Assembly: GCA_900314565.1 (NCBI GenBank)
Contig: OMVU01000012.1
Span: 23,353-87,352, forward strand
Direction: 5' to 3'
Source of the DNA: an uncultured Eubacteriales bacterium
Lineage (GTDB): Bacteria > Bacillota > Clostridia > Lachnospirales > Lachnospiraceae
Length of the DNA stretch: 64,000 nt
Numbering within the stretch: position 1 is the stretch's first letter; every line of letters begins with the position of its first letter. Of this stretch, positions 1 through 64,000 are shown in pieces. The position numbers and the translations under genes were made by a program. Below the pieces are notes generated by a model, which ran no database searches, was not told the DNA's origin, and worked only from the letters and a program-made list of their open reading frames with translations.

Positions 1-1
1 G

Positions 2-1705
2 CAGGAGGATGCAGCTGAAAAAGAGGAGACGCAGGAGGTCCTGAAGACGGATGCTCTGGCAGAGATTCCTGCAGATGAAATTCCTGACGAGGATTTTTTG
101 GCGGAGCCTGCGGAAGATGAAATTGTAAAGGAAGAAGAACTTCTTAAAGCAGAACCTGAAGCTGAAACTGAAACGGAAACTGCTGCGGAATCCCCTGCAG
201 AAGCTGTTTCCGGGGAAGCTCCGGAAGAGAGTGCCACGGAAGAGGGAAGCAGTGGTCTCACGAAGAAACTGGCTGCCTTCTCAAACATGAGTCTCCGCAA
301 AAAGATTGCCGTGGGATGCGGCGCGGCAGCCTGTGTGCTGGCTGTCGTTTATATCGGCATCGCGCAGACATATAAGACGAAATTTATAGAGGGCACGAGC
401 ATCAACGGAATCGACGCCGGAAAAAAGACTGTCTCGGAGGTCGAGGACGAAATTGAGAAGACAGTCGAGAATTATTCCCTGAAGCTTTCTTTCAGAGACA
501 ACCGGACGGAGACGATCGACGGGGATGCTTTCGATTATCAGTATGTCTCGGACGGCGGAGTACAGAGACTTCTCGATGAGCAGAATATCTATACCTGGAT
601 CGGAGGCGCACTCTTCGGAAGTGAGAAGAGTTATACTGTAGACGAGGATACGCAGTTCAATGAGCAGAAGCTCGTGGAAGGGCTCTCGAACCTGCCTGAA
701 ATGAAGTCTGAGAACCAGGTCGCTCCGACAGACGCATATCTACTTCTGGACGAAACCACAAAACGCTATAATATCGTTCCTGAAACAGAGGGGAATGTCC
801 TGAACGTCGAGGCGGTCCAGGCGTATGCGAAGTCCGCTGTAAGCGGAAGCGTAGAGACAGTCGACCTTGCCCAGGCGGCAGACACATATGCTGCACCGGC
901 CATTCGTGCGAATGACGAAGGTCTGAACAGTCAGCAGGCTGCTTTGAATGCATTTCTCTCCACCAGCATCACGTACACGCTTCCGGAGGGAACGCAGGTC
1001 CTTGACGCCAATGTGCTGGACGGCTGGATCTCGGTGGATGACAACGGATACCGATATGTGGATGAAGAACATATCGCCGAGTGTGTGGATCAGTATGTCG
1101 CTGATCTGGCGTCGGCCGTGGATGTTGAGAAGGAGACGTCCACATTCGCTTCGACCAACAGAGGAATGGTCGAAGTAGACAATACTGAATATGTCATCAA
1201 GATCAATCAGGATGCCGAGAAGGAAAAACTTCTTGAGGAGGTCCTTGGCAATACGGTCACACAGAGAGAGCCGGTCTATTCCAGAAAGGACGAGACACAG
1301 GATCCCACATTCGGCGGGACCTATGTGGAGATCGATATTGATAACCAGACGGTCTATTACTATGAGGACGGTCAGTGCCTGGTGGAGACACCGTGCGTGA
1401 CAGGGACCGGATCGGTTCCCCGCCGCTCGACGCCCACAGGTGTCTTCCATATTTATGATAAACAGAGAAGCAGAACCCTGTATGGTGACATTCAGCCGGA
1501 TGGTTCCTACGGATATGCTTCCTTCGTGAACTACTGGATGCGCTTCTGCGGCGGATGCGGTCTGCACGACGCTACCTGGAGAGATTCTTTTGGCGGAGAT
1601 ATCTACTGGGACAGCGGTTCTCACGGCTGTGTCAATCTTCCGTATGAGGCAGCCGCTCAGATGTATGAGATCGTGGAAGAGGGAACGCCCTGTATAGTAT
1701 TCTGA
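2..1705 (+). CDS. L,D-transpeptidase (YkuD family), membrane-anchored, 5' end cut by window
   Basis: The frame is open from base 2, so the true start lies before the window; the first in-window start-like codon (TTG at 98) is probably internal. Visible residues: an acidic Glu/Ala/Thr-rich cytoplasmic stretch (about 1-95), one transmembrane helix (about 101-121, VGCGAAACVLAVVYIGIA), then an extracellular part. The middle resembles the PG_binding_4-type domains of Gram-positive L,D-transpeptidases. The C-terminal YkuD domain has the catalytic signature HDATW...SHGCVN, with Cys about residue 543. The family forms 3-3 peptidoglycan cross-links outside the membrane. A second paralogue lies at 7917-9287. 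The acidic N-terminal tail is unusual for the family. Function is well supported; the physiological role is inferred. Confidence 0.92.
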   Translation, partial: QEDAAEKEETQEVLKTDALAEIPADEIPDEDFLAEPAEDEIVKEEELLKAEPEAETETETAAESPAEAVSGEAPEESATEEGSSGLTKKLAAFSNMSLRKKIAVGCGAAACVLAVVYIGIAQTYKTKFIEGTSINGIDAGKKTVSEVEDEIEKTVENYSLKLSFRDNRTETIDGDAFDYQYVSDGGVQRLLDEQNIYTWIGGALFGSEKSYTVDEDTQFNEQKLVEGLSNLPEMKSENQVAPTDAYLLLDETTKRYNIVPETEGNVLNVEAVQAYAKSAVSGSVETVDLAQAADTYAAPAIRANDEGLNSQQAALNAFLSTSITYTLPEGTQVLDANVLDGWISVDDNGYRYVDEEHIAECVDQYVADLASAVDVEKETSTFASTNRGMVEVDNTEYVIKINQDAEKEKLLEEVLGNTVTQREPVYSRKDETQDPTFGGTYVEIDIDNQTVYYYEDGQCLVETPCVTGTGSVPRRSTPTGVFHIYDKQRSRTLYGDIQPDGSYGYASFVNYWMRFCGGCGLHDATWRDSFGGDIYWDSGSHGCVNLPYEAAAQMYEIVEEGTPCIVF

Positions 1706-1728
1706 TCTCTGACGCGGAATACCCGTGA
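1704..1728. repeat. Post-stop repeat motif (GACGCAGAATTCCCGTGA family)
   Basis: Starts at the stop codon of the L,D-transpeptidase gene and reads GACGCGGAATACCCGTGA at its core. Related copies follow other stop codons in this window (12296, 12356, 13425, 18439, 29531). Function unknown. Confidence 0.5.
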
Positions 1729-1796
1729 CGGGATGTCCGTCACGTCAGGAACGCCGAGGCGATTCTCATAACAGAAGAAGGAGAAGCCTGTACTTC

Positions 1797-1819
1797 CCGG
1801 AGGGCAAAAAGCCCTCCGG
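1797..1819. terminator. Perfect 9-bp hairpin, terminator-like
   Basis: CCGGAGGGC and GCCCTCCGG pair perfectly around an AAAAA loop. The following bases (TCTTGCGTTCTT) are only moderately T-rich, so it may be a weak terminator or an attenuator-like structure between the transpeptidase and hypA. Confidence 0.5.
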
Positions 1820-1868
1820 TCTTGCGTTCTTGATGAATGAATTTGTATTGACAGAGGAGGAATGCTGC

Positions 1869-2213
1869 GTGCACGAGCTTGGGGTCGTATTCAATGTGAT
1901 CGAGGCGGTCGAGGAGATCGCAAAGGAAAATGAACTGAAGAAGATCGAGTCTGTTACGCTCGAGCTGGGGGAAGTTTCCACGGTCATTCCGGAGTATCTC
2001 ACGGACTGCTGGGACTGGGCTGTCAAACGCAATGTCCTCTTTGGAGATACGAAACTTCTTCTCGAAAAGATCCCTGCCGTCACTTTCTGCGAAGACTGTA
2101 AAAAAACATATCCTACAGTCCTGCACGGAAAGATCTGCCCGCACTGCGGGAGCGGCAGGACATATCTGGTCCAGGGGAATGAGTTCATCATCAAGGAAAT
2201 TTCGGCGGAGTAA
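1869..2213 (+). CDS. hypA: Hydrogenase nickel metallochaperone HypA
   Basis: 114 residues when started at the GTG codon at 1869, which follows GAGGAGG with good spacing and gives the family N-terminus M-H-E-L. His2 binds nickel in HypA proteins, so this start is strongly preferred over upstream in-frame codons. Zinc-binding cysteines are present as CEDC (74, 77) and CPHC (90, 93). HypA delivers nickel to [NiFe]-hydrogenase and sometimes urease maturation. No hypB-F or hydrogenase gene is adjacent, so here it is an orphan; the other hydrogenase gene in the window is hydF of the [FeFe] system. Family assignment is strong, the client enzyme is unknown. Confidence 0.9.
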   Translation: MHELGVVFNVIEAVEEIAKENELKKIESVTLELGEVSTVIPEYLTDCWDWAVKRNVLFGDTKLLLEKIPAVTFCEDCKKTYPTVLHGKICPHCGSGRTYLVQGNEFIIKEISAE

Positions 2214-2243
2214 GGGAAACTTCTTCAAAATGGGGATGGAGCA

Positions 2244-3671
2244 GTGAAAAGGTTAAATGATATCAAAAGCCTTCTGATCGGTGCTGAGGCTGTGCTTGTG
2301 ATTGTAGTCATCGTACTCGGATTTCGGGCGATCTACGGGGAACCGGTGAAATGGGTCGGGGACGAATACGAGGAGATCACGGAGGAGAATGTGGAAGCCT
2401 GCATCAGAAGCAGCGCGAAATCGGCGGAGACCGCTGTTTTGGCCGCGGAAACTGCCGGTGCGGAGGCGCAGAAGGTCACAGCAGCGTATCAGTCGGCACA
2501 GAGGCAGATCGCATTGGGCGCGGAGGAAGAGCGGATCAGTGCTCTCTACGATACGGGCTGGTGGGCTTCGGCGGATTTCGACGAGGCAGGAGAAGCCCTG
2601 TACAACGGGGGAGCTGCATCGCCGGATGAAACGAGCATTACGATCCTCGGTACGGGCGATAATCTGGTGCATTCCGCGATCTACCAGAATGCCATGACAG
2701 GCAGCGGATATGATTTTACGCCGTATTATGAGTACCTTAAGGGGTTCATTTCCTCTGCGGATATCGCAACGGTCAACCAGGAATCTCCGATCGCGACGAG
2801 TATCCTTCCGGTGTCCGGATATCCTGAATTCAATACGCCCGAGGAGGCCGGCTATGCGCTCCTCGACGCGGGCTTTGACGTCATTAACGAGGGGAATAAT
2901 CATATCATGGATCAGGGGACGGAGGGAGCGCTCGCGACCCTTGACTTCTGGGATTCGCTCGGAGTCCCCTATGTCGGTTTCTATCGGAATGAAGAGGACC
3001 GGGATACGATCCGCGTGGTCGAGAGGAAAGGCATTAAGGTGGCTTTCCTGGGTATCGTCGAGATGCTGAATTATCCCCTGTCCGACTCGAATACCTGCAA
3101 GGTCATCTGGACAAAGGATGAAGACCGCATCCGGGACCTTCTCACGAAGGCGTCGTCCATGGCGGACGTCGTCGTTGTCCATGTACACTGGGGAGAGGAA
3201 AACGAGAGCGAAGTAGAGGATCATGTCATGGAGCTCGCTCAGAAGATGGTCGACTGGGGAGCTGACATAATCTACGGCAATCACCCGCACCTGCTCAGGG
3301 ACATTGATATCCTGACGAGAGAAAGTGACGGAAAGAAGTGCCCGGTGGCCTATTCCCTGGGCAATTTCCTGAACGGACAGACAAATCCGTGGCAGGTGGT
3401 GAGCGGTCTCATGACCGTCACCTGCGTCAGAAATCAGGTCACGGGAGAGGTCGACCCGCAGTACATGAGCTTCCTGCCGGTCATCATGCATTACTCGGGG
3501 AACCGTACAAATGGCAGGCTCTATCCGATCTGTCTGTACAGTTCGGATCTGGCGGCCTCTCACGGCGTCGCCAGGTACGGGTCGTCCCTGTCGATGAGTT
3601 ATATCATGAATATTCTGGAGGATAAGGTTCCGGAGGAGTACAGGAACAGGGTAGGTCGGATACCGAACTGA
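2244..3671 (+). CDS. CapA family protein (PGA_cap metallophosphoesterase-like), membrane-anchored
   Basis: 475 residues from a GTG start preceded by GGGATGGAG. An N-terminal transmembrane anchor (about 10-30, LIGAEAVLVIVVIVLGF) precedes an Ala/Glu-rich helical linker and a PGA_cap domain. Metallophosphoesterase-like motifs are visible: GTGDNLVH, VNQESPI, NEGNNHIMDQG, HVHWG, YGNHPHLL and SLGNFLNGQ. CapA/PgsA proteins act at the cell surface in poly-gamma-glutamate or other capsule metabolism, but many stand-alone homologues have no tested role. No capB or capC lies nearby, so a capsule role is not shown. The gene follows hypA by about 30 bp and could be cotranscribed. Confidence 0.85.
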   Translation: MKRLNDIKSLLIGAEAVLVIVVIVLGFRAIYGEPVKWVGDEYEEITEENVEACIRSSAKSAETAVLAAETAGAEAQKVTAAYQSAQRQIALGAEEERISALYDTGWWASADFDEAGEALYNGGAASPDETSITILGTGDNLVHSAIYQNAMTGSGYDFTPYYEYLKGFISSADIATVNQESPIATSILPVSGYPEFNTPEEAGYALLDAGFDVINEGNNHIMDQGTEGALATLDFWDSLGVPYVGFYRNEEDRDTIRVVERKGIKVAFLGIVEMLNYPLSDSNTCKVIWTKDEDRIRDLLTKASSMADVVVVHVHWGEENESEVEDHVMELAQKMVDWGADIIYGNHPHLLRDIDILTRESDGKKCPVAYSLGNFLNGQTNPWQVVSGLMTVTCVRNQVTGEVDPQYMSFLPVIMHYSGNRTNGRLYPICLYSSDLAASHGVARYGSSLSMSYIMNILEDKVPEEYRNRVGRIPN

Positions 3672-3743
3672 AGGGCTCCTGTTCAAGAATGCGAGGCGTT
3701 CCTGGGACACCGCCTGCAGAAGCAGGGGATTTTCCTACACTGA

Positions 3744-3823
3744 ATTCAAGAACGCCTCAGCGTTCTTGCCGCGCCGCGCATGGTGCGAAGCACCTTCCTC
3801 TTTGCGCGGCTGCGATCCGCCGG
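3744..3823. repeat. 80-bp structured intergenic repeat, copy 1
   Basis: Near-identical (about one difference in 80 positions) to 48708-48787. It holds AAGAACGC-CTCA-GCGTTCTT, then GGTGC-GAA-GCACC nested inside GCCGCGC...GCGCGGC, so it can fold as two hairpins. Shorter relatives occur near 3676, 4961, 29580, 44217 and 49849. No coding function seen. Confidence 0.75.
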
Positions 3824-3869
3824 AGGCTTTTATTCTTCATCGATCACGAGGATTGCGCGATGAAGAATA

Positions 3870-3976
3870 AAAACAAAGGCTGCCGCATAAGGCGTTAACG
3901 GCGCAGATCCAGCAGATTCGGTGAATACTGTCTGCTGTACTGTGGCCATACGTCTTAATGCGGCAGCCTTTGTTTT
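3870..3976. terminator. Long foldback between convergent genes (CTGCCGCA type)
   Basis: The 19-base arm at 3870-3888 (AAAACAAAGGCTGCCGCAT) is the exact reverse complement of 3958-3976, so the outer stem carries A and T tracts on both strands. The stop codon of the minus-strand ylmH overlaps the right arm. It probably terminates both the capA-like gene and ylmH. Similar structures lie at 15750 and 62648. Confidence 0.75.
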
Positions 3977-4784
3977 ATTTGAAGATCCTGATACGGATAA
4001 AATTCCGGCCTTTTTTTGTCGGGGAGAGCACGCCGTCATAAATGAACTTGCCGTGTCCCTTCACAGAGACGCGCGCTCCTTCCCGGAGCACGGCTCCCCC
4101 GCTTCGGGCCGTCCGCCCGTCTACAAAGACATCCTCCCGCGCTATGAGCTCCTGCGCCTTATTTCTTGCGAGGCGCAGGACAAAGGCCAGCACGGCGTCC
4201 AGCCGTTCCGAGGCGACGGATCCCTCGCGGATCTCGAAGGCCGGTCTGACGGTGCACTGTGCCGGAGGAACTTCCTCCGCGGAAACGCTTGTATGGCGGA
4301 CACGGACAAGCTCCCGGCAGACGATTTCCGCAATATTTCTGAAAATGTAAATATAGGCAGAATGATCCTCCCGGTCGATCAGGATATCTCCTGTCCGGTC
4401 CCGCTCAATGCCGAGGCTCATGAGCGCGCCGAGATAATCCCGATGCGTGAGAGGATCAGCAAATTTTTTCTGCAGGGGACTAATGTGCAGGCAGGTCAGA
4501 ATATCCGGGTCAGTCTGCTCGTTCCTGATGAAGGTCTCCGTATCGAGCCAGGAGGGGAGAAAGAAGGCAGCCCGGCGTTCCGCGTCGTCGTATCCTCCCT
4601 GCAGGGTGAAACGGACTCCGAAGGCACGGTCGGACTCCGAAGGGACACCGAGCTTCTTAAGGGCATCGTAAAAGGAAGCCTGCTCCGAGACGGAGAGAAA
4701 TTCGGTATGGGTCGTGTATTCATTTTTATAGGCGCGGTCCGCGAGTTCACGGATCCGGCTCTCAAGAAAATCAGTTCCTGACAT
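3975..4784 (-). CDS. ylmH: YlmH family S4-domain RNA-binding protein
   Basis: 269 residues. The N-terminal two thirds match the YlmH-type domain (segments such as FLSVSEQASFYDAL, HRDYLGALMSLGIERDRTGDI and AYIYIFRNIAEIV), and the C-terminal part is an S4 domain (SERLDAVLAFVLRLARNKAQELI, then VFVDGR). In Bacillus, YlmH binds ribosomes and has been linked to ribosome-associated quality control, while its gene usually lies in the division cluster. Here it is alone, without sepF or divIVA nearby. Length is normal for the family (about 255-265). A MITE-like element sits just upstream of its start. Confidence 0.88.
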   Translation of the reverse strand: MSGTDFLESRIRELADRAYKNEYTTHTEFLSVSEQASFYDALKKLGVPSESDRAFGVRFTLQGGYDDAERRAAFFLPSWLDTETFIRNEQTDPDILTCLHISPLQKKFADPLTHRDYLGALMSLGIERDRTGDILIDREDHSAYIYIFRNIAEIVCRELVRVRHTSVSAEEVPPAQCTVRPAFEIREGSVASERLDAVLAFVLRLARNKAQELIAREDVFVDGRTARSGGAVLREGARVSVKGHGKFIYDGVLSPTKKGRNFIRIRIFK

Positions 4785-4816
4785 GGGTGACTCCTTACGT
4801 ACGTATGGAAAGAACA

Positions 4817-4943
4817 GGCACTTGCGAAACTCTGTGTGAAATGGAATTGTGTGAACAATTCAAACAATCTGCACAAGCCTTAGAACTTCTTCATGAACGA
4901 AAGATGTGGAATGAGCAAAAGCACAGACTTTCGCAATTGCCTG
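4817..4943. mobile_element. MITE-like foldback element, copy 1 (internally deleted)
   Basis: 127 bp bounded by inverted ends GGCACTTGCGAAACTCTGTG and CACAGACTTTCGCAATTGCC. It is flanked by a perfect 14-bp direct repeat, GTATGGAAAGAACA, at 4803-4816 and 4944-4957, as expected for a target-site duplication. The left arm matches copies at 18570, 61146 and 63904. The loop and most of the right arm present in the 18570 copy are missing here. No transposase is encoded, so it would be non-autonomous. It lies between the divergent starts of ylmH and the histidine kinase. Confidence 0.8.
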
Positions 4944-5154
4944 GTATGGAAAGAACACCGAGGCGTTCCCGAACGCCTCTTCCTGCGGCACTTTCGATAA
5001 AAAGTATTGTACCATACAGGACAGGAAGGACAAAAGACGGATTTGTTCTGACTGCCGGAGGACGGTCTGTCTTATCCCGGGTTTTGTTTTTATTTTCAGC
5101 GTATTGGTGTATACTTGTAGTGAGCGAAGGAAATGCGCGAAGGAGGCGGTAAGT

Positions 5155-7770
5155 ATGAAAAAAAGACTGAAAGACCGGCTGTTGAACATCATGTTGGCAC
5201 AGTACGTACGTATCTATGTCGTGGATATTCCCGGCGACCGTATTGAAGCACAGATGCACGCGGACAGCAGCGGAGAGTTCATACCCGATCCGGTGCCGGA
5301 GATCTCTTTTTTTGATTATATGAAAAACTTCTGCCGTGCAAATCTGGATCATGCCTACTGGGCCTGGTTCGAGGCCAGCATCAATCCGGACAACATGCGC
5401 TATGTCCTTCGGGGGAAGGAATCCTATGAGCTGAAGTGCCCTCTGAAAGGAGCGGGCTGGCGGATGTTCGAGGTGCGCCGCTACGAGATGCGGAACGGTG
5501 ACCCGGTGCGGGCGCTGATCGGTGTCTGTAAAAATATTCCCGGAGAGGAGCCCGTCACGATCACGGATGCTCCCGAAATGAGGACTGAGTTCGAGCGCTA
5601 TCTCACGGCACTGCAGAATGACCTCTTTATGAAGGGGCAGTATGAGGGCGCTCTCTCAACGGAGACTATCGCTAATTTTGAGGTGGACGTCACGGACAGC
5701 AAGGTACTTCGGAGTTCTTTTAAGAATCCTGATGTCTTCGTGCCGATCCCCGGAATGGGAAACCCGGGGTCGCTTCGGGCGATGACAACGGCATGGTCGA
5801 GACGAATGGATGGGTTTTCCGTGGAGGAATATCTTCATTTTATGTCGTCGGAAAATCTTTCCGCATCGTATGAAAACGGAATCACCGCTCCCTCGATCGA
5901 GTACAGGATCACGGACCGGAATCTTAAGAAGATCTGGCTGAGACAGACGGTGCTCCTGACCAGAGATGATATGAGCGGGCATATCATGGGCCTTATGTCC
6001 GTGCGCGATATCACGGAGAGCAAGGAGATCGAGGAGGAGAACAGACGGCGGCTTGACATTATCGATGGGATGACCAGGGAGTATGTATTCCTGGATCTTG
6101 TTAATCTGAGGACCGAGCAGCATCTGATCTATCGTTTCAGCGATGAACTCAGAAAAAAGTATCTTGAAGTGCTTCTGCCGAAATATTCTGACGCCATGGA
6201 GGCGTACTGCAAGGCCGGTGTCTTCGAGAAAGACCGTGAGGAGTTCATTCGGATCATGAGTCCCGATCATGTGCGTGAGGCGCTGAAGGGGAAAAAGGAG
6301 CTGAGCTTCCGATACAGGGCCATAACAGACCGGGGTGTACAGTATTACAGGTGTAAGATCGTAAAAATCGGAGAGGTCTGGTCTGATCCCAAGGAAGTTC
6401 TTGTCGGACTGGCGAACGTTCAGAATGAGCTTGACACGGAGCTCAAACAGAAGATCATTCTGGAGAGTGCGCTTGAGAAGGCGAGAGAGGCTGAGAAGGC
6501 CAAGACGATCTTTCTGTCCAATATGTCCCACGATATCCGGACTCCGCTCAATGCAATCATAGGGTTCGCCACGCTTGCGAGACTGCACTCGGAGGATAAG
6601 AAGGAGGTGGATGAGAGCATCAGCCGTATTCTTGAATCCGGGGAGCAGCTCCTGATCCTTATCAATAATATTCTTGACATCAGCAGGATCGAGAGCGGAA
6701 GAATGGATCTGAACGAAGCGCCCTGCAGTCTGCGGGAGCTGATCGAGGGCGTACACGTCCTCTTCCAGCCGGAGATTGAGCAGAAAAAACTGTTTTTCCA
6801 CTGCGAGATCGACAGCTCGATCGAAGATAAGGTCTACTGTGACAATGTGCGCATGACGCAGCTCTTTACGAATCTTCTGGGAAATGCGGTAAAGTATACG
6901 GAAAAGCACGGACATGTTGAATTTATTCTTCGGCGTGAGGGAAACAGCTCGTCCGGACGTATGGGGCTTCTTCTGATCGTCCGGGATGACGGGATCGGGA
7001 TCAGTCCGAAGTTCCAGAGCCGGATCTTTGAGCCGTTCGAGCGGGAGGATACGTCCCTTATAGGAAGAGTTCCCGGCAGCGGGCTCGGGATGCCGATCTG
7101 CAAGGCGATCGTCGACAGTCTTGGAGGGACGATCTCCGTGCGCAGCCGACAGGGAGTGGGAACCGAGTTCATCGTTCATTTTGCGCTGAGGCTTCAGGAG
7201 GACAGAAAAAAGACTCCCGGAAAGAAGACAGTCTCAAAATATCAGGTCTTCTCGGAGACAAAGAGATTCGGTCACTCAGTTAAAAGAGTGCCGAGAGTGC
7301 TCCTGGTCGAGGACAATGTGATGAACCGTGAGATTGCGGCCCGTCTGATCAGGCATATCGGCTATGACGTTGACCGCGCTGAAGACGGTGAGCAGGCCTG
7401 CGATATACTGGAACACGGGCGTATGTTTTATGATGCTGTGCTCATGGATATCCGCATGCCGGTCCTTGACGGGTATGCAGCCACCAGACAGATTCGGAAA
7501 AGCAGAGATCCTGCTGTCCGTTCGGTCCCGATCATTGCGATGACGGCGGATGCTTTCGACGAGGATATCGAGAAGGCCCGGGAGGCCGGAATGAACGCGT
7601 TCATCTCAAAGCCGGTGGAGCTCGAGACACTTCACTGTGTACTTGGGGAATTCCTGAACATGCCTGAGACAGAGAAAGAGGACGACCGGCAGAGTAAAGA
7701 CACAGAGGAAAATAAGGACGGCCTGCGGGATGAAAGCAAAGAGGAAGGGGCAGACGGCGGTCAGAGCTGA
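5155..7770 (+). CDS. Hybrid sensor histidine kinase with C-terminal receiver domain
   Basis: 871 residues from the ATG at 5155, chosen because AGGAGGCGG lies just upstream; the earlier GTG at 5104 lacks this. The N-terminal half appears soluble and PAS-like, with no clear transmembrane helix. HisKA has the phospho-acceptor in NMSHDIRTPLN (His459). The ATPase domain shows GNAVKYTEKHG (N box), DDGIGI (G1) and GSGLGM (G2). The receiver domain (about 715-840) has the acidic pair EDN, phospho-acceptor Asp765 (VLMDIRMP) and a conserved Lys in FISKPVE. The end is a Lys/Glu/Asp-rich tail. No output regulator is adjacent, so signal and target are unknown. A cytoplasmic phosphorelay kinase is likely. 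Confidence 0.93.
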   Translation: MKKRLKDRLLNIMLAQYVRIYVVDIPGDRIEAQMHADSSGEFIPDPVPEISFFDYMKNFCRANLDHAYWAWFEASINPDNMRYVLRGKESYELKCPLKGAGWRMFEVRRYEMRNGDPVRALIGVCKNIPGEEPVTITDAPEMRTEFERYLTALQNDLFMKGQYEGALSTETIANFEVDVTDSKVLRSSFKNPDVFVPIPGMGNPGSLRAMTTAWSRRMDGFSVEEYLHFMSSENLSASYENGITAPSIEYRITDRNLKKIWLRQTVLLTRDDMSGHIMGLMSVRDITESKEIEEENRRRLDIIDGMTREYVFLDLVNLRTEQHLIYRFSDELRKKYLEVLLPKYSDAMEAYCKAGVFEKDREEFIRIMSPDHVREALKGKKELSFRYRAITDRGVQYYRCKIVKIGEVWSDPKEVLVGLANVQNELDTELKQKIILESALEKAREAEKAKTIFLSNMSHDIRTPLNAIIGFATLARLHSEDKKEVDESISRILESGEQLLILINNILDISRIESGRMDLNEAPCSLRELIEGVHVLFQPEIEQKKLFFHCEIDSSIEDKVYCDNVRMTQLFTNLLGNAVKYTEKHGHVEFILRREGNSSSGRMGLLLIVRDDGIGISPKFQSRIFEPFEREDTSLIGRVPGSGLGMPICKAIVDSLGGTISVRSRQGVGTEFIVHFALRLQEDRKKTPGKKTVSKYQVFSETKRFGHSVKRVPRVLLVEDNVMNREIAARLIRHIGYDVDRAEDGEQACDILEHGRMFYDAVLMDIRMPVLDGYAATRQIRKSRDPAVRSVPIIAMTADAFDEDIEKAREAGMNAFISKPVELETLHCVLGEFLNMPETEKEDDRQSKDTEENKDGLRDESKEEGADGGQS

Positions 7771-7837
7771 GGGCAGAAAGGAGATGGACAGGTCGTAAAA
7801 AGTGGAGACAGCAGGCGGCGGGGAGAAAGCTGCTGTC

Positions 7838-7866
7838 TTTACATTTGAATAAAAGCGTGTTATTCT
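7838..7866 (+). promoter_or_regulatory. Sigma-A-type promoter for second L,D-transpeptidase
   Basis: TTTACA at 7838-7843, 17-bp spacer, TATTCT at 7861-7866, about 50 bp before the ATG. Near-consensus vegetative promoter by inspection. Confidence 0.55.
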
Positions 7867-7916
7867 ACTATGCATTGATGGTTTATTGAGCTTTAAGGCT
7901 CTTTCAGAGGAGTATT

Positions 7917-9287
7917 ATGATTAATAAGGAGAAAAAAGTCGCGATCGGAGTCGCTGTCGGTGCCTGCGCTGTGTTTTATGCGCTGGGCGTTGTGCAGTTT
8001 GACAAGGTGCTTTACCCGAATACATTCATAAACGGGGAATGTTATGATATGGATGATCCTCTGCCGGTCAGTGAGGGGCTGATCGACAATACGAAGTCTT
8101 TCAGTATCAAAACACTTCAGGGCACAGAGAAGATCGATGGGGAGGAGATCGGATGGAGCACGAAACTTTCTCCTTCCATCGAGGAAATTCAGGAGAGCCA
8201 GTCACCATGGGCCTGGCCGATTGCCCTCTTTCAAAAGCACGAATACAGTACGAAAGAAGTGCACAGCTATGACAAAGAACTTTTGTCAGGCAAGATCGAC
8301 AAACTGAAGTTCATGACAAAGTCGACGGAATTTCCGGTCGATGCGCATATTGAGAAGACAGAGGAAGGATATGTGCTTGTTCCCGAGTCCGATGGAGATA
8401 CGCCGATCGTGGAGAAGGTGCATGAGGTAATTGCCAAATGTCTGGACGAGGATCTGGATAAGGTGAATCTGGACGAAGAGGGCTGTTATTATAAAGCTGA
8501 GATACGGTCGGACAACCAGGAGCTGCTCGACGAATACGCGCGGATCGATGAGATCCAGAACATGGTCGTCACGATCGACCTCACCGATTCGGCTGAGGAG
8601 CTTGACAAGAGCGTGTTCCTCGACTGGACTTCCTATGAGAACGGTGAACTGAACTTTGACTATGACGCAGTGGACGGCTATGTCAAAGACCTGGCAGATA
8701 AGTACGATACGTGGGAGCAGTCAAGGCCATTTACGACGCACAGCGGCGCACAGATCTCTGTCGGCGGCGGAGGATGGGACACATACGGATTCCTCATGGA
8801 TCGGGAGACGACGATCGACCTCATCAAGGGCGCGATCATGTCCGGCGTCTCTCAGACCGTCTCACCGGTGTGGGTCCACACAGGACTGACGAGGAATACC
8901 GAAAACTCGGATATCGGGTCGACCTACGTTGAGATCAGCATTGCCGAACAGCATATGTGGTATTACGAAAACGGGAACCTTATGCTGGATACGGATGTTG
9001 TCACGGGCATGGATATTCCGAGCAGGGCGACGCATCCCGGTGTTTTCAGGGTCCGCTGGAAGGAGACGGAGCATACGATGACAGGGTCTTACGGATCTGC
9101 ATTCGTCCATTACTGGCTGCCTCTTACGGAGGACGGTATTGGTATCCATGACGCTTCCTGGAGAGGCTCCTATGGTGGAACGATTTATATAAGCAACGGA
9201 TCCCACGGCTGCATCAATACTCCTTACAGTAAGATGCAGGAGCTCTACAATATGATCAGTGCGGGAACGCCGGCGGTCATTTACTGA
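7917..9287 (+). CDS. L,D-transpeptidase (YkuD family), second copy
   Basis: 456 residues, ATG preceded by AGAGGAG. One N-terminal transmembrane segment (about 8-26, VAIGVAVGACAVFYALGVV), a divergent middle region of probable PG_binding_4 type, and a C-terminal YkuD domain with GIHDASW...SHGCIN, catalytic Cys432. It should build 3-3 cross-links in the cell wall. It is related to the transpeptidase at 2-1705 but lacks the long acidic cytoplasmic tail. A strong hairpin follows at 9312-9350. Confident family call; whether the two paralogues are redundant is unknown. Confidence 0.93.
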   Translation: MINKEKKVAIGVAVGACAVFYALGVVQFDKVLYPNTFINGECYDMDDPLPVSEGLIDNTKSFSIKTLQGTEKIDGEEIGWSTKLSPSIEEIQESQSPWAWPIALFQKHEYSTKEVHSYDKELLSGKIDKLKFMTKSTEFPVDAHIEKTEEGYVLVPESDGDTPIVEKVHEVIAKCLDEDLDKVNLDEEGCYYKAEIRSDNQELLDEYARIDEIQNMVVTIDLTDSAEELDKSVFLDWTSYENGELNFDYDAVDGYVKDLADKYDTWEQSRPFTTHSGAQISVGGGGWDTYGFLMDRETTIDLIKGAIMSGVSQTVSPVWVHTGLTRNTENSDIGSTYVEISIAEQHMWYYENGNLMLDTDVVTGMDIPSRATHPGVFRVRWKETEHTMTGSYGSAFVHYWLPLTEDGIGIHDASWRGSYGGTIYISNGSHGCINTPYSKMQELYNMISAGTPAVIY

Positions 9288-9311
9288 AAAACCAAAAGAT
9301 ATTCTGACATA

Positions 9312-9350
9312 GTTAGGCGCGTGCATGTGCGGTCATGCATGCGCCTTAAC
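9312..9350. terminator. Hairpin downstream of L,D-transpeptidase
   Basis: GTTAGGCGCGTGCATG pairs with CATGCATGCGCCTTAAC around a short TGCGGT loop, with few mismatches. The base of the stem is A/T-rich but no long T tract follows, so it is a probable rather than certain terminator. Confidence 0.5.
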
Positions 9351-9381
9351 TTAAAAAGACAAAGCAGAGAGGAAAAAACTG

Positions 9382-9987
9382 ATGGGAATGAATATTGTAT
9401 GTCTTGATATGGAGGGTGTCCTTGTACCGGAGATCTGGATCGCTTTTTCGGAGGCCAGCGGAATCCCCGAACTTCGGAGAACGACCAGAGATGAACCGGA
9501 TTACGACAAGCTGATGAACTGGAGACTCGGCATTCTTCGCGAACATGGGCTCGGACTGAAGGAAATTCAGGATACGATTGCGACGATCGATCCGCTCCCG
9601 GGCGCAAAGGAATTCCTCGACGAGCTCCGGACCATGACCCAGGTCATTATCCTGAGCGATACGTTCACGCAGTTCGCACAGCCGCTCATGAAAAAACTCG
9701 GCTGGCCGACGCTCTTCTGCAATACGCTTGAGGTCGCGCCGAACGGAGAGATCACCGGATACAGGATGCGCTGCAGGAACTCCAAGCTCACGACAGTCAA
9801 GGCGCTCCAGTCGATCGGTTTTGAGACGATCGCGGGCGGTGACAGCCACAATGATCTCGGCATGATCCGCGCCTCGAAAGCCGGTTTCCTCTTCAAGAGT
9901 ACGGAGCAGATCAAGGCGGATAATCCGGACCTTCCGGCGTTCGAGGAATTCGATGAATTCCTCGAAGCGATCAGGAAGGCGCTGTGA
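9382..9987 (+). CDS. thrH: ThrH: bifunctional phosphoserine phosphatase / homoserine phosphotransferase
   Basis: 201 residues. The HAD nucleophile motif is CLDMEGVLVPE (Asp9), the Thr/Ser motif ILSDTF, and the acidic metal motif GGDSHNDL. DMEGVLVPE rather than the usual DxDGT is typical of ThrH. ThrH-family enzymes dephosphorylate phosphoserine and can pass the phosphate to homoserine, linking serine and threonine synthesis. The stop codon overlaps the start of maf by one base (TGATG), so the two are probably translated together. Confidence 0.88.
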   Translation: MGMNIVCLDMEGVLVPEIWIAFSEASGIPELRRTTRDEPDYDKLMNWRLGILREHGLGLKEIQDTIATIDPLPGAKEFLDELRTMTQVIILSDTFTQFAQPLMKKLGWPTLFCNTLEVAPNGEITGYRMRCRNSKLTTVKALQSIGFETIAGGDSHNDLGMIRASKAGFLFKSTEQIKADNPDLPAFEEFDEFLEAIRKAL

Positions 9988-10682
9988 TGGCCATGAATGA
10001 GATCATCATACTTGCCTCCGGTTCTCCGAGAAGACGTGAGCTGCTCACTCAGATCGGGATCCCTTTCAAGGTCATTCCCGCCCTGTCTGAGGAACGGACG
10101 CAGTCCTGCGATCCGGAGGAGATCTGCAGGAGCCTTGCGACTGTGAAGGCAGAGGAAGTGGCGAAGCGGATCATGGATGCCCGGGCGGTGTACAATGCAC
10201 GGGAGACGGAAATCTGCAGGGACAGCTGTGACGGAGTGACGGCAGAGGGCAGCAGCCTGTACGGTGAAATTCCCAGGGAGGTCGCCTCTTCCCGGAGAGT
10301 ACGGATCATCGGTGCGGATACGATCGTTGTCCTTCGACGGGAGATCCTTGGAAAACCGAAGGATGCAGAGGATGCTGCACGGATGCTCACGGAGCTTTCA
10401 GGCTGCGCGCATGAGGTCATGACCGGCGTCTGCGTGATCGATCTCTGTGAGGGCAGAAGGGTGTCGGTGGCTTCATTTTCCGAGTGCACAAAGGTCTTTG
10501 TGAGCGAGCTGACACCGCAGGATATCGAAGACTATATCGCGACGGGAGAGCCCTTCGACAAGGCGGGCGCTTACGGAATACAGGGAATGTTCGCCAGATA
10601 TATCGAAAGGATCGACGGGGATTACAATACTGTCGTCGGTCTGCCGGCCGGCCGGCTCTTCAGGGAGTTCCTTAAAGAGTGA
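9987..10682 (+). CDS. maf: Maf family nucleotide pyrophosphatase
   Basis: 231 residues from the ATG at 9987, which overlaps the thrH stop. Maf motifs are clear: ILASGSPRRRELL at the N-terminus, IIGADTIVV, LGKPKDAEDAARML, EPFDKAGAYGIQG and IDGDYNTVVGLP. Maf proteins hydrolyse non-canonical or TTP/UTP-type nucleoside triphosphates and are linked to septum control. The protein is about 40 residues longer than typical Maf (about 190); the extra residues lie between KAEEVAKRI and RIIGADT (roughly positions 52-95) and look hydrophilic. The catalytic core seems intact. Confidence 0.9.
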   Translation: MAMNEIIILASGSPRRRELLTQIGIPFKVIPALSEERTQSCDPEEICRSLATVKAEEVAKRIMDARAVYNARETEICRDSCDGVTAEGSSLYGEIPREVASSRRVRIIGADTIVVLRREILGKPKDAEDAARMLTELSGCAHEVMTGVCVIDLCEGRRVSVASFSECTKVFVSELTPQDIEDYIATGEPFDKAGAYGIQGMFARYIERIDGDYNTVVGLPAGRLFREFLKE

Positions 10683-10803
10683 CCCCGCAGGCATCTCACG
10701 ACTTTTAAGTCAGGAGAATTCAGCATCAGAGATTAAAAAGAAAAGAAGTGAGAAAGGGAGATCAGGAGCCCTTAAAGGGCAGTTGGATCTATGGTGTTAT
10801 GAT

Positions 10804-12297
10804 ATGAACAGAAGAAATGTATGGGCTTCCTACACCAGAGAGCAGGAAAAAGCGGCAATGGAGTTCGCCGAGGAGTATAAAGCATTTTTGAACGTCTCCA
10901 AAACGGAGAGAGAGTGCATTGACACGATCGTGAACGAGGCGGAAATGAACGGCTTCAGGGAGCTTTCCGAGCTCATTCGGACCGGCACTCCGCTGCAGAC
11001 GGGCGACAAAGTCTATTCGGTCTGGATGAATAAGACCGTCGTGCTCTTTAAGATCGGATCGGAGCCGCTCGAGAAGGGCCTGAATATTCTCGGCGCGCAT
11101 CTCGACTCTCCGCGCATCGACGTCAAGCAGAATCCTCTCTACGAGGACAGCGGGCTCGCTTACCTCGACACGCACTATTACGGGGGGATCAAGAAATATC
11201 TGTACGTCACGATTCCGCTCGCACTGCACGGTGTGATCGTGAGGAAGGACGGGATGACCACGATCCTCAATATCGGTGAGGATGAGGATGACCCGGTGTT
11301 CTTTATTTCAGACCTTCTGATCCACCTGTCTCAGGAGCTCATGCAGAAGAAGGCGTCCGGCGTCGTTGAGGGAGAGGCTTTGGACCTGGTCGTTGGCCAT
11401 AAGCCGTTCATTATCGATAATACAAAGAAGGATGACGAGGACGAACCGTACGATGAGACGCTCACGGACGGCCAGCGGATCACCGTCAGGAAAGAGAAGG
11501 AAGAGGGTGCGGAGAAAAAGAAGCTCAGCGGAGCCGTAAAGCGCGGGATCCTCGCGATTCTCAGAGACGAGTACGGGATCTGCGAGGAGGATTTCATCTC
11601 TGCGGAGCTGGAAATCGTGCCTGCCGGAAAGGCCAGGGATGCGGGATTTGACCGGTCCATGGTGCTCGCGTACGGTCAGGATGACCGTGTCTGCGCATTC
11701 CCGTCGCTGCGTGCGATCGAGGAAGTGGGGGATGTGGAGCGGACAGCCTGCTGTATTCTGGTCGATAAAGAGGAGATCGGATCCGTCGGCGCGACGGGCA
11801 TGCAGTCTCATTTCTTTGAAAATGCCGTCGCCGAAGTCATGAACCTGACCGGCGAGTACAGCGAGCTCAAATTAAGACGCTGCCTTGCGAATTCCTGCAT
11901 GCTCTCCTCTGACGTGTCGAGCGCGTATGATCCGAATTACGCTTCGGCCTTTGAGAAGAAAAATACAGCTTTCCTGGGAGGCGGACTGGTGTTCAACAAG
12001 TTCACGGGCGCCAGGGGAAAGTCCGGCTCCAACGACGCGAATGCCGAGTACATTGCCCATCTTCGCGCGGTCTGTGAGGAGGCTGAGGTCATTTTCCAGA
12101 CGGCGGAGATCGGCAAAGTCGATCTCGGAGGCGGCGGAACGATCGCCTACATCCTTGCGCTTTACGGCATGAATGTCATCGACAGCGGTGTTCCGGTGCT
12201 GAATATGCACGCACCGTGGGAGGCGACGTCGAAGGCGGATATCTTCGAGGCGAAGAGGGGATACATCGCGTTCCTTGAGAAAGTTAAGTCAGTTTGA
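10804..12297 (+). CDS. M18 family aminopeptidase
   Basis: About 497 residues from ATG 10804 (MNRRNVWASY). A TTG at 10783 adds seven residues and cannot be excluded, since neither start has an ideal ribosome site. M18 motifs are present: GAHLDSPRIDVK (metal His and Asp), LVDKEEIGSVGATGMQS (catalytic and metal Glu), SSDVSSAYDPNY, and a C-terminal NMHAPWEATSKAD. The family are dinuclear-metal cytoplasmic aminopeptidases, often acting on acidic or neutral N-terminal residues in tetrahedral oligomers. The gene stands alone and is followed by two post-stop repeat motifs. Confidence 0.92.
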   Translation: MNRRNVWASYTREQEKAAMEFAEEYKAFLNVSKTERECIDTIVNEAEMNGFRELSELIRTGTPLQTGDKVYSVWMNKTVVLFKIGSEPLEKGLNILGAHLDSPRIDVKQNPLYEDSGLAYLDTHYYGGIKKYLYVTIPLALHGVIVRKDGMTTILNIGEDEDDPVFFISDLLIHLSQELMQKKASGVVEGEALDLVVGHKPFIIDNTKKDDEDEPYDETLTDGQRITVRKEKEEGAEKKKLSGAVKRGILAILRDEYGICEEDFISAELEIVPAGKARDAGFDRSMVLAYGQDDRVCAFPSLRAIEEVGDVERTACCILVDKEEIGSVGATGMQSHFFENAVAEVMNLTGEYSELKLRRCLANSCMLSSDVSSAYDPNYASAFEKKNTAFLGGGLVFNKFTGARGKSGSNDANAEYIAHLRAVCEEAEVIFQTAEIGKVDLGGGGTIAYILALYGMNVIDSGVPVLNMHAPWEATSKADIFEAKRGYIAFLEKVKSV

Positions 12298-12320
12298 TCT
12301 CTGACGCAGAATTTCCGTGA
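12296..12320. repeat. Post-stop repeat motif
   Basis: GATCTCTGACGCAGAATTTC followed by CGTGA, beginning inside or at the stop of the M18 gene. Member of the GACGCAGAATTCCCGTGA family. Confidence 0.55.
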
Positions 12321-12355
12321 GATCAATCATGAGATGAATGTGCAAAGCAAATCTT

Positions 12356-12379
12356 TTCTCTGTCGCAGAATTCCCGTGA
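12356..12379. repeat. Post-stop repeat motif, second copy in same spacer
   Basis: TCTCTGTCGCAGAATTCCCG followed by TGA. It is 60 bp after the previous copy, giving a direct-repeat pair in this spacer. Confidence 0.5.
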
Positions 12380-12437
12380 TCCGGGCAGTGAGGGACGTTC
12401 TTGATAAAATCCTTCGGAACAAAATAACGCAAACGTA

Positions 12438-12484
12438 AAAGAGAGCGCACAGGCCGTTAAAACCGCGGCACGTGCGCTCTCTTT
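12438..12484. terminator. Bidirectional terminator between convergent genes
   Basis: AAAGAGAGCGCAC at 12438-12450 is the exact reverse complement of 12472-12484. With A and T tracts on either side it can terminate both the M18 gene (plus) and the patatin gene (minus). Confidence 0.75.
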
Positions 12485-12498
12485 ATGTGTGTTCATTT

Positions 12499-13356
12499 CT
12501 ATTTGCCGAGAAATTCCCTGAGCCGGTCTATCTCCGCAGACATTGTTTCCCGTCCGGTCTCATAGACGCGGATAAGCTCCATCGGATCATGTTCCGTCGA
12601 GCTTATGCTGAGCGCCTTCGGCGGGCGGATGACGAACACGTCACCGTCCTGTTCGCGCTTTCTGATATAGGCGATTTCCCTGTTATACCTTCTGTAGCGG
12701 GTCTCGATCGCGTGGACGACGGCCGGGTAGTCGGAAAGCAGCCTGCGGACTGCGCCCATGTGCGACTGCGGTTTTTTGCGGTATTCGATCGGCTGGGTCA
12801 GAATGACCACATTTCTCGTATAGCCTTTCTTTTCCATAAAGGCCAGCGGGACGGCGTCGCTTATTCCGCCGTCCAGGAGTGTCCAGTCGCGGATCTTTAC
12901 CGGTTTTGAGACCAGGGGCATTGAAGCGGAAGCCCGCAGCCATTCGAGATCCTCCCCCAGTCCGGTCTTTATTTTCCGGAAAACGGGAAGCCCGGTATTG
13001 AGATCAGTACATCCGACATAGAAGTCCATCGGATTTTTCATATAGGCTTCGGTATCAAAACGGTCGAGTTCACCCGGAAGCCGGTAGTAGCAGAAATCGA
13101 CTCCGTAGAGGTCGCCTGTGCGGATGAGGGATCGAATCGATCTGTATCTCCAGTCCTTTACAAAGCGAAGGTTGTAACGGATCGTCCGCCCGTGCTGCCT
13201 GGATTTATAATTAATTCCAAAGCATGCACCGGCAGAGATGCCGATCGCTCCGTCAAAATCTGTGATACCGTGTTCCATGAGGACGTCAAGGACGCCGGCG
13301 GTGAAGATGCCTCGCATCGCGCCGCCCTCCATGACGAGTCCGGTCTTTCTGTTCAT
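12499..13356 (-). CDS. Patatin-like phospholipase family protein
   Basis: 285 residues, taking the ATG at 13356, which has GGAGAGG just upstream; an in-frame ATG five codons earlier lacks a site. Patatin motifs: oxyanion loop EGGAMRG (10-16), nucleophile elbow GISAG (Ser41), and catalytic dyad Asp in LLDGG (Asp162). Such proteins are serine acyl hydrolases acting on lipids, usually cytosolic or membrane-associated; many Firmicute members have no tested substrate. It resembles the group typified by E. coli RssA-like and YjjU-like proteins. The gene is monocistronic and convergent with the M18 gene. Confidence 0.88.
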   Translation of the reverse strand: MNRKTGLVMEGGAMRGIFTAGVLDVLMEHGITDFDGAIGISAGACFGINYKSRQHGRTIRYNLRFVKDWRYRSIRSLIRTGDLYGVDFCYYRLPGELDRFDTEAYMKNPMDFYVGCTDLNTGLPVFRKIKTGLGEDLEWLRASASMPLVSKPVKIRDWTLLDGGISDAVPLAFMEKKGYTRNVVILTQPIEYRKKPQSHMGAVRRLLSDYPAVVHAIETRYRRYNREIAYIRKREQDGDVFVIRPPKALSISSTEHDPMELIRVYETGRETMSAEIDRLREFLGK

Positions 13357-13424
13357 GTAATACCTCTCCATGTGGCAGCCCGTTGGATGGGCCTGTCAGT
13401 TTCCTGAATGTTCGTTCTGTTTTG

Positions 13425-13448
13425 CTCTCTGACACAAAATTGCCGTGA
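13425..13448. repeat. Post-stop-type repeat motif (degenerate)
   Basis: CTCTCTGACACAAAATTGCC followed by GTGA. It lies between the patatin start and the end of the ATP-grasp gene, so this copy follows the stop of a minus-strand gene in inverted sense. Confidence 0.4.
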
Positions 13449-13463
13449 AGGTCCGGTACGGTA

Positions 13464-14654
13464 TTACGCCCTGGTCAGAGTAAAGGCGATAAATTCCATC
13501 GCCTCCTTCTCGCTGCCGAGCTTAGCGGTATACATCTGATTTCCCATCGCTCCGGAGAGAATCTCGGGAATCCGTTCGCACATCACCATATCGGCACCGT
13601 AACGGGCGAGGATCTCTTCATGCGAGTGCACATACGTCCTCCCGTCGCGGCGGCTGGCGTATACGCAGCAGTATTCTTTCTCCGAGGACGGGAAAATGCG
13701 GCTGTCCGTGGTGACCATATCCGCCCAGATCTGATAGACGTCAATGCTGTGGGCATAGTTCATCATATCCGGCGTGTATCCGCCTGCAGGACGCATGTTG
13801 ACCTCGAGGCCGACAAAATCACCGCGTTTTCCGATACCGGGCTTATCCGCCGTGAGACGGAAGAATTCCAGATGGACGAACCGGCGGTCAGCGCCGAACG
13901 CTTTGACCGTCGCGCGCCCTGCCTTCCGAAGTCCTTCCGGGACATCCCCAGCCACGTAGTAGGCGAGTTCGAGCTCGTCGTTCACGATGTCCATGATCGA
14001 AGGCGGCCAGCTGGTCATGGATTCGAAGAGCGGGTCTCCGTGCGAGTCGGTGATCGCATCGTAGGAGAGCAGGTCGCCCTCGATGAATTCTTCCATGAGA
14101 TAGGAGACCGGTCGGTCAATGGAGAAGAACTCTTCGAGTTCCCTGTCATTTGTTATTTTGTGTGTGTCGGATGCACCGACACCGATGTCCGGCTTAATAA
14201 TGATCGGATAGCCGACCTCGCGGACGAACTGCAGAGCGTCCGGCAGGGTCGTCGCGAGATGGCAGCGGGCAGACGGGACACCGGCCTTCCGGTAGTTCTC
14301 CTTCATTGCTGATTTGTGCTTAAAGCTTCCGATCCGGTCGTACTGGATTCCCGTCGTGATATGGAAATCCGTGCGCAGACGGGCATCCTGTTCAAGCCAG
14401 TATTCGTTGTTGGATTCGAGCCAGTCGATCTTTCCGTATTTGAAGGAAAAGAAAGCGACTGCACGGAAGACTTCGTCGTAATTTTCGAGCGAGTCCACCT
14501 TATAGTATTCCGTCAGGGAATTTTTCAGACAGTCCTCGAGCGAGTCATAGGGGGAATCGCCGATGCCGAGAACATTTACGCCATTCCTCTTGAGCCGGTC
14601 ACAGAAATTCCAGTAGGTATGGGGGAACTGCGGAGATATGAAAATGAAATTCAT
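13464..14654 (-). CDS. ATP-grasp domain carboxylate-amine/thiol ligase-like protein
   Basis: 396 residues from the ATG at 14654 with AGGAGGAGAAATTTC upstream; the longer reading from 14687 adds a non-conserved Arg-rich leader. ATP-grasp features: GYPIIIKPDIGVGASDT (ATP-binding lysine and glycine-rich loop, about 145-165), MEEFIEGDLLSYDAI (about 187-202), and GLEVNMRPAGGYTPDMMN (metal-binding Glu/Asn, about 290-307). The N-terminal part is Rossmann-like (MNFIFISPQFP). The enzyme should activate a carboxylate with ATP and couple it to an amine or thiol, but the substrate cannot be read from sequence. It is transcribed away from a hairpin array and the MarR gene. Confidence 0.85.
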   Translation of the reverse strand: MNFIFISPQFPHTYWNFCDRLKRNGVNVLGIGDSPYDSLEDCLKNSLTEYYKVDSLENYDEVFRAVAFFSFKYGKIDWLESNNEYWLEQDARLRTDFHITTGIQYDRIGSFKHKSAMKENYRKAGVPSARCHLATTLPDALQFVREVGYPIIIKPDIGVGASDTHKITNDRELEEFFSIDRPVSYLMEEFIEGDLLSYDAITDSHGDPLFESMTSWPPSIMDIVNDELELAYYVAGDVPEGLRKAGRATVKAFGADRRFVHLEFFRLTADKPGIGKRGDFVGLEVNMRPAGGYTPDMMNYAHSIDVYQIWADMVTTDSRIFPSSEKEYCCVYASRRDGRTYVHSHEEILARYGADMVMCERIPEILSGAMGNQMYTAKLGSEKEAMEFIAFTLTRA

Positions 14655-15147
14655 GAAATTTCTCCTCCTTATCATATATTGACACATTTATATGCTGTGT
14701 ACAGCGGATGAACATTGATCAAAGACGGGCAGAGGCAAACGTGGACCCGGATATGCCTGCCCGCCGGAGTCGTTGATATTATAGCTTATCGGAAGCTGCA
14801 AAGCAACTTCCGATAAAAGGCCGATTGATCGGCCGTAAATCTGATGCTTGGGTTCGCGGAGCGGTTCCAAGCATATAGCTTATCGGAAGCTGCAAAGCAA
14901 CTTCCGATAAAAGGCCGATCTATCGGAAGCAACTTCCGATAAAAGGCCGATCTATCGGCCGTAAATCTGATGCCTGGGTTCGCGGAGCGCAGATAATAAG
15001 AGAAAATGCCGGTTTATGGAAAAAGACAGCCGGTTATTTATACATTTCATGTCCAAAACGGACTTTCCTATGATATACTGATATAAAAGCAAAATTTGGC
15101 TGATTATTCACAATATTTTACTGATTAGTGAGACCGGGGGAGATAAT
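14655..15147. other. Intergenic region with hairpin array between divergent genes
   Basis: 493 bp between the ATP-grasp gene (minus) and the MarR gene (plus) with no credible coding region. It holds the TTATCGGAAG hairpin array (14785-14990) and, nearer marR, an AT-rich stretch with a plausible -10 (TATACT near 15073). Confidence 0.6.
14785..14990. repeat. Tandem hairpin repeat array (TTATCGGAAG...CTTCCGATAA)
   Basis: Three units: 14785-14868 complete, 14879-14919 partial, about 14922-14989 near-complete. Each has TTATCGGAAG and CTTCCGATAA as stem arms, then AAGGCCGAT with ATCGGCC as a second hairpin, then a conserved tail ending TTCGCGGAGCG. A related inverted fragment is at about 43116-43170. 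It could be a regulatory site or a selfish palindromic repeat. Confidence 0.7.
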
Positions 15148-15615
15148 ATGACTTGTGAACAGGCATTTATAGATGTTTATACCAAGTTCAAGATGCACTT
15201 TTACAGAGAGGTGTTCGGAGAATTCAGAGACAGGGAATCAGGGCTGACGACGGTGGAAACCTTCTGTATGGAAGTGATTTTCGCTATGGACAGGCCGACG
15301 ATCAATGAGTTCTCTAATTATATCAGGATCTCTCAGCCCAATGCCGCATACAAAGTCAACAACCTTGTGAGAAAAGGATATCTTAGGAAAGTACAGTCTA
15401 AGAAGGATAAGCGGGAATATTTTCTTGAAGTGACTCAGAAGTATCTGGACTATCAGGATATCAGCAGCAATTTTATGCATCTGGTGGAGCAGCGGATGCA
15501 GGAGAGACTGAGCGAAGAGCAGCTGGCAAATCTCACCGAGACGCTTGAGATCATTTCTCAGGAGCTGATGCCCGAGGTGCCGGCTTATAAAAAGAAGAGA
15601 GACGGGGACGAATGA
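15148..15615 (+). CDS. MarR family transcriptional regulator
   Basis: 155 residues, ATG preceded by GGGGGAG. The winged-helix core is visible: TTVETFCMEVIFAM, PTINEFSNYIRISQPNAAYKVNNLVRKGYLRK (recognition helix) and the wing KVQSKKDKREYFLEVT. Helices at both ends suit a dimer. MarR regulators usually control an adjacent or divergent gene; the divergent neighbour is the ATP-grasp gene across the hairpin array, so that spacer could hold its operator. The ligand is unknown. Confidence 0.9.
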   Translation: MTCEQAFIDVYTKFKMHFYREVFGEFRDRESGLTTVETFCMEVIFAMDRPTINEFSNYIRISQPNAAYKVNNLVRKGYLRKVQSKKDKREYFLEVTQKYLDYQDISSNFMHLVEQRMQERLSEEQLANLTETLEIISQELMPEVPAYKKKRDGDE

Positions 15616-15749
15616 CCTGTGCTGCGAATGCAGCGAAGCATTACGGAGATGATCAGGGGGACTTGTCGGTCTGGATCCGCCGGAGCCTTCATTCTGCGCA
15701 TTCACCGCAGACTTACATCACGGAAATTCTTTTTCAGAGATTCATGAAC

Positions 15750-15850
15750 GGACTGCCGCATCAGAGCGCGGGACGACGGTATGTGGAGGGCATCGACTGC
15801 GATGTCATCCATATAGACGTCCTGTTTTCTGATGCGGCAGTCTGTTTTTT
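15750..15850. terminator. Long foldback between convergent genes (CTGCCGCA type)
   Basis: GACTGCCGCATCAGA near 15751 pairs with TCTGATGCGGCAGTC ending at 15842, followed by TTTTTT. Inner segments GCGGGACG and CGTCCTG can extend the fold. It separates marR (plus) from the DUF2974-type gene (minus). Confidence 0.7.
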
Positions 15851-17000
15851 ATGCTTCCTCTTCTGCGGCTGCCTCGCCGATCGGGAGATGCAGCGTCTTT
15901 CGGATACTGTATCCCTGTTTCTCGACCCACTGTGAGAAAAGGAGCTTCAGAAGGGATATCACAGCGTCACGTGTTTTGGGAGTCAGCGTGTTCAGCTTTC
16001 CGAGCATGGAGGTATAGGCTTTCATTCCCCGTTCTCCGATGTGGCTGAGATGCTGTTCGCCGGAGGCTTCAAGGACAGAGAAGAGATCATTGACGAAGGA
16101 TTCCCTGTCACGGAGATCGATCGAATCGATCCAGTCATTGAATGTTGATTCAAAAAGAATGGAGGTCTTTCCGCGCTCCGGAGCTTCCGTAAAGTCTGCA
16201 CCGATCACATCCCAGGTCATGGGATTGTGCTGATTCAGGCCCATTGCGGTACTTTTTACAACACGGGGATCCACCTTGTGGACCAGGAGGACACCGATAA
16301 ATGAGGAGACCGGAATGACGCGGCGGACCCGTGAGGTGATTTTGTCCAGTGCCCCGTTCTGAATGAACATTTTGTTAAATCCGGGACCGTCAAAATTGTA
16401 GATGCTCTCGATTCGGTCTCGGATCGTCCTGGTACACAGGGCAGCAGCGCAGACAGCCAGATGTCCTCCCTTGGAGTGCCCGCCGATGCGCACGGGCGTT
16501 CCGGTGGATTTCTGCACGCGGTTCAGGTAGGTGACGGAGACCGCCTCAGCCGGAACGGTCTCAAAGCTCAGGTTAAAGTCTTCTTTCCAGCCCACGACGG
16601 TGTCATCCGTTCCCCTATAGGAAATGAACGGCACACCGTCATCCGTTATGATCTCAATTGCAGAGAACTGCAGGGATGACATCGTATCGACAATATCAAT
16701 ATAGTTTTTCAGTACGGCATTTTTGAACCGGGCTGATCCGGCCATGCCGCGAAGGATCGTCGGAGCCCAGTTGATGAAAGATTTGTCTGCATCAAGCTCC
16801 TCCTGAGAGTGCATTTCGAAAAAGAGATCGGATGCTGCGGCGAGCGTGATTTCGTCGTCCGGATCGTCCGGCCCGGGAACGATTCCTCCGAAGTCTGCGT
16901 AAGACAGGGAGGAGAGGAGGAGTGCATCGATCTGGTTGAACGGAGCCTGGGAGAATGTAAGGTCGCCTCTCCAGTTAAGATAATCAATTATGTTTCCCAT
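15849..17000 (-). CDS. DUF2974/Mbeg1-like alpha/beta-hydrolase fold protein
   Basis: 383 residues. N-terminus MGNIIDYLNWRGDLTF and the nucleophile elbow GGHSKGGHLAV (Ser in GHSKGG) are typical of the DUF2974/Mbeg1-like lipase-type family common in Firmicutes. FISYRGTDD fits the lipase-like oxyanion-side segment. No signal peptide or transmembrane helix is evident, so it is probably cytoplasmic. The substrate is not known; lipid or ester hydrolysis is the family-level inference. The gene is convergent with marR. Confidence 0.82.
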   Translation of the reverse strand: MGNIIDYLNWRGDLTFSQAPFNQIDALLLSSLSYADFGGIVPGPDDPDDEITLAAASDLFFEMHSQEELDADKSFINWAPTILRGMAGSARFKNAVLKNYIDIVDTMSSLQFSAIEIITDDGVPFISYRGTDDTVVGWKEDFNLSFETVPAEAVSVTYLNRVQKSTGTPVRIGGHSKGGHLAVCAAALCTRTIRDRIESIYNFDGPGFNKMFIQNGALDKITSRVRRVIPVSSFIGVLLVHKVDPRVVKSTAMGLNQHNPMTWDVIGADFTEAPERGKTSILFESTFNDWIDSIDLRDRESFVNDLFSVLEASGEQHLSHIGERGMKAYTSMLGKLNTLTPKTRDAVISLLKLLFSQWVEKQGYSIRKTLHLPIGEAAAEEEA

Positions 17001-17535
17001 AGAACTTCTTTCCGTGTTTATTGCGGTCAGCCGGCTGCGAAAGTCAGCATGAAAGTGAATCGGATGAACAATTCATTGAATGTGTACGGTTTCGCAGGCG
17101 TCTGCCATTCCAATAGGGACAGTACCATCATAGCACCGCCTTTCCCGGGGCGGCAATATAAGAAACGGAAAGTACCCGCTTCTGCGATCGGGGAGGCTCC
17201 CGGAATAAATGCTGCAGCGTCCTGCTGTCCTCCTTTGGAAATCATCAGAAACAGAGAGACCGTGCATGTTGGCTGTCCATCCCGCAGAAGAGTGTGTGAG
17301 GAGGACGGATCCTTTGTGAAGTGAGACGCAAAAAAGGTTACTTTAGGCCTGATGTGGAAGAAACGGATTGTCTCTTTAAATCAACGTGTGATATGATGTT
17401 TTTCGACTGTAATTCTCAGGTGAAGTAATCTGCGGTCCGGGAGCGGAAAAATTGAAGGAGGGTGCAGGCAGGTCTCACGGTTTCGCAAAAGGATCATAGG
17501 AAAAAGCTTTCACCGGGACAGTCATGGAGGATATT
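17001..17535. other. Intergenic region, no gene recognised
   Basis: About 535 bp upstream of both the DUF2974-type gene and the DMT exporter. Short open frames here do not look like proteins and lack good start sites. The only element supported is the promoter at 17368-17397. Confidence 0.45.
17368..17397 (+). promoter_or_regulatory. Candidate promoter of DMT exporter gene
   Basis: TTGTCT, 18-bp spacer, TATGAT, about 140 bp before the ATG at 17536. Confidence 0.4.
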
Positions 17536-18438
17536 ATGGAAAAGAAGCTGGATAAACGGGGAGAGCTCCTGCATACGCTGGCCCTTCTCGTCTGCGCAGC
17601 TATCTGGGGATCGGCTTTCGTCGCTCAGAGCGTCGGAGCGGAATATGTAGGCGCTTTTACATTTCTCGCGGTCCGCAACTGGATCGCGGTCGCATTTCTC
17701 ATACCTGTTATTTTTGTCCGGGATACGATTCTGAAAAAGAGAGGGAGACCCTCTGTCAGGCCTGCCAACAGGACACAGAGACGCTTTTTGCTCATGGGAG
17801 GAGCGGCCTGCGGATTTTTCCTGTGTGCAGCCAGCGCATTCCAGCAGGTCGGGATTCGATATACGACGACCGCCAAGGCAGGGTTCATCACTGCTCTTTA
17901 CGTTGTGATCGTGCCGATTCTGTCTGTTTTCTTCGGGAAAAGTGTAAAGAGCAGGATCTGGATGTGTGTCGCGCTGGCAGTTCTGGGACTGTATTTACTT
18001 TGCATGCGGGGAGAACTTTCACTGTCCTTCGGGGACGGGGTCGTGCTTGTGTGTGCGTTCCTTTTTGCGTGCCAGATCATGACGGTCGATTACTTCGCTC
18101 CGCAGGTGGACACGGTCAGGCTTTCTCAGACGCAGTTCCTTGTCACAGCGCTGCTGTCCACGGTCTGCATGCTCCTTTTTGAGGATCTGAGTACCGATTC
18201 GCTCATCAGGGCGCTGCCGTCCATTGCCTATGCGGGCGTGATGAGCAGCGGGGTCGCCTACACGCTGCAGATCATCGGACAGCAGAATCTGAATCCGGCG
18301 ATCGCTTCGATCACGATGAGCCTGGAGAGCGTTTTTGCAGCACTTGCCGGCTGGATCGTTCTTGGTCAGTCGATGACGGTCAGAGAACTTGCCGGCTGTG
18401 TTCTGATGTTTGCCGCGATCATACTTGCGCAGCTTTAA
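17536..18438 (+). CDS. EamA/DMT-family transporter
   Basis: 300 residues from the ATG at 17536, which has TGGAGG five bases upstream. About ten hydrophobic helices in two EamA repeats; the first repeat has the typical ALLVCAAIWGSAFVAQ and the second begins near GDGVVLVCAFLFACQIMTVDY. The C-terminal repeat shows ITMSLESVFAALAGWIVLGQ, a common EamA motif. These are inner-membrane drug/metabolite or amino-acid exporters; the substrate is not predictable. It stands alone between two repeat-rich spacers. Confidence 0.9.
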   Translation: MEKKLDKRGELLHTLALLVCAAIWGSAFVAQSVGAEYVGAFTFLAVRNWIAVAFLIPVIFVRDTILKKRGRPSVRPANRTQRRFLLMGGAACGFFLCAASAFQQVGIRYTTTAKAGFITALYVVIVPILSVFFGKSVKSRIWMCVALAVLGLYLLCMRGELSLSFGDGVVLVCAFLFACQIMTVDYFAPQVDTVRLSQTQFLVTALLSTVCMLLFEDLSTDSLIRALPSIAYAGVMSSGVAYTLQIIGQQNLNPAIASITMSLESVFAALAGWIVLGQSMTVRELAGCVLMFAAIILAQL

Positions 18439-18460
18439 TTTCTGACGCAGAATTTTTTAC
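18439..18460. repeat. Post-stop repeat motif (partial)
   Basis: TTTCTGACGCAGAATTTTTT right after the exporter stop. A further diverged copy with GATCTCTGATGCGGGCGGG lies near 18480. Confidence 0.45.
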
Positions 18461-18569
18461 AGGTGCATTTTTCGTCCGTGATCTCTGATGCGGGCGGGAA
18501 TCCCGCACTTCCGTCTCACAGGTGAGACTTGAGCGGACAGATGTTTCGCTATTACCTGACTTGAACAGA

Positions 18570-18815
18570 AAGCTGCTTGCGAAACTCTGTGCGTAATGGA
18601 ATTGTGTGAACAATTCAAACAATCTGCACAAGCCTTAGAACTTCTTCATGAACGAAAGATGTGGAATGAGCAAAAACCGTTCTGTTTGAGCGAAGCGAGT
18701 TAACGTTTTTTGCGAATGCTTTTCCACATCTTGAGTGAATGATAGAAGTTCTTGGCGCGGAAGCCGTTTGAATGTTCACACAATTTCATGAAGCACAGAA
18801 ATTCGCAATTGCATG
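18570..18815. mobile_element. MITE-like foldback element, copy 2 (most complete)
   Basis: 246 bp bounded by a perfect 12-bp direct repeat GACTTGAACAGA (18558-18569 and 18816-18827). The left arm (about 18574-18676) and right arm (about 18708-18815) are imperfect reverse complements over roughly 100 nt, and the ends carry the TTGCGAAACTCTGTG / CACAGAAATTCGCAA inverted repeat. A unique loop of about 30 bp separates the arms. No protein is encoded. It sits immediately upstream of the cardiolipin synthase ribosome-binding site, and its transcript would form a very long hairpin. Confidence 0.82.
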
Positions 18816-18845
18816 GACTTGAACAGAGGAGGAAAGGAGCAACAG

Positions 18846-20405
18846 ATGAAAAGTACACGGACTGTTGAAGAAAAAAGTGAGGTCAGGAACGGTGTATTCA
18901 GGTTCCTTTTTGTGGGAATTGCGGCGATCATCCAGATCGGGTGGGTTGCCTTCCTTCTTTCATATGTCGTCGAGAAGTATCCGATCGCGGTCGTGGTCAT
19001 GGACTTTTTCGCGCTGGCGGTCGTGATCGCAATATACAGCCGTCATGTCAATTCAGCGATGAAGATGCCCTGGATCATGCTGATCCTTTCCTTTCCCCTT
19101 CTGGGACTGGTCTTCTATCTGGAAGTCGGCATGTCCGGTGCGCATAAGGCGATGGAGCGCCGTTTCAGCCGGTGCAAAGAGGTAATAGAGCCTCTTTTCC
19201 CTGACCGGCATGAGGTCGTGGATAAGCTCTGTGAACAGAATCTGACGGTAGGCAACCAGTTCAGATATCTGCAGAATATTGCCGGATTTCCCGCATATGA
19301 CAATTCCGATGTGGAATTTTTCGCGGAAGCTTCTGATGCGTTCGAGCGGCAGAAGGAGGAGCTTCGGAAGGCAGAGCATTTCATTTTTATGGAATACTTT
19401 GCGATCGAGGACGCCGAGGCATTTGCCGGGGTGCATGAGATCCTCAAAGAGCGGGCAGCCGCGGGTGTTGAAGTACGTCTTTTCTACGACGATGTGGGAA
19501 GTATCAGCTTTATCAACACAGACTTTGTGGACCGCATGGAGGCGGACGGGATCCATTGCCGCGTGTTCAATCAGCTGTTCCTGCTCTTTAATATGTTCAT
19601 GAATCACAGGGATCACCGCAAGATGACGATCATCGACGGAAAGGTGGCATTCACGGGCGGTTATAATCTTGCGAATGAGTACTTCAATATTACCCATCCG
19701 TTCGGGCAGTGGAAGGATACCGGTGTCATGATCCACGGCGACGCGGTCCAGAGCTTTACCATCATGTTCCTGGAAATGTGGAATGCGATCCGTTCCGAGA
19801 GGCTTGACGAAGCGAGCTTCCAGAATTATTTCCCGAAGGTCGAGTATGAATCGAAGGAAAAGGGATATTTTCTGCCTTACTGGGACAGCCCGATGGACGA
19901 GGAGCGCATCGGTGAAAATGTCTACATGAACGTCCTGAACGGAGCGGAGAGGTACGCCTATTTCACCACTCCATATCTGATCATCACGGATGAACTCTCC
20001 CAGGCCTTTGCTCTGGCTGCGAAGCGCGGCGTGGATGTAAGGATCATCACCCCGGGAATTCCGGATAAAAAGCTCATCTTTTTGATGACAAGGTCCTTCT
20101 ATGGCCAGCTTGCAGAAGCCGGCGTCCGGATCTTTGAATACAGTCCCGGTTTCATTCATGCTAAGCAGTCCGTTTCGGACGACAGGGTCGCGACCTGCGG
20201 CACGATCAATATGGACTACAGAAGTCTTTACCATCATTTTGAGATGGGGACGCTCATGCACGGGTTCAAGGCCATCGATGATATGAAGCAGGATTTTGAT
20301 AATCTCTTCGAACAGTGTGAAGAAATCACGGAAAAGTACCGCAACATATCGACCGTAAGGAGGATCGTTCAGCTCATACTCAGATTGATCTCTCCGCTGG
20401 CCTGA
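18846..20405 (+). CDS. cls: Cardiolipin synthase (phospholipase D family)
   Basis: 519 residues from the ATG at 18846, placed nine bases after GGAGGAAAGGAG; the longer frame from 18813 starts inside the foldback element and its duplicated target. N-terminal membrane helices (about 20-40, 45-65, 75-95), then two PLD/HKD motifs: HRKMTIIDG (His257) with GGYN, and HAKQSVSDD (His438) with GTINMD. The enzyme joins two phosphatidylglycerol molecules to make cardiolipin at the membrane. The neighbouring genes are not clearly lipid-related. Length and motifs are typical. Confidence 0.93.
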   Translation: MKSTRTVEEKSEVRNGVFRFLFVGIAAIIQIGWVAFLLSYVVEKYPIAVVVMDFFALAVVIAIYSRHVNSAMKMPWIMLILSFPLLGLVFYLEVGMSGAHKAMERRFSRCKEVIEPLFPDRHEVVDKLCEQNLTVGNQFRYLQNIAGFPAYDNSDVEFFAEASDAFERQKEELRKAEHFIFMEYFAIEDAEAFAGVHEILKERAAAGVEVRLFYDDVGSISFINTDFVDRMEADGIHCRVFNQLFLLFNMFMNHRDHRKMTIIDGKVAFTGGYNLANEYFNITHPFGQWKDTGVMIHGDAVQSFTIMFLEMWNAIRSERLDEASFQNYFPKVEYESKEKGYFLPYWDSPMDEERIGENVYMNVLNGAERYAYFTTPYLIITDELSQAFALAAKRGVDVRIITPGIPDKKLIFLMTRSFYGQLAEAGVRIFEYSPGFIHAKQSVSDDRVATCGTINMDYRSLYHHFEMGTLMHGFKAIDDMKQDFDNLFEQCEEITEKYRNISTVRRIVQLILRLISPLA

Positions 20406-20486
20406 CAGCCGGTTGAAGTCCCGCGGGCGAGGCTCAAAGCGGGAAAAATACACGCACGGATAGAGGAAGGATGCCGGAATTTAAAA

Positions 20487-21197
20487 ATGGATGAATTTAG
20501 TGCAGGAATACAGGGACCCGGCGGGGACGCCGGGGAGCAGAGCGGAGAACGTTCGGAGATCGAGATCTTTGATTTTGTGAACCAGAAGCCGGACCTCACG
20601 ACGATGGACAAAGGGCTTTTCATAGAGAGCGGTGCCAGGAACCTTCCGAAGAGAACGCAGGATTCGGGAGAGCCCGGGCCCAGATATGAAAATGCGTGGG
20701 AGGAGATCGAACTTCGGGACACTGAGCGGAGAGCAGAAGAAAAACGCAGGGCAGAGTCCGTAAAGAAGAAAAGATCGGGAACACGCAGTACAGAGGGCGG
20801 AAACGGGAAGAAGCACAGGTCCGGAGCGCGCGGGACAGGAGCCGGAGACGGAAAGAAGCGTACGGCCGGAATTCACGGGTCCGAGACCGGGAGAAAGCAT
20901 GCGGATGTGAAGCGTGCGGGAGAGTCCGGGAAGAGGCGCGTGGCCGGTAAGCGCAGAGCGCAGAGGATCGACAGAATGAGACGGGAACGGGCTGTAAGGA
21001 TCCGAATCGTGTTGATCGCGGCACTTGTTCTTATCTGCGTTCTGGCAGGGATCTTCTTTGCGCGGAAAAAACGCGAGGATACGGCGATTCCCGTGACGGT
21101 CCGGAGAGAGCCGGCCGCTTTCGTATCAATTCCGGAGGAATTGAGCGGCAGGAGCGCTCCGGCTTTCCTGATGGAGGAGGTCTGTCTATGGGAATGA
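20487..21197 (+). CDS. Unknown basic single-pass membrane protein
   Basis: 236 residues, not recognised. The N-terminal third is polar and acidic, the middle (about 80-165) is Arg/Lys/Gly-rich with loose repeats of the type GTG.GDGKK(R/H), then one transmembrane helix (about 172-190, IVLIAALVLICVLAGIFFA) and a short tail. The long basic tract just before the helix would be cytoplasmic by the positive-inside rule. The last 10 bp overlap the start of the following SDR gene, implying translational coupling. AGGAAGG lies 14 bp upstream of the ATG. Base use resembles its neighbours. Confidence 0.65.
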   Translation: MDEFSAGIQGPGGDAGEQSGERSEIEIFDFVNQKPDLTTMDKGLFIESGARNLPKRTQDSGEPGPRYENAWEEIELRDTERRAEEKRRAESVKKKRSGTRSTEGGNGKKHRSGARGTGAGDGKKRTAGIHGSETGRKHADVKRAGESGKRRVAGKRRAQRIDRMRRERAVRIRIVLIAALVLICVLAGIFFARKKREDTAIPVTVRREPAAFVSIPEELSGRSAPAFLMEEVCLWE

Positions 21198-21961
21198 CAG
21201 CTGTGGTCACAGGAGCCTCCGGCGGATTCGGATATGAATTCGCAAAGCTCCTCGCGAGGGATGGATATGACCTCGTACTCGTTGCGAGAAGCGGAGATAA
21301 ACTGAAGAAAATAGCAGACCATCTTTCGCGCCGTTTTGGCGTAACGGTCTATGTGTTCGAAAAGGATCTGTCGGAGAAGGATGCCGCGGAGGAAGTGTTT
21401 TCATTTGCCGCGGAGAAAGATCCGTCGCCGGAGATCCTGATCAATAACGCCGGTTTCGGGGATTACGGAAGCTTTGCGGATGGGGATTATGAGAAGCTGA
21501 CGCAGATGGTCGATCTCAATGACCGGACACTCATGCAGCTTACACACCTGTTCCTTCAGCCGATGATTGCTTCGGGAAAGGGAAGGATCCTCAATGTCGC
21601 CTCGATCGCATCCTTTATGCCGGGCCCCAATATGGCGCTTTATTATGCCACGAAGGCTTTTGTCCTTTCCCTGACGGAAGGGCTCGCCGAGGAGCTTCGG
21701 GGAACAGGTGTAACGGTCACAGCTCTCTGTCCCGGGCCCACAGACACGGGTTTTGTGAAGAGGGCGAATATGCCGGGCTCACGCTTTTCTGATATATTCC
21801 GATTTACGAAGCCCTCGGGGGTGGCGAGGGCCGGGTACGGGGCGCTCATGAAGGGAAAGACAATTGAAGTTCCGGGCGCTCTCAATTATCTTGCATCGGC
21901 CGGTGTCCGGCTGCTTCCCAGAGGGCTTGTCCGGAGGATCGTATACCGGTTCCAGAAGTGA
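21188..21961 (+). CDS. Short-chain dehydrogenase/reductase (SDR)
   Basis: 257 residues, ATG with GATGGAGGAGG upstream. Classical SDR motifs: TGASGGFG (cofactor loop, 8-15), NNAGFG, catalytic Ser139, and Tyr152-x-x-x-Lys156 (YYATK). It binds NAD(P)H in a Rossmann fold and oxidises or reduces an alcohol or ketone. The group resembles DltE/YqjQ-type SDRs of Firmicutes. The basic membrane protein overlaps its start and a pseudouridine synthase follows by 54 bp, which gives no clue to substrate. Confidence 0.9.
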   Translation: MGMTAVVTGASGGFGYEFAKLLARDGYDLVLVARSGDKLKKIADHLSRRFGVTVYVFEKDLSEKDAAEEVFSFAAEKDPSPEILINNAGFGDYGSFADGDYEKLTQMVDLNDRTLMQLTHLFLQPMIASGKGRILNVASIASFMPGPNMALYYATKAFVLSLTEGLAEELRGTGVTVTALCPGPTDTGFVKRANMPGSRFSDIFRFTKPSGVARAGYGALMKGKTIEVPGALNYLASAGVRLLPRGLVRRIVYRFQK

Positions 21962-22015
21962 ACTTAAGCTCTGACAGCTGCTGCGGCCATTCAGACAGGA
22001 AAGAGATGAACAGTT

Positions 22016-23026
22016 TTGCGGAAATATGAAGAAGTCAGGCAGCCGGAACATGGCCTTCAATCCAGACGGGTCTTTACCTGGACGGCCGGTCCGGAGGATG
22101 CCGGGCGCCCGGTGAGAGATATCATTTTGTATAAATGGAAGCTCGTCTCGCACGATGTCGCCCGGGCGAAATATGAGACAGACCATGGCATCACGGTCAA
22201 CGGGGAGACGGTCTTTGTAGACCGGCGTCTTCGGGAGGGGGATACGCTCCGTGTCGTGCTCACGGACTGCGCGCCCGAAAAGATCGTTCCGACGGACGAG
22301 CCGATAGAAATCGTCTATGAGGACGAGGATCTGATCTGTCTGAATAAGCCTGCGGGCGTCGTTGTACACCCGTCTCACGGGCATTTTGCGGATTCGCTCG
22401 CGAACCGGCTGGCTTTTTATTTTCAGAAGAAAAATGAACCCCACGAGATCCGTACGGTAGGACGTCTCGACAAGGACACCTCCGGACTCATCTGCTTTGC
22501 GAAAAGCCGGTCGGCGGTCGCGAGGATGGATGATCAGGCGGAGAAGGGCATCAGAAGGAAAATATATTATGCCCTCTGTGAGGGGATTTTTGATGCGCAG
22601 GAGGGGGTCATTGAGGTTCCGATCGAGCGGGAATTTGCCGGAAAGCAGAAGCGGACTGTGAGGGAAGGCGGAGATTATGCGCTGACCGGATACACGGTGC
22701 TGCGGCAATACGCCGGGTATGCCCTTGTAAGAGTCGAGATCCGGACCGGTCGGACGCATCAGATCCGCGTGCATATGGCGCATATCGGCCATCCGCTCCT
22801 TGGCGATCCCCTGTACGGACGGGGAAAGAATCCGGATCCGGTCCTAAAGGACGCGGATACCGGGCTTTGCCGGGCCGCGCTGCACGCGGGAGAGATTCTT
22901 TTTCTCCAGCCGTTTTCGGGGGAAAAGATCTGCCTTCGGGCTGCCCTGCCGGAGGATATGCGCGCGTTCCTTGAAGGGACGGAACCGCCTCTTTTCTTTT
23001 CCGAAGGGACAGCAGATACGCCATAA
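22016..23026 (+). CDS. RluA-family pseudouridine synthase
   Basis: 336 residues from a TTG codon at 22016, about 10 bases after AGGAAAGAG; no in-frame ATG lies near the N-terminus. Positions about 25-85 look like an S4 RNA-binding domain (RAKYETDHGITVNGETV). The catalytic domain has GRLDKDTSGLICFAKS with the essential Asp, plus VEIRTGRTHQIRVHMAHIGHPLLGD. Members isomerise uridine in rRNA or tRNA; RluD-like 23S modification is possible but unproven. It is the upstream neighbour of aroF. Confidence 0.92.
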   Translation: MRKYEEVRQPEHGLQSRRVFTWTAGPEDAGRPVRDIILYKWKLVSHDVARAKYETDHGITVNGETVFVDRRLREGDTLRVVLTDCAPEKIVPTDEPIEIVYEDEDLICLNKPAGVVVHPSHGHFADSLANRLAFYFQKKNEPHEIRTVGRLDKDTSGLICFAKSRSAVARMDDQAEKGIRRKIYYALCEGIFDAQEGVIEVPIEREFAGKQKRTVREGGDYALTGYTVLRQYAGYALVRVEIRTGRTHQIRVHMAHIGHPLLGDPLYGRGKNPDPVLKDADTGLCRAALHAGEILFLQPFSGEKICLRAALPEDMRAFLEGTEPPLFFSEGTADTP

Positions 23027-23091
23027 AGCGCATGCGGAATTCCTGTCTGCTTTGGGCTGACCGGGAGGATTCCCAGAGAAAGGTATTTCAG

Positions 23092-24114
23092 ATGATTATT
23101 ATATTGAAGAACGATCCGGATCCCTGGCAGCTCGAGGATCTGACAGGCTGGCTGCGCGATCTCGGACTGACGGTCTGTCCGACGGTGGGTGTGGGGCAGA
23201 CGATCCTCGGTCTTGTCGGAGATACGAGCCGTGTAGATGCGGATCTGATCGCCGCCCTTGATATCGTTGAGGACGTAAAGCGCGTCCAGGAGCCTTTTAA
23301 GAATGTGAACCGGAAGTTCCACCCGGAGAACACTGTTGTTTCAGTCGGGCAGGCAGTTTTCGGGGACGGTTCGCTTACTCTGATCGCCGGTCCCTGTGCC
23401 GTGGAAAATGAAGAGCAGATCTTATCCGCGGCTTATGCCGTAAAAAATGCGGGCGCACAGATCCTGCGGGCAGGCGCGTTCCGGTCAAGGACATCCCCTT
23501 ACTCCTTTCAGGGGCTGAAAGTCGAAGGCATGCGTCTTCTGCTGAAGGCCGGCGAGGCGACGGGGCTTCCCGTTATGACAGAGATTCTCGACGCTTCACA
23601 GCTTCCGCTCTTTAAGGACGTGGATCTTATTGAAGTGGGCTCCGGCAATGTCCGCAACTATCACCTTCTGACCGCGCTCGGCAGGATCAAAAAGCCGGTT
23701 CTCTTAAGGCGCGGCCCGGCTATGACCTACGAGGAGTGGCTGATGAGCGCGGAATATATTCTCGCGGGCGGGAACGGCCGGGTCATACTCTGCGAGAGCG
23801 GAATCAGGACATTTGAAAATTACACAAAGAATACGTTTGATATAACAAGCATACCGGTCCTTAAGGCCCTCACACATCTGCCGGTCGCAGCGGATCCGTG
23901 TCAGGCATCGGGAAAGTACAGCCTTGTGCCGCACCTTGCCTCCGCAGCCTGTGCAGCCGGTGCGGACGGGCTCGTCATGGAGGTGCATCCGGATCCCCAG
24001 CATGCGCTCTGCGAGGGGGAACGGCAGCTTGAGTTCGATAAGTTTTCGGCGCTTGCCGGGAAGCTTTTCGCACTGCATGGGACTGTACGGGAAGGAGAAA
24101 GGGAAGATGAGTGA
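23092..24114 (+). CDS. aroF: 3-deoxy-7-phosphoheptulonate (DAHP) synthase, type I-beta
   Basis: About 340 residues from the ATG at 23092 (MIIILKNDP), eight bases after AAAGG; the earlier codon at 23032 only adds a non-conserved leader. An N-terminal ferredoxin-like (ACT-like) regulatory region (1-70) precedes the TIM-barrel core with LIAGPCAVEN, RAGAFRSRTSPYSFQG, GSGNVRNY, KPVLLRRG and ADPCQASGK. It condenses phosphoenolpyruvate and erythrose-4-phosphate, the first step of the shikimate pathway. The stop overlaps the pheA start by 8 bp, making an aromatic amino acid operon. Confidence 0.93.
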   Translation: MIIILKNDPDPWQLEDLTGWLRDLGLTVCPTVGVGQTILGLVGDTSRVDADLIAALDIVEDVKRVQEPFKNVNRKFHPENTVVSVGQAVFGDGSLTLIAGPCAVENEEQILSAAYAVKNAGAQILRAGAFRSRTSPYSFQGLKVEGMRLLLKAGEATGLPVMTEILDASQLPLFKDVDLIEVGSGNVRNYHLLTALGRIKKPVLLRRGPAMTYEEWLMSAEYILAGGNGRVILCESGIRTFENYTKNTFDITSIPVLKALTHLPVAADPCQASGKYSLVPHLASAACAAGADGLVMEVHPDPQHALCEGERQLEFDKFSALAGKLFALHGTVREGEREDE

Positions 24115-24991
24115 CAGGATCATGATAGCCGGGACGGAATATACGCTCCTGGAAAACACTGCGACGTTCCCGAAAGTCGGGAGTGTGGCCTGTCAAGGCG
24201 TTCGGGGTGCTTATTCGGAGCAGGCTGCGAAGCGCATTTTCAATACGACGAGACCGATGTTCTTCAAGACGTTCGGAGCGGTCATTCATGCCGTAAAATG
24301 CGGCATGTGTGAATTCGGAGTCCTTCCGATCGAGAACAATTCCTACGGTTCGGTGCGGGGCGTCTATGAAGCTCTGCGCACGGCCGGTGTGCATATCGTT
24401 CACGGAGACCGCATCCTGATCCGGCATCAGCTGCTGGTCAAGCCCGGAACGAAATTTGAAGAGATCACAAGCATCCGCTCTCATGAACAGGCGATCGGGC
24501 AGTGTGCAACCTTCCTTCGGGAGGTCGAAGATCACATTCATGTAGTACCTGTTCTCAACACGGCCGTTGCCGCGCGGTATGTCGCAGAGACGGATGATCC
24601 CGGCGCGGCAGCGATCGCCTCCCCTGAGGCGGGGGCTGTCTACGGACTTCAGTCGCTCGAGAACAGGGTCTCGGACAGTGACAATAATTATACCAGATTC
24701 GTCTGTGTGACGACGAAGCCCGTGATTTACCCCGGTGCGAACAGGATCTCCATGATCCTCTCAGTCAGCCATACGCCCGGCGCGCTCTATGAGACGATCG
24801 GCAGATTTGCGAACCGCGGGGTCAACATCATAAAGCTGGAGAGCTGCCCGATCGTCGGACGCGACTTTGAATTCCGCTTTTTCCTTGACGCGGAGGCGTC
24901 CTGTGCGGATCCGGAGGTGGCCGCGATGATCAATGAGCTGAGTGAGACCTGCCCGGAATTTGTATTCCTGGGGAATTATGCCGAGGCCTGA
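24107..24991 (+). CDS. pheA: Prephenate dehydratase with ACT domain
   Basis: 294 residues from the ATG at 24107, which overlaps aroF and has GAAGGAGAAAGGG upstream. The dehydratase core begins GVRGAYSEQAA, continues with VLPIENNSYGSV and ends with NNYTRFVCV. The ACT domain (about 210-290) contains SHTPGALYETIGRFANRGVN and KLESCP. It turns prephenate into phenylpyruvate for phenylalanine synthesis; no chorismate mutase domain is fused. The usual Phe-binding ESRP motif reads ESCP here, which may alter feedback inhibition. Family call is firm; the regulatory change is inference. Confidence 0.93.
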   Translation: MSDRIMIAGTEYTLLENTATFPKVGSVACQGVRGAYSEQAAKRIFNTTRPMFFKTFGAVIHAVKCGMCEFGVLPIENNSYGSVRGVYEALRTAGVHIVHGDRILIRHQLLVKPGTKFEEITSIRSHEQAIGQCATFLREVEDHIHVVPVLNTAVAARYVAETDDPGAAAIASPEAGAVYGLQSLENRVSDSDNNYTRFVCVTTKPVIYPGANRISMILSVSHTPGALYETIGRFANRGVNIIKLESCPIVGRDFEFRFFLDAEASCADPEVAAMINELSETCPEFVFLGNYAEA

Positions 24992-25092
24992 TGCCGTGGT
25001 GATGCCGGAGTGATGAGGGCAGAAAGCTTCTGACTTTCAGTCTGACAGAAAGTTCTTCACTTTTGGTCTTTTCTTTCAGGAATGCCTGTGCT

Positions 25093-25098
25093 ATAATA
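25093..25098 (+). promoter_or_regulatory. -10 element for tRNA-Ala
   Basis: TATAAT 12 bp before the tRNA 5' end; no clear -35 at ideal spacing. Confidence 0.4.
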
Positions 25099-25110
25099 AC
25101 ACTCGTCCGT

Positions 25111-25183
<73 letters not shown>

Positions 25184-25185
25184 TA

Positions 25186-25236
25186 TAAAAAAGTCCGATT
25201 TCACCGGTGTTTATCCGGAAAATCGGACTTTTTTAT
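25186..25236 (+). terminator. Rho-independent terminator after tRNA-Ala
   Basis: AAAAAAGTCCGATTT pairs with AAATCGGACTTTTTT around a loop containing CCGG segments, followed by TATT. Probably ends the tRNA transcript. Confidence 0.85.
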
Positions 25237-25297
25237 TCTTCTCTGTTTTTGTTCGCTTTTCCTCCCTGTGAAAGATGATACGGTGCCTGAAACTTCT

Positions 25298-25325
25298 TTG
25301 TACACTCCCTCAGTTGTGTTATACT
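25298..25325 (+). promoter_or_regulatory. Candidate promoter for M15 carboxypeptidase cluster
   Basis: TTGTAC, 16-bp spacer, TATACT, about 120 bp before the proposed TTG start. Confidence 0.45.
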
Positions 25326-25444
25326 GGTAGAATAGTACGTGTTCCGTGAATGTCGGAGACAGTCTGACTGTCATGAGCGCATGCTGTTCTGAAAGATCCG
25401 GGCACCGTCTTTTCAGGCAGTGGTGTCCGTTATGGGGGGATAAA

Positions 25445-26413
25445 TTGAAGAAAAGCAATCATACAGGCAGCCTGCCGCCCGCAGGGATCTGGGCAGGAAT
25501 CGTTCTGGTCTTTCTGATCGGGATCCTTCTCGGTTTTCTTCTCGGGCGAAGGACCGGGGCTGACCGCAAAGCGGAGACGGTTTCCGCCGAGACATCTGTC
25601 GGGTCCGCGGCGGGTGCAGCCGGAGAGCCGGATCTGCCTCCGGCAGCAGTGACGCCGGAAGCCGTGGTGACCGCTTCGCCGTCGTCGGATGTGACCGCAG
25701 TCCCGACTGAGGGACCGGCACTTTTGACGGATATCACGGCACTGCCGCCCGGTTATGTTTTTGCAGACGGTGAGTTTGATTTTGAATCGATCGACGGTTA
25801 TTTTGTGATCAGGGAAATTGTACCCGGAGACGGAATCTTTGAGAGGATCAACGGAAAGTCTTATTATGAGAATGACAACGTTGCACTTTCGGATCTGCGA
25901 TATCTGATGGTCCCGCATTATAATTTTGACGGGAAGATACAGGTCGGAGAGATCATCGTCAATGCCCGGCTGGCTGAGGAGTTCATTCAGATATTCAGGG
26001 AATTCTTCGCGATCGGATATCAGATAAAATCCATGTATCTGATCGACAACTACTGGCAGCCCAGCGGGGATCCCGATGACGCTGATACCGCTTCGATCAA
26101 CGAGGACAACACATCTGCGTTCAGCTATCGCGTCATCACGTACGGTACGAACCTGTCCCGTCATGCGTATGGCTGCGCGATCGATCTCAATCCGCTTGAA
26201 AACCCCTATGCCACCGTCTCGGAGGACGGAAGCCTGTACACGATCCATGAGGAATCGCGTCAATATCTGTACAACAGATCGTCCGCAATGCCCCACGTGA
26301 TCACGCACGAGGATCCCGCTTATCAGATATTTGTCATTGAGCACGGGTTCACCTGGGGAGGGGACTGGGATAACGTAGTAGACTATCAGCATTTTGAAAA
26401 AATGGTCCAGTGA
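25445..26413 (+). CDS. M15-family D-Ala-D-Ala carboxypeptidase, membrane-anchored
   Basis: About 322 residues from the TTG at 25445, chosen for the GGGGGGATAAA site before it and because it gives MKKSNH followed by a transmembrane helix (about 13-36, IWAGIVLVFLIGILLGFLLG); a start at 25346 would add 33 unlikely residues. A Ser/Thr/Pro/Ala linker follows, then a Peptidase_M15 (VanY-like) domain with HAYGCAIDLNPLENP, ITHEDPAY, GFTWGGDW and DYQHFE, carrying the zinc His/Asp/His set. It would trim peptidoglycan stem peptides outside the membrane. First gene of an envelope cluster. Confidence 0.85.
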   Translation: MKKSNHTGSLPPAGIWAGIVLVFLIGILLGFLLGRRTGADRKAETVSAETSVGSAAGAAGEPDLPPAAVTPEAVVTASPSSDVTAVPTEGPALLTDITALPPGYVFADGEFDFESIDGYFVIREIVPGDGIFERINGKSYYENDNVALSDLRYLMVPHYNFDGKIQVGEIIVNARLAEEFIQIFREFFAIGYQIKSMYLIDNYWQPSGDPDDADTASINEDNTSAFSYRVITYGTNLSRHAYGCAIDLNPLENPYATVSEDGSLYTIHEESRQYLYNRSSAMPHVITHEDPAYQIFVIEHGFTWGGDWDNVVDYQHFEKMVQ

Positions 26414-26424
26414 GAGGAAAGCTT

Positions 26425-27384
26425 ATGAGATGTCCTTATTGCGGAGGTGAGACAGACGCGAACAGACCTTTCTGCAGGCATTGCGGAAAGCGGATCGATT
26501 CCATACAGGTCGAGCCTGTGCCAACAGGCCAGACAGGAGGGGAACGATCGCCATACGGACAGGGAAGAGGAAACAGCCCGGCTCCTTATCCCGGCCGCGG
26601 AAGGGAGAGCAGGTCCCGCGGGGATATATTGATGATCGTGATCGGAGTGATCCTTGCCCTCGCAGCAGTGGGGATCGCGGTATTCATTCTGACGCACATG
26701 ATCGGAGACGGGACTGCCGTGAGGAGAAAGGAGTCCACTGTAACCGCGGAAAGTAAAAAAACTGAATCGAAAAAAACGGAGAGCAGGACCGCGGCGAACG
26801 GAGGGGCTGAATCACAGGAGGCCGGGACGGAAGCTGTGGCACCGTCGGGGGACGTGACGGCAGAACCGACGGCGGCTCCGACAGAGACGCCGCTCCCGGC
26901 ACTGTCCGCATCGTATTCCTGCGGAAGCATGCCCGGAGAGATCGCTTCTCTTTTCAAGATCATGATCACAGGCGGTGAGGCGTCTTCAGAACTCCATCAG
27001 AAGGAAGGAATTTACGATAATTCTCCGCAGATGGTATACGACGGTGATCCGGTCACATCCTGGCAGCACGGAACAGAGGGAAACGGGACCGGTCAGCAGC
27101 TTCGGTTCACTTTTAACACTGCCAGTGTCCGGGCGATCTGTTTTAAGCTCGGCAATTGGAGGACTCCTGATCTGTACCGTCAGAACAGCAGGCCCAGCAG
27201 GATGCGTCTGACCCTGGGCGGAGAGACGGTAGATGTGTCCTTCACAGATAACATGCAGAATCATTATATTGTCTTTAACAGGCCTGTCCCTGCAGCGGAT
27301 ATTTTGATCACCATCGCAGCAGCATATGACGGCACTGATTACAATGACTGCTGTATCTCGGAGATGGAGCTCTACGCAGAGTAA
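26425..27384 (+). CDS. Zinc-ribbon, single-pass membrane protein with discoidin-like C-terminal domain
   Basis: 319 residues from the ATG at 26425 with GAGAGGAAAG upstream. The N-terminus is a zinc ribbon (CPYCGGETDANRPFCRHCG), followed by a Pro/Gly/Arg-rich linker, a transmembrane helix (about 70-95, ILMIVIGVILALAAVGIAVFILTHM), a Ser/Thr/Glu/Ala-rich stalk, and a C-terminal domain (about 180-319; DGDPVTSWQHG, LGNWRTPDLYRQNSRP). The last domain resembles the NADase-type glycan-binding/discoidin-like fold found in many Clostridia. A zinc ribbon in the cytoplasm and a binding domain outside is a common Firmicute layout. Ligand unknown. Confidence 0.7.
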   Translation: MRCPYCGGETDANRPFCRHCGKRIDSIQVEPVPTGQTGGERSPYGQGRGNSPAPYPGRGRESRSRGDILMIVIGVILALAAVGIAVFILTHMIGDGTAVRRKESTVTAESKKTESKKTESRTAANGGAESQEAGTEAVAPSGDVTAEPTAAPTETPLPALSASYSCGSMPGEIASLFKIMITGGEASSELHQKEGIYDNSPQMVYDGDPVTSWQHGTEGNGTGQQLRFTFNTASVRAICFKLGNWRTPDLYRQNSRPSRMRLTLGGETVDVSFTDNMQNHYIVFNRPVPAADILITIAAAYDGTDYNDCCISEMELYAE

Positions 27385-27411
27385 GCAGTATCATTTTTTT
27401 GGAGGGTTATC

Positions 27412-27984
27412 ATGGAACATTTACAGCAAATCGAAGACAGCATTATGCTGTTTCTGCAGAGTATCCGCGATCCGGTCCTTTCAGCGATCCTTGTTCCGAT
27501 CACAAAGAGCGGGAATCACGGTTATATTATGATCGCGCTGATCCTTCTGACCCTGCTTTTTAAATCTGAGAGAAAGACTTTCTTCACTGCCGCCCTGGGA
27601 CTTATTCTGGGATCGCTCGTCACGATACTATTCCTGAAGCCGTTTTTTATGCGCCCGCGTCCCTATGCGGCGATCGAGGGGCTCGTTGCACTTGTCAAAA
27701 TGAAAAAAGATCCGAATTCCTTCCCTTCCGGTCATACGACCGCGGCATTTGCCATGGCCATGGGATGGCAGCTCGCCTCGGAGAAAAAGTGGCTGAAGAC
27801 CTTCGGATGGATATTTGCGGTCCTCATGGGATTTTCGAGGCTTTATGTCGGAGTTCATTATCCGACGGACGTGCTTGCCGGAGCCCTGATCGGGACGATG
27901 GGATCGGTGGTCGCATGGCAGATCGTGAAGAGGGTATTCGCGGCATTGGAAAAACGAAAGCGTGAGAAAAATGAAGGCATATAA
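27412..27984 (+). CDS. PAP2-family phosphatase (undecaprenyl-PP or lipid phosphatase)
   Basis: 190 residues, ATG after TGGAGGG. The three PAP2 motifs are intact: KPFFMRPRP, PSGHTTA and SRLYVGVHYPTD, set among about five transmembrane helices. Such enzymes dephosphorylate undecaprenyl pyrophosphate or phosphatidylglycerol phosphate at the outer face of the membrane. Its place in an envelope cluster favours lipid-carrier recycling. The 3' end overlaps the next gene. Confidence 0.9.
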   Translation: MEHLQQIEDSIMLFLQSIRDPVLSAILVPITKSGNHGYIMIALILLTLLFKSERKTFFTAALGLILGSLVTILFLKPFFMRPRPYAAIEGLVALVKMKKDPNSFPSGHTTAAFAMAMGWQLASEKKWLKTFGWIFAVLMGFSRLYVGVHYPTDVLAGALIGTMGSVVAWQIVKRVFAALEKRKREKNEGI

Positions 27985-29539
27985 AATTCTTTCGGCAGTC
28001 CTTGCGGCCGCTCTTCTTTCAGGGTGCGGAATGCCAGAGATGTCCTACGAGAACGTTGATTCCCCGTTCTTCAAGGAGGATTCCGGGAAAGAGAGCGCCA
28101 AGGGCGAGGAGGGGAACGGCTCGTCTGGGCCTGCTGTGACGGACAGCGGAGGATCGACGGAATCCGGGACTGCGCAGGGAACAGCGGAATCCGGAAAAAC
28201 GGAGTCGGGAAAGACCGAGAGCAAAAAGACCGAAAGCGCAGAGACGGAAAGCGTAAAGACCGAGCCGGAGAAGGTCTATAAAGACCCGGAAAGCGCCTCC
28301 GCGATCTCTCTTTCCAGGATCGTCACTGTGAAGGACGGAAAGACATCCTGTGAACTTACCGCGATCTCGACGGAGACGAACGAGGCTTCTGCGGAATACG
28401 GGAAGCTGAACACAGCGCTCAAAAAGATTCCTGAAGGGGAAGCCCTGCCGGTTCGGGCGGACACCAATGTCGTGAGCCTTATTATCCGGGAAGAGGCGGG
28501 GAGCATGGAGTTCTCATCCGTCAATATCGACACGGAGACAGGTGATTTCCTGACGATTTCCGATATTTTTTCCGATACGGAAAAGCTTGCGTCCGCCCTT
28601 AAGATCCAGTACGGAAAGGATCATCCGGATCTCCCGGCCCTCACGGCAGAAGAGCTTATTCCGGAAGAGTACGTGTGGGCGCTGAGTCCGGATGGGTGTG
28701 TCTTTTATTTTCCGGATCCGGAAAATAAAGATATGGTGACCGGGACGCTTCTGCTTCGGTCTGCCAATGAAGAACTGTTCAGGGAAAAGGGGACTGCTGT
28801 TCCGGAATCCTTCGTACGGTTCCTTGAGATCAATGAGGAGTATTTCTTTGACCGGGATGGTGACGGGACGAATGACCGAATCTGTGTTTCAGCCAGTCCT
28901 GTGAACGGGCGGTACAAAAAGGCGGAAATATCTTTGAACGGACAGTCCGTTACGTGTTATGCTTCGGCGGACAGATTTGTTCCCATGATCATGGAGACGG
29001 GGAACAGCCGCTGGCTGTATCTTGCCTGTGAGGAAAATGAAGGGCCTGGAAACATTGCGGTAGTTGATCTTTCAAAAGAGACTCCGGCATTTCTGGGAAT
29101 TCCGCTCCAGGAGACCGGCATCCCGTATCTCACAAATGAGGACGGCTGGGCAGAGACATTGCCCGGGGATCCGAAGACGTTCCTTCTTGAGTCGACCGTG
29201 AATCTCATTACAGCATTTCCCGCAGTCACGGAATACAGAGTCGGACCCGAAGGTGCGCCGGATGTGACCGGTAAAGTCTACATGGCAATCGGAGAGACGA
29301 CCCTTAAAGCGCTTGCGAAAATGAAAGCAGATCTGATCGATCCCGAAACGGGCGAGACAGTGGAAAAAGGCAGGACTTTCGAAGCCGGCTCGCTATGGAC
29401 GGTATTTCGCTCAGACGGGGAGACATATATTGATTTCGATGTGAATGGAGAGGGGCTGGTGCGGCTGTCCGGAGATCCGTCCGGGACATGGCCGGAAAAA
29501 ATCGGCGGGACCGCTGTGAATAAACTTTTTGATATCTGA
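27971..29539 (+). CDS. Lipoprotein with DUF3298/RsiV-like region
   Basis: About 522 residues from ATG 27971 (a GTG at 27962 is also possible), overlapping the PAP2 gene. The N-terminus is a lipoprotein signal with lipobox LLSGC. A Ser/Glu/Lys/Thr-rich spacer with repeated KTES-type units follows (about 35-95). The globular part contains SVNIDTETGDFLTISDIF and a segment (about 225-260; WALSPDGCVFYFPDPE) typical of DUF3298-type extracellular proteins, while the C-terminal third is unassigned. It is probably surface-exposed. No enzymatic residues recognised. Confidence 0.7.
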   Translation: MKAYKILSAVLAAALLSGCGMPEMSYENVDSPFFKEDSGKESAKGEEGNGSSGPAVTDSGGSTESGTAQGTAESGKTESGKTESKKTESAETESVKTEPEKVYKDPESASAISLSRIVTVKDGKTSCELTAISTETNEASAEYGKLNTALKKIPEGEALPVRADTNVVSLIIREEAGSMEFSSVNIDTETGDFLTISDIFSDTEKLASALKIQYGKDHPDLPALTAEELIPEEYVWALSPDGCVFYFPDPENKDMVTGTLLLRSANEELFREKGTAVPESFVRFLEINEEYFFDRDGDGTNDRICVSASPVNGRYKKAEISLNGQSVTCYASADRFVPMIMETGNSRWLYLACEENEGPGNIAVVDLSKETPAFLGIPLQETGIPYLTNEDGWAETLPGDPKTFLLESTVNLITAFPAVTEYRVGPEGAPDVTGKVYMAIGETTLKALAKMKADLIDPETGETVEKGRTFEAGSLWTVFRSDGETYIDFDVNGEGLVRLSGDPSGTWPEKIGGTAVNKLFDI

Positions 29540-29554
29540 CGCAGAATTCTCGTG
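29531..29554. repeat. Post-stop repeat motif
   Basis: GATATCTGACGCAGAATTCT followed by CGTGA, overlapping the lipoprotein stop codon. A remnant of the 80-bp hairpin repeat (GGGTGCTTCGCACC, GGAACGCCTCGGCGTTCC) follows at 29580-29635. Confidence 0.55.
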
Positions 29555-29678
29555 ATGTAAATCTCTGATGAATGCGCAAAGAGAAGGGTGCTTCGCACCC
29601 TGCACGTCGTGGCAGGAACGCCTCGGCGTTCCTGATAAGTATCTGATAATACCTGAGTTTGTAGGAGGGTAACAGCAT

Positions 29679-30026
29679 ATGGCACAGTATGATGAGAAAA
29701 GAAGACGATCGTCCGGCACGGGGACCCGTTACAGGGAGCCCGATTATTCCAGAGACCAGATGTCCGAGGAGGAGGAACGCGCAAGAAGGGCTGAGCGCCG
29801 CAGAAAAAGAAGGGAGCAGGAGCGCATCAGGGCCGAAAGACAGCGCAATCGGCTGATTTATATCGGCGTTCTTGCCGTCATCTTTATACTTGCCATCGTT
29901 ATAGGATATATTGTTGGCAAAAGAGACGGGAACAATGCGGGGACAGCGTTCATTTTGGCGGGGAATTTTTTTAAGACTCGGATTCTTTCTTATAGCAGTG
30001 CTTTCATGCGTATGCTATACTTATAA
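29679..30026 (+). CDS. Unknown small charged membrane protein
   Basis: 115 residues, ATG preceded by GTAGGAGGG. The N-terminal 57 residues are highly charged, with runs of Arg and Glu (RRAERRRKRREQERIRAERQ) likely forming a helix, followed by one transmembrane segment (about 59-79, LIYIGVLAVIFILAIVIGYIV) and a short tail. Not recognised. Resembles other single-pass proteins with a basic cytoplasmic domain, such as the one at 20487. Confidence 0.6.
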   Translation: MAQYDEKRRRSSGTGTRYREPDYSRDQMSEEEERARRAERRRKRREQERIRAERQRNRLIYIGVLAVIFILAIVIGYIVGKRDGNNAGTAFILAGNFFKTRILSYSSAFMRMLYL

Positions 30027-30173
30027 CAGCCGGTTCACTTACGTAAACAGATCTTAAGTAAGAGGACTGCGTCTTTACGAGACAAACGGTTCGGGGAGGA
30101 CCGTGGCTTCGTCAGGTCAGGGGAGGGCGTGACGAAGAGATAGAAGTCGGGTAATTATTCGGGGGAAGTATAA

Positions 30174-30509
30174 ATGATAATAAGTGAGCGAATCTTTGAG
30201 CTGTTGAAGGAGCGCGGCATGTCTCAGCGTGAGTTTTCTATCCGAACCGACATTTCGCAGAGCGCTATCAGTGACTGGAAGAGAAAGAAGACGAATCCGT
30301 CCGCTGAGAAGATCATGCTGATCTGCAATGTTCTGGAAGTTACGCCGTATGAGCTGCTTGGGGAGGCAGAATCGAGAGCTGAATCGAGAACAGAACATGT
30401 TCTGATCGATACCGGTTCTGATGAATATGATCTGATCGAGAAGTACCACAGGCTGCCGAAATCTAAGCGCATGAGGATCCTCGGATATCTTGACGCGCTT
30501 TTGGAGTGA
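30174..30509 (+). CDS. XRE-family helix-turn-helix regulator
   Basis: 111 residues, ATG after GGGGAAG. An HTH_3 domain covers about 4-60 (ERIFELLKERGMSQREFSIRTDISQSAISDWKRKKTNPSAEKI). The C-terminal tail (LIEKYHRLPKSKRMRILGYLDALL) resembles oligomerisation tails of other Clostridial XRE proteins. It starts a run of small genes and may regulate the UPF0158 gene 12 bp downstream. Target not visible. Confidence 0.88.
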   Translation: MIISERIFELLKERGMSQREFSIRTDISQSAISDWKRKKTNPSAEKIMLICNVLEVTPYELLGEAESRAESRTEHVLIDTGSDEYDLIEKYHRLPKSKRMRILGYLDALLE

Positions 30510-30521
30510 CGGAGGAATTCA

Positions 30522-30947
30522 ATGAAAGTCAGACTGCAGGACGTCGTGGACGGTATCCTGTACGCGAACGCGGAGACACAGTTTTATTATCATACAGAGA
30601 GCGAGTCCGTCGTGATGCTGCTCGATTCGATCTATGGCGTTGGAAAGGATAAGAAGCTGAATGCGGATATTGATGCACATCCGGATCAGTATCTGCCGCT
30701 TCCCAATGAATATGAAGTGGACGAGACAGCGATGATGGCTGATTTTGTCGACCAGATCGATGACAGCACGATCGCGTCTGCTCTGTTCAGGGTCCTGGAT
30801 GAGGACGGGAACAGGGCGGCCAGGCAGTTCAAGCAAATGATCAGGTCATTTGAGATGGAGTCAGAGTGGACAGAGTTCCGCGATGCGTGCTACGAGGAGA
30901 TCGCACGGATGTGGTGCGATGAGAATGAAATAGAAGTTGTGAAGTGA
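30522..30947 (+). CDS. UPF0158 family protein
   Basis: 141 residues, ATG 12 bp after the XRE gene, with GGAGG upstream. The pattern of an acidic N-terminal half and a C-terminal core (FKQMIRSFEMESEWTEFRDACYEEIARMWCDENEIEVV) matches the uncharacterised UPF0158 family. Function unknown. Tight spacing suggests it is cotranscribed with the regulator. Confidence 0.75.
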   Translation: MKVRLQDVVDGILYANAETQFYYHTESESVVMLLDSIYGVGKDKKLNADIDAHPDQYLPLPNEYEVDETAMMADFVDQIDDSTIASALFRVLDEDGNRAARQFKQMIRSFEMESEWTEFRDACYEEIARMWCDENEIEVVK

Positions 30948-31083
30948 TGAAGAGGGGCTGTCGGAGAGGGTGATATGATCCGGCAGCCCGTCTTTGCGGT
31001 CTGGGAAAAGTACCGCGAAGGCCGGATTCCGCTCATGAGATCAGCTGACGGAAAACCGGCACTGTATATGGAGGAAAGAGCAC

Positions 31084-31377
31084 ATGACGGTCGATGAGAT
31101 ACTCACGAAAGTGAGAGAGATGGCAGGTCAGGATGAGGAGCTTTTGCACCGTATCCTTCAGACAGCTTCCGGGGAACACCCTGTGGATTCTTTCTGTTCG
31201 CTTTGCCGTGATCTTGGATTTACGCTGTATGCGATGGACCTTGTTGATGCCGGGGAGGAGGCGTATGCCGCGATCCGGAGGAGTACGAACGGAGGCGGCG
31301 AGAATTCTCCGATGCTTGCGGGAGCGGACGACTACTATGAGATGTTCCTGGCAGAGTTGAAGAAGAGATATCTTTGA
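31084..31377 (+). CDS. Nif11-like small protein with Gly-Gly-Gly motif (putative)
   Basis: 97 residues. The shape resembles Nif11-type leader domains: an N-terminal helix with EILTKVREMAGQDEELLHRI, a FCSLCRDLGFTLYAMDL segment, then RRSTNGGGENSP, where the glycine run could mimic a double-Gly leader end. What follows is 25 residues ending YYEMFLAELKKRYL. No RiPP-modifying enzyme or transporter is near, so a precursor-peptide role is speculative. The 3' end is tandemly duplicated downstream (31378-31455) including the stop. Alternatively it is a small housekeeping protein of unknown role. Confidence 0.5.
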   Translation: MTVDEILTKVREMAGQDEELLHRILQTASGEHPVDSFCSLCRDLGFTLYAMDLVDAGEEAYAAIRRSTNGGGENSPMLAGADDYYEMFLAELKKRYL

Positions 31378-31455
31378 GAGATGTTCCTGGCAGAGCTGAA
31401 AAAGAGATGTCTTTGAGAGATGTTCCTGGCAGAGCTGAAAAAGAGACGTCTTTAT
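31339..31455 (+). repeat. 39-bp tandem repeat spanning the stop codon
   Basis: Three units, 31339-31377, 31378-31416 and 31417-31455, each encoding EMFLAELKKR(Y/C/R)L. The first two end in TGA; the third reads on to a TAG at 31474-31476. Units differ at a few bases. Repeat units two and three lie outside the annotated gene. Confidence 0.85.
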
Positions 31456-31496
31456 GAGCGGTTCCGGAATGGATAGAGTCAGTTTCCGCCTGCTGC

Positions 31497-31526
31497 TTGC
31501 TATGCGTCGGAGCAGTATGGTATACT
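31497..31526 (+). promoter_or_regulatory. Candidate promoter for acidic repeat protein and M14-like gene
   Basis: TTGCTA, 18-bp spacer, TATACT, about 150 bp before the start at 31676. Confidence 0.45.
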
Positions 31527-31675
31527 TTACGAATTGAGGCGGGATGTGCTGAAAGCGGCGGCACAGACCGACCGGCAAAATGCAGGAGGAAACGCTGGAA
31601 AAGCAGCGACGGATACTTCCATCCGCGATTAAAAGAGGGAGGAGACCGGGGCAGGAACTGCGCCGGAGAAAAAGC

Positions 31676-32053
31676 ATGAGCAGAGTGAACGAAGAAGTGC
31701 CTGAGATCGCCGAAGAATTGATGCCGGAACTGGAAGACGGATTTTTTGATGAAGATCTGTTCGACGAAGAAGAGTTCAGGAACCGGTTCAGCGTTATGAC
31801 CGGAGAAGAGCTTGACCGGGAGGCTGCCGGCGAAGATGCGTTTCCCTGGGATTATGCCCTGGAATGGGAGGAGGAGTTCGAACCGGAAGATTTTCATCCG
31901 CTGACCGGGGAAGAGCTCGATCAGGAAGCTGCCATAGAGGACAGCTTTGAAATCGGGGAAGATGAAGAGGAGGAATTCGATCCGGAAGATTTCCATCCGC
32001 TTACGAAGGAAGAATTAATGACAGAAGGCGGCCGGTACTTCGAGGAGGAATGA
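31676..32053 (+). CDS. Small acidic protein with internal repeats
   Basis: 125 residues from ATG 31676 (GGAGAAAAAGC before it); the longer frame adds an Arg-rich leader out of character with the rest. About one third of residues are Asp or Glu. Three imperfect repeats occur: FSVMTGEELDREAAGED, FHPLTGEELDQEAAIED and FHPLTKEELMTEGG, each preceded by an acidic segment. No known family recognised. It lies 27 bp before the M14-like gene and shares an acidic, repetitive character with the giant protein downstream, so a common role is possible. Confidence 0.6.
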   Translation: MSRVNEEVPEIAEELMPELEDGFFDEDLFDEEEFRNRFSVMTGEELDREAAGEDAFPWDYALEWEEEFEPEDFHPLTGEELDQEAAIEDSFEIGEDEEEEFDPEDFHPLTKEELMTEGGRYFEEE

Positions 32054-32080
32054 GCCTGAATCATCACCAGAACGTATATT

Positions 32081-34057
32081 ATGGGGGAAAATAAAGTGCC
32101 AGACAACCCGCAGAAGCGCGATCTGTTCGCAGAATTATCTGAGATGTCTGTCCGGGAGGTGGAGTCACAGATCCCGGGGACAGCAGAGAGAGGGACAGAG
32201 GAGACAGAAGAGTCTGCGCAGAGGTCGTGGAAGAATACGATCAGGACGATCTCACAAAGGAAAACAGCGTGGACAAAAGGAGCTGAGGATACATCCGAAA
32301 GCTTGTCAGATGCTTTTATTACTGAAGAAAAAAACCAGACAGCAGAGAATGCTGTCAAGTCAGAGCCTGATTCCGGGAAGTCCGGAATCAGCGCCGGTTC
32401 CGTACAGACAGGAAGCCCTGATGCAGTCAGAACGAAGGCTGATCCTGATCATTCCGGGATCGGTGCGCTCGAGAAGGAACTTCTCGGAGCCACCAAAAAT
32501 CATGTGGAAGAAGATGCGAAAACGATCTCTTCGCTTGATCTGGAGCGCGAGCTCCTGTCTGTCAGAGCAGAATCTTCCTCCAGATCAGAAAAGGATGCAC
32601 GTCCGGATCTCAGTGGGATCAGTCTGGAATTTGAGAAGAACAATGAACAGAGTACATCCGCCGGAAAGGTCAGACCGAACGGGAATGTACTTTCAGACGA
32701 GGATACCTTCTATGCAGATATCGCCGCAAATGATATCGAGACAAGAGGACCTGTCAACGAACCGCTCAGGGGTGAGCGCTATGATCCCCTGGAGGAGGAG
32801 CGGGAGCGCAGGGAAAAAAAGGACCGTCTTATAAGGATCATACTTTTCTCGGCTCTGATGCTGGTGGCAGGAGCCCTGCTCACATATGTTACCTTTATCC
32901 GTGATTCGGGAAAGAAACCCGCAGACTCCGTAAAAAGTGCGACTGCCGGTACAGGGAAAAACGACAGTCTGCCGTCGGAGTCATCCGGCACAGGAAGCGG
33001 AGGATCTTTGACCGACAGCGCTTCGAAAGAAACCGTGGAGGATATCAGCACGGAAGATCTTTCGGTCTATCTCTCCGAGATGCCTGCGGAGGGAACCGAA
33101 ATCGTCAGCACTGCCGATGCGCTCTACAGTTATGAACAGATGGTGAAGGATCTGTATTTTCTGACGAACAGATATCCGGATATCATCAGGACGAACATTG
33201 CGGCAACGACGCTGGATCAGCGCGCTGTCTATGAAGTACTTATTGGAAATCCAGACGGATCCATGCATGTCGTCGTGCAGTACGGAATGCGCGGAAGCGA
33301 ATACATCACGAGCCTTCTTGCGATGCGGCAGCTTGAGTATTACTGCCAGGAGCGGTCGAAGGGCAATGTGTACAGGAACCACAATTACAAGGAGATCTTC
33401 GCGGATGTCTGTATCCATGTTCTCCCGATGGTGAACCCGGATGGGGTGACGATCAGCCAGTTCGGGATCGATGCCCTCCGGACCAGGGCCGCAAGGGATT
33501 CCGTGAAAGCCTGCTACGAATATGACAAGGCGGCAGGCCTGACGGATCAGTCTATGGATGCGTACCTTCTGACATTCGGAGCCAATGCAGCAGGCGTTGA
33601 CATCAGCAAAAATTTCCCGGCCGGCTGGAGCAGGTATACCGGCGGAGCCGTGCAGCCTTCCTATCAGGGCTACAAGGGGCCTTCCGCGGGGAGTGAGCCG
33701 GAGACGCAGGCCGTCATGAATGCTGCGAACGACAAAACGAAGGGAGTCGTCATTTACCGGGCGACAGGAAATGTGATCTACTGGGACTACGGTTCGGAGG
33801 GGACTGTACACGAGGAAGGTCAGCATCTTGCCGAGTCGCTTTCCACGAGGTCGGGATATCCGCTCACTGTGCTGCCGAAGTATGATTCGACGGATGCGGG
33901 CGGATGCGCAGACTATTTTATTGAGGAAGGGATCCCTGCGGTCAGCCTCGTCGTCGGGGAGGGAACATCCCCGGTCGATATTTCGGCATTCCCGGATATC
34001 TGGACCGCGAATCTCAATATCCTTCCGATGCTTGCGAATCTTTACACTAATGGCTAA
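32081..34057 (+). CDS. Membrane-anchored M14-like protein lacking zinc and catalytic residues
   Basis: 658 residues, ATG after GGGGG. The first 245 residues are polar and Glu/Ser/Lys-rich, probably disordered and cytoplasmic. A transmembrane helix (about 250-270) and a Ser/Gly/Thr linker precede an M14 carboxypeptidase-like domain (about 345-650). Expected zinc ligands are changed: the HxxE site reads MRGSE (His to Arg), the later His reads YRATG (His to Arg), and the catalytic Glu segment reads SLVVGEG where IEVG is usual. The fold signatures (LPMVNPDG, DISKNFP, EPETQAV) remain. It is probably a pseudoenzyme that binds peptidoglycan peptides rather than cutting them. Confidence 0.78.
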   Translation: MGENKVPDNPQKRDLFAELSEMSVREVESQIPGTAERGTEETEESAQRSWKNTIRTISQRKTAWTKGAEDTSESLSDAFITEEKNQTAENAVKSEPDSGKSGISAGSVQTGSPDAVRTKADPDHSGIGALEKELLGATKNHVEEDAKTISSLDLERELLSVRAESSSRSEKDARPDLSGISLEFEKNNEQSTSAGKVRPNGNVLSDEDTFYADIAANDIETRGPVNEPLRGERYDPLEEERERREKKDRLIRIILFSALMLVAGALLTYVTFIRDSGKKPADSVKSATAGTGKNDSLPSESSGTGSGGSLTDSASKETVEDISTEDLSVYLSEMPAEGTEIVSTADALYSYEQMVKDLYFLTNRYPDIIRTNIAATTLDQRAVYEVLIGNPDGSMHVVVQYGMRGSEYITSLLAMRQLEYYCQERSKGNVYRNHNYKEIFADVCIHVLPMVNPDGVTISQFGIDALRTRAARDSVKACYEYDKAAGLTDQSMDAYLLTFGANAAGVDISKNFPAGWSRYTGGAVQPSYQGYKGPSAGSEPETQAVMNAANDKTKGVVIYRATGNVIYWDYGSEGTVHEEGQHLAESLSTRSGYPLTVLPKYDSTDAGGCADYFIEEGIPAVSLVVGEGTSPVDISAFPDIWTANLNILPMLANLYTNG

Positions 34058-34082
34058 AGTGTCCGGAAACGCATTCAGTGTG

Positions 34083-34111
34083 TTGAAAAAGCCGGGATCA
34101 TCGGCTAAGAT
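34083..34111 (+). promoter_or_regulatory. Candidate promoter for ACP-ligase pair
   Basis: TTGAAA, 17-bp spacer, TAAGAT, about 60 bp before the ACP start. Confidence 0.4.
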
Positions 34112-34171
34112 GGTGCTGTTCCGCAGTGAACAGTCGATAAATACCTTTAAAAATTGAGGAGGAAAAGACAG

Positions 34172-34396
34172 ATGCTGCAGGATATTATTGATGTGCTGGC
34201 ACAGTATACGGATGTACCGGCGGAGGAGATCAATGAGAGCTCTGATCTCATTGAGGATCTTGAACTTAATTCATTCGATGTCATCACGATCGTAAGTGAT
34301 TTCGAGGATCAGTACGGGATTCAGATCCCGGACGATCAGATCACGGAATTCCGTACGGTCGCGGATATCGAAGCATATCTGGAGAAGGAAAAATGA
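34172..34396 (+). CDS. Acyl carrier protein
   Basis: 74 residues from ATG 34172, which follows AGGAGGAAAAG; a codon 18 bp earlier is an artefact. Pattern of a four-helix ACP: LQDIIDVLAQYTDVPAEEI, then the carrier motif DLELNSFDVI with the Ser that takes 4'-phosphopantetheine, then FEDQYGIQIPDDQI and a final helix. Strongly acidic. It overlaps the ligase gene by 4 bp, so this ACP is probably loaded by that enzyme rather than serving bulk fatty-acid synthesis, which is not encoded nearby. Confidence 0.9.
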   Translation: MLQDIIDVLAQYTDVPAEEINESSDLIEDLELNSFDVITIVSDFEDQYGIQIPDDQITEFRTVADIEAYLEKEK

Positions 34397-35955
34397 AAAA
34401 ATACCCACCTTATAACCCGCCGGCAGTTGAAGACCTGCGGCAGATGATCGTTTCAAAGGCAGAGAGCAACCCGGATGGCATCGCGTTCATGTACACCGGG
34501 GATGACGGCTCAGTTCAGACAGTTACATACGCACGTTTCCGTGCGGATGTGGATGCAGTCGGGACCTATTTCCATGAGCAGGGAATCGTGGAAGGAAAGC
34601 ATGTGGCGCTGCTCGGCGTCAATTCCTATGAATGGCTAGCGACATTTTTCGCGCTGGTCAACGGCGGAAATGTAGTTCTTCCGCTGGATGCCCGCCAGCC
34701 CGTGGAGAACCTGATCCGCCTGCTCTGGGACGGAGACTGCGCAGTGCTTGCGTATTCAAAGGAATTTGAGCCTGCGATTCCAGCCTTTGCGGCTTCACTG
34801 AACGACAGCCCCGCTGCGGATGCGAGAGGATTCCTTCCTCTTCCGCTCACTTCATTTTCCGATTGGGTCAGAGAAGGTGAGAAGCTTATTGCACTGGGCG
34901 ACCGGTCGTTCATCGACTGCGAGATTGATGTACATGATATGTGCGCGCTGGTCTTTACTTCCGGGACGACCGGAAAGCCGAAGGGCGTCATGCTGAGCCA
35001 GGATAACATTGCGGCGAACATTTACCAGGCGAGCCAGAGCTATGTTCTTGAAGGCGTAGGACTCTCTCCGCTTCCGATGCATCATATGTTCGGACTGATC
35101 GTAGGACATCTGATGGTATTCAACTACAACAGGCCCTGCTATATTGTGAGAAATATCCGCAACGTCATGAAGGACATTCAGATCGCGAAGCCGACCTGTC
35201 TCTTTGTCGTCCCGATGATCATCGAGACATTCGCAAAGCAGTTCCGTATCATGGCAAAGCGCACGGGCACGCAGATGACGCCGGAGATGGTAAAGACAGC
35301 CCTCGGCGGAAATCTTACGGATATTATCTGCGGCGGAGCTCCGCTTCCGGTCATGTATGTGCAGCTGTTCCGCCAGTTCGGTATCAATCTGCTGAACGGA
35401 TACGGCATCACGGAATGCTCACCGGTCCTTGCTGTCAACAGGGTCATGGATTACTGTGACGGTTCTGTCGGTCCTGCGCTTTTTGATACCGAGGTCATGA
35501 TCGACGAGGACGGAGAAATTCTTGCCCGCGGCCGCAACGTCATGCTGGGATATTACAAGGATCACGACGCGACAGCGGAAGCCATGAAGGGCGGCTGGTT
35601 CCATACAGGCGATCTCGGCAAGATCGAGGATCATTATATCTTTATCACGGGCCGCGCGAAGAACCTGATCATCACTTCTTCCGGTGAGAACATTTCTCCG
35701 GAGGAACTGGAAGACAAATTCCTGGCTGATCCGGCTGTCGCTGAGGCGATCGTCTATGAAAAGGACAACAATCTGGCGGTGCAGATCTTCCCTGAGAAGG
35801 AGGCCGGTGCCCCGGAGGAATACTATAAGGCCCTGCTTGCAAAGATCAATTCCGGAGAGCCGGGTTACAGGCAGATCCGCAGTCTTATCATAAGGACGGA
35901 GCCGTTCGTCCGCAATTCGACCGGCAAGATCGTCCGCACGATGATAGAAAAGTAA
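34393..35955 (+). CDS. AMP-forming acyl-CoA/ACP ligase (ANL superfamily)
   Basis: 520 residues, ATG overlapping the ACP stop (ATGA). ANL motifs: VFTSGTTGKPKGVMLSQ (P-loop-like A3), LNGYGITECSP (A5), GWFHTGDLGKIE (A7), GRAKNLIITSSGENISP (A8) and the C-terminal lysine region NSTGKIVR (A10). It would adenylate a carboxylic acid and transfer it to a thiol, here plausibly the adjacent ACP. The substrate could be a fatty or aryl acid. The pair is the only clear enzymatic activity next to the giant flavodoxin-like gene. Confidence 0.9.
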   Translation: MKKYPPYNPPAVEDLRQMIVSKAESNPDGIAFMYTGDDGSVQTVTYARFRADVDAVGTYFHEQGIVEGKHVALLGVNSYEWLATFFALVNGGNVVLPLDARQPVENLIRLLWDGDCAVLAYSKEFEPAIPAFAASLNDSPAADARGFLPLPLTSFSDWVREGEKLIALGDRSFIDCEIDVHDMCALVFTSGTTGKPKGVMLSQDNIAANIYQASQSYVLEGVGLSPLPMHHMFGLIVGHLMVFNYNRPCYIVRNIRNVMKDIQIAKPTCLFVVPMIIETFAKQFRIMAKRTGTQMTPEMVKTALGGNLTDIICGGAPLPVMYVQLFRQFGINLLNGYGITECSPVLAVNRVMDYCDGSVGPALFDTEVMIDEDGEILARGRNVMLGYYKDHDATAEAMKGGWFHTGDLGKIEDHYIFITGRAKNLIITSSGENISPEELEDKFLADPAVAEAIVYEKDNNLAVQIFPEKEAGAPEEYYKALLAKINSGEPGYRQIRSLIIRTEPFVRNSTGKIVRTMIEK

Positions 35956-36060
35956 AAATAAGAGAGCATCGGTACAGGTGCTTTGCAGCGCTCCCTTTGG
36001 GCAGTACGCGTATTTTTCCACGCTGATCTGCTCCGGGGAGCGTTACTTTTTTCAGAAACC

Positions 36061-36089
36061 TTGTTTGATTTGACAAATTCGTTTATACT
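36061..36089 (+). promoter_or_regulatory. Promoter for giant acidic protein
   Basis: TTGTTT, 17-bp spacer, TATACT, 74 bp before the ATG at 36163. It lies downstream of an earlier in-frame ATG (35983), which therefore would not be on this transcript. Confidence 0.55.
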
Positions 36090-36162
36090 TAGATGGAGTA
36101 CGATGTCAGGAGTGCCGCAAAAAACGGCGTCCAATCAACATGTTATTCGTGAGGCGGGGAAA

Positions 36163-39100
36163 ATGGCGAAATCACTGATTTTATACGATGGAAAAATGAG
36201 CACAACAGAGCGTGTTGCGACCACGATCGGACATATCGTAGGCAACGTCCGGATCTGTGAGATAGCAGAAGCTCCGTCGGACATCTCCATGTATGACGGA
36301 TTCTGTTTTATTTTCAATTTTTACGGTGCGCTCACGGCGGGAAAGACAAAGTCCTTCCTGAATACAAGGAAAGAACAGCTCATCGGCAAAAGGATCGCTT
36401 TTGTCGGCCTCGGTTTTTCCGATAAGGGCTTCACGAAGTATGTCGTTGACATGGAATTTGCTCTGGGCGGAGACCTGTCTATCACAGGCATGTTCATTGA
36501 AAATGAAAAGACAACGACCGAGGTCGGTTATCAGATCGCGAAGAAGCTGCGTGAACCGGTGCGGCGCATGGATGAGGCGGAACTCATGGCGGAAGTCGGC
36601 AGGTTTATTGAGGACCATCATGTTCTCGTTATTGCGACGGGGACAGATGATTTCGTGCGTGCGACGCCGCTGGAATATATATATCTGAACGGTGTGTTTT
36701 ATGTGATCACTGAGGGCGGTCTGAAATACCGGTCTATTCTGGAAAACGGAAATGCGTCTGTGACGATTTTCGATCGATTCGACGGCTCTTTTGAGCATAT
36801 AAGAAGTCTGCAGATTTTTGGAAAGGCACAGCCTGTCAAGTCTCAGACGAAAGAGTACAGTGAGATCCTCGCACGCAAAGGCATCACTGCGGATGCGCTT
36901 GACAAAATGGATGTCTGTCTCTTTGTGCTCCGGATCATGCCTCTGACCATTGAGTTCCTGAACTCGGATTTCACGGCACAGGGATACGACGCGCGCCAGC
37001 TTGGCGATACGGAATTCAGAAAGCAGCTGTGGGAACAGGGAAGTGCGTTCGTCCGCGACAGTTTTGAAATTGCAGGCAGTACCTGTGCCAAAGTCCAGAG
37101 TCAGCCGAAGGAATCCGGACTTTTTGGAAATGAACCGGAAACAGCCGGCAAAAAAGTCAGTGTGGCTTCCGGTGAGGACCGTATGGCCGGTGACGGAGTA
37201 TCAAAAGAAGACAGTGAGACCGGTATGGATCTGACGGGAGATTCTGATGATACGGATCTGTCCACGAATGCAGGCAGTGGATCGCAGCCGGCAGATACCG
37301 AAGACGGCTCTGAAGGGATCTCTGCCGCTGAGGGCAGCCCGGACGGAGAAACGGAAGGTACAGGCTCCCGCAAAATGTACAGCGCATTTGATTTTGGCGG
37401 AGAACTTCTTCTGGAAGATGAAGAAGAGGAAGCTGTGGAAGAGGCGGAGAGAGAGCCGGACGAAGAGGATGATCTTTCATTTTATGGAGACGAAAAGGAA
37501 CCCGTCTACGAGGGGCTCGCTGCTGAGAGCCGTAACATGGCGGAAGAAGTTCGTCGCATGATGGAACTTCGGAGCAGCGAAGACGCTCCTCAGGAAGAGG
37601 AAGAAGAGAAGAAAGTTCCGGATGAGAAGGAACTGGAGGAGTATCGGGATCTCTTCGGCGGGGTGGAAGATCTGCACCGCGACGAAGTGAAAAAGACCCC
37701 GCTCATCGAGCGCGAGGGAAGAGTCGATCTCAGAGAGTATCTGGATGAGATGGATATCGATGAGGAAGACCCGGAAGCGGAAGAGGACGGGGAAGAAGAG
37801 AAAGAAGAGGATTATCTGGAGAGAAAACGTCCGAAGAGAGCGAGAAGACGCGGTTTCTTCGCTTCGGGATTCGGAAAAAGCCTCAGCCGTCTGCTCGGCA
37901 TTGATGACGAGGAAGAGGATGAAGACGAAGATGAAGACGAGTATGATGATGACGAGGAAGACGGGGAGGAGACATACAGAGAATCCTGGATGGAACGCTT
38001 CCGCGCCCGGAGAGACGATGAAGAGCTTATGGATGAACTGCGGGCTGACAGCGAAGAGGAGCCGGATGAGCTTGACGAGCTTCTCCTGAAATACGGATCG
38101 GACGACGAAGAGGACGAAGATTCGGATTCGTACGATGATGAATATGAAGACGATGAGGAAGATTCGGATCCGTACGATGATGAATATGAAGACGATGAGG
38201 AAGATTCGGATTCGTACGATGATGAATATGAAGACGGGGAAGATTCGGATACGTTCGATGATGAGTATGAGGACGATGAGGAAGATTCGGATACGTTCTA
38301 CGATGAGTATGAGGACGACGAAGACGACGATTCGGATGACGGGTACGAAGAGGACGAAGACTCGGATGACGATTATGATGAAGAGGATGAAGATTTCGGG
38401 GATTCGGATGATTATGAAGAGGACGAAGAATACGAAGATTCCGATGACGGGGAATATGAGGATGATGAGGAACCCGATAGACGATCGGGAATGAAATCCG
38501 GTGAAAGCTGGATAAAAAGGATCATAAGGCTCGGGCTTGGCGGAAGAAGCCGTGAAGACGAGGATTCGGATGAGGACGAAGAGGACGAAGACGAATACGA
38601 TTATGATGAATCGGACGAAGACGGATATGAATATGAAGAATCGGACGAAGATGAGTATGAGTATGAAGAATCGGACGAAGATGAGTATGAAAATCCGAAC
38701 GAAGACGAGTACGAATATGAAGAATCGGACGAAGATGAGTATGAGTATGAAGAATCGGACGAAGATGAGTATGAAGAATCAGACGAGGATGAGTACTCTG
38801 ATGAAGAGGAGTATGAGGACTCGGTTGAGTCCGGGGACGAGGATGCGGCTGAAGACGAGTATGAAGAGAGTATCACGGCCTCCCCTTCCGGAGAGCCTGA
38901 AATCAGCATAGAAGCTTATGCGAAAGCGCATGCAGATGACTCGGAGGCTGATGAAAAAGCGATCGAGGCTCGCGCTGTGTTCGAGAACAATCTCCGTGAT
39001 GCTGTGTCAGCCGGGGAAAAGAAGATCGATGTTCCTGTGCCTGCCGAGAACGAGAAAATCGTGGAAGAACGCGTCTCACAGGAAGCTTTTGAGACAGTTG

Positions 39101-41958
39101 AGAACGCAGAGCCTGATGAGGCAGCCGGGATTCCGGTGATCGAGGAGGAAATTGAGACACCGGTAATCGAGGAGTCGATCGAAGTTCCGGTGATCGAGGA
39201 GGAAATTGAGACACCGGTAATTGAGGAAGCAGTCGAGACACCGGTCATCGAAGAGGAAGTTGAGACATCGGTAATTGAGGAGTCGATCGAGGTTCCGGTG
39301 ATCGAGGAGGAGACTGAGACACCGGTAATTGAGGAAGCAGTCGAGACATCGGTCATCGAAGAGGAAATTGAGACACCGGTAATTGAGGAGTCGATCGAGG
39401 TTCCGGTGATCGAGGAGGAAACTGAGTCACCGGTAACTGAGGATGTGATTGAGACTTCAGTGATTGAGGATGTAATCGAGACACCTGCAATTGAGGATGT
39501 GATCGAAATGCCTGCAATTGAGGATGTGATCGAAATGCCTGCGACCAGGAAGACTCAGGCAGCGGAAGTTCCTGAAGTTCCGGAATCCCGGGAGACAGAA
39601 GAGGCAGAGGCTCCTGAAGTGCCGGAGACTGAGACCGCTGAGCCTGACAGAGAGGCTGAGATACCGGCAGAGCCTGTTGAGCCTGACCGGGAAGCTGAGA
39701 TACCGGCAGAGCCTGTTGAGCCTGACCGGGAAGCTGCGATACCGGCAGAGCCAGTCGAGCCTGATATGGAAAATGAAGTGCCGGAGAAAAAGGATACTTC
39801 CGGTGAGTATAAAGCTTCCGGGAGATTCTGGTGGGATTCTGATTACACGGATCTTTCCGGAGAGGATATTACGGACTTCCGGGAAGTCATTGAGGAGGAA
39901 GAAACAGTTTCTGAATCCGTAGCCGGCCTGAAAAAAGAGTCAGATCATGAAGAATATGATCTGAGTGAAGACGATGATTCATACGATTCGGACGAGTGCG
40001 AGGAAAATGAGTACCAGGATGACGATGAGTATGAAGACGATGGCGAGTACGAAGACGATGGCGAGTACGAAGACGATGGCGAGTACGAAGACGATGGCGA
40101 GTACGAAGATGATGGCGAGTACGAAGATGATGACGAGTACGAAGACGACGAGTACGACGATTATGAAGACGCTGAATATGAAGAAGAGGAAGAATCTGAC
40201 GAGGATACAGGCTCTGATCTCGGCAGCCGGATAAAGAATGTTTTCGGACGTCTTTTCGGTCGGGGATTTGCAAAGTCTTCGGATGACGAGGATGAGTACG
40301 AGGATGACTCGGATGAGTACGACGAAGAAGATGAGTACGATGATGACGAGGATGAATACGACGAAGACGACGAGTACGACGACGAGTATGATGACGATGA
40401 AGACGACGAGTACGACGAAGAGTATGATGACGCCGCCGACGAAGAAGACGAAGAGTATGAGGACAGCTCCGTAGACGGCGGGTATGAAGATGACGATGAT
40501 TACGAGGAAGATGAGAACACACAGAGCCCTGCAGGATTCGGCGAGGTCATTAAAGCAGAGGATCAGGGGCCTTCCAATGTAAGAAACAAAAGCGGAGAGA
40601 TTGATCTGCCGGGCAGTTCGGCTTCAGATACCGTGGATTTGGAGGTGCCGAATGAATCTGACAGATATGTAAGCTCCGATTTTTCCGAAAAAGCGGCTGC
40701 CGGATTCGCAGGCAAAAAAGTGAATGTCATCACTTCGGAGTACGATGATACGGACGAGTACGATGATTCCGATGAATATGATGATACGGATGAGTACGAT
40801 GACACGGATGAGTACGATGACTCAGATGAGTTCGATGATGACGGGAAGGAAGACGACGAGTACGACGATTCAGACGAATATGACGAGGATGAAGACGACG
40901 AGTACGACGATTCAGATGAATATGACGAGGATGAAGACGACGAGTACGACGATTCGGATGAATATAACGAGGATGAAGACGACGAGTACGACGACTCAGA
41001 TGAATACGATGAGGATGATGAGGACGAAGACGACGAAGAGAGAGGCAGTGCATTTTCTGCTGTCAGAGGCTGGTTCGGCCGTCTGAGGGAGCGCCTCTCA
41101 TCCGACAATGTCGAGGACGATGAGTACGACGAAGAGGATGACGACGAAGACGATGATGAGAGTGAAGAAGACGAGTACGGCGAAAACGAATATGATGAGA
41201 GCGAAGAAGATGACTACACGGACTTCATAGTATCTGAAGAGGATGATGAAGACGCCGGAGATGAGTACGATGAAGACGAAGATGAGTACGACGAAGATGA
41301 TGAGTACGACGAAGATGACGAGTACGACGAAGACGAGTACGACGACGAAGACGATGAGGACGACGAAGACGAGTACGACGATGATGATGAGGACGACGAA
41401 CATGAGTCAGTGTTCCGGCGGTTCTTTGGAGGAAGGCGCAGCCGAAAGAAATCAAAGCCTGTAAAGACTGCAGCCAGAGAACCCGAAGAGGTCGAGGACT
41501 GGCAGGATTTTGATGACATGGCGGACGAGGACGTTTATTTCGCGGATCTCCGGGATGACGAGCGGACGCGCAGGTCGCAGCGGGGCAGAGCGGACAGCGG
41601 AAGGAAGACCCGGACAGATACGTCTCTGGAGGACAGCTATTATTCTGATATCCGTAAGTCGAGCCGCTATTCGGAATCTCAATACGAAGATGATCTTTCA
41701 ATGGAGGAGCTCCCCGATCATATGACCATCCGGGGAGAAGACTTTACCCAGATGCTCCGCAAGGCCGTTCGAAGTGTCAACAGCGGCAGTGCGGTGAATC
41801 CCGGTACCGACGCTGCGGGCGGCAGGACCGGCAGTGTTCGCAACGAAACGATCGATGGCGACGACACCGATGATGGAGAAATCATACCGGGCAGTGTGTA
41901 TGACGCTTCCCGCGGCATGACGATCACAGGGTTCGATGAGGACTCGGAAAATGTATAA
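36163..41958 (+). CDS. Giant flavodoxin-PNPOx-like protein with long polyacidic repeat tail
   Basis: 1931 residues from ATG 36163 (GAGGCGGGGA upstream; a promoter lies between it and the earlier ATG). Residues about 1-145 look flavodoxin-like (MAKSLILYDGKMSTTERVA, FIFNFYGAL, AFVGLGFSDKGF), about 147-275 like an FMN-binding split barrel (LVIATGTDDFVRATPLEYIYLNG...). The other 1650 or so are Asp/Glu/Tyr/Ser-rich, with GEYEDD, EYDDSDEYDED and PVIEEEIET (about 989-1126) repeats. Five short basic-amphipathic patches interrupt it near 561-583, 774-799, 1350-1375, 1626-1650 and 1747-1773, such as WIKRIIRLGLGG. No signal peptide or transmembrane helix. Function unknown; redox or scaffold roles are guesses. 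Confidence 0.72.
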   Translation: MAKSLILYDGKMSTTERVATTIGHIVGNVRICEIAEAPSDISMYDGFCFIFNFYGALTAGKTKSFLNTRKEQLIGKRIAFVGLGFSDKGFTKYVVDMEFALGGDLSITGMFIENEKTTTEVGYQIAKKLREPVRRMDEAELMAEVGRFIEDHHVLVIATGTDDFVRATPLEYIYLNGVFYVITEGGLKYRSILENGNASVTIFDRFDGSFEHIRSLQIFGKAQPVKSQTKEYSEILARKGITADALDKMDVCLFVLRIMPLTIEFLNSDFTAQGYDARQLGDTEFRKQLWEQGSAFVRDSFEIAGSTCAKVQSQPKESGLFGNEPETAGKKVSVASGEDRMAGDGVSKEDSETGMDLTGDSDDTDLSTNAGSGSQPADTEDGSEGISAAEGSPDGETEGTGSRKMYSAFDFGGELLLEDEEEEAVEEAEREPDEEDDLSFYGDEKEPVYEGLAAESRNMAEEVRRMMELRSSEDAPQEEEEEKKVPDEKELEEYRDLFGGVEDLHRDEVKKTPLIEREGRVDLREYLDEMDIDEEDPEAEEDGEEEKEEDYLERKRPKRARRRGFFASGFGKSLSRLLGIDDEEEDEDEDEDEYDDDEEDGEETYRESWMERFRARRDDEELMDELRADSEEEPDELDELLLKYGSDDEEDEDSDSYDDEYEDDEEDSDPYDDEYEDDEEDSDSYDDEYEDGEDSDTFDDEYEDDEEDSDTFYDEYEDDEDDDSDDGYEEDEDSDDDYDEEDEDFGDSDDYEEDEEYEDSDDGEYEDDEEPDRRSGMKSGESWIKRIIRLGLGGRSREDEDSDEDEEDEDEYDYDESDEDGYEYEESDEDEYEYEESDEDEYENPNEDEYEYEESDEDEYEYEESDEDEYEESDEDEYSDEEEYEDSVESGDEDAAEDEYEESITASPSGEPEISIEAYAKAHADDSEADEKAIEARAVFENNLRDAVSAGEKKIDVPVPAENEKIVEERVSQEAFETVENAEPDEAAGIPVIEEEIETPVIEESIEVPVIEEEIETPVIEEAVETPVIEEEVETSVIEESIEVPVIEEETETPVIEEAVETSVIEEEIETPVIEESIEVPVIEEETESPVTEDVIETSVIEDVIETPAIEDVIEMPAIEDVIEMPATRKTQAAEVPEVPESRETEEAEAPEVPETETAEPDREAEIPAEPVEPDREAEIPAEPVEPDREAAIPAEPVEPDMENEVPEKKDTSGEYKASGRFWWDSDYTDLSGEDITDFREVIEEEETVSESVAGLKKESDHEEYDLSEDDDSYDSDECEENEYQDDDEYEDDGEYEDDGEYEDDGEYEDDGEYEDDGEYEDDDEYEDDEYDDYEDAEYEEEEESDEDTGSDLGSRIKNVFGRLFGRGFAKSSDDEDEYEDDSDEYDEEDEYDDDEDEYDEDDEYDDEYDDDEDDEYDEEYDDAADEEDEEYEDSSVDGGYEDDDDYEEDENTQSPAGFGEVIKAEDQGPSNVRNKSGEIDLPGSSASDTVDLEVPNESDRYVSSDFSEKAAAGFAGKKVNVITSEYDDTDEYDDSDEYDDTDEYDDTDEYDDSDEFDDDGKEDDEYDDSDEYDEDEDDEYDDSDEYDEDEDDEYDDSDEYNEDEDDEYDDSDEYDEDDEDEDDEERGSAFSAVRGWFGRLRERLSSDNVEDDEYDEEDDDEDDDESEEDEYGENEYDESEEDDYTDFIVSEEDDEDAGDEYDEDEDEYDEDDEYDEDDEYDEDEYDDEDDEDDEDEYDDDDEDDEHESVFRRFFGGRRSRKKSKPVKTAAREPEEVEDWQDFDDMADEDVYFADLRDDERTRRSQRGRADSGRKTRTDTSLEDSYYSDIRKSSRYSESQYEDDLSMEELPDHMTIRGEDFTQMLRKAVRSVNSGSAVNPGTDAAGGRTGSVRNETIDGDDTDDGEIIPGSVYDASRGMTITGFDEDSENV
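38119..38325 (+). repeat. 42-bp tandem repeat within giant gene
   Basis: About five units starting GATTCGGATTCGTACGATGA, encoding DSDSYDDEYEDDEE-type repeats; the third unit is 3 bp short. Confidence 0.75.
39127..39540 (+). repeat. 24-bp-class coding repeat (PVIEE motif)
   Basis: About 17 units of eight residues, such as TPVIEEEI and VPVIEESI, with synonymous and conservative changes between units. The distinct composition from the rest of the tail (Val, Ile, Pro) suggests a separate structural segment. Confidence 0.75.
40033..40140 (+). repeat. 18-bp exact tandem repeat within giant gene
   Basis: Six units of GAAGACGATGGCGAGTAC (last two slightly changed), encoding EDDGEY. Near-perfect identity suggests recent expansion or slippage. 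Confidence 0.85.
40849..41016 (+). repeat. 42-bp tandem repeat within giant gene
   Basis: Four units beginning GAAGACGACGAGTACGAC, encoding EDDEYDDSDEYDED. Only a few bases vary between units. Confidence 0.75.
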
Positions 41959-43054
41959 AAAGCATCTTTTTACAGCGCTGCTCCTTATGGCGGCAGCGCT
42001 GTTTTTACGTGCAGGCGCACGATATTTTGCCGGTTTTGCAGACTCCTATGCCCGCACCTTCAACCGGATCTGGGTCATGACGCTCGGCAGGGCGAGTTCG
42101 GTCTTTTCTTTTTCGGTGGTCGAGTTCCTGATCTGCGGGCTGATCATTCTCCTTTTCTTTTGGATCATCCGCCTTATTCTCGCTTGGGTGCACCGGAAAC
42201 GGGAGGACGGAAAGGATAAATTCATAAGAGCGGGCAGGCTCTTTATCGGTAGGGTCCTTGTCCTTGTCACGCTGATCTTCTTTCTCTTCGAGGCAAATGA
42301 GGATATCTATTTTTACTGTACTCCCTTCTCTGTCCGTGAAGGATATGGCGAGGGAGACTATTCTACGGAAGACCTTGCAAAGTGCTGCACATGGCTCGCG
42401 GATGAAGCCGGACGGTACGCAGATCTTGTGGAGCGCGACGGCGGCGGGATCATGGTGATGAATGCGGATGCGGATACACGGATCCGTGAGGCTATGATGG
42501 ATCTCGGCACATCCTACGGGGAACTCTCGGGATGGTATCCGAGGGCGAAGCCGGTCTTCTTTTCAAGAATCATGTCTCTGACCAACATGGCGGGAATTTA
42601 TTCCGCCTACACGATCGAGGCCAATTACAACAGGGATATGACGGAATATAATCATGCTTTCTGCGCTTCGCACGAGCTGTCGCACCTGAAGGGCATCATG
42701 CAGGAAAATGAAGCCAACTTTGTCGCCTACCTCTGCTGCATGAATTCAAAGGAGCCGGACATTCATTACTCCGGGCTTCTCTCCGGCTGGATCTACTGCG
42801 GAAATGAGCTCTATAAGAGAGACAGAGAGTGCTGGTCGGAAATATACGGAACGCTGGATGACCGCTGCATTGCGGATCTCAGCGCGAATAATGCTTTCTG
42901 GGCCAGCTATAAAGGAGAGATCTCGGATGCTGCGGAATCGTTCAATGATGCGTATCTGAAGGGAAGAGGCCAGGAGGATGGGACTGGATCATATGACAGA
43001 GTAGTCGATTTGATTGTTTCCTATGAGAAAAAGCGCGGTGAGGTCTTGCAATAA
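41951..43054 (+). CDS. DUF3810-type membrane metallopeptidase
   Basis: About 367 residues; the ATG at 41951 (or 41936) overlaps the end of the giant gene, suggesting translational coupling. Three hydrophobic helices near the N-terminus (about 3-20, 42-66, 89-108) precede an extracytoplasmic part. The zinc motif HELSHLKGIMQENEANFVAYL carries the HExxH-like HELSH and a downstream Glu, as in DUF3810 proteins of Firmicutes. It is likely a membrane zinc peptidase with unknown substrate. Its overlap with the giant acidic gene is the best clue to a shared role. Confidence 0.82.
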   Translation: MYKKHLFTALLLMAAALFLRAGARYFAGFADSYARTFNRIWVMTLGRASSVFSFSVVEFLICGLIILLFFWIIRLILAWVHRKREDGKDKFIRAGRLFIGRVLVLVTLIFFLFEANEDIYFYCTPFSVREGYGEGDYSTEDLAKCCTWLADEAGRYADLVERDGGGIMVMNADADTRIREAMMDLGTSYGELSGWYPRAKPVFFSRIMSLTNMAGIYSAYTIEANYNRDMTEYNHAFCASHELSHLKGIMQENEANFVAYLCCMNSKEPDIHYSGLLSGWIYCGNELYKRDRECWSEIYGTLDDRCIADLSANNAFWASYKGEISDAAESFNDAYLKGRGQEDGTGSYDRVVDLIVSYEKKRGEVLQ

Positions 43055-43115
43055 ATACACCGAATGGTGTACTATCTCCCATTATGAGAATCACTTGACG
43101 AACGATTAAGTGAAC

Positions 43116-43170
43116 TTCAGCCGTTGACCGGCCTTTTATCGGCCGTTCCTTACAGGACTTCCGATAAGAT
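43116..43170. repeat. Inverted relative of the TTATCGGAAG hairpin repeat
   Basis: Contains GGCCTTTTATCGGCC and ACTTCCGATAAG, matching the reverse complement of parts of the 14785-14990 array. It precedes asnA. Confidence 0.55.
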
Positions 43171-43201
43171 ATAAGATACCTTATATGAGGAGGGAAGAAC
43201 T

Positions 43202-44209
43202 ATGAGTCTTATACTGCCGCAGAATTATGATCCGCACATGACGGTACGGGATACGCAGGATGCGATCAAGTTCATCCGCGATACGTTCCAGAAGGAGTTC
43301 GGGCGCGAGATGAATCTGGAGCGCATATCTGCTCCGCTGTTCGTCGATCAGGCCTCCGGTCTGAATGATAACCTGAACGGTGTTGAGCGGCCTGTCCAGT
43401 TCGATATCAAAGCAATGCCCGGACAGACCTATGAGGTCGTCCAGTCCCTCGCGAAATGGAAGAGGTCTGCACTCAAAAGATACGGATTTGAGCCTGGAGA
43501 AGGCCTTTATACGAATATGAACGCGATCAGAAGAGACGAAGATCTCGATAATCTGCACTCGTGCTATGTTGATCAGTGGGACTGGGAGATGGTGATCCGC
43601 AAGGCGGACCGTACACCGCAGGTCCTGCATACGGTCGTTCAGTCAATTTTCAAGATCATAAAGCATATGGAGCATGAAGTCTGGTACAAGTGGCCGGATG
43701 CTGTCTATAAGCTTCCGGATTCTATTTCCTTCGTGACGACTGCGGAGCTTGAGGAGAGATGGCCGGACAGGACACGGAAAGAGAGAGAGAATCTCATCAC
43801 AAAGGAGAAGGGCGCCGTCTTCATCGAAAAAATCGGCTGGCCTCTTGCGGACGGGGAACCCCATGACGGCCGCGCACCGGATTACGATGACTGGGATCTG
43901 AACGGAGATATCATTTTCTGGTTCGAGCCGCTGCAGTGTGCTCTCGAAATCTCATCCATGGGCATCCGTGTAGACGAGAAGTCGATGCTTGCGCAGCTTG
44001 AGTACAGCAACTGCCAGTACAGGAAGAAGCTTCCTTATCATAAGGCGCTTCTTGCCGGTGAGCTTCCGTATACGATCGGAGGAGGTATCGGGCAGTCAAG
44101 ACTCTGCATGCTGCTCCTCGGGAGAGTGCACGTCGGCGAGGTACAGGCTTCGGTCTGGCCGGAGGAGATGCGCAGAGCATGCCGTGAAGCAAATGTGATC
44201 CTGCTGTAA
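43202..44209 (+). CDS. asnA: Aspartate-ammonia ligase (asparagine synthetase A)
   Basis: 335 residues, ATG after GGAGGG. Characteristic AsnA sequence: [76 protein letters not shown] and, near the C-terminus, [15 protein letters not shown]. It adenylates aspartate and aminates it with ammonia to asparagine; the fold resembles class II aminoacyl-tRNA synthetases. It is monocistronic. Confidence 0.95.
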
Positions 44210-44298
44210 ATAATCAGGAACGCCTCGCGTTCCGGCTGAGATAAAATGAACAGTTTTCCTTCGGAGGACTCCTCAATAGGATTTCCCGGAAGGACTTG

Positions 44299-44390
44299 AA
44301 CTGCCGCCGCACTTAACGAAGGACGGGCATGGTGTTTTTTGAAAATGAAAGATGCATGCCTGACGTCTTCCTGTGCGGCGGTTTTCATTT
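44299..44390 (+). terminator. Foldback terminator after asnA
   Basis: CCGCCGCAC at 44304-44312 pairs with 44373-44381, and inner GGGCATG with CATGCC, followed by TTTTCATTTTTT. Confidence 0.6.
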
Positions 44391-44464
44391 TTTCACAGCA
44401 AATCAGCCGGAAAGGAGACTTTTTTGGCAAATGTGAAGATTTTCAGAAACTTTAGGGGCAAAGG

Positions 44465-44492
44465 TTGCAACTGTTTTTTTTAGGATTATAAT
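44465..44492 (+). promoter_or_regulatory. Promoter of GDPD-acylphosphatase gene
   Basis: TTGCAA, 16-bp spacer, consensus TATAAT; 40 bp before the ATG at 44532. Confidence 0.55.
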
Positions 44493-44531
44493 ACAGTTTG
44501 GAAAAGAGTGTTTTAAAGAGACGGAGTAAAG

Positions 44532-45677
44532 ATGAGTATAGCGAGCATAGTTATTACAGTAATCGCTGTCTGCGTGTTCTTTATGTTCTATGCAGCCTGG
44601 CCGTATAACGGCCGCAGGGAGAGGATGCGTGAATTCTGCGGTTGGTATTACGCGCATCGCGGGCTTCATGATAAAGAGGATGCGCCGGAGAATTCAATGC
44701 TCGCTTTCGAGCGCGCGGTCGAGAAGGGATACGGTATCGAGCTTGATGTCCGGATGACGGGAGATAATCAGCTGGTCATAATGCATGACCCGGATCTCAT
44801 GCGGGCTGCAGGTGTTCCGACAAAAATCAGTGATCTGAGCCTTCGTGAAGCGACAGGATATACACTTTTCGGAACGGAGGAGCATGTTCCGATCTTCTGG
44901 GAAGTTCTTAAGACAGTCGGAGGAAAAGTTCCGCTCATCATTGAGATCAAGGCGGAACGGGGCGACGATGTGAAGGAGATCTGCGGAGAGACTGCATTTA
45001 TTCTGGACGGATACGAGGGGCAGTACTGCATTGAGTCCTTCCACCCCGGCGTTGTGCGGTGGTTCCGGAAGAATCGTCCGCAGACACTGAGGGGACAGCT
45101 TTCGGAGTGCATGGATCTGAAAACACAGGGCTTTTTCAGCTTTGCTCTTTCCGCGTGTCTCTTTAATTTCCTGACGAAGCCGGATTTTATTGCCTATAAT
45201 CTTCGCGATGCGTACAGGCTGCCCTATATGTATTTACGGAAAGCGGCGAATGCGTTCGGAGCCGCATGGACGGTCAAGTCGGAAGAGGCACTTCTCGATG
45301 CGAGGATGATGTATGATGTCTTCATTTTCGAGAATTTTCGCCCGGATCCTGATGAGAGGGCCGGACTTCGAGGCGGAGCGCAGTCAGAAGGGAAGGTTAT
45401 GGAAGGAGTCGTCCGGAGACATCTTATTTTCAGCGGGGATGTTCAGGGAGTAGGTTTCCGCTATCATGCAAATTACATATCGCAGCGGCTGGGTGTGACC
45501 GGCTGGGTGAAGAACCTTTATGACGGCCGTGTCGAGATGGAAGCACAGGGAACAGAAGCACAGATCGAATCGCTGATTTCACAGCTGAAGGCACAGCGGT
45601 TCGTAGAGATAAGTGATATTGAATCGGAGTTAATTAAAGTGGATCCCAGATCTTATGAATTTAAGGTGAGGTACTGA
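44532..45677 (+). CDS. Fusion of glycerophosphodiester phosphodiesterase and acylphosphatase
   Basis: 381 residues. A membrane anchor (about 4-22) is followed by a GDPD domain (about 37-275) with AHRGLHDKEDAPENS, IELDVRMTGDNQLVIMHD and LIIEIK, which hydrolyses glycerophosphodiesters. The C-terminal part (about 293-381) is an acylphosphatase: FSGDVQGVGFRYHANYISQRL with the catalytic Arg, and GWVKNLYDGRVEMEAQG with the Asn. The join is in frame. The codon ATG at 45399 has AAGGGAAGG upstream and could start the acylphosphatase separately. Both domains look intact. Confidence 0.88.
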   Translation: MSIASIVITVIAVCVFFMFYAAWPYNGRRERMREFCGWYYAHRGLHDKEDAPENSMLAFERAVEKGYGIELDVRMTGDNQLVIMHDPDLMRAAGVPTKISDLSLREATGYTLFGTEEHVPIFWEVLKTVGGKVPLIIEIKAERGDDVKEICGETAFILDGYEGQYCIESFHPGVVRWFRKNRPQTLRGQLSECMDLKTQGFFSFALSACLFNFLTKPDFIAYNLRDAYRLPYMYLRKAANAFGAAWTVKSEEALLDARMMYDVFIFENFRPDPDERAGLRGGAQSEGKVMEGVVRRHLIFSGDVQGVGFRYHANYISQRLGVTGWVKNLYDGRVEMEAQGTEAQIESLISQLKAQRFVEISDIESELIKVDPRSYEFKVRY

Positions 45678-45696
45678 TCCGGAGGAAAGTGCACGC

Positions 45697-46419
45697 ATGA
45701 TATTTACGAACATTAAAGAAGGGCTCAGAGATACAAAGATCATGAAGTTCCTGAAGAATCAGAATGTATCACAGATCATTCCGTTTCTTCTGTATCTCGT
45801 TTTTTATATGATCTGGTTCTCGATCCTTGAACGGCTTCCGCGCACAAGATTTTTCGATCTGAGCTCGGAGCTGGATACATATATTCCGTTTATTGTCGAA
45901 TTCATTATTCCATATCTGTCATGGTTCCTTTTCCAGGCAGTATGGGTCGTATTCGTCTTTTTCGTAGACAGAAAGACCTATGAGCAGCTCACGACGATGC
46001 TCATGATCGGGATGACGGTGTTCCTGGTCGTCTCAACTTTTCTGCCGACGAAGATCAGCCTGCGCCCGTATTATATAGAGAGCCGGGGGATCTGTGCATT
46101 TCTTGTCAGGAGACTGTGGGCGGTCGACACGCCTACCAATGTCTGGCCGAGCATTCACGTGTTCAACACGACAGCCCTTATGATGACACTGTTCACTTCG
46201 CAGCATCCGCTTCTTCGGAAGAATGCGGTGCGGATCCCGGTCGTGTTCTGGTGCGGCATGATCGTTCTTTCGACCATGTTCCTGAAACAGCATTCGGTCG
46301 GTGACGTGCTCGCGGCGCTTGCGCTGAACGGCATCGCCTATGTGCTTGTCTACAACTGGGGATTTGTTGTCCGGGTCATGGAGCCGAAGAAAAGGGCTCG
46401 CAGAAGAAGAGTCATGTGA
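45697..46419 (+). CDS. PAP2-related membrane phosphatase/transferase (inositolphosphotransferase-like)
   Basis: 240 residues, ATG with GGAGGAAAG upstream. Six or so transmembrane helices; conserved motifs are SLRPYYIES, VWPSIHV (PSxH) and KQHSVGDVLAAL (QHxxxD). These match the Aur1/Ipt1-type branch of PAP2 proteins. It may act on a phospholipid or polyprenyl phosphate. It follows the GDPD fusion by about 20 bp, so a lipid-turnover operon is plausible. Confidence 0.82.
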   Translation: MIFTNIKEGLRDTKIMKFLKNQNVSQIIPFLLYLVFYMIWFSILERLPRTRFFDLSSELDTYIPFIVEFIIPYLSWFLFQAVWVVFVFFVDRKTYEQLTTMLMIGMTVFLVVSTFLPTKISLRPYYIESRGICAFLVRRLWAVDTPTNVWPSIHVFNTTALMMTLFTSQHPLLRKNAVRIPVVFWCGMIVLSTMFLKQHSVGDVLAALALNGIAYVLVYNWGFVVRVMEPKKRARRRRVM

Positions 46420-46519
46420 GAGATCCGGAAAATACAGTCCGGAAGCCTGCCGGAGCGTATATGAGACAGGCAGTTCCGAACAGATAGAAATCGAAAAGAA
46501 CAAATAATAAAAAAGAGAA

Positions 46520-46553
46520 AAGAAAAAGACATCCAACGGCGGATGTCTTTTTT
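46520..46553. terminator. Bidirectional terminator between PAP2 gene and tRNA-Val
   Basis: AAAAAGACATCC and GGATGTCTTTTTTT pair around a short loop, with an A tract on one side and a T tract on the other. It can end the PAP2 transcript and the minus-strand tRNA. Confidence 0.8.
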
Positions 46554-46556
46554 TAA

Positions 46557-46628
46557 TGGACGATGCAGGGCTCGAACCTGTAACCCCTCACACGTGAAGC
46601 GAGTGCTCTCCCATTGAGCTAATCGTCC
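46557..46628 (-). tRNA. tRNA-Val (CAC anticodon)
   Basis: On the minus strand a 72-nt cloverleaf: acceptor GGACGAT/ATCGTCC, D arm GCTC...GAGC, anticodon stem CTCGC/GTGAG with loop TTCACGT (CAC at 46594-46596), and T loop TTCGAGC. The outermost T-stem pair appears to be A-C. CCA is not encoded. Confidence 0.93.
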
Positions 46629-46824
46629 GTATTTCGCTAACCATGATTATAGCACTGCCTTTGTGATGCCGCAAGTCAAAGTTTTGCCAATCAGTCAAAG
46701 TCGAACTTTCGGAATCAGGAAATGGCCGGGAGGGGATACCCTGTTTCCGGGGCTTTGATTTGTCACCAAGATGTTACGGATTAATTATCCAGTTAATTAA
46801 AATGTAACAAACTCGCCAAATCGG

Positions 46825-46853
46825 TTGAAAAATCGGTGACATTATGATATAGT
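46825..46853 (+). promoter_or_regulatory. Promoter of NlpC/P60 gene
   Basis: TTGAAA, 17-bp spacer, TATAGT, about 85 bp before the start. The leader holds TGTTAC-N5-TATTAA (46873-46889), similar to a WalR-type direct repeat with one mismatch, but it is downstream of the probable start site. Confidence 0.55.
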
Positions 46854-46938
46854 ACACAACATAAGTTGAAAATGTTACGCATTTATTAACTTTATTACAA
46901 TTTGATTGTATTAAATTTTATTATATCGAGGTGGATGT

Positions 46939-48537
46939 ATGAAGAAAAAATTACTCAGCATTCTGTTTGCGGCAGTGCTCGTAGTGTCCTCGATTTCTCC
47001 TGCTTTCGCGGATGAGGAGAGTGACTTACGTGCGCAGAAGGCGCAGTCAGAGGAGGAATTATCGGGCACCCAGGAAGCCTTGAATGAACTTGCCGTGAGA
47101 CAGCAGCAGATCCAGTCCGAGATCAGCGATCTGAATCGCGATATCGTGGACCTTATGGTCCAGATCGATCAGGCTCAGATCAGCATCGACGAGACACAGG
47201 CTGCAATCGATACGACACAGACCCAGATCGATGAGACGCAGGCTCAGCTGGTGGTCTCTGAAGCCAGCCGTGACAAGCAGTATCAGGATATGAAAAAGCG
47301 TATCCAGTACATTTACGAAAACGGCGGGTCCATCGGATGGGCTGCAATGATCCTGAACGCGACCGATATCCAGTCTTTCATTAATAAGGCTGAGTATGCA
47401 AAGGAACTCTACGTGGCAGACCGTACAGCGCTCCAGAATTTTGTTGAGACGGTCAATCAGGTCGCTGCTCTGAAGACACAGCTGGAAGGACAGAAAACAG
47501 AACTCGAGGGAGAGAAAGCTTCCCTTGAAGTACAGCAGGCTTCTCTGGAAGAGCAGAATGCGGAGCTCAATGTACAGCTCGAAGAGAAGAAGCTGACAGA
47601 TGCTGATTATGAGAATCAGATCGAGATCGCCCGTCAGCAGGCGGAGGAAATCAGTTCACTGATCACACAGCAGCAGAACAGGCTTGATGAGATCGAGGCT
47701 GAAAAGCAGGCGGCAGCAGCGGCGGCGGCAGCGGAAGCGGCAAGAATTGCAGCGGAAGAGGAAGCGGCAAGAATCGCGGCGGAGCAGGCAGCGGCAGAGG
47801 CAGCAGCGGCGCAGGCAGCAGCGGAAGCGCAGGCGGCGGCAGAGGCAGCAGCGGCGGAAGCTGCAGCACAGCAGGCAGCAGCAGAAGCAGCGGCGGCAGA
47901 AGCAGCCCAGGCGCAGGCGCAGGCAGAAGCGCAGGCAGCGGCAGACGCAGCAGCGGCGGAGGCGCAGGCGCAGGCGGCAGCAGCGCAGGCGGCAGCAGAA
48001 GCGCAGGCTCAGGCAGCAGCGGATCAGGCGGCGGCAGCACAGGCAGCGGCAGAGGCGCAGGCAGCAGCGGCAGCGCAGGCAGCAGCGGAACAGGCAGCGG
48101 CAGCACAGGCAGCAGCTGAGGCTCAGGCGGCAGCAGAAGCGCAGGCTCAGGCGCAGGCAGTGCAGGTGAGTGCACCCTCCAGTTCGAGCGGAAACGCCAT
48201 CATCGCCTATGCGGATCAGTTCGTAGGATGCCCGTATGTATGGGGCGGATCCTCCCTTACCAACGGCTGTGACTGCTCTCACTTTGTATGGCTCGTTCTC
48301 CGCGACTGCGGTGCGTACAGCGGCGGCTACAGAACATCCGGAAACTGGGCGTCTGTAGGAAGTCCGGTCGGAAGTCTTGCAGAAGCGCAGGCCGGTGACG
48401 TCATCGTCTATTCAGGCCACGTTGCGCTCTATGACGGAAACGGATATATCGTCGAAGCGAAGGGCAGCGCCTGGGGCATTACGCACGACAGACGCGCTGA
48501 CAGCAAGGCGATCGTAGCAATCAGACGTGTGATCTGA
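46939..48537 (+). CDS. Secreted coiled-coil NlpC/P60 peptidoglycan hydrolase
   Basis: 532 residues, ATG after GAGGTGG. A Sec signal peptide (cleavage likely after PAFA) leads to a long coiled coil (about 28-255), as in PcsB-like hydrolases, then an Ala-rich linker (about 254-409), mostly Ala with Glu and Gln. The C-terminal NlpC/P60 domain has Cys446 in DCSHFVW and His494 in GHVALYDG. It would cut peptidoglycan peptides, probably under FtsEX-like or cell-cycle control by analogy; partners are not in the window. The linker of about 155 residues is unusually long. Confidence 0.92.
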   Translation: MKKKLLSILFAAVLVVSSISPAFADEESDLRAQKAQSEEELSGTQEALNELAVRQQQIQSEISDLNRDIVDLMVQIDQAQISIDETQAAIDTTQTQIDETQAQLVVSEASRDKQYQDMKKRIQYIYENGGSIGWAAMILNATDIQSFINKAEYAKELYVADRTALQNFVETVNQVAALKTQLEGQKTELEGEKASLEVQQASLEEQNAELNVQLEEKKLTDADYENQIEIARQQAEEISSLITQQQNRLDEIEAEKQAAAAAAAAEAARIAAEEEAARIAAEQAAAEAAAAQAAAEAQAAAEAAAAEAAAQQAAAEAAAAEAAQAQAQAEAQAAADAAAAEAQAQAAAAQAAAEAQAQAAADQAAAAQAAAEAQAAAAAQAAAEQAAAAQAAAEAQAAAEAQAQAQAVQVSAPSSSSGNAIIAYADQFVGCPYVWGGSSLTNGCDCSHFVWLVLRDCGAYSGGYRTSGNWASVGSPVGSLAEAQAGDVIVYSGHVALYDGNGYIVEAKGSAWGITHDRRADSKAIVAIRRVI

Positions 48538-48599
48538 GAATAACGATCCATACGCAGCTGCATCTTCAGCAGAAAAGCGTGTAAGAATTTCATGAAATG

Positions 48600-48638
48600 G
48601 CGCCGGGAGACGAAATGAGTTCTCCCGGCGCTTTTGCT
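48600..48638 (+). terminator. Rho-independent terminator after NlpC/P60 gene
   Basis: GCGCCGGGAGA pairs exactly with TCTCCCGGCGC, followed by TTTTGCTTT. Confidence 0.85.
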
Positions 48639-48707
48639 TTGCGGGAGCAAATCACCTGTTTCGTTATATCTCAGTGTGAGATGCCCCCGTCTCTATAGAC
48701 GGCGGGC

Positions 48708-48787
48708 ATTCAAGAACGCCTCAGCGTTCTTGCCGCGCCGCGCATGGTGCGAAGCACCTTCCTTTTTGCGCGGCTGCGATCCGCCGG
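48708..48787. repeat. 80-bp structured intergenic repeat, copy 2
   Basis: Almost identical to 3744-3823 (one visible base change, CCTTTTTG for CCTCTTTG). Same nested hairpins. It lies between the NlpC/P60 terminator and the SDR promoter. Confidence 0.75.
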
Positions 48788-48794
48788 GGCTGGC

Positions 48795-48840
48795 GAGAAT
48801 TGAATTAGTGCTGACCCGAGAATTGAATTAGTGCTGACCC
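48795..48840. repeat. Perfect 23-bp direct repeat upstream of SDR promoter
   Basis: Two identical head-to-tail units starting GAGAATTGAATTAGTGCTG, 48795-48817 and 48818-48840, ending 4 bp before the -35 TTGACA. Confidence 0.8.
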
Positions 48841-48844
48841 GATA

Positions 48845-48872
48845 TTGACACTTTTTTGAAATTTGTTATGAT
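48845..48872 (+). promoter_or_regulatory. Promoter of SDR gene
   Basis: Consensus TTGACA, 16-bp spacer, TATGAT. The adjacent 23-bp repeats may be regulator sites. Confidence 0.6.
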
Positions 48873-48928
48873 GAATTAGTCGGTACTACACTGCTGACTT
48901 GAATTTTTTACACACATAGGAGGAAACT

Positions 48929-49702
48929 ATGAAGAATTATTTTGATCTCAAGGGACAGGTAGCCCTTGTCACAGGCTGCTCAAGCGGACTCGGCGTTCAG
49001 ATGGCAAAAGCGCTCGCGAATCAGGGCTGCAACATTGTTGCTGTAGCGCGCCGTCAGAATCTGATCGAGGAAGTGGCAAAGGAAATCGCTGATGAATACG
49101 GCGTTGAGACAATGGCCTGCCGCTGCGACATTACAGATACAGAGAATGTCGACGCAGTCGTTGACGCTGTTCTTGAGAAATTCGGCCGCATCGATATCGT
49201 GATCAACAATGCCGGTACGGGCGCTGTTGCTCCGGCTGAAGATATCACGGATCCGCAGTTCGAGAATGAAATGCAGATCGACCTTTTCGGAACTTTCCGC
49301 GTTGCCCGCGCTGTCGCAAAGAAGGCCATGATCCCGGCTAAGTACGGCCGTGTCATCAATATCGCTTCCATGTATGGCCTGGTAGGCAATAAGATCGCCG
49401 GCTCCGCACCGTATCATGCAGCAAAGGGCGGTGTCGTCAACCTGACACGTGCGCTCGCTGCCGAGTGGGGCAAGTACGGTATCACGGTCAACTCGATCTG
49501 CCCGGGTTATTTCTATACACCGCTGACAGTCGACACGCTGAACTCTGATTTCTTCCAGCAGAACGCGAAGACCATGATCCCGGAAGAGAGATACGGAAAT
49601 GAAGGCGAGCTGGATACCGCTGCGATCTTCCTGGCTTCTCCGGCATCCGCCTACGTGACAGGCGTCAATCTTCCGGTAGACGGCGGATATACCTGCATGT
49701 AA
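48929..49702 (+). CDS. Short-chain dehydrogenase/reductase (gluconate 5-dehydrogenase or FabG type)
   Basis: 257 residues, ATG after AGGAGG. Classical SDR: TGCSSGLG (cofactor loop), NNAGTG, Ser137, Tyr152-x-x-x-Lys156 (YHAAK), and C-terminal VTGVNLPVDGGYT. Resembles Clostridial sugar-acid or ketoacyl reductases. Monocistronic with a strong promoter and terminator, and codon use suggests good expression. The substrate is undetermined. Confidence 0.92.
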   Translation: MKNYFDLKGQVALVTGCSSGLGVQMAKALANQGCNIVAVARRQNLIEEVAKEIADEYGVETMACRCDITDTENVDAVVDAVLEKFGRIDIVINNAGTGAVAPAEDITDPQFENEMQIDLFGTFRVARAVAKKAMIPAKYGRVINIASMYGLVGNKIAGSAPYHAAKGGVVNLTRALAAEWGKYGITVNSICPGYFYTPLTVDTLNSDFFQQNAKTMIPEERYGNEGELDTAAIFLASPASAYVTGVNLPVDGGYTCM

Positions 49703-49765
49703 AACTATAAAAATAAGGAACGCTCAGCGATCTTTTAAGAGCTTCGCACGGCGCGGAACAAAGAG

Positions 49766-49797
49766 AGCCCTTCCGGACGGATCCGGAAGGGCTTTTT
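49766..49797 (+). terminator. Terminator after SDR gene
   Basis: AGCCCTTCCGGA pairs with TCCGGAAGGGCT around CGGA, followed by TTTT. Confidence 0.85.
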
Positions 49798-49941
49798 CCA
49801 TTTCCCGCGCAGAATTCCGTCGCTCCTGTTCAGATTTTGCAGCCGTTCAGGAACGCCTCAGCATTCCTGCCGCGCCGTGCAAGGTGCGAAGCACCTTCTT
49901 CTAGGGTACGCAGCAGACAGTGATCATCCTGTACGTTGCGC

Positions 49942-49970
49942 TTGATTATTTTTTCTTTATGGGGTATCAT
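49942..49970 (+). promoter_or_regulatory. Promoter of polysaccharide deacetylase gene
   Basis: TTGATT, 17-bp spacer, TATCAT, about 84 bp before the start. Confidence 0.5.
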
Positions 49971-50053
49971 AAACAACTAGCGTGGTGTAAAAGAACGTAG
50001 AGATTCTTGGTTTTACATTCGGATAGAAACAGATAGTCAGGAAAGGAAAGAAA

Positions 50054-51280
50054 ATGACCAGAGAAGAGCTGTTTGCGAAACGCGAGCAAAAGCTGAAGGA
50101 GAAGAGAATGCGGAGACTGATGGTGATCGGAGGGATCATCGCCGCGCTCCTTCTTGTATTTCTTATCGTAAGGATTGCAACCGGACGGGTCTCCAAAAAG
50201 CCCGGTGCGGATTCGTCCGTAAAGACGACGGAACAGACCGGTGCTTCCTCAGGCACTACAGTCAGCCGTACGACGGAATCACAGAGTGCGACCGGAACAC
50301 AGGGCAGTGCGGAAACGGCCGGCACGGCGCAGGGAGTTACTGAAACGCCTGCAGCTCCGACGGTAGATGAGACTGCTTCGGCCGATGATACTGCGGTGAA
50401 GGGGACGACGGATTATACGGCGGAAGGCGTCACCGGGTGGAATGAGAGCGGATCAGGCCGCTGGTATAAGACTGCGGAAGGACAGCAGTATATGAACGGC
50501 TGGAAGATGCTGGACGGAAGCCGCTATTTCTTCAAGGCTGACGGTTTCGCGGCTACCGGCTGGGAAATGGCAGAAGACGGAAACATGTACTATTTCAATG
50601 AGGATGGTACATGGGATTCCTCTCAGAAGCAGAAGCTTGTCGCACTGACGTATGATGATGGACCTTCCTGGAACACGGATCTTATTCTGGATGTGCTTGG
50701 ACAGTATAACGCAAAGGCGACGTTCTTCGTCGTCGGTGTGAACCAGGCGGATTATTACACTTCCGAACTTCTTCGTGAATACAACGAAGGAATGGAAATT
50801 GCAAACCACACGTATGAGCATGTCATTTTATCCAAGTCTGACGGTGATACGATCACACATCAGATCTCTGCCAATGATGAACTGATCAAGAGCCTTACAG
50901 GTTATGATATGACGCTGCTTCGGGCTCCCGGCGGCGGAACAAATGATACTGTGCATGAATTTGTCAACAAACCGCTCATCCAGTGGGATGTCGATACGCT
51001 TGACTGGCAGACACGGGATCCTGCAAACACGCTTGCAACGATAAAAGAGCAGGTGAGGGACGGATCCGTCATTCTCATGCATGATCTTTATCAGGCGACA
51101 GCGGAGGCGACGGTGGATATTGTTCCGACCCTATACAGTATGGGGTACAAGATGGTCACAGTCTCAGAGCTGGCCGAGGCGTATGGGTATACGCTGGAGA
51201 GCGGAGTCGAGTATTATTCGTTCTATCCGGAGGAGTCTCCGGATCCTGCGGTCCGTGCAGCGCACGGCGGGGAAGCGTAA
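50054..51280 (+). CDS. Polysaccharide deacetylase with choline-binding-type repeats
   Basis: 408 residues, ATG after GGAAAGG. A charged cytoplasmic start, a transmembrane helix (about 24-43), a Thr/Ser/Ala-rich stalk, then GW/YY repeats resembling CW_binding (GRWYKTAEGQQYMNGW, GSRYFFKADGFAATGW, GNMYYFNEDGTW; about 130-190). The NodB deacetylase domain has TYDDGP, HTYEH and RAPGG, with the metal ligands Asp and His present. It probably removes acetyl groups from peptidoglycan or another wall glycan. Confidence 0.9.
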   Translation: MTREELFAKREQKLKEKRMRRLMVIGGIIAALLLVFLIVRIATGRVSKKPGADSSVKTTEQTGASSGTTVSRTTESQSATGTQGSAETAGTAQGVTETPAAPTVDETASADDTAVKGTTDYTAEGVTGWNESGSGRWYKTAEGQQYMNGWKMLDGSRYFFKADGFAATGWEMAEDGNMYYFNEDGTWDSSQKQKLVALTYDDGPSWNTDLILDVLGQYNAKATFFVVGVNQADYYTSELLREYNEGMEIANHTYEHVILSKSDGDTITHQISANDELIKSLTGYDMTLLRAPGGGTNDTVHEFVNKPLIQWDVDTLDWQTRDPANTLATIKEQVRDGSVILMHDLYQATAEATVDIVPTLYSMGYKMVTVSELAEAYGYTLESGVEYYSFYPEESPDPAVRAAHGGEA

Positions 51281-51386
51281 TGCCTGTGACCGGGAACACA
51301 GCAGTGTTCTCTGCGCACCGTGTAAGGTGTATGCAGCTTCCGTAAAGGATGCCGCCTGAAATCAGGTTTCGTAATAATGACGGAGC

Positions 51387-51416
51387 AAGCCCGGTCTTAG
51401 GACCGGGCTTTTTTCA
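51387..51416 (+). terminator. Terminator after deacetylase gene
   Basis: AAGCCCGGTC-TTAG-GACCGGGCTT perfect stem, then TTTT. Confidence 0.85.
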
Positions 51417-51445
51417 TTTACACCTGCAGAAAAACATGTTATATT
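51417..51445 (+). promoter_or_regulatory. Promoter of typA
   Basis: TTTACA, 17-bp spacer, TATATT. The transcript leader would contain the triplicated repeat. Confidence 0.5.
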
Positions 51446-51487
51446 TTGTAATTGTGCAAAGCAGAGTGTGCGCTTTGGGCAGGGGAT

Positions 51488-51593
51488 GGCCGGATCAGTA
51501 AAGCAGGATCCGGACGCCTGAATGCCAGATCATAAAGTGGGATCCCGACACCTGAATGGCTGAATCGATAGAGCGGGATCCGGATGCCTGAAT
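51488..51593. repeat. Three tandem 34-36 bp units in typA leader
   Basis: Units 51488-51523, 51524-51557 and 51558-51593 share GGGATCC(C/G)GA and CCTGAAT with several differences, so this is an older duplication. Confidence 0.7.
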
Positions 51594-51605
51594 GAGGAAG
51601 AAAAA

Positions 51606-53441
51606 ATGAGTTTGATGAAGAGAGAAGATATCCGAAATGTAGCAATCATAGCGCATGTAGATCACGGGAAGACGACGCTCGTGGACGGTATGCTCCGCCA
51701 GAGCGGCGTGTTCCGCGATAATCAGGAGGTCCGTGAACGCGTCATGGATTCCGGGGCGATCGAGCGCGAACGGGGGATCACGATTCTCTCCAAGAATACT
51801 GCGATTGAATACAACGGAGTCAAGATCAATATTGTAGACACTCCCGGTCATGCGGATTTCGGAGGCGAGGTAGAGCGTGTCCTGAAAATGGTCAACGGCG
51901 TCATTCTTCTCGTCGACGCCTTTGAAGGGACAATGCCGCAGACGAAGTTCGTCCTGAAGAAAGCCCTTGCGCTGGATCTGCCGGTCATCGTCTGCATCAA
52001 CAAGATCGACCGCCCGGAGGCACGGCCCGAGGAGGTCGTGGACGAGGTCCTCGAGCTGTTCATGGATCTGGACGCTTCGGACGAGCAGCTGGAGTGCCCG
52101 TTCCTCTACGCATCCGCGCGTGAGGGGACCTGTTCCCGCGATCCCTATGAAGAGGGCACGGATCTGAAGCCGCTTTTTGAGACGATCATCGATTACATTC
52201 CCGCGCCGGAAGGAGATCCCGAGAAGGGGACGCAGGTCCTCATTTCCACGATCGATTACAATGAATATGTCGGAAGGATCGGCATCGGGAAGGTAGAGAA
52301 CGGAAAGATTTACGTCGGCCAGGAGATCGTCCGCGTGAATTATCACGATCCGAACGTCAGGGAGAAGACGAAGATCACAAAACTGTATGAGTTCGACGGC
52401 CTGAAGAAGGTCGACGTGCGCGAAGCGGAGGTCGGTTCGATCGTCGCGGTCTCCGGCATTGCAGGACTCCAGATCGGTGATACGATCTGTACTCCGGGGG
52501 AGGAAAATGCGATTCCGTTCCAGAAGATCTCAGAGCCGACGATCGCCATGAATTTCATCGTCAATGACAGCCCGTTCGCAGGCCTCGAGGGGGAATACTG
52601 CACATCCAGACAAATCCGTGAGAGGCTCATGCGGGAGCTCAATACGGACGTATCTCTGCGCGTCGAGGATACGGATAACACGGATACATTTAAGGTCAGC
52701 GGAAGAGGCGAACTGCACCTTTCTGTCCTGATCGAGACGATGCGGCGGGAAGGATACGAGTTTGCGGTGTCGAAGGCGGAGGTCATTTACAAGAAGGACG
52801 AGGCCGGACACCTGCTTGAGCCGATCGAGAGCGCGACAGTCGACGTGCAGGCAGACTATTCCGGGACTGTCATCAGCATGCTCTCCGAGAGAAAAGGGGA
52901 ACTGCTCAGTATGGATACTCTTTCCGACGGGACGACGCGTCTTGAATTCATGATTCCGGCGAGAGGTCTGATCGGTATCCACGGAAATCTGCTGACTGCG
53001 ACCAGGGGAACAGCGGTGCTGAATTCGGTATTCGAGAAGTATGCTCCCTATAAGGGTGATATTACCTTCAGAAAGAACGGATCACTGATCGCGTTTGAAG
53101 ACGGAGAGGCTGTCACATACGGTCTGTTCGCGGCACAGGAGCGCGGGGCGCTCTTCATTTCCCCCGGAACGAAGGTCTACGCCGGCATGGTCGTCGGCGA
53201 GAGCGCAAAGCCCGAAGAAATCGAGATCAATGTCTGCAAGACGAAACATCTGACCAACACGCGCTCGTCGAGTGCGGATGAAGCGCTCATTCTGACGCCG
53301 CCGAGGATCTTTTCTCTCGAGCAGGCGCTCGACTATATCGACAGCGATGAGCTCCTTGAAGTGACGCCGAAGAGCCTTCGTATCCGCAAGAGGATCCTTG
53401 ACGCGAGACTTCGCAAGAGAGCGAATACTAATAATAAGTAA
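51606..53441 (+). CDS. typA: Ribosome-associated GTPase TypA/BipA
   Basis: 611 residues, ATG with GAGG upstream. GTPase motifs AHVDHGKTT (G1), RGITI (G2), DTPGHADF (G3) and NKID (G4), then the elongation-factor-like domains and the BipA C-terminal domain (FMIPARGLIGIHGNLLTATRG, TNTRSSSADEA). It binds 70S ribosomes and helps ribosome assembly and stress adaptation. Length and sequence are typical. Confidence 0.96.
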   Translation: MSLMKREDIRNVAIIAHVDHGKTTLVDGMLRQSGVFRDNQEVRERVMDSGAIERERGITILSKNTAIEYNGVKINIVDTPGHADFGGEVERVLKMVNGVILLVDAFEGTMPQTKFVLKKALALDLPVIVCINKIDRPEARPEEVVDEVLELFMDLDASDEQLECPFLYASAREGTCSRDPYEEGTDLKPLFETIIDYIPAPEGDPEKGTQVLISTIDYNEYVGRIGIGKVENGKIYVGQEIVRVNYHDPNVREKTKITKLYEFDGLKKVDVREAEVGSIVAVSGIAGLQIGDTICTPGEENAIPFQKISEPTIAMNFIVNDSPFAGLEGEYCTSRQIRERLMRELNTDVSLRVEDTDNTDTFKVSGRGELHLSVLIETMRREGYEFAVSKAEVIYKKDEAGHLLEPIESATVDVQADYSGTVISMLSERKGELLSMDTLSDGTTRLEFMIPARGLIGIHGNLLTATRGTAVLNSVFEKYAPYKGDITFRKNGSLIAFEDGEAVTYGLFAAQERGALFISPGTKVYAGMVVGESAKPEEIEINVCKTKHLTNTRSSSADEALILTPPRIFSLEQALDYIDSDELLEVTPKSLRIRKRILDARLRKRANTNNK

Positions 53442-53552
53442 AGACAGGAAAAGGCTCTCAGGTGCCTGCGAAATGCACTGAAAGCACAATCTCGCAGTTA
53501 CCTGAAAATGCTCTGCGGGAGAGGATTCTCCTGCAGCATGGATGGAGGCGTT

Positions 53553-54035
53553 ATGGCCAAAGAGAAGACCGTGAAAACGAATGCAATGCGGATCCTTGAC
53601 CGGATGAAGATCGACTACGAGGTGATCACGGTGGACCTGCCGGAATTTGTCGACGGGGTGCAGATGGCGGAGCTCGAGGGAGTCCCGGCGGAAGAATCTT
53701 TTAAGACGCTGGTCCTTCAGGGGAAGAGCCGTGAATATTATGTGTTCGTGCTCCCGGTGGAAAAGGAAGTCGATCTGAAAGCGGCTGCGGCGTGCGTGGG
53801 CGAGAAAAATATCGGGATGATCCATGTGAAGGATATCACGAAAATCACGGGATATGTCCGCGGCGGATGCAGCCCCCTCGGTATGAAGAAAAAGTTCCGC
53901 ACGGTGATCGCGGAGGAGTGCCGGGCGCACGAAAAGATCTATGTGAGCGCCGGAAAAATCGGGACCAGCATGTATCTTCTGACGGAGGATCTGATCAGGG
54001 CCTCCGAAGCCTCCGTCGCGAAGTTCACTGTGTGA
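53553..54035 (+). CDS. ybaK: Cys-tRNA(Pro)/Cys-tRNA(Cys) deacylase YbaK
   Basis: 160 residues from ATG 53553 with GGAGG four bases upstream; the earlier ATG at 53508 adds an unconserved Cys-rich leader. YbaK/EbsC features: KTNAMRILDRMKIDYEV, the catalytic Lys in SFKTLVLQGK, GGCSPLGMKKKF, and GKIGTSMYL. It clears mischarged Cys from tRNA-Pro. Length is standard. Confidence 0.93.
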   Translation: MAKEKTVKTNAMRILDRMKIDYEVITVDLPEFVDGVQMAELEGVPAEESFKTLVLQGKSREYYVFVLPVEKEVDLKAAAACVGEKNIGMIHVKDITKITGYVRGGCSPLGMKKKFRTVIAEECRAHEKIYVSAGKIGTSMYLLTEDLIRASEASVAKFTV

Positions 54036-54072
54036 GCCGGGGCAGGAATGATCCACTTTGTCAGCGCCCCGG

Positions 54073-54101
54073 TTGACATGTGCTGACGGGAAATGTACAA
54101 T
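54073..54101 (+). promoter_or_regulatory. Strong promoter of dapA
   Basis: Perfect TTGACA, 17-bp spacer, TACAAT, about 65 bp before the dapA start. Confidence 0.65.
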
Positions 54102-54167
54102 TGTCTGAACACGCAATCAATGCGGAATCAGGATCAAAAAGTTTGTTTTGAGAGAAGGAGAAAAATT

Positions 54168-55055
54168 ATGTCAATCTTCAGAGGTTCCGGTGTTGCCCTT
54201 GTCACGCCGATGAAGGAGAATGGGGAAGTGAATTACGACTCGCTCGAAGCCCTTCTCGAGGATCAGATCAAAAATCATACGGATGCGGTCATCAGCGTCG
54301 GGACTTCCGGCGAAGCGCCGACACTTGAGGATGACGAACATCTGGAAGTCATAAAGTTCACCGTCGATGTCGTCCGCGGAAGGATCCCGGTCATTGCCGG
54401 GACGGGCTCGAACAATACGGCTCACGCGATCATGATGAGCGAGGAAGCTGAAAAGCTCGGCGCGGACGGTCTGCTGCTCGTCACGCCCTACTATAATAAG
54501 GCGACGCAGGACGGACTGGTAGACCACTATACGGCGATCGCTTCCAGAACAAAGCTCCCGTGCATCGTCTACAATGTTCCGTCCAGGACCGGCACGACGG
54601 TCCAGCCGGAGACGATGATCAGGATCGCGAAAAAGAACCCCAATGTCTGTGCAATCAAGGAGGCGAGCGGGAACTTCAGCGCGATCGCGCATCTTGCGGA
54701 TCTTGCGGACGGAAAGATCGATATCTATTCCGGAAATGACGATCAGGTCGTGCCGCTCTGTTCGCTCGGCGGCGTGGGTGTGATTTCGGTCCTCGCGAAT
54801 GTCGCTCCGCAGGCTGCGCATGACATGGTCCAGTACTGCTTTGACGGGGAGTATGAAAAAGCGGCTAAGATCCAGCTTGCCGCCTGTGACCTGATCACGG
54901 CACTCTTCATGGAGGTGAATCCGATCCCCGTGAAGGCTGCGCTCAATATGCAGGGATTCAATGTCGGAAAGCCGAGGCTTCCGCTGACGGAGATGAGGCC
55001 GGAGCATCAGGAAGTCCTGAGAAAGGCCATGATCAAGTTCGGCTGCCTTAAGTAA
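54168..55055 (+). CDS. dapA: 4-hydroxy-tetrahydrodipicolinate synthase
   Basis: 295 residues from ATG 54168 with AGAAGGAG upstream; the earlier frame start at 54093 lies before the promoter's likely transcript start. Schiff-base Lys164 in AIKEASGN, and VGTSGEAPTL, YYNKATQDGL and YNVPSRTG. It condenses pyruvate with aspartate semialdehyde, the first step to diaminopimelate and lysine. A spacer of about 190 bp separates it from dapB. Confidence 0.95.
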   Translation: MSIFRGSGVALVTPMKENGEVNYDSLEALLEDQIKNHTDAVISVGTSGEAPTLEDDEHLEVIKFTVDVVRGRIPVIAGTGSNNTAHAIMMSEEAEKLGADGLLLVTPYYNKATQDGLVDHYTAIASRTKLPCIVYNVPSRTGTTVQPETMIRIAKKNPNVCAIKEASGNFSAIAHLADLADGKIDIYSGNDDQVVPLCSLGGVGVISVLANVAPQAAHDMVQYCFDGEYEKAAKIQLAACDLITALFMEVNPIPVKAALNMQGFNVGKPRLPLTEMRPEHQEVLRKAMIKFGCLK

Positions 55056-55242
55056 TTGAGCAATACTTTCTGCATGTGACAGCGATGGCGGCCGGGATTG
55101 GATGATTTTCAGTGGGGGGCATCCCTGAACCGGGAGACTGACTGGCAGATGCGGGAAATTTTGGGTACTGACAGAAACGTAAAAAAAAATTTGTGTCCGC
55201 GGCAGATGCCGCCGGCAGCGTCTTCGATAAGTGAGGTGTAGG

Positions 55243-55998
55243 ATGGTAAGCGTTATTTTACATGGATGCAGCGGCCATATGGGCCAGGTCGTTACGGATA
55301 TCATTGCGGCGGACCCTGACATTGAGATCGTGGCAGGCATCGATGCTGTCGACCTGGGCAACAGGGATTATCCGGTATTTACGGATGCAGCGGAATGCTC
55401 GGTTCCCGCAGATGCGATCATAGACTTTTCCACGGCCAAGGCGGTGGACGTACTTCTCGCCTATGCTGTGGAGAGAAATATTCCGGTCGTTCTCTGTACG
55501 ACCGGCCTTTCGGAACGGCAGATCGCGTCTGTCGGCGAGGCGGCAGAAAAGGTTGCCATTCTTCGCTCCGCGAACATGTCTCTCGGCGTGAACCTTCTCC
55601 TGAAGCTTCTCAGGGAGGCATCAGGAACGCTCACAGCGAACGGATTTGATCCGGAGATCATCGAGATGCACCACAGACGGAAAATCGACGCGCCTAGCGG
55701 AACGGCAATCGCGCTGGCGGATGCCGTCAACGAGGGATCCGGCAATCAGTATCACTATGTCTATGACCGTACGACGCGCCGCGAAGCCCGCGGTGACAGG
55801 GAGATGGGAATCTCCGCCGTTCGGGGCGGCACGATCGTAGGCGTCCACGATGTCCTCTTTGCCGGACAGGACGAGGTCATAGAATTTACACATACAGCCT
55901 ATTCCCGCGCTATTTTCGGAAAGGGAGCGGTCGCGGCCGCGAAGTTCCTCGCCGGCCGGGGAGCCGGGCTGTACGATATGGCCGACGTGATCGGCTGA
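55243..55998 (+). CDS. dapB: 4-hydroxy-tetrahydrodipicolinate reductase
   Basis: 251 residues from ATG 55243 with GAGGTG five bases upstream (a GTG at 55231 is possible). Motifs: nucleotide-binding GCSGHMGQ, TTGLSE, SANMSLGVNL, and substrate-binding EMHHRRKIDAPSGTA. It reduces the dapA product with NAD(P)H in the diaminopimelate pathway, which feeds the cell wall. Followed by hisA after 12 bp. Confidence 0.95.
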   Translation: MVSVILHGCSGHMGQVVTDIIAADPDIEIVAGIDAVDLGNRDYPVFTDAAECSVPADAIIDFSTAKAVDVLLAYAVERNIPVVLCTTGLSERQIASVGEAAEKVAILRSANMSLGVNLLLKLLREASGTLTANGFDPEIIEMHHRRKIDAPSGTAIALADAVNEGSGNQYHYVYDRTTRREARGDREMGISAVRGGTIVGVHDVLFAGQDEVIEFTHTAYSRAIFGKGAVAAAKFLAGRGAGLYDMADVIG

Positions 55999-56010
55999 GC
56001 GAGGTGCGGC

Positions 56011-56787
56011 ATGGAATTTCGGCCCTGTATTGATATTCATAACGGGAAGGTCAAGCAGATCGTCGGCAGTACACTGTCTGACAGCGGCGACTATGCCGGA
56101 GAAAATTTTGTGAGTGAGAAGAGCGGCGCGGATTTCGCGGCGCTCTTTCGCGCTGACGGACTCACGGGCGGTCATGTGATCCTTCTCAATCCGCGCACGT
56201 CGCCGTATTACGGTGCGACGCTTGCACAGGCGATGTCTGCGCTCAGAGAATGGCCCGGCGGTCTCATGATCGGCGGGGGAGTCAATGCGGATAACGCAAA
56301 AGACTTTATTGCCGGCGGAGCGAGCCATGTGATCGTGACGTCCTATGTGTTCCGGGATGGAAAGATCGAGATGGAAAATCTAAGGAAGCTTGAACGTGCC
56401 GTCGGCCGCAGTCATCTGGTCCTAGATCTCTCCTGCAAAAAGAGGGACGGGCACTATTATATCTGCACGGACCGGTGGCAGAAGTTTACCGACACGGAGC
56501 TTAATGAGGCGCTTTTTGACCGGCTTGCCGGTTATGCCGATGAGTTCCTGATCCACGGGATCGACGTGGAGGGGAAGGGGCACGGGGCAGACCGGGAGCT
56601 CGTGGAGCTCCTGGCCGGTGTAAAAGAGTATCCCATTACTTATGCGGGAGGCCTGCGGAGCCTTGAGGATCTGCAGGAGCTTCGGCTGCTCGGGAGAAAT
56701 AAGATCCATGCGACAGTCGGGTCTGCTCTGGATATATACGGAGGAGATCTCCCCTATCGGGATGTGGTGGAGTTCTGCCGGGGGTGA
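56011..56787 (+). CDS. hisA: Eukaryotic-type phosphoribosylformimino-AICAR ribotide isomerase (HisA/HIS6)
   Basis: 258 residues, ATG after GAGG. MEFRPCIDIHNGKVKQIVGSTL, HVILLNPRTSPYYGATLAQAM, LMIGGGVNADNAKDFI, LDLSCKKRDGHYYICTDRWQKF and ITYAGGLRSLEDL match the eukaryotic HIS6-type isomerase rather than typical bacterial HisA. Reaction: an Amadori isomerisation in histidine synthesis. No other his gene is nearby. The C-terminal codons are followed by two extra tandem copies. Confidence 0.88.
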   Translation: MEFRPCIDIHNGKVKQIVGSTLSDSGDYAGENFVSEKSGADFAALFRADGLTGGHVILLNPRTSPYYGATLAQAMSALREWPGGLMIGGGVNADNAKDFIAGGASHVIVTSYVFRDGKIEMENLRKLERAVGRSHLVLDLSCKKRDGHYYICTDRWQKFTDTELNEALFDRLAGYADEFLIHGIDVEGKGHGADRELVELLAGVKEYPITYAGGLRSLEDLQELRLLGRNKIHATVGSALDIYGGDLPYRDVVEFCRG

Positions 56788-56865
56788 TCTCCCGTACAGG
56801 GATGCAGCGGAGTTCTGTCGGGAGTGATCCCCCGTGCAGGGATGCAGCGGAGTTCTGCCGGGAGT
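56746..56865 (+). repeat. 40-bp tandem repeat covering the hisA 3' end
   Basis: Units 56746-56785, 56786-56825 and 56826-56865, each GATCTCCC...GTTCTGCCGGGAG-like with TGA straddling the unit joints. A 40-bp period shifts the frame, so the second unit reads GDLPYRDAAEFCRE in another frame and a later start-like part remains at 56866. Confidence 0.85.
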
Positions 56866-56960
56866 GATTTCCCCGGGAAAATGCAGGGAACAGTTCTTTT
56901 CGGAACAGAGCAGAAAACGTAAACGCAATTTGCGAAATGTGTATTAAATTGTTTGAATAC

Positions 56961-56989
56961 TTGATTTGAGTTTATGCAAACGTTATAAT
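56961..56989 (+). promoter_or_regulatory. Promoter of hpf
   Basis: TTGATT, 17-bp spacer, TATAAT, about 56 bp before the start. Confidence 0.65.
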
Positions 56990-57044
56990 ATATGGCAGGA
57001 GAAGTCTTTCTTTTCTCCGAGTAAACCGTAAAGGATGTGACCAT

Positions 57045-57575
57045 ATGAAGTTTGTAATCAGCGGAAAAAACCTGGAAGTCAGTGAAGGACTGCGGACTGC
57101 GGTCGAAGAAAAGCTTGGAAAGCTTGGTAGGTATTTCACACCGGACACGAAGTGCGTTGTCAGACTGTCAGTCGAGAAGGAACGCCAGAAAGTTGAGGTG
57201 ACCATTCCCGTCAAGGGCAACATTATTCGCTCCGAGCAGGTGAGCAATGATATGTATGTGTCCATCGACCTTGTCGAGGAAGTCATAGAGCGGCAGCTTA
57301 AAAAGTATAAAAAGAAAATCATCGATAAGCACCAGAATTCCGAGAATTTCCAGAAGGCGTTTATTGAGAAGGATTATGATTCATTCGAGGATGACCTTCC
57401 GATCATCCGCACGAAGAAGTTCGAGATCAAGCCGATGTATCCCGAGGATGCATGCGTGCAGATGGAGCTTCTCGGACATGCATTTTATGTGTTCGTGAAC
57501 GCGGAGACGGATCAGACGAGTGTGGTCTATCGGAGAAAAGACGGAACGTACGGTATGATCGAGCCGGATGTATGA
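57045..57575 (+). CDS. hpf: Ribosome hibernation-promoting factor, long form
   Basis: 176 residues, ATG after AAGGATG. The N-terminal HPF/RaiA domain (MKFVISGKNLEVSEGLRTAVEEKL...) is joined by a linker to the C-terminal dimerisation domain (RTKKFEIKPMYPEDACVQMELLGHAFYVFVNAET). Long HPF pairs ribosomes into inactive 100S dimers in stationary phase. It has its own promoter and terminator. Confidence 0.95.
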   Translation: MKFVISGKNLEVSEGLRTAVEEKLGKLGRYFTPDTKCVVRLSVEKERQKVEVTIPVKGNIIRSEQVSNDMYVSIDLVEEVIERQLKKYKKKIIDKHQNSENFQKAFIEKDYDSFEDDLPIIRTKKFEIKPMYPEDACVQMELLGHAFYVFVNAETDQTSVVYRRKDGTYGMIEPDV

Positions 57576-57617
57576 TACACGGAGCATCGTAAAACCGGAG
57601 TTCATTTGTAAATATTG

Positions 57618-57660
57618 ACAGAGAGGGCGGATGTGTGAGCATCCGCCCTCTCTGTTTTGC
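57618..57660 (+). terminator. Strong terminator after hpf
   Basis: A 16-bp perfect stem ACAGAGAGGGCGGATG / CATCCGCCCTCTCTGT around TGTGAG, followed by TTTT. Confidence 0.88.
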
Positions 57661-57709
57661 GCTGCAGCGGGATGTCCCATGGTTTTCTGCTTTGATGCAA
57701 ACTGCCTCA

Positions 57710-57738
57710 TTGTTTTCATTTTCACGGCGTGCTATTAT
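57710..57738 (+). promoter_or_regulatory. Promoter of secA
   Basis: TTGTTT, 17-bp spacer, TATTAT. Nothing else notable was seen in the 341-bp spacer between hpf and secA apart from the hpf terminator. Confidence 0.5.
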
Positions 57739-57916
57739 AGTACGAGGTATCTGCCCGGAAACACTGTCCGGGCAGGGGATATCATCGTATATACTGATTG
57801 GGGATATTATTTCATCACCCGAAGGCGGATCCGGGAGATCAGACCGCAGGATCCGGTAAAAGTAAGAGAGAGGACCCTGAAAAAAGGGCATAGAGTATAC
57901 GAGGAGAGAACTGACA

Positions 57917-60502
57917 ATGGGTTTTTTTACAAAAATTTTTGGCACACACAGTGATCATGAGCTGAAGAGGATCGAACCGATCGTTAAAAAGATCGAAGCG
58001 CTGAGACCGGACATGCAGGCCCTCTCGGACGAAGAACTCAAGGCAAAGACGCCGGAGTTCAAAGAGAGACTTTTGAAAGGTGAGACGCTGGACGATCTTC
58101 TTCCGGAAGCGTTCGCGGTCTGCAGGGAAGCGGCGAAGCGTACGCTTGGCATGGAGCATTTCCGCGTACAGCTGATCGGCGGTATCATCCTGCATCAGGG
58201 CCGTATCGCCGAGATGAAGACAGGTGAAGGCAAGACCCTCGTCTGTACACTTCCGGCTTACCTGAACGCGCTTGAGGGAAAGGGCGTTTGCGTCGTCACG
58301 GTCAATGATTATCTGGCCAAGCGTGACGCGGAGTGGATGGGAGAAGTCCATCGCTTCCTGGGCCTTACGGTAGGCTGCGTCCTTCAGCCGATGAATTCCG
58401 ATGAGAGGCGCGAACAGTATAACTGCGATATCACGTATATTACGAACAATGAGCTCGGATTTGACTATCTGAGAGACAATATGGTCATTTACAAGGAGCA
58501 GCTCGTTCAGAGAGGGCTCCACTACTGCATCATCGACGAGGTCGACTCGGTCCTGATCGATGAGGCGAGAACGCCGCTGATCATTTCCGGTCAGAGCGGC
58601 AAGTCCACCAAGATCTATGAGGTCTGCGACATTCTTGCCCGTCAGCTCGAGCGGGGCGAAGCCTCCGGGGAGATGACCAAGATGACCGCCATCATGGGCG
58701 AGGAGATCACGGAGACCGGCGATTTCATCGTCAACGAGAAGGATAAGATCGTCACGCTCACGGAGCAGGGTGTCGCTAAAGTCGAGAAGTTCTTCCATAT
58801 TGAGAACCTCTCCGATGCGGAGAACCTCGAGATCCAGCACAACGTGGACCTTGCGCTCCGCGCAAATTATCTGATGCATATCGACCAGGACTATGTCGTG
58901 AAGGACGACCAGGTCCTCATCGTCGATGACTTCACGGGCCGTATCATGCCCGGACGCCGCTATTCGGACGGTCTGCATCAGGCGATCGAGGCCAAGGAGC
59001 ACGTCAAGGTCAAGCAGGAGAGCAGGACACTGGCTACGATCACCTTCCAGAACTTCTTCAACAAGTTCGAGAAAAAGGGAGGCATGACCGGTACCGCGCT
59101 TACAGAGGAACAGGAATTCCGTGATATTTACGGAATGGACGTTGTATCCATCCCGACCAACGTGCCGGTCCAGCGAGTCGATCTGGATGACGCCGTTTTC
59201 AAAACAAAGAAAGAAAAGTATCACGCAGTCGTGGAGGCTGTCAGGGAAGCGCATGAGAAGAATCAGCCGGTCCTTGTCGGCACGATCACGATCGACGTAT
59301 CAGAGCATGTCTCAAAGCTTCTGAAGCGCGAAGGCATTCCGCACACAGTCCTGAATGCAAAGTTCCATGAGATGGAAGCGGAGATCGTCGCGCACGCGGG
59401 AGAAGCGGGCGCAGTCACCATCGCGACCAACATGGCCGGCCGTGGTACCGATATCAAGCTCGATGAGGTCTCGAAGCAGGCAGGCGGCCTTAAGATCATC
59501 GGCACGGAGCGCCACGAATCCAGACGAATCGATAATCAGCTGCGAGGCCGTTCCGGCCGTCAGGGAGACCCGGGTGAATCCAGGTTCTACATTTCCCTTG
59601 AAGACGATCTGATGCGTCTTTTCGGCTCCGAGCGTCTGATCGCGACGTTCGAGGCGCTGGGCGTTCCGGAAAATGAACAGATCGAGCACCGCATGCTCAG
59701 CTCGGCGATCGAGAAGGCACAGAAGAAGATCGAGAGCAACAACTTCGGAATCCGTAAAAATCTTCTCGAGTTCGACCGCGTCAACAATGACCAGCGAGAG
59801 GTCATCTATGAGGAGCGCCGCCGTGTTCTTGACGGCGAGAATATGCGTGACGTGATCTTCCAGATGATGGATGCCGTTGTAGACCGCAAGGTAGATATGT
59901 GCCTCGGCGAGGATGCGGATCCTGAAGATGCTCCGGAGAGCCTTCAGGAGCTGAATCGGGTACTCCTCCCGATCATCCCGGTCAGGCCGCTGACACCCGA
60001 GTCTGTTCATGGAATGAGCAGGAACAAGATCAAGCAGGCACTCAAGGAGGAAGCCGGAAAGCTCTATGAGGCCAAGGAGGCCGAGTTCCCGGATATCGAG
60101 AAGATGCGTGAGCTGGAGCGCGTCGTCCTGCTGAAGGTCATCGACGCGCGCTGGATGAATCAGATCGACGATATGGAGCAGCTCCGCCAGGGCATCGGTC
60201 TTGCAGCCTACGGGCAGCAGGATCCGAAGGTCGAATACCGAATGATCGGCTTCGATATGTTCGACGAGATGACGAGCAATATCCAGGAGGAGACGCTGCG
60301 GATCATGTACCATGTCCGCATCGAGCAGAAGATCGAGCGTGAAGAGCAGGCAAAGCCCATCACGACCAACAAGGAGGAAGAGGGGCCGAAGAAGCCGGTA
60401 CAGCGCAAGAAGGCGAAGGTCTATCCGAATGATCCGTGCCCGTGCGGCAGCGGCAAGAAGTATAAGAACTGTCATGGAAGACCGGGCAGCGCTCCGCTCT
60501 GA
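57917..60502 (+). CDS. secA: Preprotein translocase ATPase SecA
   Basis: 861 residues, ATG after GAGGAGAG. DEAD-type motor: [10 protein letters not shown] (Walker A), IDEVDS (Walker B), and motif VI in [13 protein letters not shown]. The preprotein cross-linking, helical scaffold and wing domains follow, and a C-terminal zinc knuckle [14 protein letters not shown] for SecB or membrane contact. It drives Sec-dependent export with SecYEG. Typical Firmicute length. Confidence 0.97.
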
Positions 60503-60611
60503 TGAGAACATACCTGATCAGAGGAAGGTGTGAATCACCCTCTCAAAGGATCGGAAGCAGGTGTGGGGTGAATCGGCTGCAGCCGCAGAAGGTGTGCCGT
60601 GAGGAATATAA

Positions 60612-61127
60612 ATGAAAGTATTGATTGTATATGCGACCCGCACGGGCTCGGCTGCGAAGGCGGCCGAGCTCCTGGCGGGCTATTTCAGTGATGTGCGCGT
60701 CTCGAACCTGGAAAATGAAAATCCGGATCCGGACGGCTACGATGTTGTTATTTTCGGGAGCGGGATCCGGTTCGGAAGGATCCTTCCGCCGCTCGAGCGC
60801 TGGCTGGACCAGTACTGGGATAAAGTCAGACCGATCCCGAAAGGTGTTTATATCTGCAACGCCCTGATCGACGAAGCGCCGAAGATCTTAAGGGATAATT
60901 TCTCGCTTCAGCTCCGGAATTCGTCGATCATCGTGGAGAGTCTCGGAGGGGAGTTCGATCCGGAAAAACTTTCGCAGAAGGACCGGCTGATCCTCAAGCT
61001 GAAGAAGAAGGAGCTTCTCGGAAAGCAGATCAGGAGCTTTGTGCCCTGCCTTCTGACGGACAGGATCGAGACATTTGCCGAGGAGATCAAGGATGCAGTG
61101 AGGGAGAAGAATATTCTCAGAGTCTGA
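60612..61127 (+). CDS. HemG-like flavodoxin-domain protein
   Basis: 171 residues, ATG after GAGG. Flavodoxin-type start KVLIVYATRTGSAAKAAELL (FMN phosphate loop), IFGSGIRFGRILPPLERWLDQY and VYICNALIDEAP resemble the flavodoxin_5/HemG group, which in some bacteria oxidise protoporphyrinogen. No haem genes lie nearby, so the function is unclear. The giant protein at 36163 has a related N-terminal domain. Confidence 0.78.
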   Translation: MKVLIVYATRTGSAAKAAELLAGYFSDVRVSNLENENPDPDGYDVVIFGSGIRFGRILPPLERWLDQYWDKVRPIPKGVYICNALIDEAPKILRDNFSLQLRNSSIIVESLGGEFDPEKLSQKDRLILKLKKKELLGKQIRSFVPCLLTDRIETFAEEIKDAVREKNILRV

Positions 61128-61145
61128 AAGGGATATTTTCATATA

Positions 61146-61348
61146 GGCACTTGCGAAACTCTGCGCGGAATGGAATTGTGTGAACAATTCAAACAATCTG
61201 CACAAGCCTTAGAACTTCTTCATGAACGAAAGATGTGGAATGAGCAAAGACCGTGCTGTCTGAGCGCAGCGAGTTTACGGTTTTTGCGAATGCTTTTCCA
61301 CATCTTGAGTGAATGTTAGAAGTTCTTGGCGCGGAAGCCGTTTGAATG
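61146..61348. mobile_element. MITE-like foldback element, copy 3 (right end truncated)
   Basis: Left end GGCACTTGCGAAACTCTG and the arm match copy 2, and the loop and most of the right arm are present up to CCGTTTGAATG, after which about 45 bp of the right end is missing. No clear flanking duplication. The hydF start lies 11 bp past the break. Confidence 0.72.
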
Positions 61349-61358
61349 GATATGTGAT

Positions 61359-62561
61359 ATGAGCATGAATGAAACACCCTCGGGAGACCGTCTTGTCATA
61401 GGTCTCTTCGGACCGCGGAACGCGGGAAAGTCCTCGATCATCAATGCGCTGACCTCGCAGGAGCTGGCCGTGACCAGCCCCGTGGCGGGGACGACGACCG
61501 ACCCGGTCAGAAAGGCCATGGAGCTCCTGCCGATCGGCCCGGTCGTTCTCATCGACACAGCGGGGCTCGGGGATCAGGGAGAGCTGGGAGAGCTCCGGGT
61601 CAAAAAGACACTGGAGGAGCTCAGGCGGTGCGACCTGGCAGTCGTTGTGACTGACATTGGCGACGGACCGGACACTGAGATTGAGATCCTTGAGATCATG
61701 CGGAAGAGAGGGATCCCGGCTGTGCGCGCGCTGAACTTCTGCGATGACGGAGAACCGTCGGAGGCAGTGCGCCGGGAGGTGGAAGCGCGCTCGGAAATCG
61801 CGCCGTGCTACGTGTCTGCCATCACCGGCTACGGGATCGAAGAACTGAAGCAGCGAATCATAGAGGCCGCACCGAAGGAGGAGGAGAGAAATCTTCTTGC
61901 AGGGCTTCTTCTTCCCGGTGAGAACGTCGTTTTTGTCGTTCCGATCGACAAGGCCGCGCCGAAAGGAAGGCTCATCCTGCCCCAGCAGCAGGCGATCCGG
62001 GCAGCCCTCGACATGGGCGCTGTCTCGTGCGTCTGCCAGCCGGAAACTTTAGCGGAGGTCCTCGGTAACATGAGGACGCACCCCGCGCTTGTCGTCACGG
62101 ATTCGCAGGCGTTTTCACGCGTCTCCGAAATTGTGCCCCGGGAGATCCCGCTCACTTCATTTTCTATCCTGTTCGCGAGAAAAAAAGGTGATTTTGAAGC
62201 GCTCTGTGAAGGCGCGCAGGCGATCGGAAGACTTCCGCGGAACGGAAAGGTCCTGATCCTGGAGGGCTGTACCCATCACAGACAGGACGATGATATCGGT
62301 ACGGTGAAAATTCCGCGCCTTATAAGGAAGGCCCGCGGGGAAGACGTTCGGTTTGACTGGGGGCACGGGCGGACGATGCCGGAGGAGATCGGAGAGTACG
62401 ACCTCGTCATTCACTGCGGCGCGTGCATGCTGAACCGCCGGGAAATGCAGTACCGGATCGGCGAGTCCAAAGCCGCCGGCGTTCCGATCACGAATTACGG
62501 GATGGCGATCGCCTATGTGCTGGGCATCCTTCCCCGGGCGCTTGAACCTTTCCGTCTCTGA
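61359..62561 (+). CDS. hydF: [FeFe]-hydrogenase H-cluster maturation GTPase HydF
   Basis: About 400 residues from ATG 61359 (MSMNETPSGDRLVIGLFG), the family-typical N-terminus; the longer frame starts inside the repeat. The ribosome site is weak (GGATATGTGAT) and partly built from the truncated element. G1 is GPRNAGKSS, then DTAGLGDQGELG; the iron-sulfur ligands are Cys304-x-His306, and His352-Cys353 with Cys356 (HCGAC). HydF carries the H-cluster precursor to hydrogenase. hydE, hydG and hydA are not in the window. Confidence 0.95.
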   Translation: MSMNETPSGDRLVIGLFGPRNAGKSSIINALTSQELAVTSPVAGTTTDPVRKAMELLPIGPVVLIDTAGLGDQGELGELRVKKTLEELRRCDLAVVVTDIGDGPDTEIEILEIMRKRGIPAVRALNFCDDGEPSEAVRREVEARSEIAPCYVSAITGYGIEELKQRIIEAAPKEEERNLLAGLLLPGENVVFVVPIDKAAPKGRLILPQQQAIRAALDMGAVSCVCQPETLAEVLGNMRTHPALVVTDSQAFSRVSEIVPREIPLTSFSILFARKKGDFEALCEGAQAIGRLPRNGKVLILEGCTHHRQDDDIGTVKIPRLIRKARGEDVRFDWGHGRTMPEEIGEYDLVIHCGACMLNRREMQYRIGESKAAGVPITNYGMAIAYVLGILPRALEPFRL

Positions 62562-62647
62562 CACGAGTTCTCTCAGATCTTCGCTGCGGGATCATTGCAC
62601 GAGATGAAGACCCGCCTCTGACACAGCTTCTTTTTCGTTTTTTACAA

Positions 62648-62770
62648 AGCGAAGGGGCTGCCGCATTAATAAGTGAATATTGCCACATCTTGCAGATGCT
62701 CTTAAGAACCGTCTGCGGTCCGTGGCAGTCACTTAATGGAAATGCGGCAGCCCCTTCGCTGTCTTTTTAT
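62648..62770. terminator. Long foldback between convergent hydF and rpsA-like gene (CTGCCGCA type)
   Basis: AGCGAAGGGGCTGCCGCATT (62648-62667) is exactly the reverse complement of 62741-62760, followed by GTCTTTTTA. Inner arms (TTGCCAC, GTGGCAG; AAGTGA, TCACTTAATGG) extend the fold, so this is a multi-branched structure. Confidence 0.75.
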
Positions 62771-62825
62771 GTCAAATATTTGCTGATCTTAATGTCTGCG
62801 CTGAATTCTGCAGACGAGAGCTTTA

Positions 62826-63782
62826 TCAGTCAAGCTTGATCCCCTTCAGGAGAGAGCCAAGGCTGGTCGTGAGCTTCTCTGCCTTCGGGATCTGAACGTG
62901 CTCTTCCTCAACGCGTCTCGGAGCCTCTGTTGTCTCCTCGCATGCTTTCATGGACAGAGAGATCTTGCCGTCCTTGATGCCGGTCACTTTGACTTTGACC
63001 TTGTCGCCGACGGAGAGCATTTCCTTCGGATGCTTCAGTCTCTTCGTGTTCGTGATCTGGGAGATATGTACAAGACCGTCGATGCCGTTGCCGAGACCTA
63101 CGAAAGCGCCGTATGTCTGCAGGGATTCGACGGTACCTTCCGTCACGAGTCCGACCTTGAGGTTGGAGATCATGTTGGCCTTTTCCGCCGCGCGGCGGTC
63201 GCGGAGTACGTCACGGCTCGAAAGTACAAGACGCTTGCCTTCCTTTTCAGCCTGAATGACATAGACCGGTACAGTCTCTCCGACAAAAGTCGAGAGATCT
63301 TCAACATACTCGAGGGCGAGCTTGGATGCGGGAATGAACGCGCGGACGCCGTTCAGGAAAGCGACGACGCCTCCCTTGACAGCTTCCTTGACGGTGACGT
63401 CGACTGCTGTCTTCTCATCCATGAGCGTCTTAAAATTGTCCCATGCGAGTTCCTCTTCCGCGGCCTTGCGGGAGAGGAGAATGTTCCCGTTCCCGTCGTC
63501 AAGCTTCAGAACGGTCGCCTTTACGACATCTCCGGGATGTACATTTTCCTTAACTGAAAAAGACGGATCTCCCGAATAGTCCTGTGTGCGGATGATTCCC
63601 TCGGCAGCGTACTGAAGATCTACCGTGACTTCCGTGTCTGTGAGGCCAACGACAGTCCCTTCAAGGATATCTCCGACGCTGATCTCGCGCATGGAGGAAT
63701 CAATCTCACCGGCATAATCCGCCATAGATTCCGCCGGTGCTGTTTCTTCAATGTCCTGGGTGGTTACGTTTACTTCTTCCAT
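62826..63782 (-). CDS. rpsA: S1-domain RNA-binding protein (short ribosomal protein S1 homologue)
   Basis: 318 residues, ATG with AAAGGAGAAGGG upstream. After a short acidic start come about three S1 domains: VGDILEGTVVGLTDTEVTVDL, TAVDVTVKEAVKGGVVAFLNGVRAFIPASKL and VTEGTVESLQTYGAFVGLGNGIDGLVHISQI. It is shorter than E. coli S1 (557 residues), as is normal for low-GC Gram-positives, and may bind mRNA on the 30S subunit or act as a general RNA-binding factor. Confidence 0.88.
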   Translation of the reverse strand: MEEVNVTTQDIEETAPAESMADYAGEIDSSMREISVGDILEGTVVGLTDTEVTVDLQYAAEGIIRTQDYSGDPSFSVKENVHPGDVVKATVLKLDDGNGNILLSRKAAEEELAWDNFKTLMDEKTAVDVTVKEAVKGGVVAFLNGVRAFIPASKLALEYVEDLSTFVGETVPVYVIQAEKEGKRLVLSSRDVLRDRRAAEKANMISNLKVGLVTEGTVESLQTYGAFVGLGNGIDGLVHISQITNTKRLKHPKEMLSVGDKVKVKVTGIKDGKISLSMKACEETTEAPRRVEEEHVQIPKAEKLTTSLGSLLKGIKLD

Positions 63783-63903
63783 GTCCCTTCTCCTTTTTCG
63801 AAATCGGCCACTGGCCTCTTCCTAGTGTATCATATTTTTCTAAGAAGAGAGTAAGTATTTTTCTTTTTTTGAAAATGTGATATGATATGCCTGATTACAT
63901 TTA

Positions 63904-64000
63904 GGCTCTTGCGAAACTCTGTGCGAAATGGAATTGTTTGAACAATTCAAACAATCTGCACAAGCCTTAGAACTTCTTCATGAGCGAAAGATGTGGAATG
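63904..64000. mobile_element. MITE-like foldback element, copy 4 (cut by window end)
   Basis: Left end GGCTCTTGCGAAACTCTGTG followed by the same arm as copies 1-3, running off the window. It lies about 120 bp upstream of the rpsA-like start on the opposite side. Confidence 0.7.

Follow-up and report, generated by a model that had tools for sequence, protein, structure and literature searches.

What could a polyacidic tail of more than a thousand residues do for a protein that appears to be cytoplasmic? The question arises from one gene in the window, by which we mean the whole 64,000-nucleotide stretch of DNA analysed. The encoded protein of 1931 amino acids had no match in NCBIfam or PHROGs. 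In the open-licence PMC literature searched, we recognised no paper on the 1931-residue protein itself, nor any on a similarly tailed protein that combines flavodoxin and PNPOx folds.

The two-domain head and its polyacidic tail

The original prediction placed two flavin-type folds at the N-terminus. A structure model supports both. In this model, the head adopts the alpha/beta fold of the flavodoxin-like superfamily and the split-barrel fold of PNPOx-like proteins, and both folds match flavin families. By sequence, PNPOx_N (PF01243) scored 27.3 bits, against a curated Pfam cut-off of 28.1. Fold-match lists also contained the receptor entries 5tgz, 7ddz and 7epf, presumably matched via a flavodoxin fusion partner and uninformative here. 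The lack of an export signal, also predicted, agrees with the N-terminal sequence MAKSLILYDGK, since this begins the first flavodoxin strand.

In FMN-binding flavodoxins, the phosphate loop after the first strand has the consensus (S/T)xTGxT. This was not found in 26 members of the genus. Here, the region is mostly DG[KR]xSS[AT]E and position 15, the last Thr, is Ala in 16 of the 26. Hence, the loop sequence makes it doubtful that the flavodoxin domain binds FMN.

The giant acidic repeat tail proved to be a genuine part of the protein. Residues 301-1931 (1631 aa) comprise 45% Asp+Glu, 5.8% Tyr, 7.8% Ser and 7.2% Lys+Arg. Tandem repeats are real, with 35 overlapping TRF rows. No stops occur in the tail frame; the other two forward frames contain 37 and 218, and the reverse frames 18-23. 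Asp, Glu and Tyr codons show no synonymous bias (55/45, 49/51 and 48/52, respectively). Hence, the tail is a real reading frame. A frameshift or assembly artefact is ruled out by these properties, by pN/pS (0.32 outside the islands described below, for the window against relative L015/L072, whose folded part is 88% identical) and by tails in 24 of 25 complete proteins of the genus.

With 732 acidic residues and a net charge of -614, the tail could be a polyanionic sponge. Such a tail would buffer Ca2+, Mg2+, other metals or polyamines, or mimic DNA to occupy basic proteins. However, it contains only two Cys. A sponge would also leave unexplained both a conserved basic/aromatic island and the near-neutral short tails of some relatives (L080 -7, L083 -1, L084 +4, L085 -2). 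We consider this role improbable.

The gene order is M14 peptidase, AMP-binding ligase, tail gene and DUF3810 (Table 1). Across 28 homologue loci, some on short contigs or sampled stretches, a same-strand DUF3810 gene lay downstream in 17, an AMP-binding gene was found in 11 and neither in 8. The neighbours name no pathway. Hydrophobic segments lie at the N-terminal end of the DUF3810 protein, which also contains an HELSH (HExxH-like) motif. It had no convincing PDB relative by sequence (best E 0.12) and the word DUF3810 was not found in the open-licence PMC literature searched. In the M14 peptidase-like protein (32081-34057), an apparent transmembrane segment follows a long, charged N-terminal stretch. 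Just upstream of its gene, a small acidic ORF (31580-32053) contains repeated F(D/E)PEDFHPLTxEEL units.

Table 1. Features of the tail gene and its immediate neighbours (window positions; aa, residues of the 1931-residue protein)
Feature	Residues	Position	Strand	Basis
AMP-binding (acyl-CoA-ligase-like) gene, upstream		34393..35955	+	PF00501, E 5.5e-60
Whole ORF	1931 aa	36163..41958	+	ATG start, no internal stop
Flavodoxin-like domain; degenerate phosphate-loop region D9-E16	1-133	36163..36561	+	
PNPOx/HugZ-type split-barrel domain	138-285	36574..37017	+	
Polyacidic repeat tail	301-1931	37063..41955	+	composition, codon use and frame stops, TRF
Conserved island 1, RRRGFFASGFGKSLSRLLGIDDEEEDED	561-588	37843..37926	+	profile 29.6 bits; decoys (1712 chunks) at most 10.3
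Conserved SWMERFRARR motif after island 1	608-617	37984..38013	+	similar WMxRxRxxR in L015-L018
Island 2, ...GESWIKRIIRLGLGGRS...	771-800	38473..38562	+	island rule; amphipathicity p 0.117
Island 3, ...SRIKNVFGRLFGRGFAKSS...	1349-1375	40207..40287	+	island rule; amphipathicity p 0.048
Weak island call, probably no anchor	1507-1524	40681..40734	+	island rule; muH 0.14
Island 4, ...SAFSAVRGWFGRLRERLSS...	1625-1650	41035..41112	+	island rule; amphipathicity p 0.433
Island 5, VFRRFFGGRRSRKKSKPV, basic/aromatic, non-amphipathic	1750-1767	41410..41463	+	island rule; p 0.768
Island 6, includes GEDFTQMLRKAVRSV, most amphipathic	1853-1881	41719..41805	+	muH 0.80, 0/1000 shuffles
DUF3810 gene, downstream, 23-nt overlap with tail gene		41936..43054	+	PF12725, E 1.1e-90

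Tail length across the genus

The original prediction called for a homologue search with the folded part, followed by inspection of the tails. The domain profile matched 31 of 42 genus genomes. We collected the window protein and 28 of the other 30 matches (L037, L067-L093). Left out were G159, a 211-residue frame matching only positions 130-284 of the profile, and G182, where a contig end leaves 28 residues. Window included, the set comprises 25 complete proteins and four cut by contig ends. The tail is common to the genus. In the 24 complete proteins that have one, it spans 136-1638 residues, counted from residue 131 in L091 and L092; L074 (290 aa) has no tail. A run of N lies inside the tail of L073. 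Outside the genus, no tail was found: the longest open frame was 298 aa in 34 matching genomes of a 397-genome family sample, and 321 aa in 42 matching genomes of a 392-genome order sample.

Giant tails cluster on the domain tree, from which L090-L092 were left out. An apparent need for two origins of these tails arose when L093, which is cut by a contig end, was taken as not giant. Once L093 is treated as giant, the tree requires two changes, and one origin occurs in 46% of bootstrap trees. The divergent proteins L091 and L092 (genomes G155 and G163) match only the flavodoxin half of the profile, and keep the acidic tail and basic islands. The split barrel is apparently lost in both. To judge from these two proteins, tail and head seem to evolve separately.

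Basic/aromatic islands in the tail

Islands punctuate the tail. Both these and the genus-wide family escaped the original prediction, as did the parallel with SepF described below. We called an island where net charge was at least +2, with at least five FWILMV residues, within 18 residues. The window tail contains seven; composition shuffles average 0.07 and none of 300 reach seven. Six of the seven look meaningful, residues 1507-1524 being set aside for a low hydrophobic moment. By the same rule, giant tails L067, L068, L069, L070 and L072 have 3-8 islands each (0/300 shuffles). L071 has three, and 8/300 shuffles get as many. Counts in most shorter tails are not clearly above shuffles (L078 78/300, L080 222/300) and the rule finds none in L079, L086 or L089.

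Many shorter-tailed members have a conserved island near the C-terminus, such as KKEAGFLGRIGAGIGQMLRLDDDDDEADFGEE in L080. A profile was built from the islands of 11 shorter-tailed relatives, hand-picked from translations, with no giant tails in training. Nine of the 11 begin in the last 52 residues of the protein. When whole tails were searched first, the motif was detected in one giant tail only, L072, and L077 scored 16.7 bits. Presumably, this run was weak because composition correction suppresses matches in acidic sequence. The search used was made on chunked tails, with no composition correction and with decoys handled identically. It finds one copy in each of the seven complete giant tails, at 22-34 bits, while 1712 reversed or shuffled decoy chunks reach 10.3. 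Altogether, the motif is present in 19 of 24 complete tailed members: all seven giants and 12 of 17 with shorter tails. The five shorter-tailed members in which it was not found are L079, L086, L089, L091 and L092.

In the window, conserved island 1 is the RRRGFFASGFGKSLSRLLGI segment, and SWMERFRARR follows. Residues 603-640, around the latter motif, are 92% identical to L072 with a pN/pS of 0.05. The WMxRxRxxR form is absent from L019/L021.

Of 17 conserved-island copies, 12 exceed their own shuffles in amphipathicity (p<0.05); the copy in the window, island 1, does not (p 0.10-0.11). Two of six window islands tested pass at the same threshold (1352-1370, p 0.048; 1859-1874, 0/1000). The test has little power, since SepF segments also fail it (0 of 40). 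AF2 gave the island-1 region a mean pLDDT of 60, with only four helical residues inside the island and no stable helix. This model speaks neither for nor against a helix formed on a membrane.

Do the islands serve a condensate? Acidic blocks and basic/aromatic islands could make the tail a polyampholyte, able to associate with itself or to form coacervates with basic proteins or polyamines. The head would be concentrated in the cytosol and no membrane would be needed. The charge pattern is indeed block-like, islands 2, 3 and 4 lying between 20-residue flanks of -15 to -18. Repeats are Tyr-rich, and the pattern persists in long tails while tail length varies widely. However, several members with short, near-neutral tails (L080, L083-L085) keep one island near the C-terminus, which would be a poor design for a condensate. 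The recurrent hydrophobic pattern of the conserved island, with its 12 of 17 amphipathic copies, also exceeds the needs of a generic cationic sticker. We regard condensate formation as unlikely.

Comparison of the window with L072 bears on selection. Identity is 75% in the islands, 59% in the rest of the tail and 88% in the folded part. The higher identity of the islands does not prove that selection on them is stronger, because pN/pS is nearly equal in islands (0.28) and in the rest of the tail. This similarity would suit mostly neutral repeat growth, in which a functional linker with one anchor was lengthened by replication slippage of its acidic repeats, the extra length doing little. So would the clear tandem repeats, tail lengths of 0 to 1638 aa within one genus, and the drift of composition and length between relatives. 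However, islands 2, 3, 4 and 6 are not repeat units. With gaps counted, they are 69-73% identical between the window and L072; outside the islands, the 59% refers to aligned residues and a further 18% is gapped. Furthermore, the seven complete giant genes hold frame over 1.2-1.6 thousand tail codons. Neutral growth is, in our estimate, rather unlikely.

Metal or counter-ion binding, phase separation and a ruler function, all suggested in the original prediction, derive from the acidic repeats alone. They leave the conserved basic/aromatic islands unaccounted for. In our reading, the islands favour membrane tethering over such roles.

The SepF layout and a possible membrane tether

The sepF gene of the same genome encodes a protein that starts MGFFDRFLDAIRLNDDYDDDDFLDEEEDDYDDDYDEDED, followed by KPRKRFFDRF and a second acidic-Tyr stretch. 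SepF was found in 40 of 42 genus genomes. In a pattern test, 38 of the 40 have an N-terminal patch, an acidic spacer and a second basic-aromatic patch. A DNA pattern for (acidic)3-Tyr-(acidic)4 matched the 4.2 Mb window genome 17 times, 16 in the tail gene and one in sepF; the reversed control gave 0 matches in the same genome. A genome-wide habit of acidic tails was rejected, the strict pattern being confined to these two genes. By our tally from a pattern search of the 42 genomes, 13 have the pattern in sepF, 7 have it in the tail gene and 18 have it in other genes, at 28 places when counted by contig. Hence, we claim exclusivity for the window genome only.

We inspected 15 of the 28 other loci, assigning names and topology by eye. 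In nine, from four protein types, the tract adjoins an apparent transmembrane segment. These are four zinc-ribbon proteins, three PrkC-like kinases, a small membrane protein and an RseP-like protease. The others are one DivIVA-like protein, four apparently extracytoplasmic proteins and one locus without a readable protein. In the zinc-ribbon membrane proteins (L150-L152, L161), the acidic/Tyr tract precedes a hydrophobic segment. In L150-L152, it directly follows a RLAGFFGLGDDD-type patch, the same patch-spacer grammar. The PrkC-like Ser/Thr kinases (L153, L154 and L156, the first represented by its C-terminal part only) have an Asp/Tyr tract shortly before an apparent transmembrane helix. DivIVA-like L155 ends in an Asp/Tyr-rich acidic tail.

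What tail and SepF share is layout and composition. Homology between the islands and SepF found no support: the island profile scores SepF at no more than 11.3 bits, not clearly above the 10.3 of decoys. The SepF core domain (PF04472) gave no Pfam match in the 1931-residue protein at E 0.1, and matches only the separate sepF gene in this genome. Before phylogenetic correction, SepF linker and tail composition correlate for Tyr (rho 0.67) and Asp+Glu (rho 0.64), with rho -0.17 for D/(D+E). These values use 25 rows; of the 29 proteins, those omitted came from G162 (tail-less), G188 and G158 (both truncated) and G175 (where SepF was not found). The corrected analysis also omitted L091 and L092. 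Corrected for relatedness, r is 0.45 (p 0.11) or 0.52 (p 0.007) for Tyr, depending on the tree, and 0.30-0.31 (p 0.20, 0.12) for Asp+Glu. Since the correlation is weak to moderate after correction, we treat co-variation as suggestive only.

In a study of C. glutamicum SepF, the N-terminal peptide binds lipid vesicles with a Kd of about 32 uM, and yet the patch and linker fused to a monomeric fluorescent protein stay cytoplasmic (PMC7118173). Hence, anchoring of this SepF needs avidity.

We propose that the window protein is a flavoprotein-like scaffold peripheral to the membrane, to which several weak anchors of the SepF kind, spaced by polyacidic linkers, tether it. We give this reading about an even chance. 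In its favour, we count the non-random islands, the motif in every complete giant tail, the layout shared with SepF, the tracts beside apparent transmembrane segments in other proteins, and the tails and islands kept by L091 and L092. Against it, we count the AF2 model, the mixed amphipathicity results, the lack of profile homology with SepF, the similar pN/pS inside and outside the islands, the shorter tails with few islands or no motif, the pattern in other genes (some apparently for extracytoplasmic proteins), and the modest correlations after correction. The reading is preferred over a condensate, neutral growth or a sponge because some six patches on polyanionic spacers could supply such avidity by themselves. 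Briefly, the flavodoxin-like/PNPOx-like unit would be a globular head and the tail a disordered tether, built like the SepF N-terminus. Short basic/aromatic, partly amphipathic patches would dip into the inner leaflet. The Asp/Glu/Tyr spacers between them would stay extended, repelled by acidic lipids and by one another. One patch is widespread and probably the ancestral anchor. In giant-tailed members, it would have been supplemented, to about six in the window, several weak anchors giving avidity that one lacks. The conserved anchor-like island is as far as the sequences lead; from lipid binding onwards, we infer the steps. Should the head hold a cofactor, redox or heme chemistry might take place there.

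A bolder version is tentative, and we think it doubtful. Here, the head would be a sensor (of redox state, flavin or heme) carried by a polyacidic, multivalent brush at the membrane, in which SepF-type anchor-spacer units are reiterated. It would work at the division site or share the membrane or partner specificity of SepF.

If this bolder version is correct, the SepF N-terminal grammar would be a portable and expandable localisation module. With one and the same head, members of the genus range from tail-less, through a short linker bearing one anchor-like patch, to a tail of 1.6 thousand residues with about six. The SepF proteins of these genomes provide an internal comparison. The series makes it testable, in general terms, what number of weak amphipathic anchors and what amount of polyanion a soluble protein needs to be placed on a membrane or in a condensate. 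An answer would also be a first way into the function of the giant, acidic, low-complexity tails of bacterial proteins.

Known systems resemble parts of this architecture. In another genus of this family, a 286-residue protein, L041, resembles the window head in matching both domains of the profile (17-287). However, it has no tail, and its loop is a canonical-looking SKYGFTE rather than the motif that predominates in the tailed genus. A less certain relative from another genus of the family, L039 (285 aa), matches 111-283 only, which leaves its flavodoxin half without a match, and has no tail. HugZ/HutZ and PNPOx-like split barrels share 11-20% identity with the split barrel here (three compared). 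They differ in that ours is fused behind a flavodoxin-like domain. SepF of the genus and of C. glutamicum (PMC7118173) shares the layout of a patch, basic-aromatic or amphipathic, then a long spacer of Asp/Glu(/Tyr) and a further patch. Conversely, the window protein lacks the SepF core domain and profile-level homology, and its spacers run to tens to hundreds of residues. SepF has two patches; the window protein has about six, placed internally or C-terminally rather than at the N-terminus.
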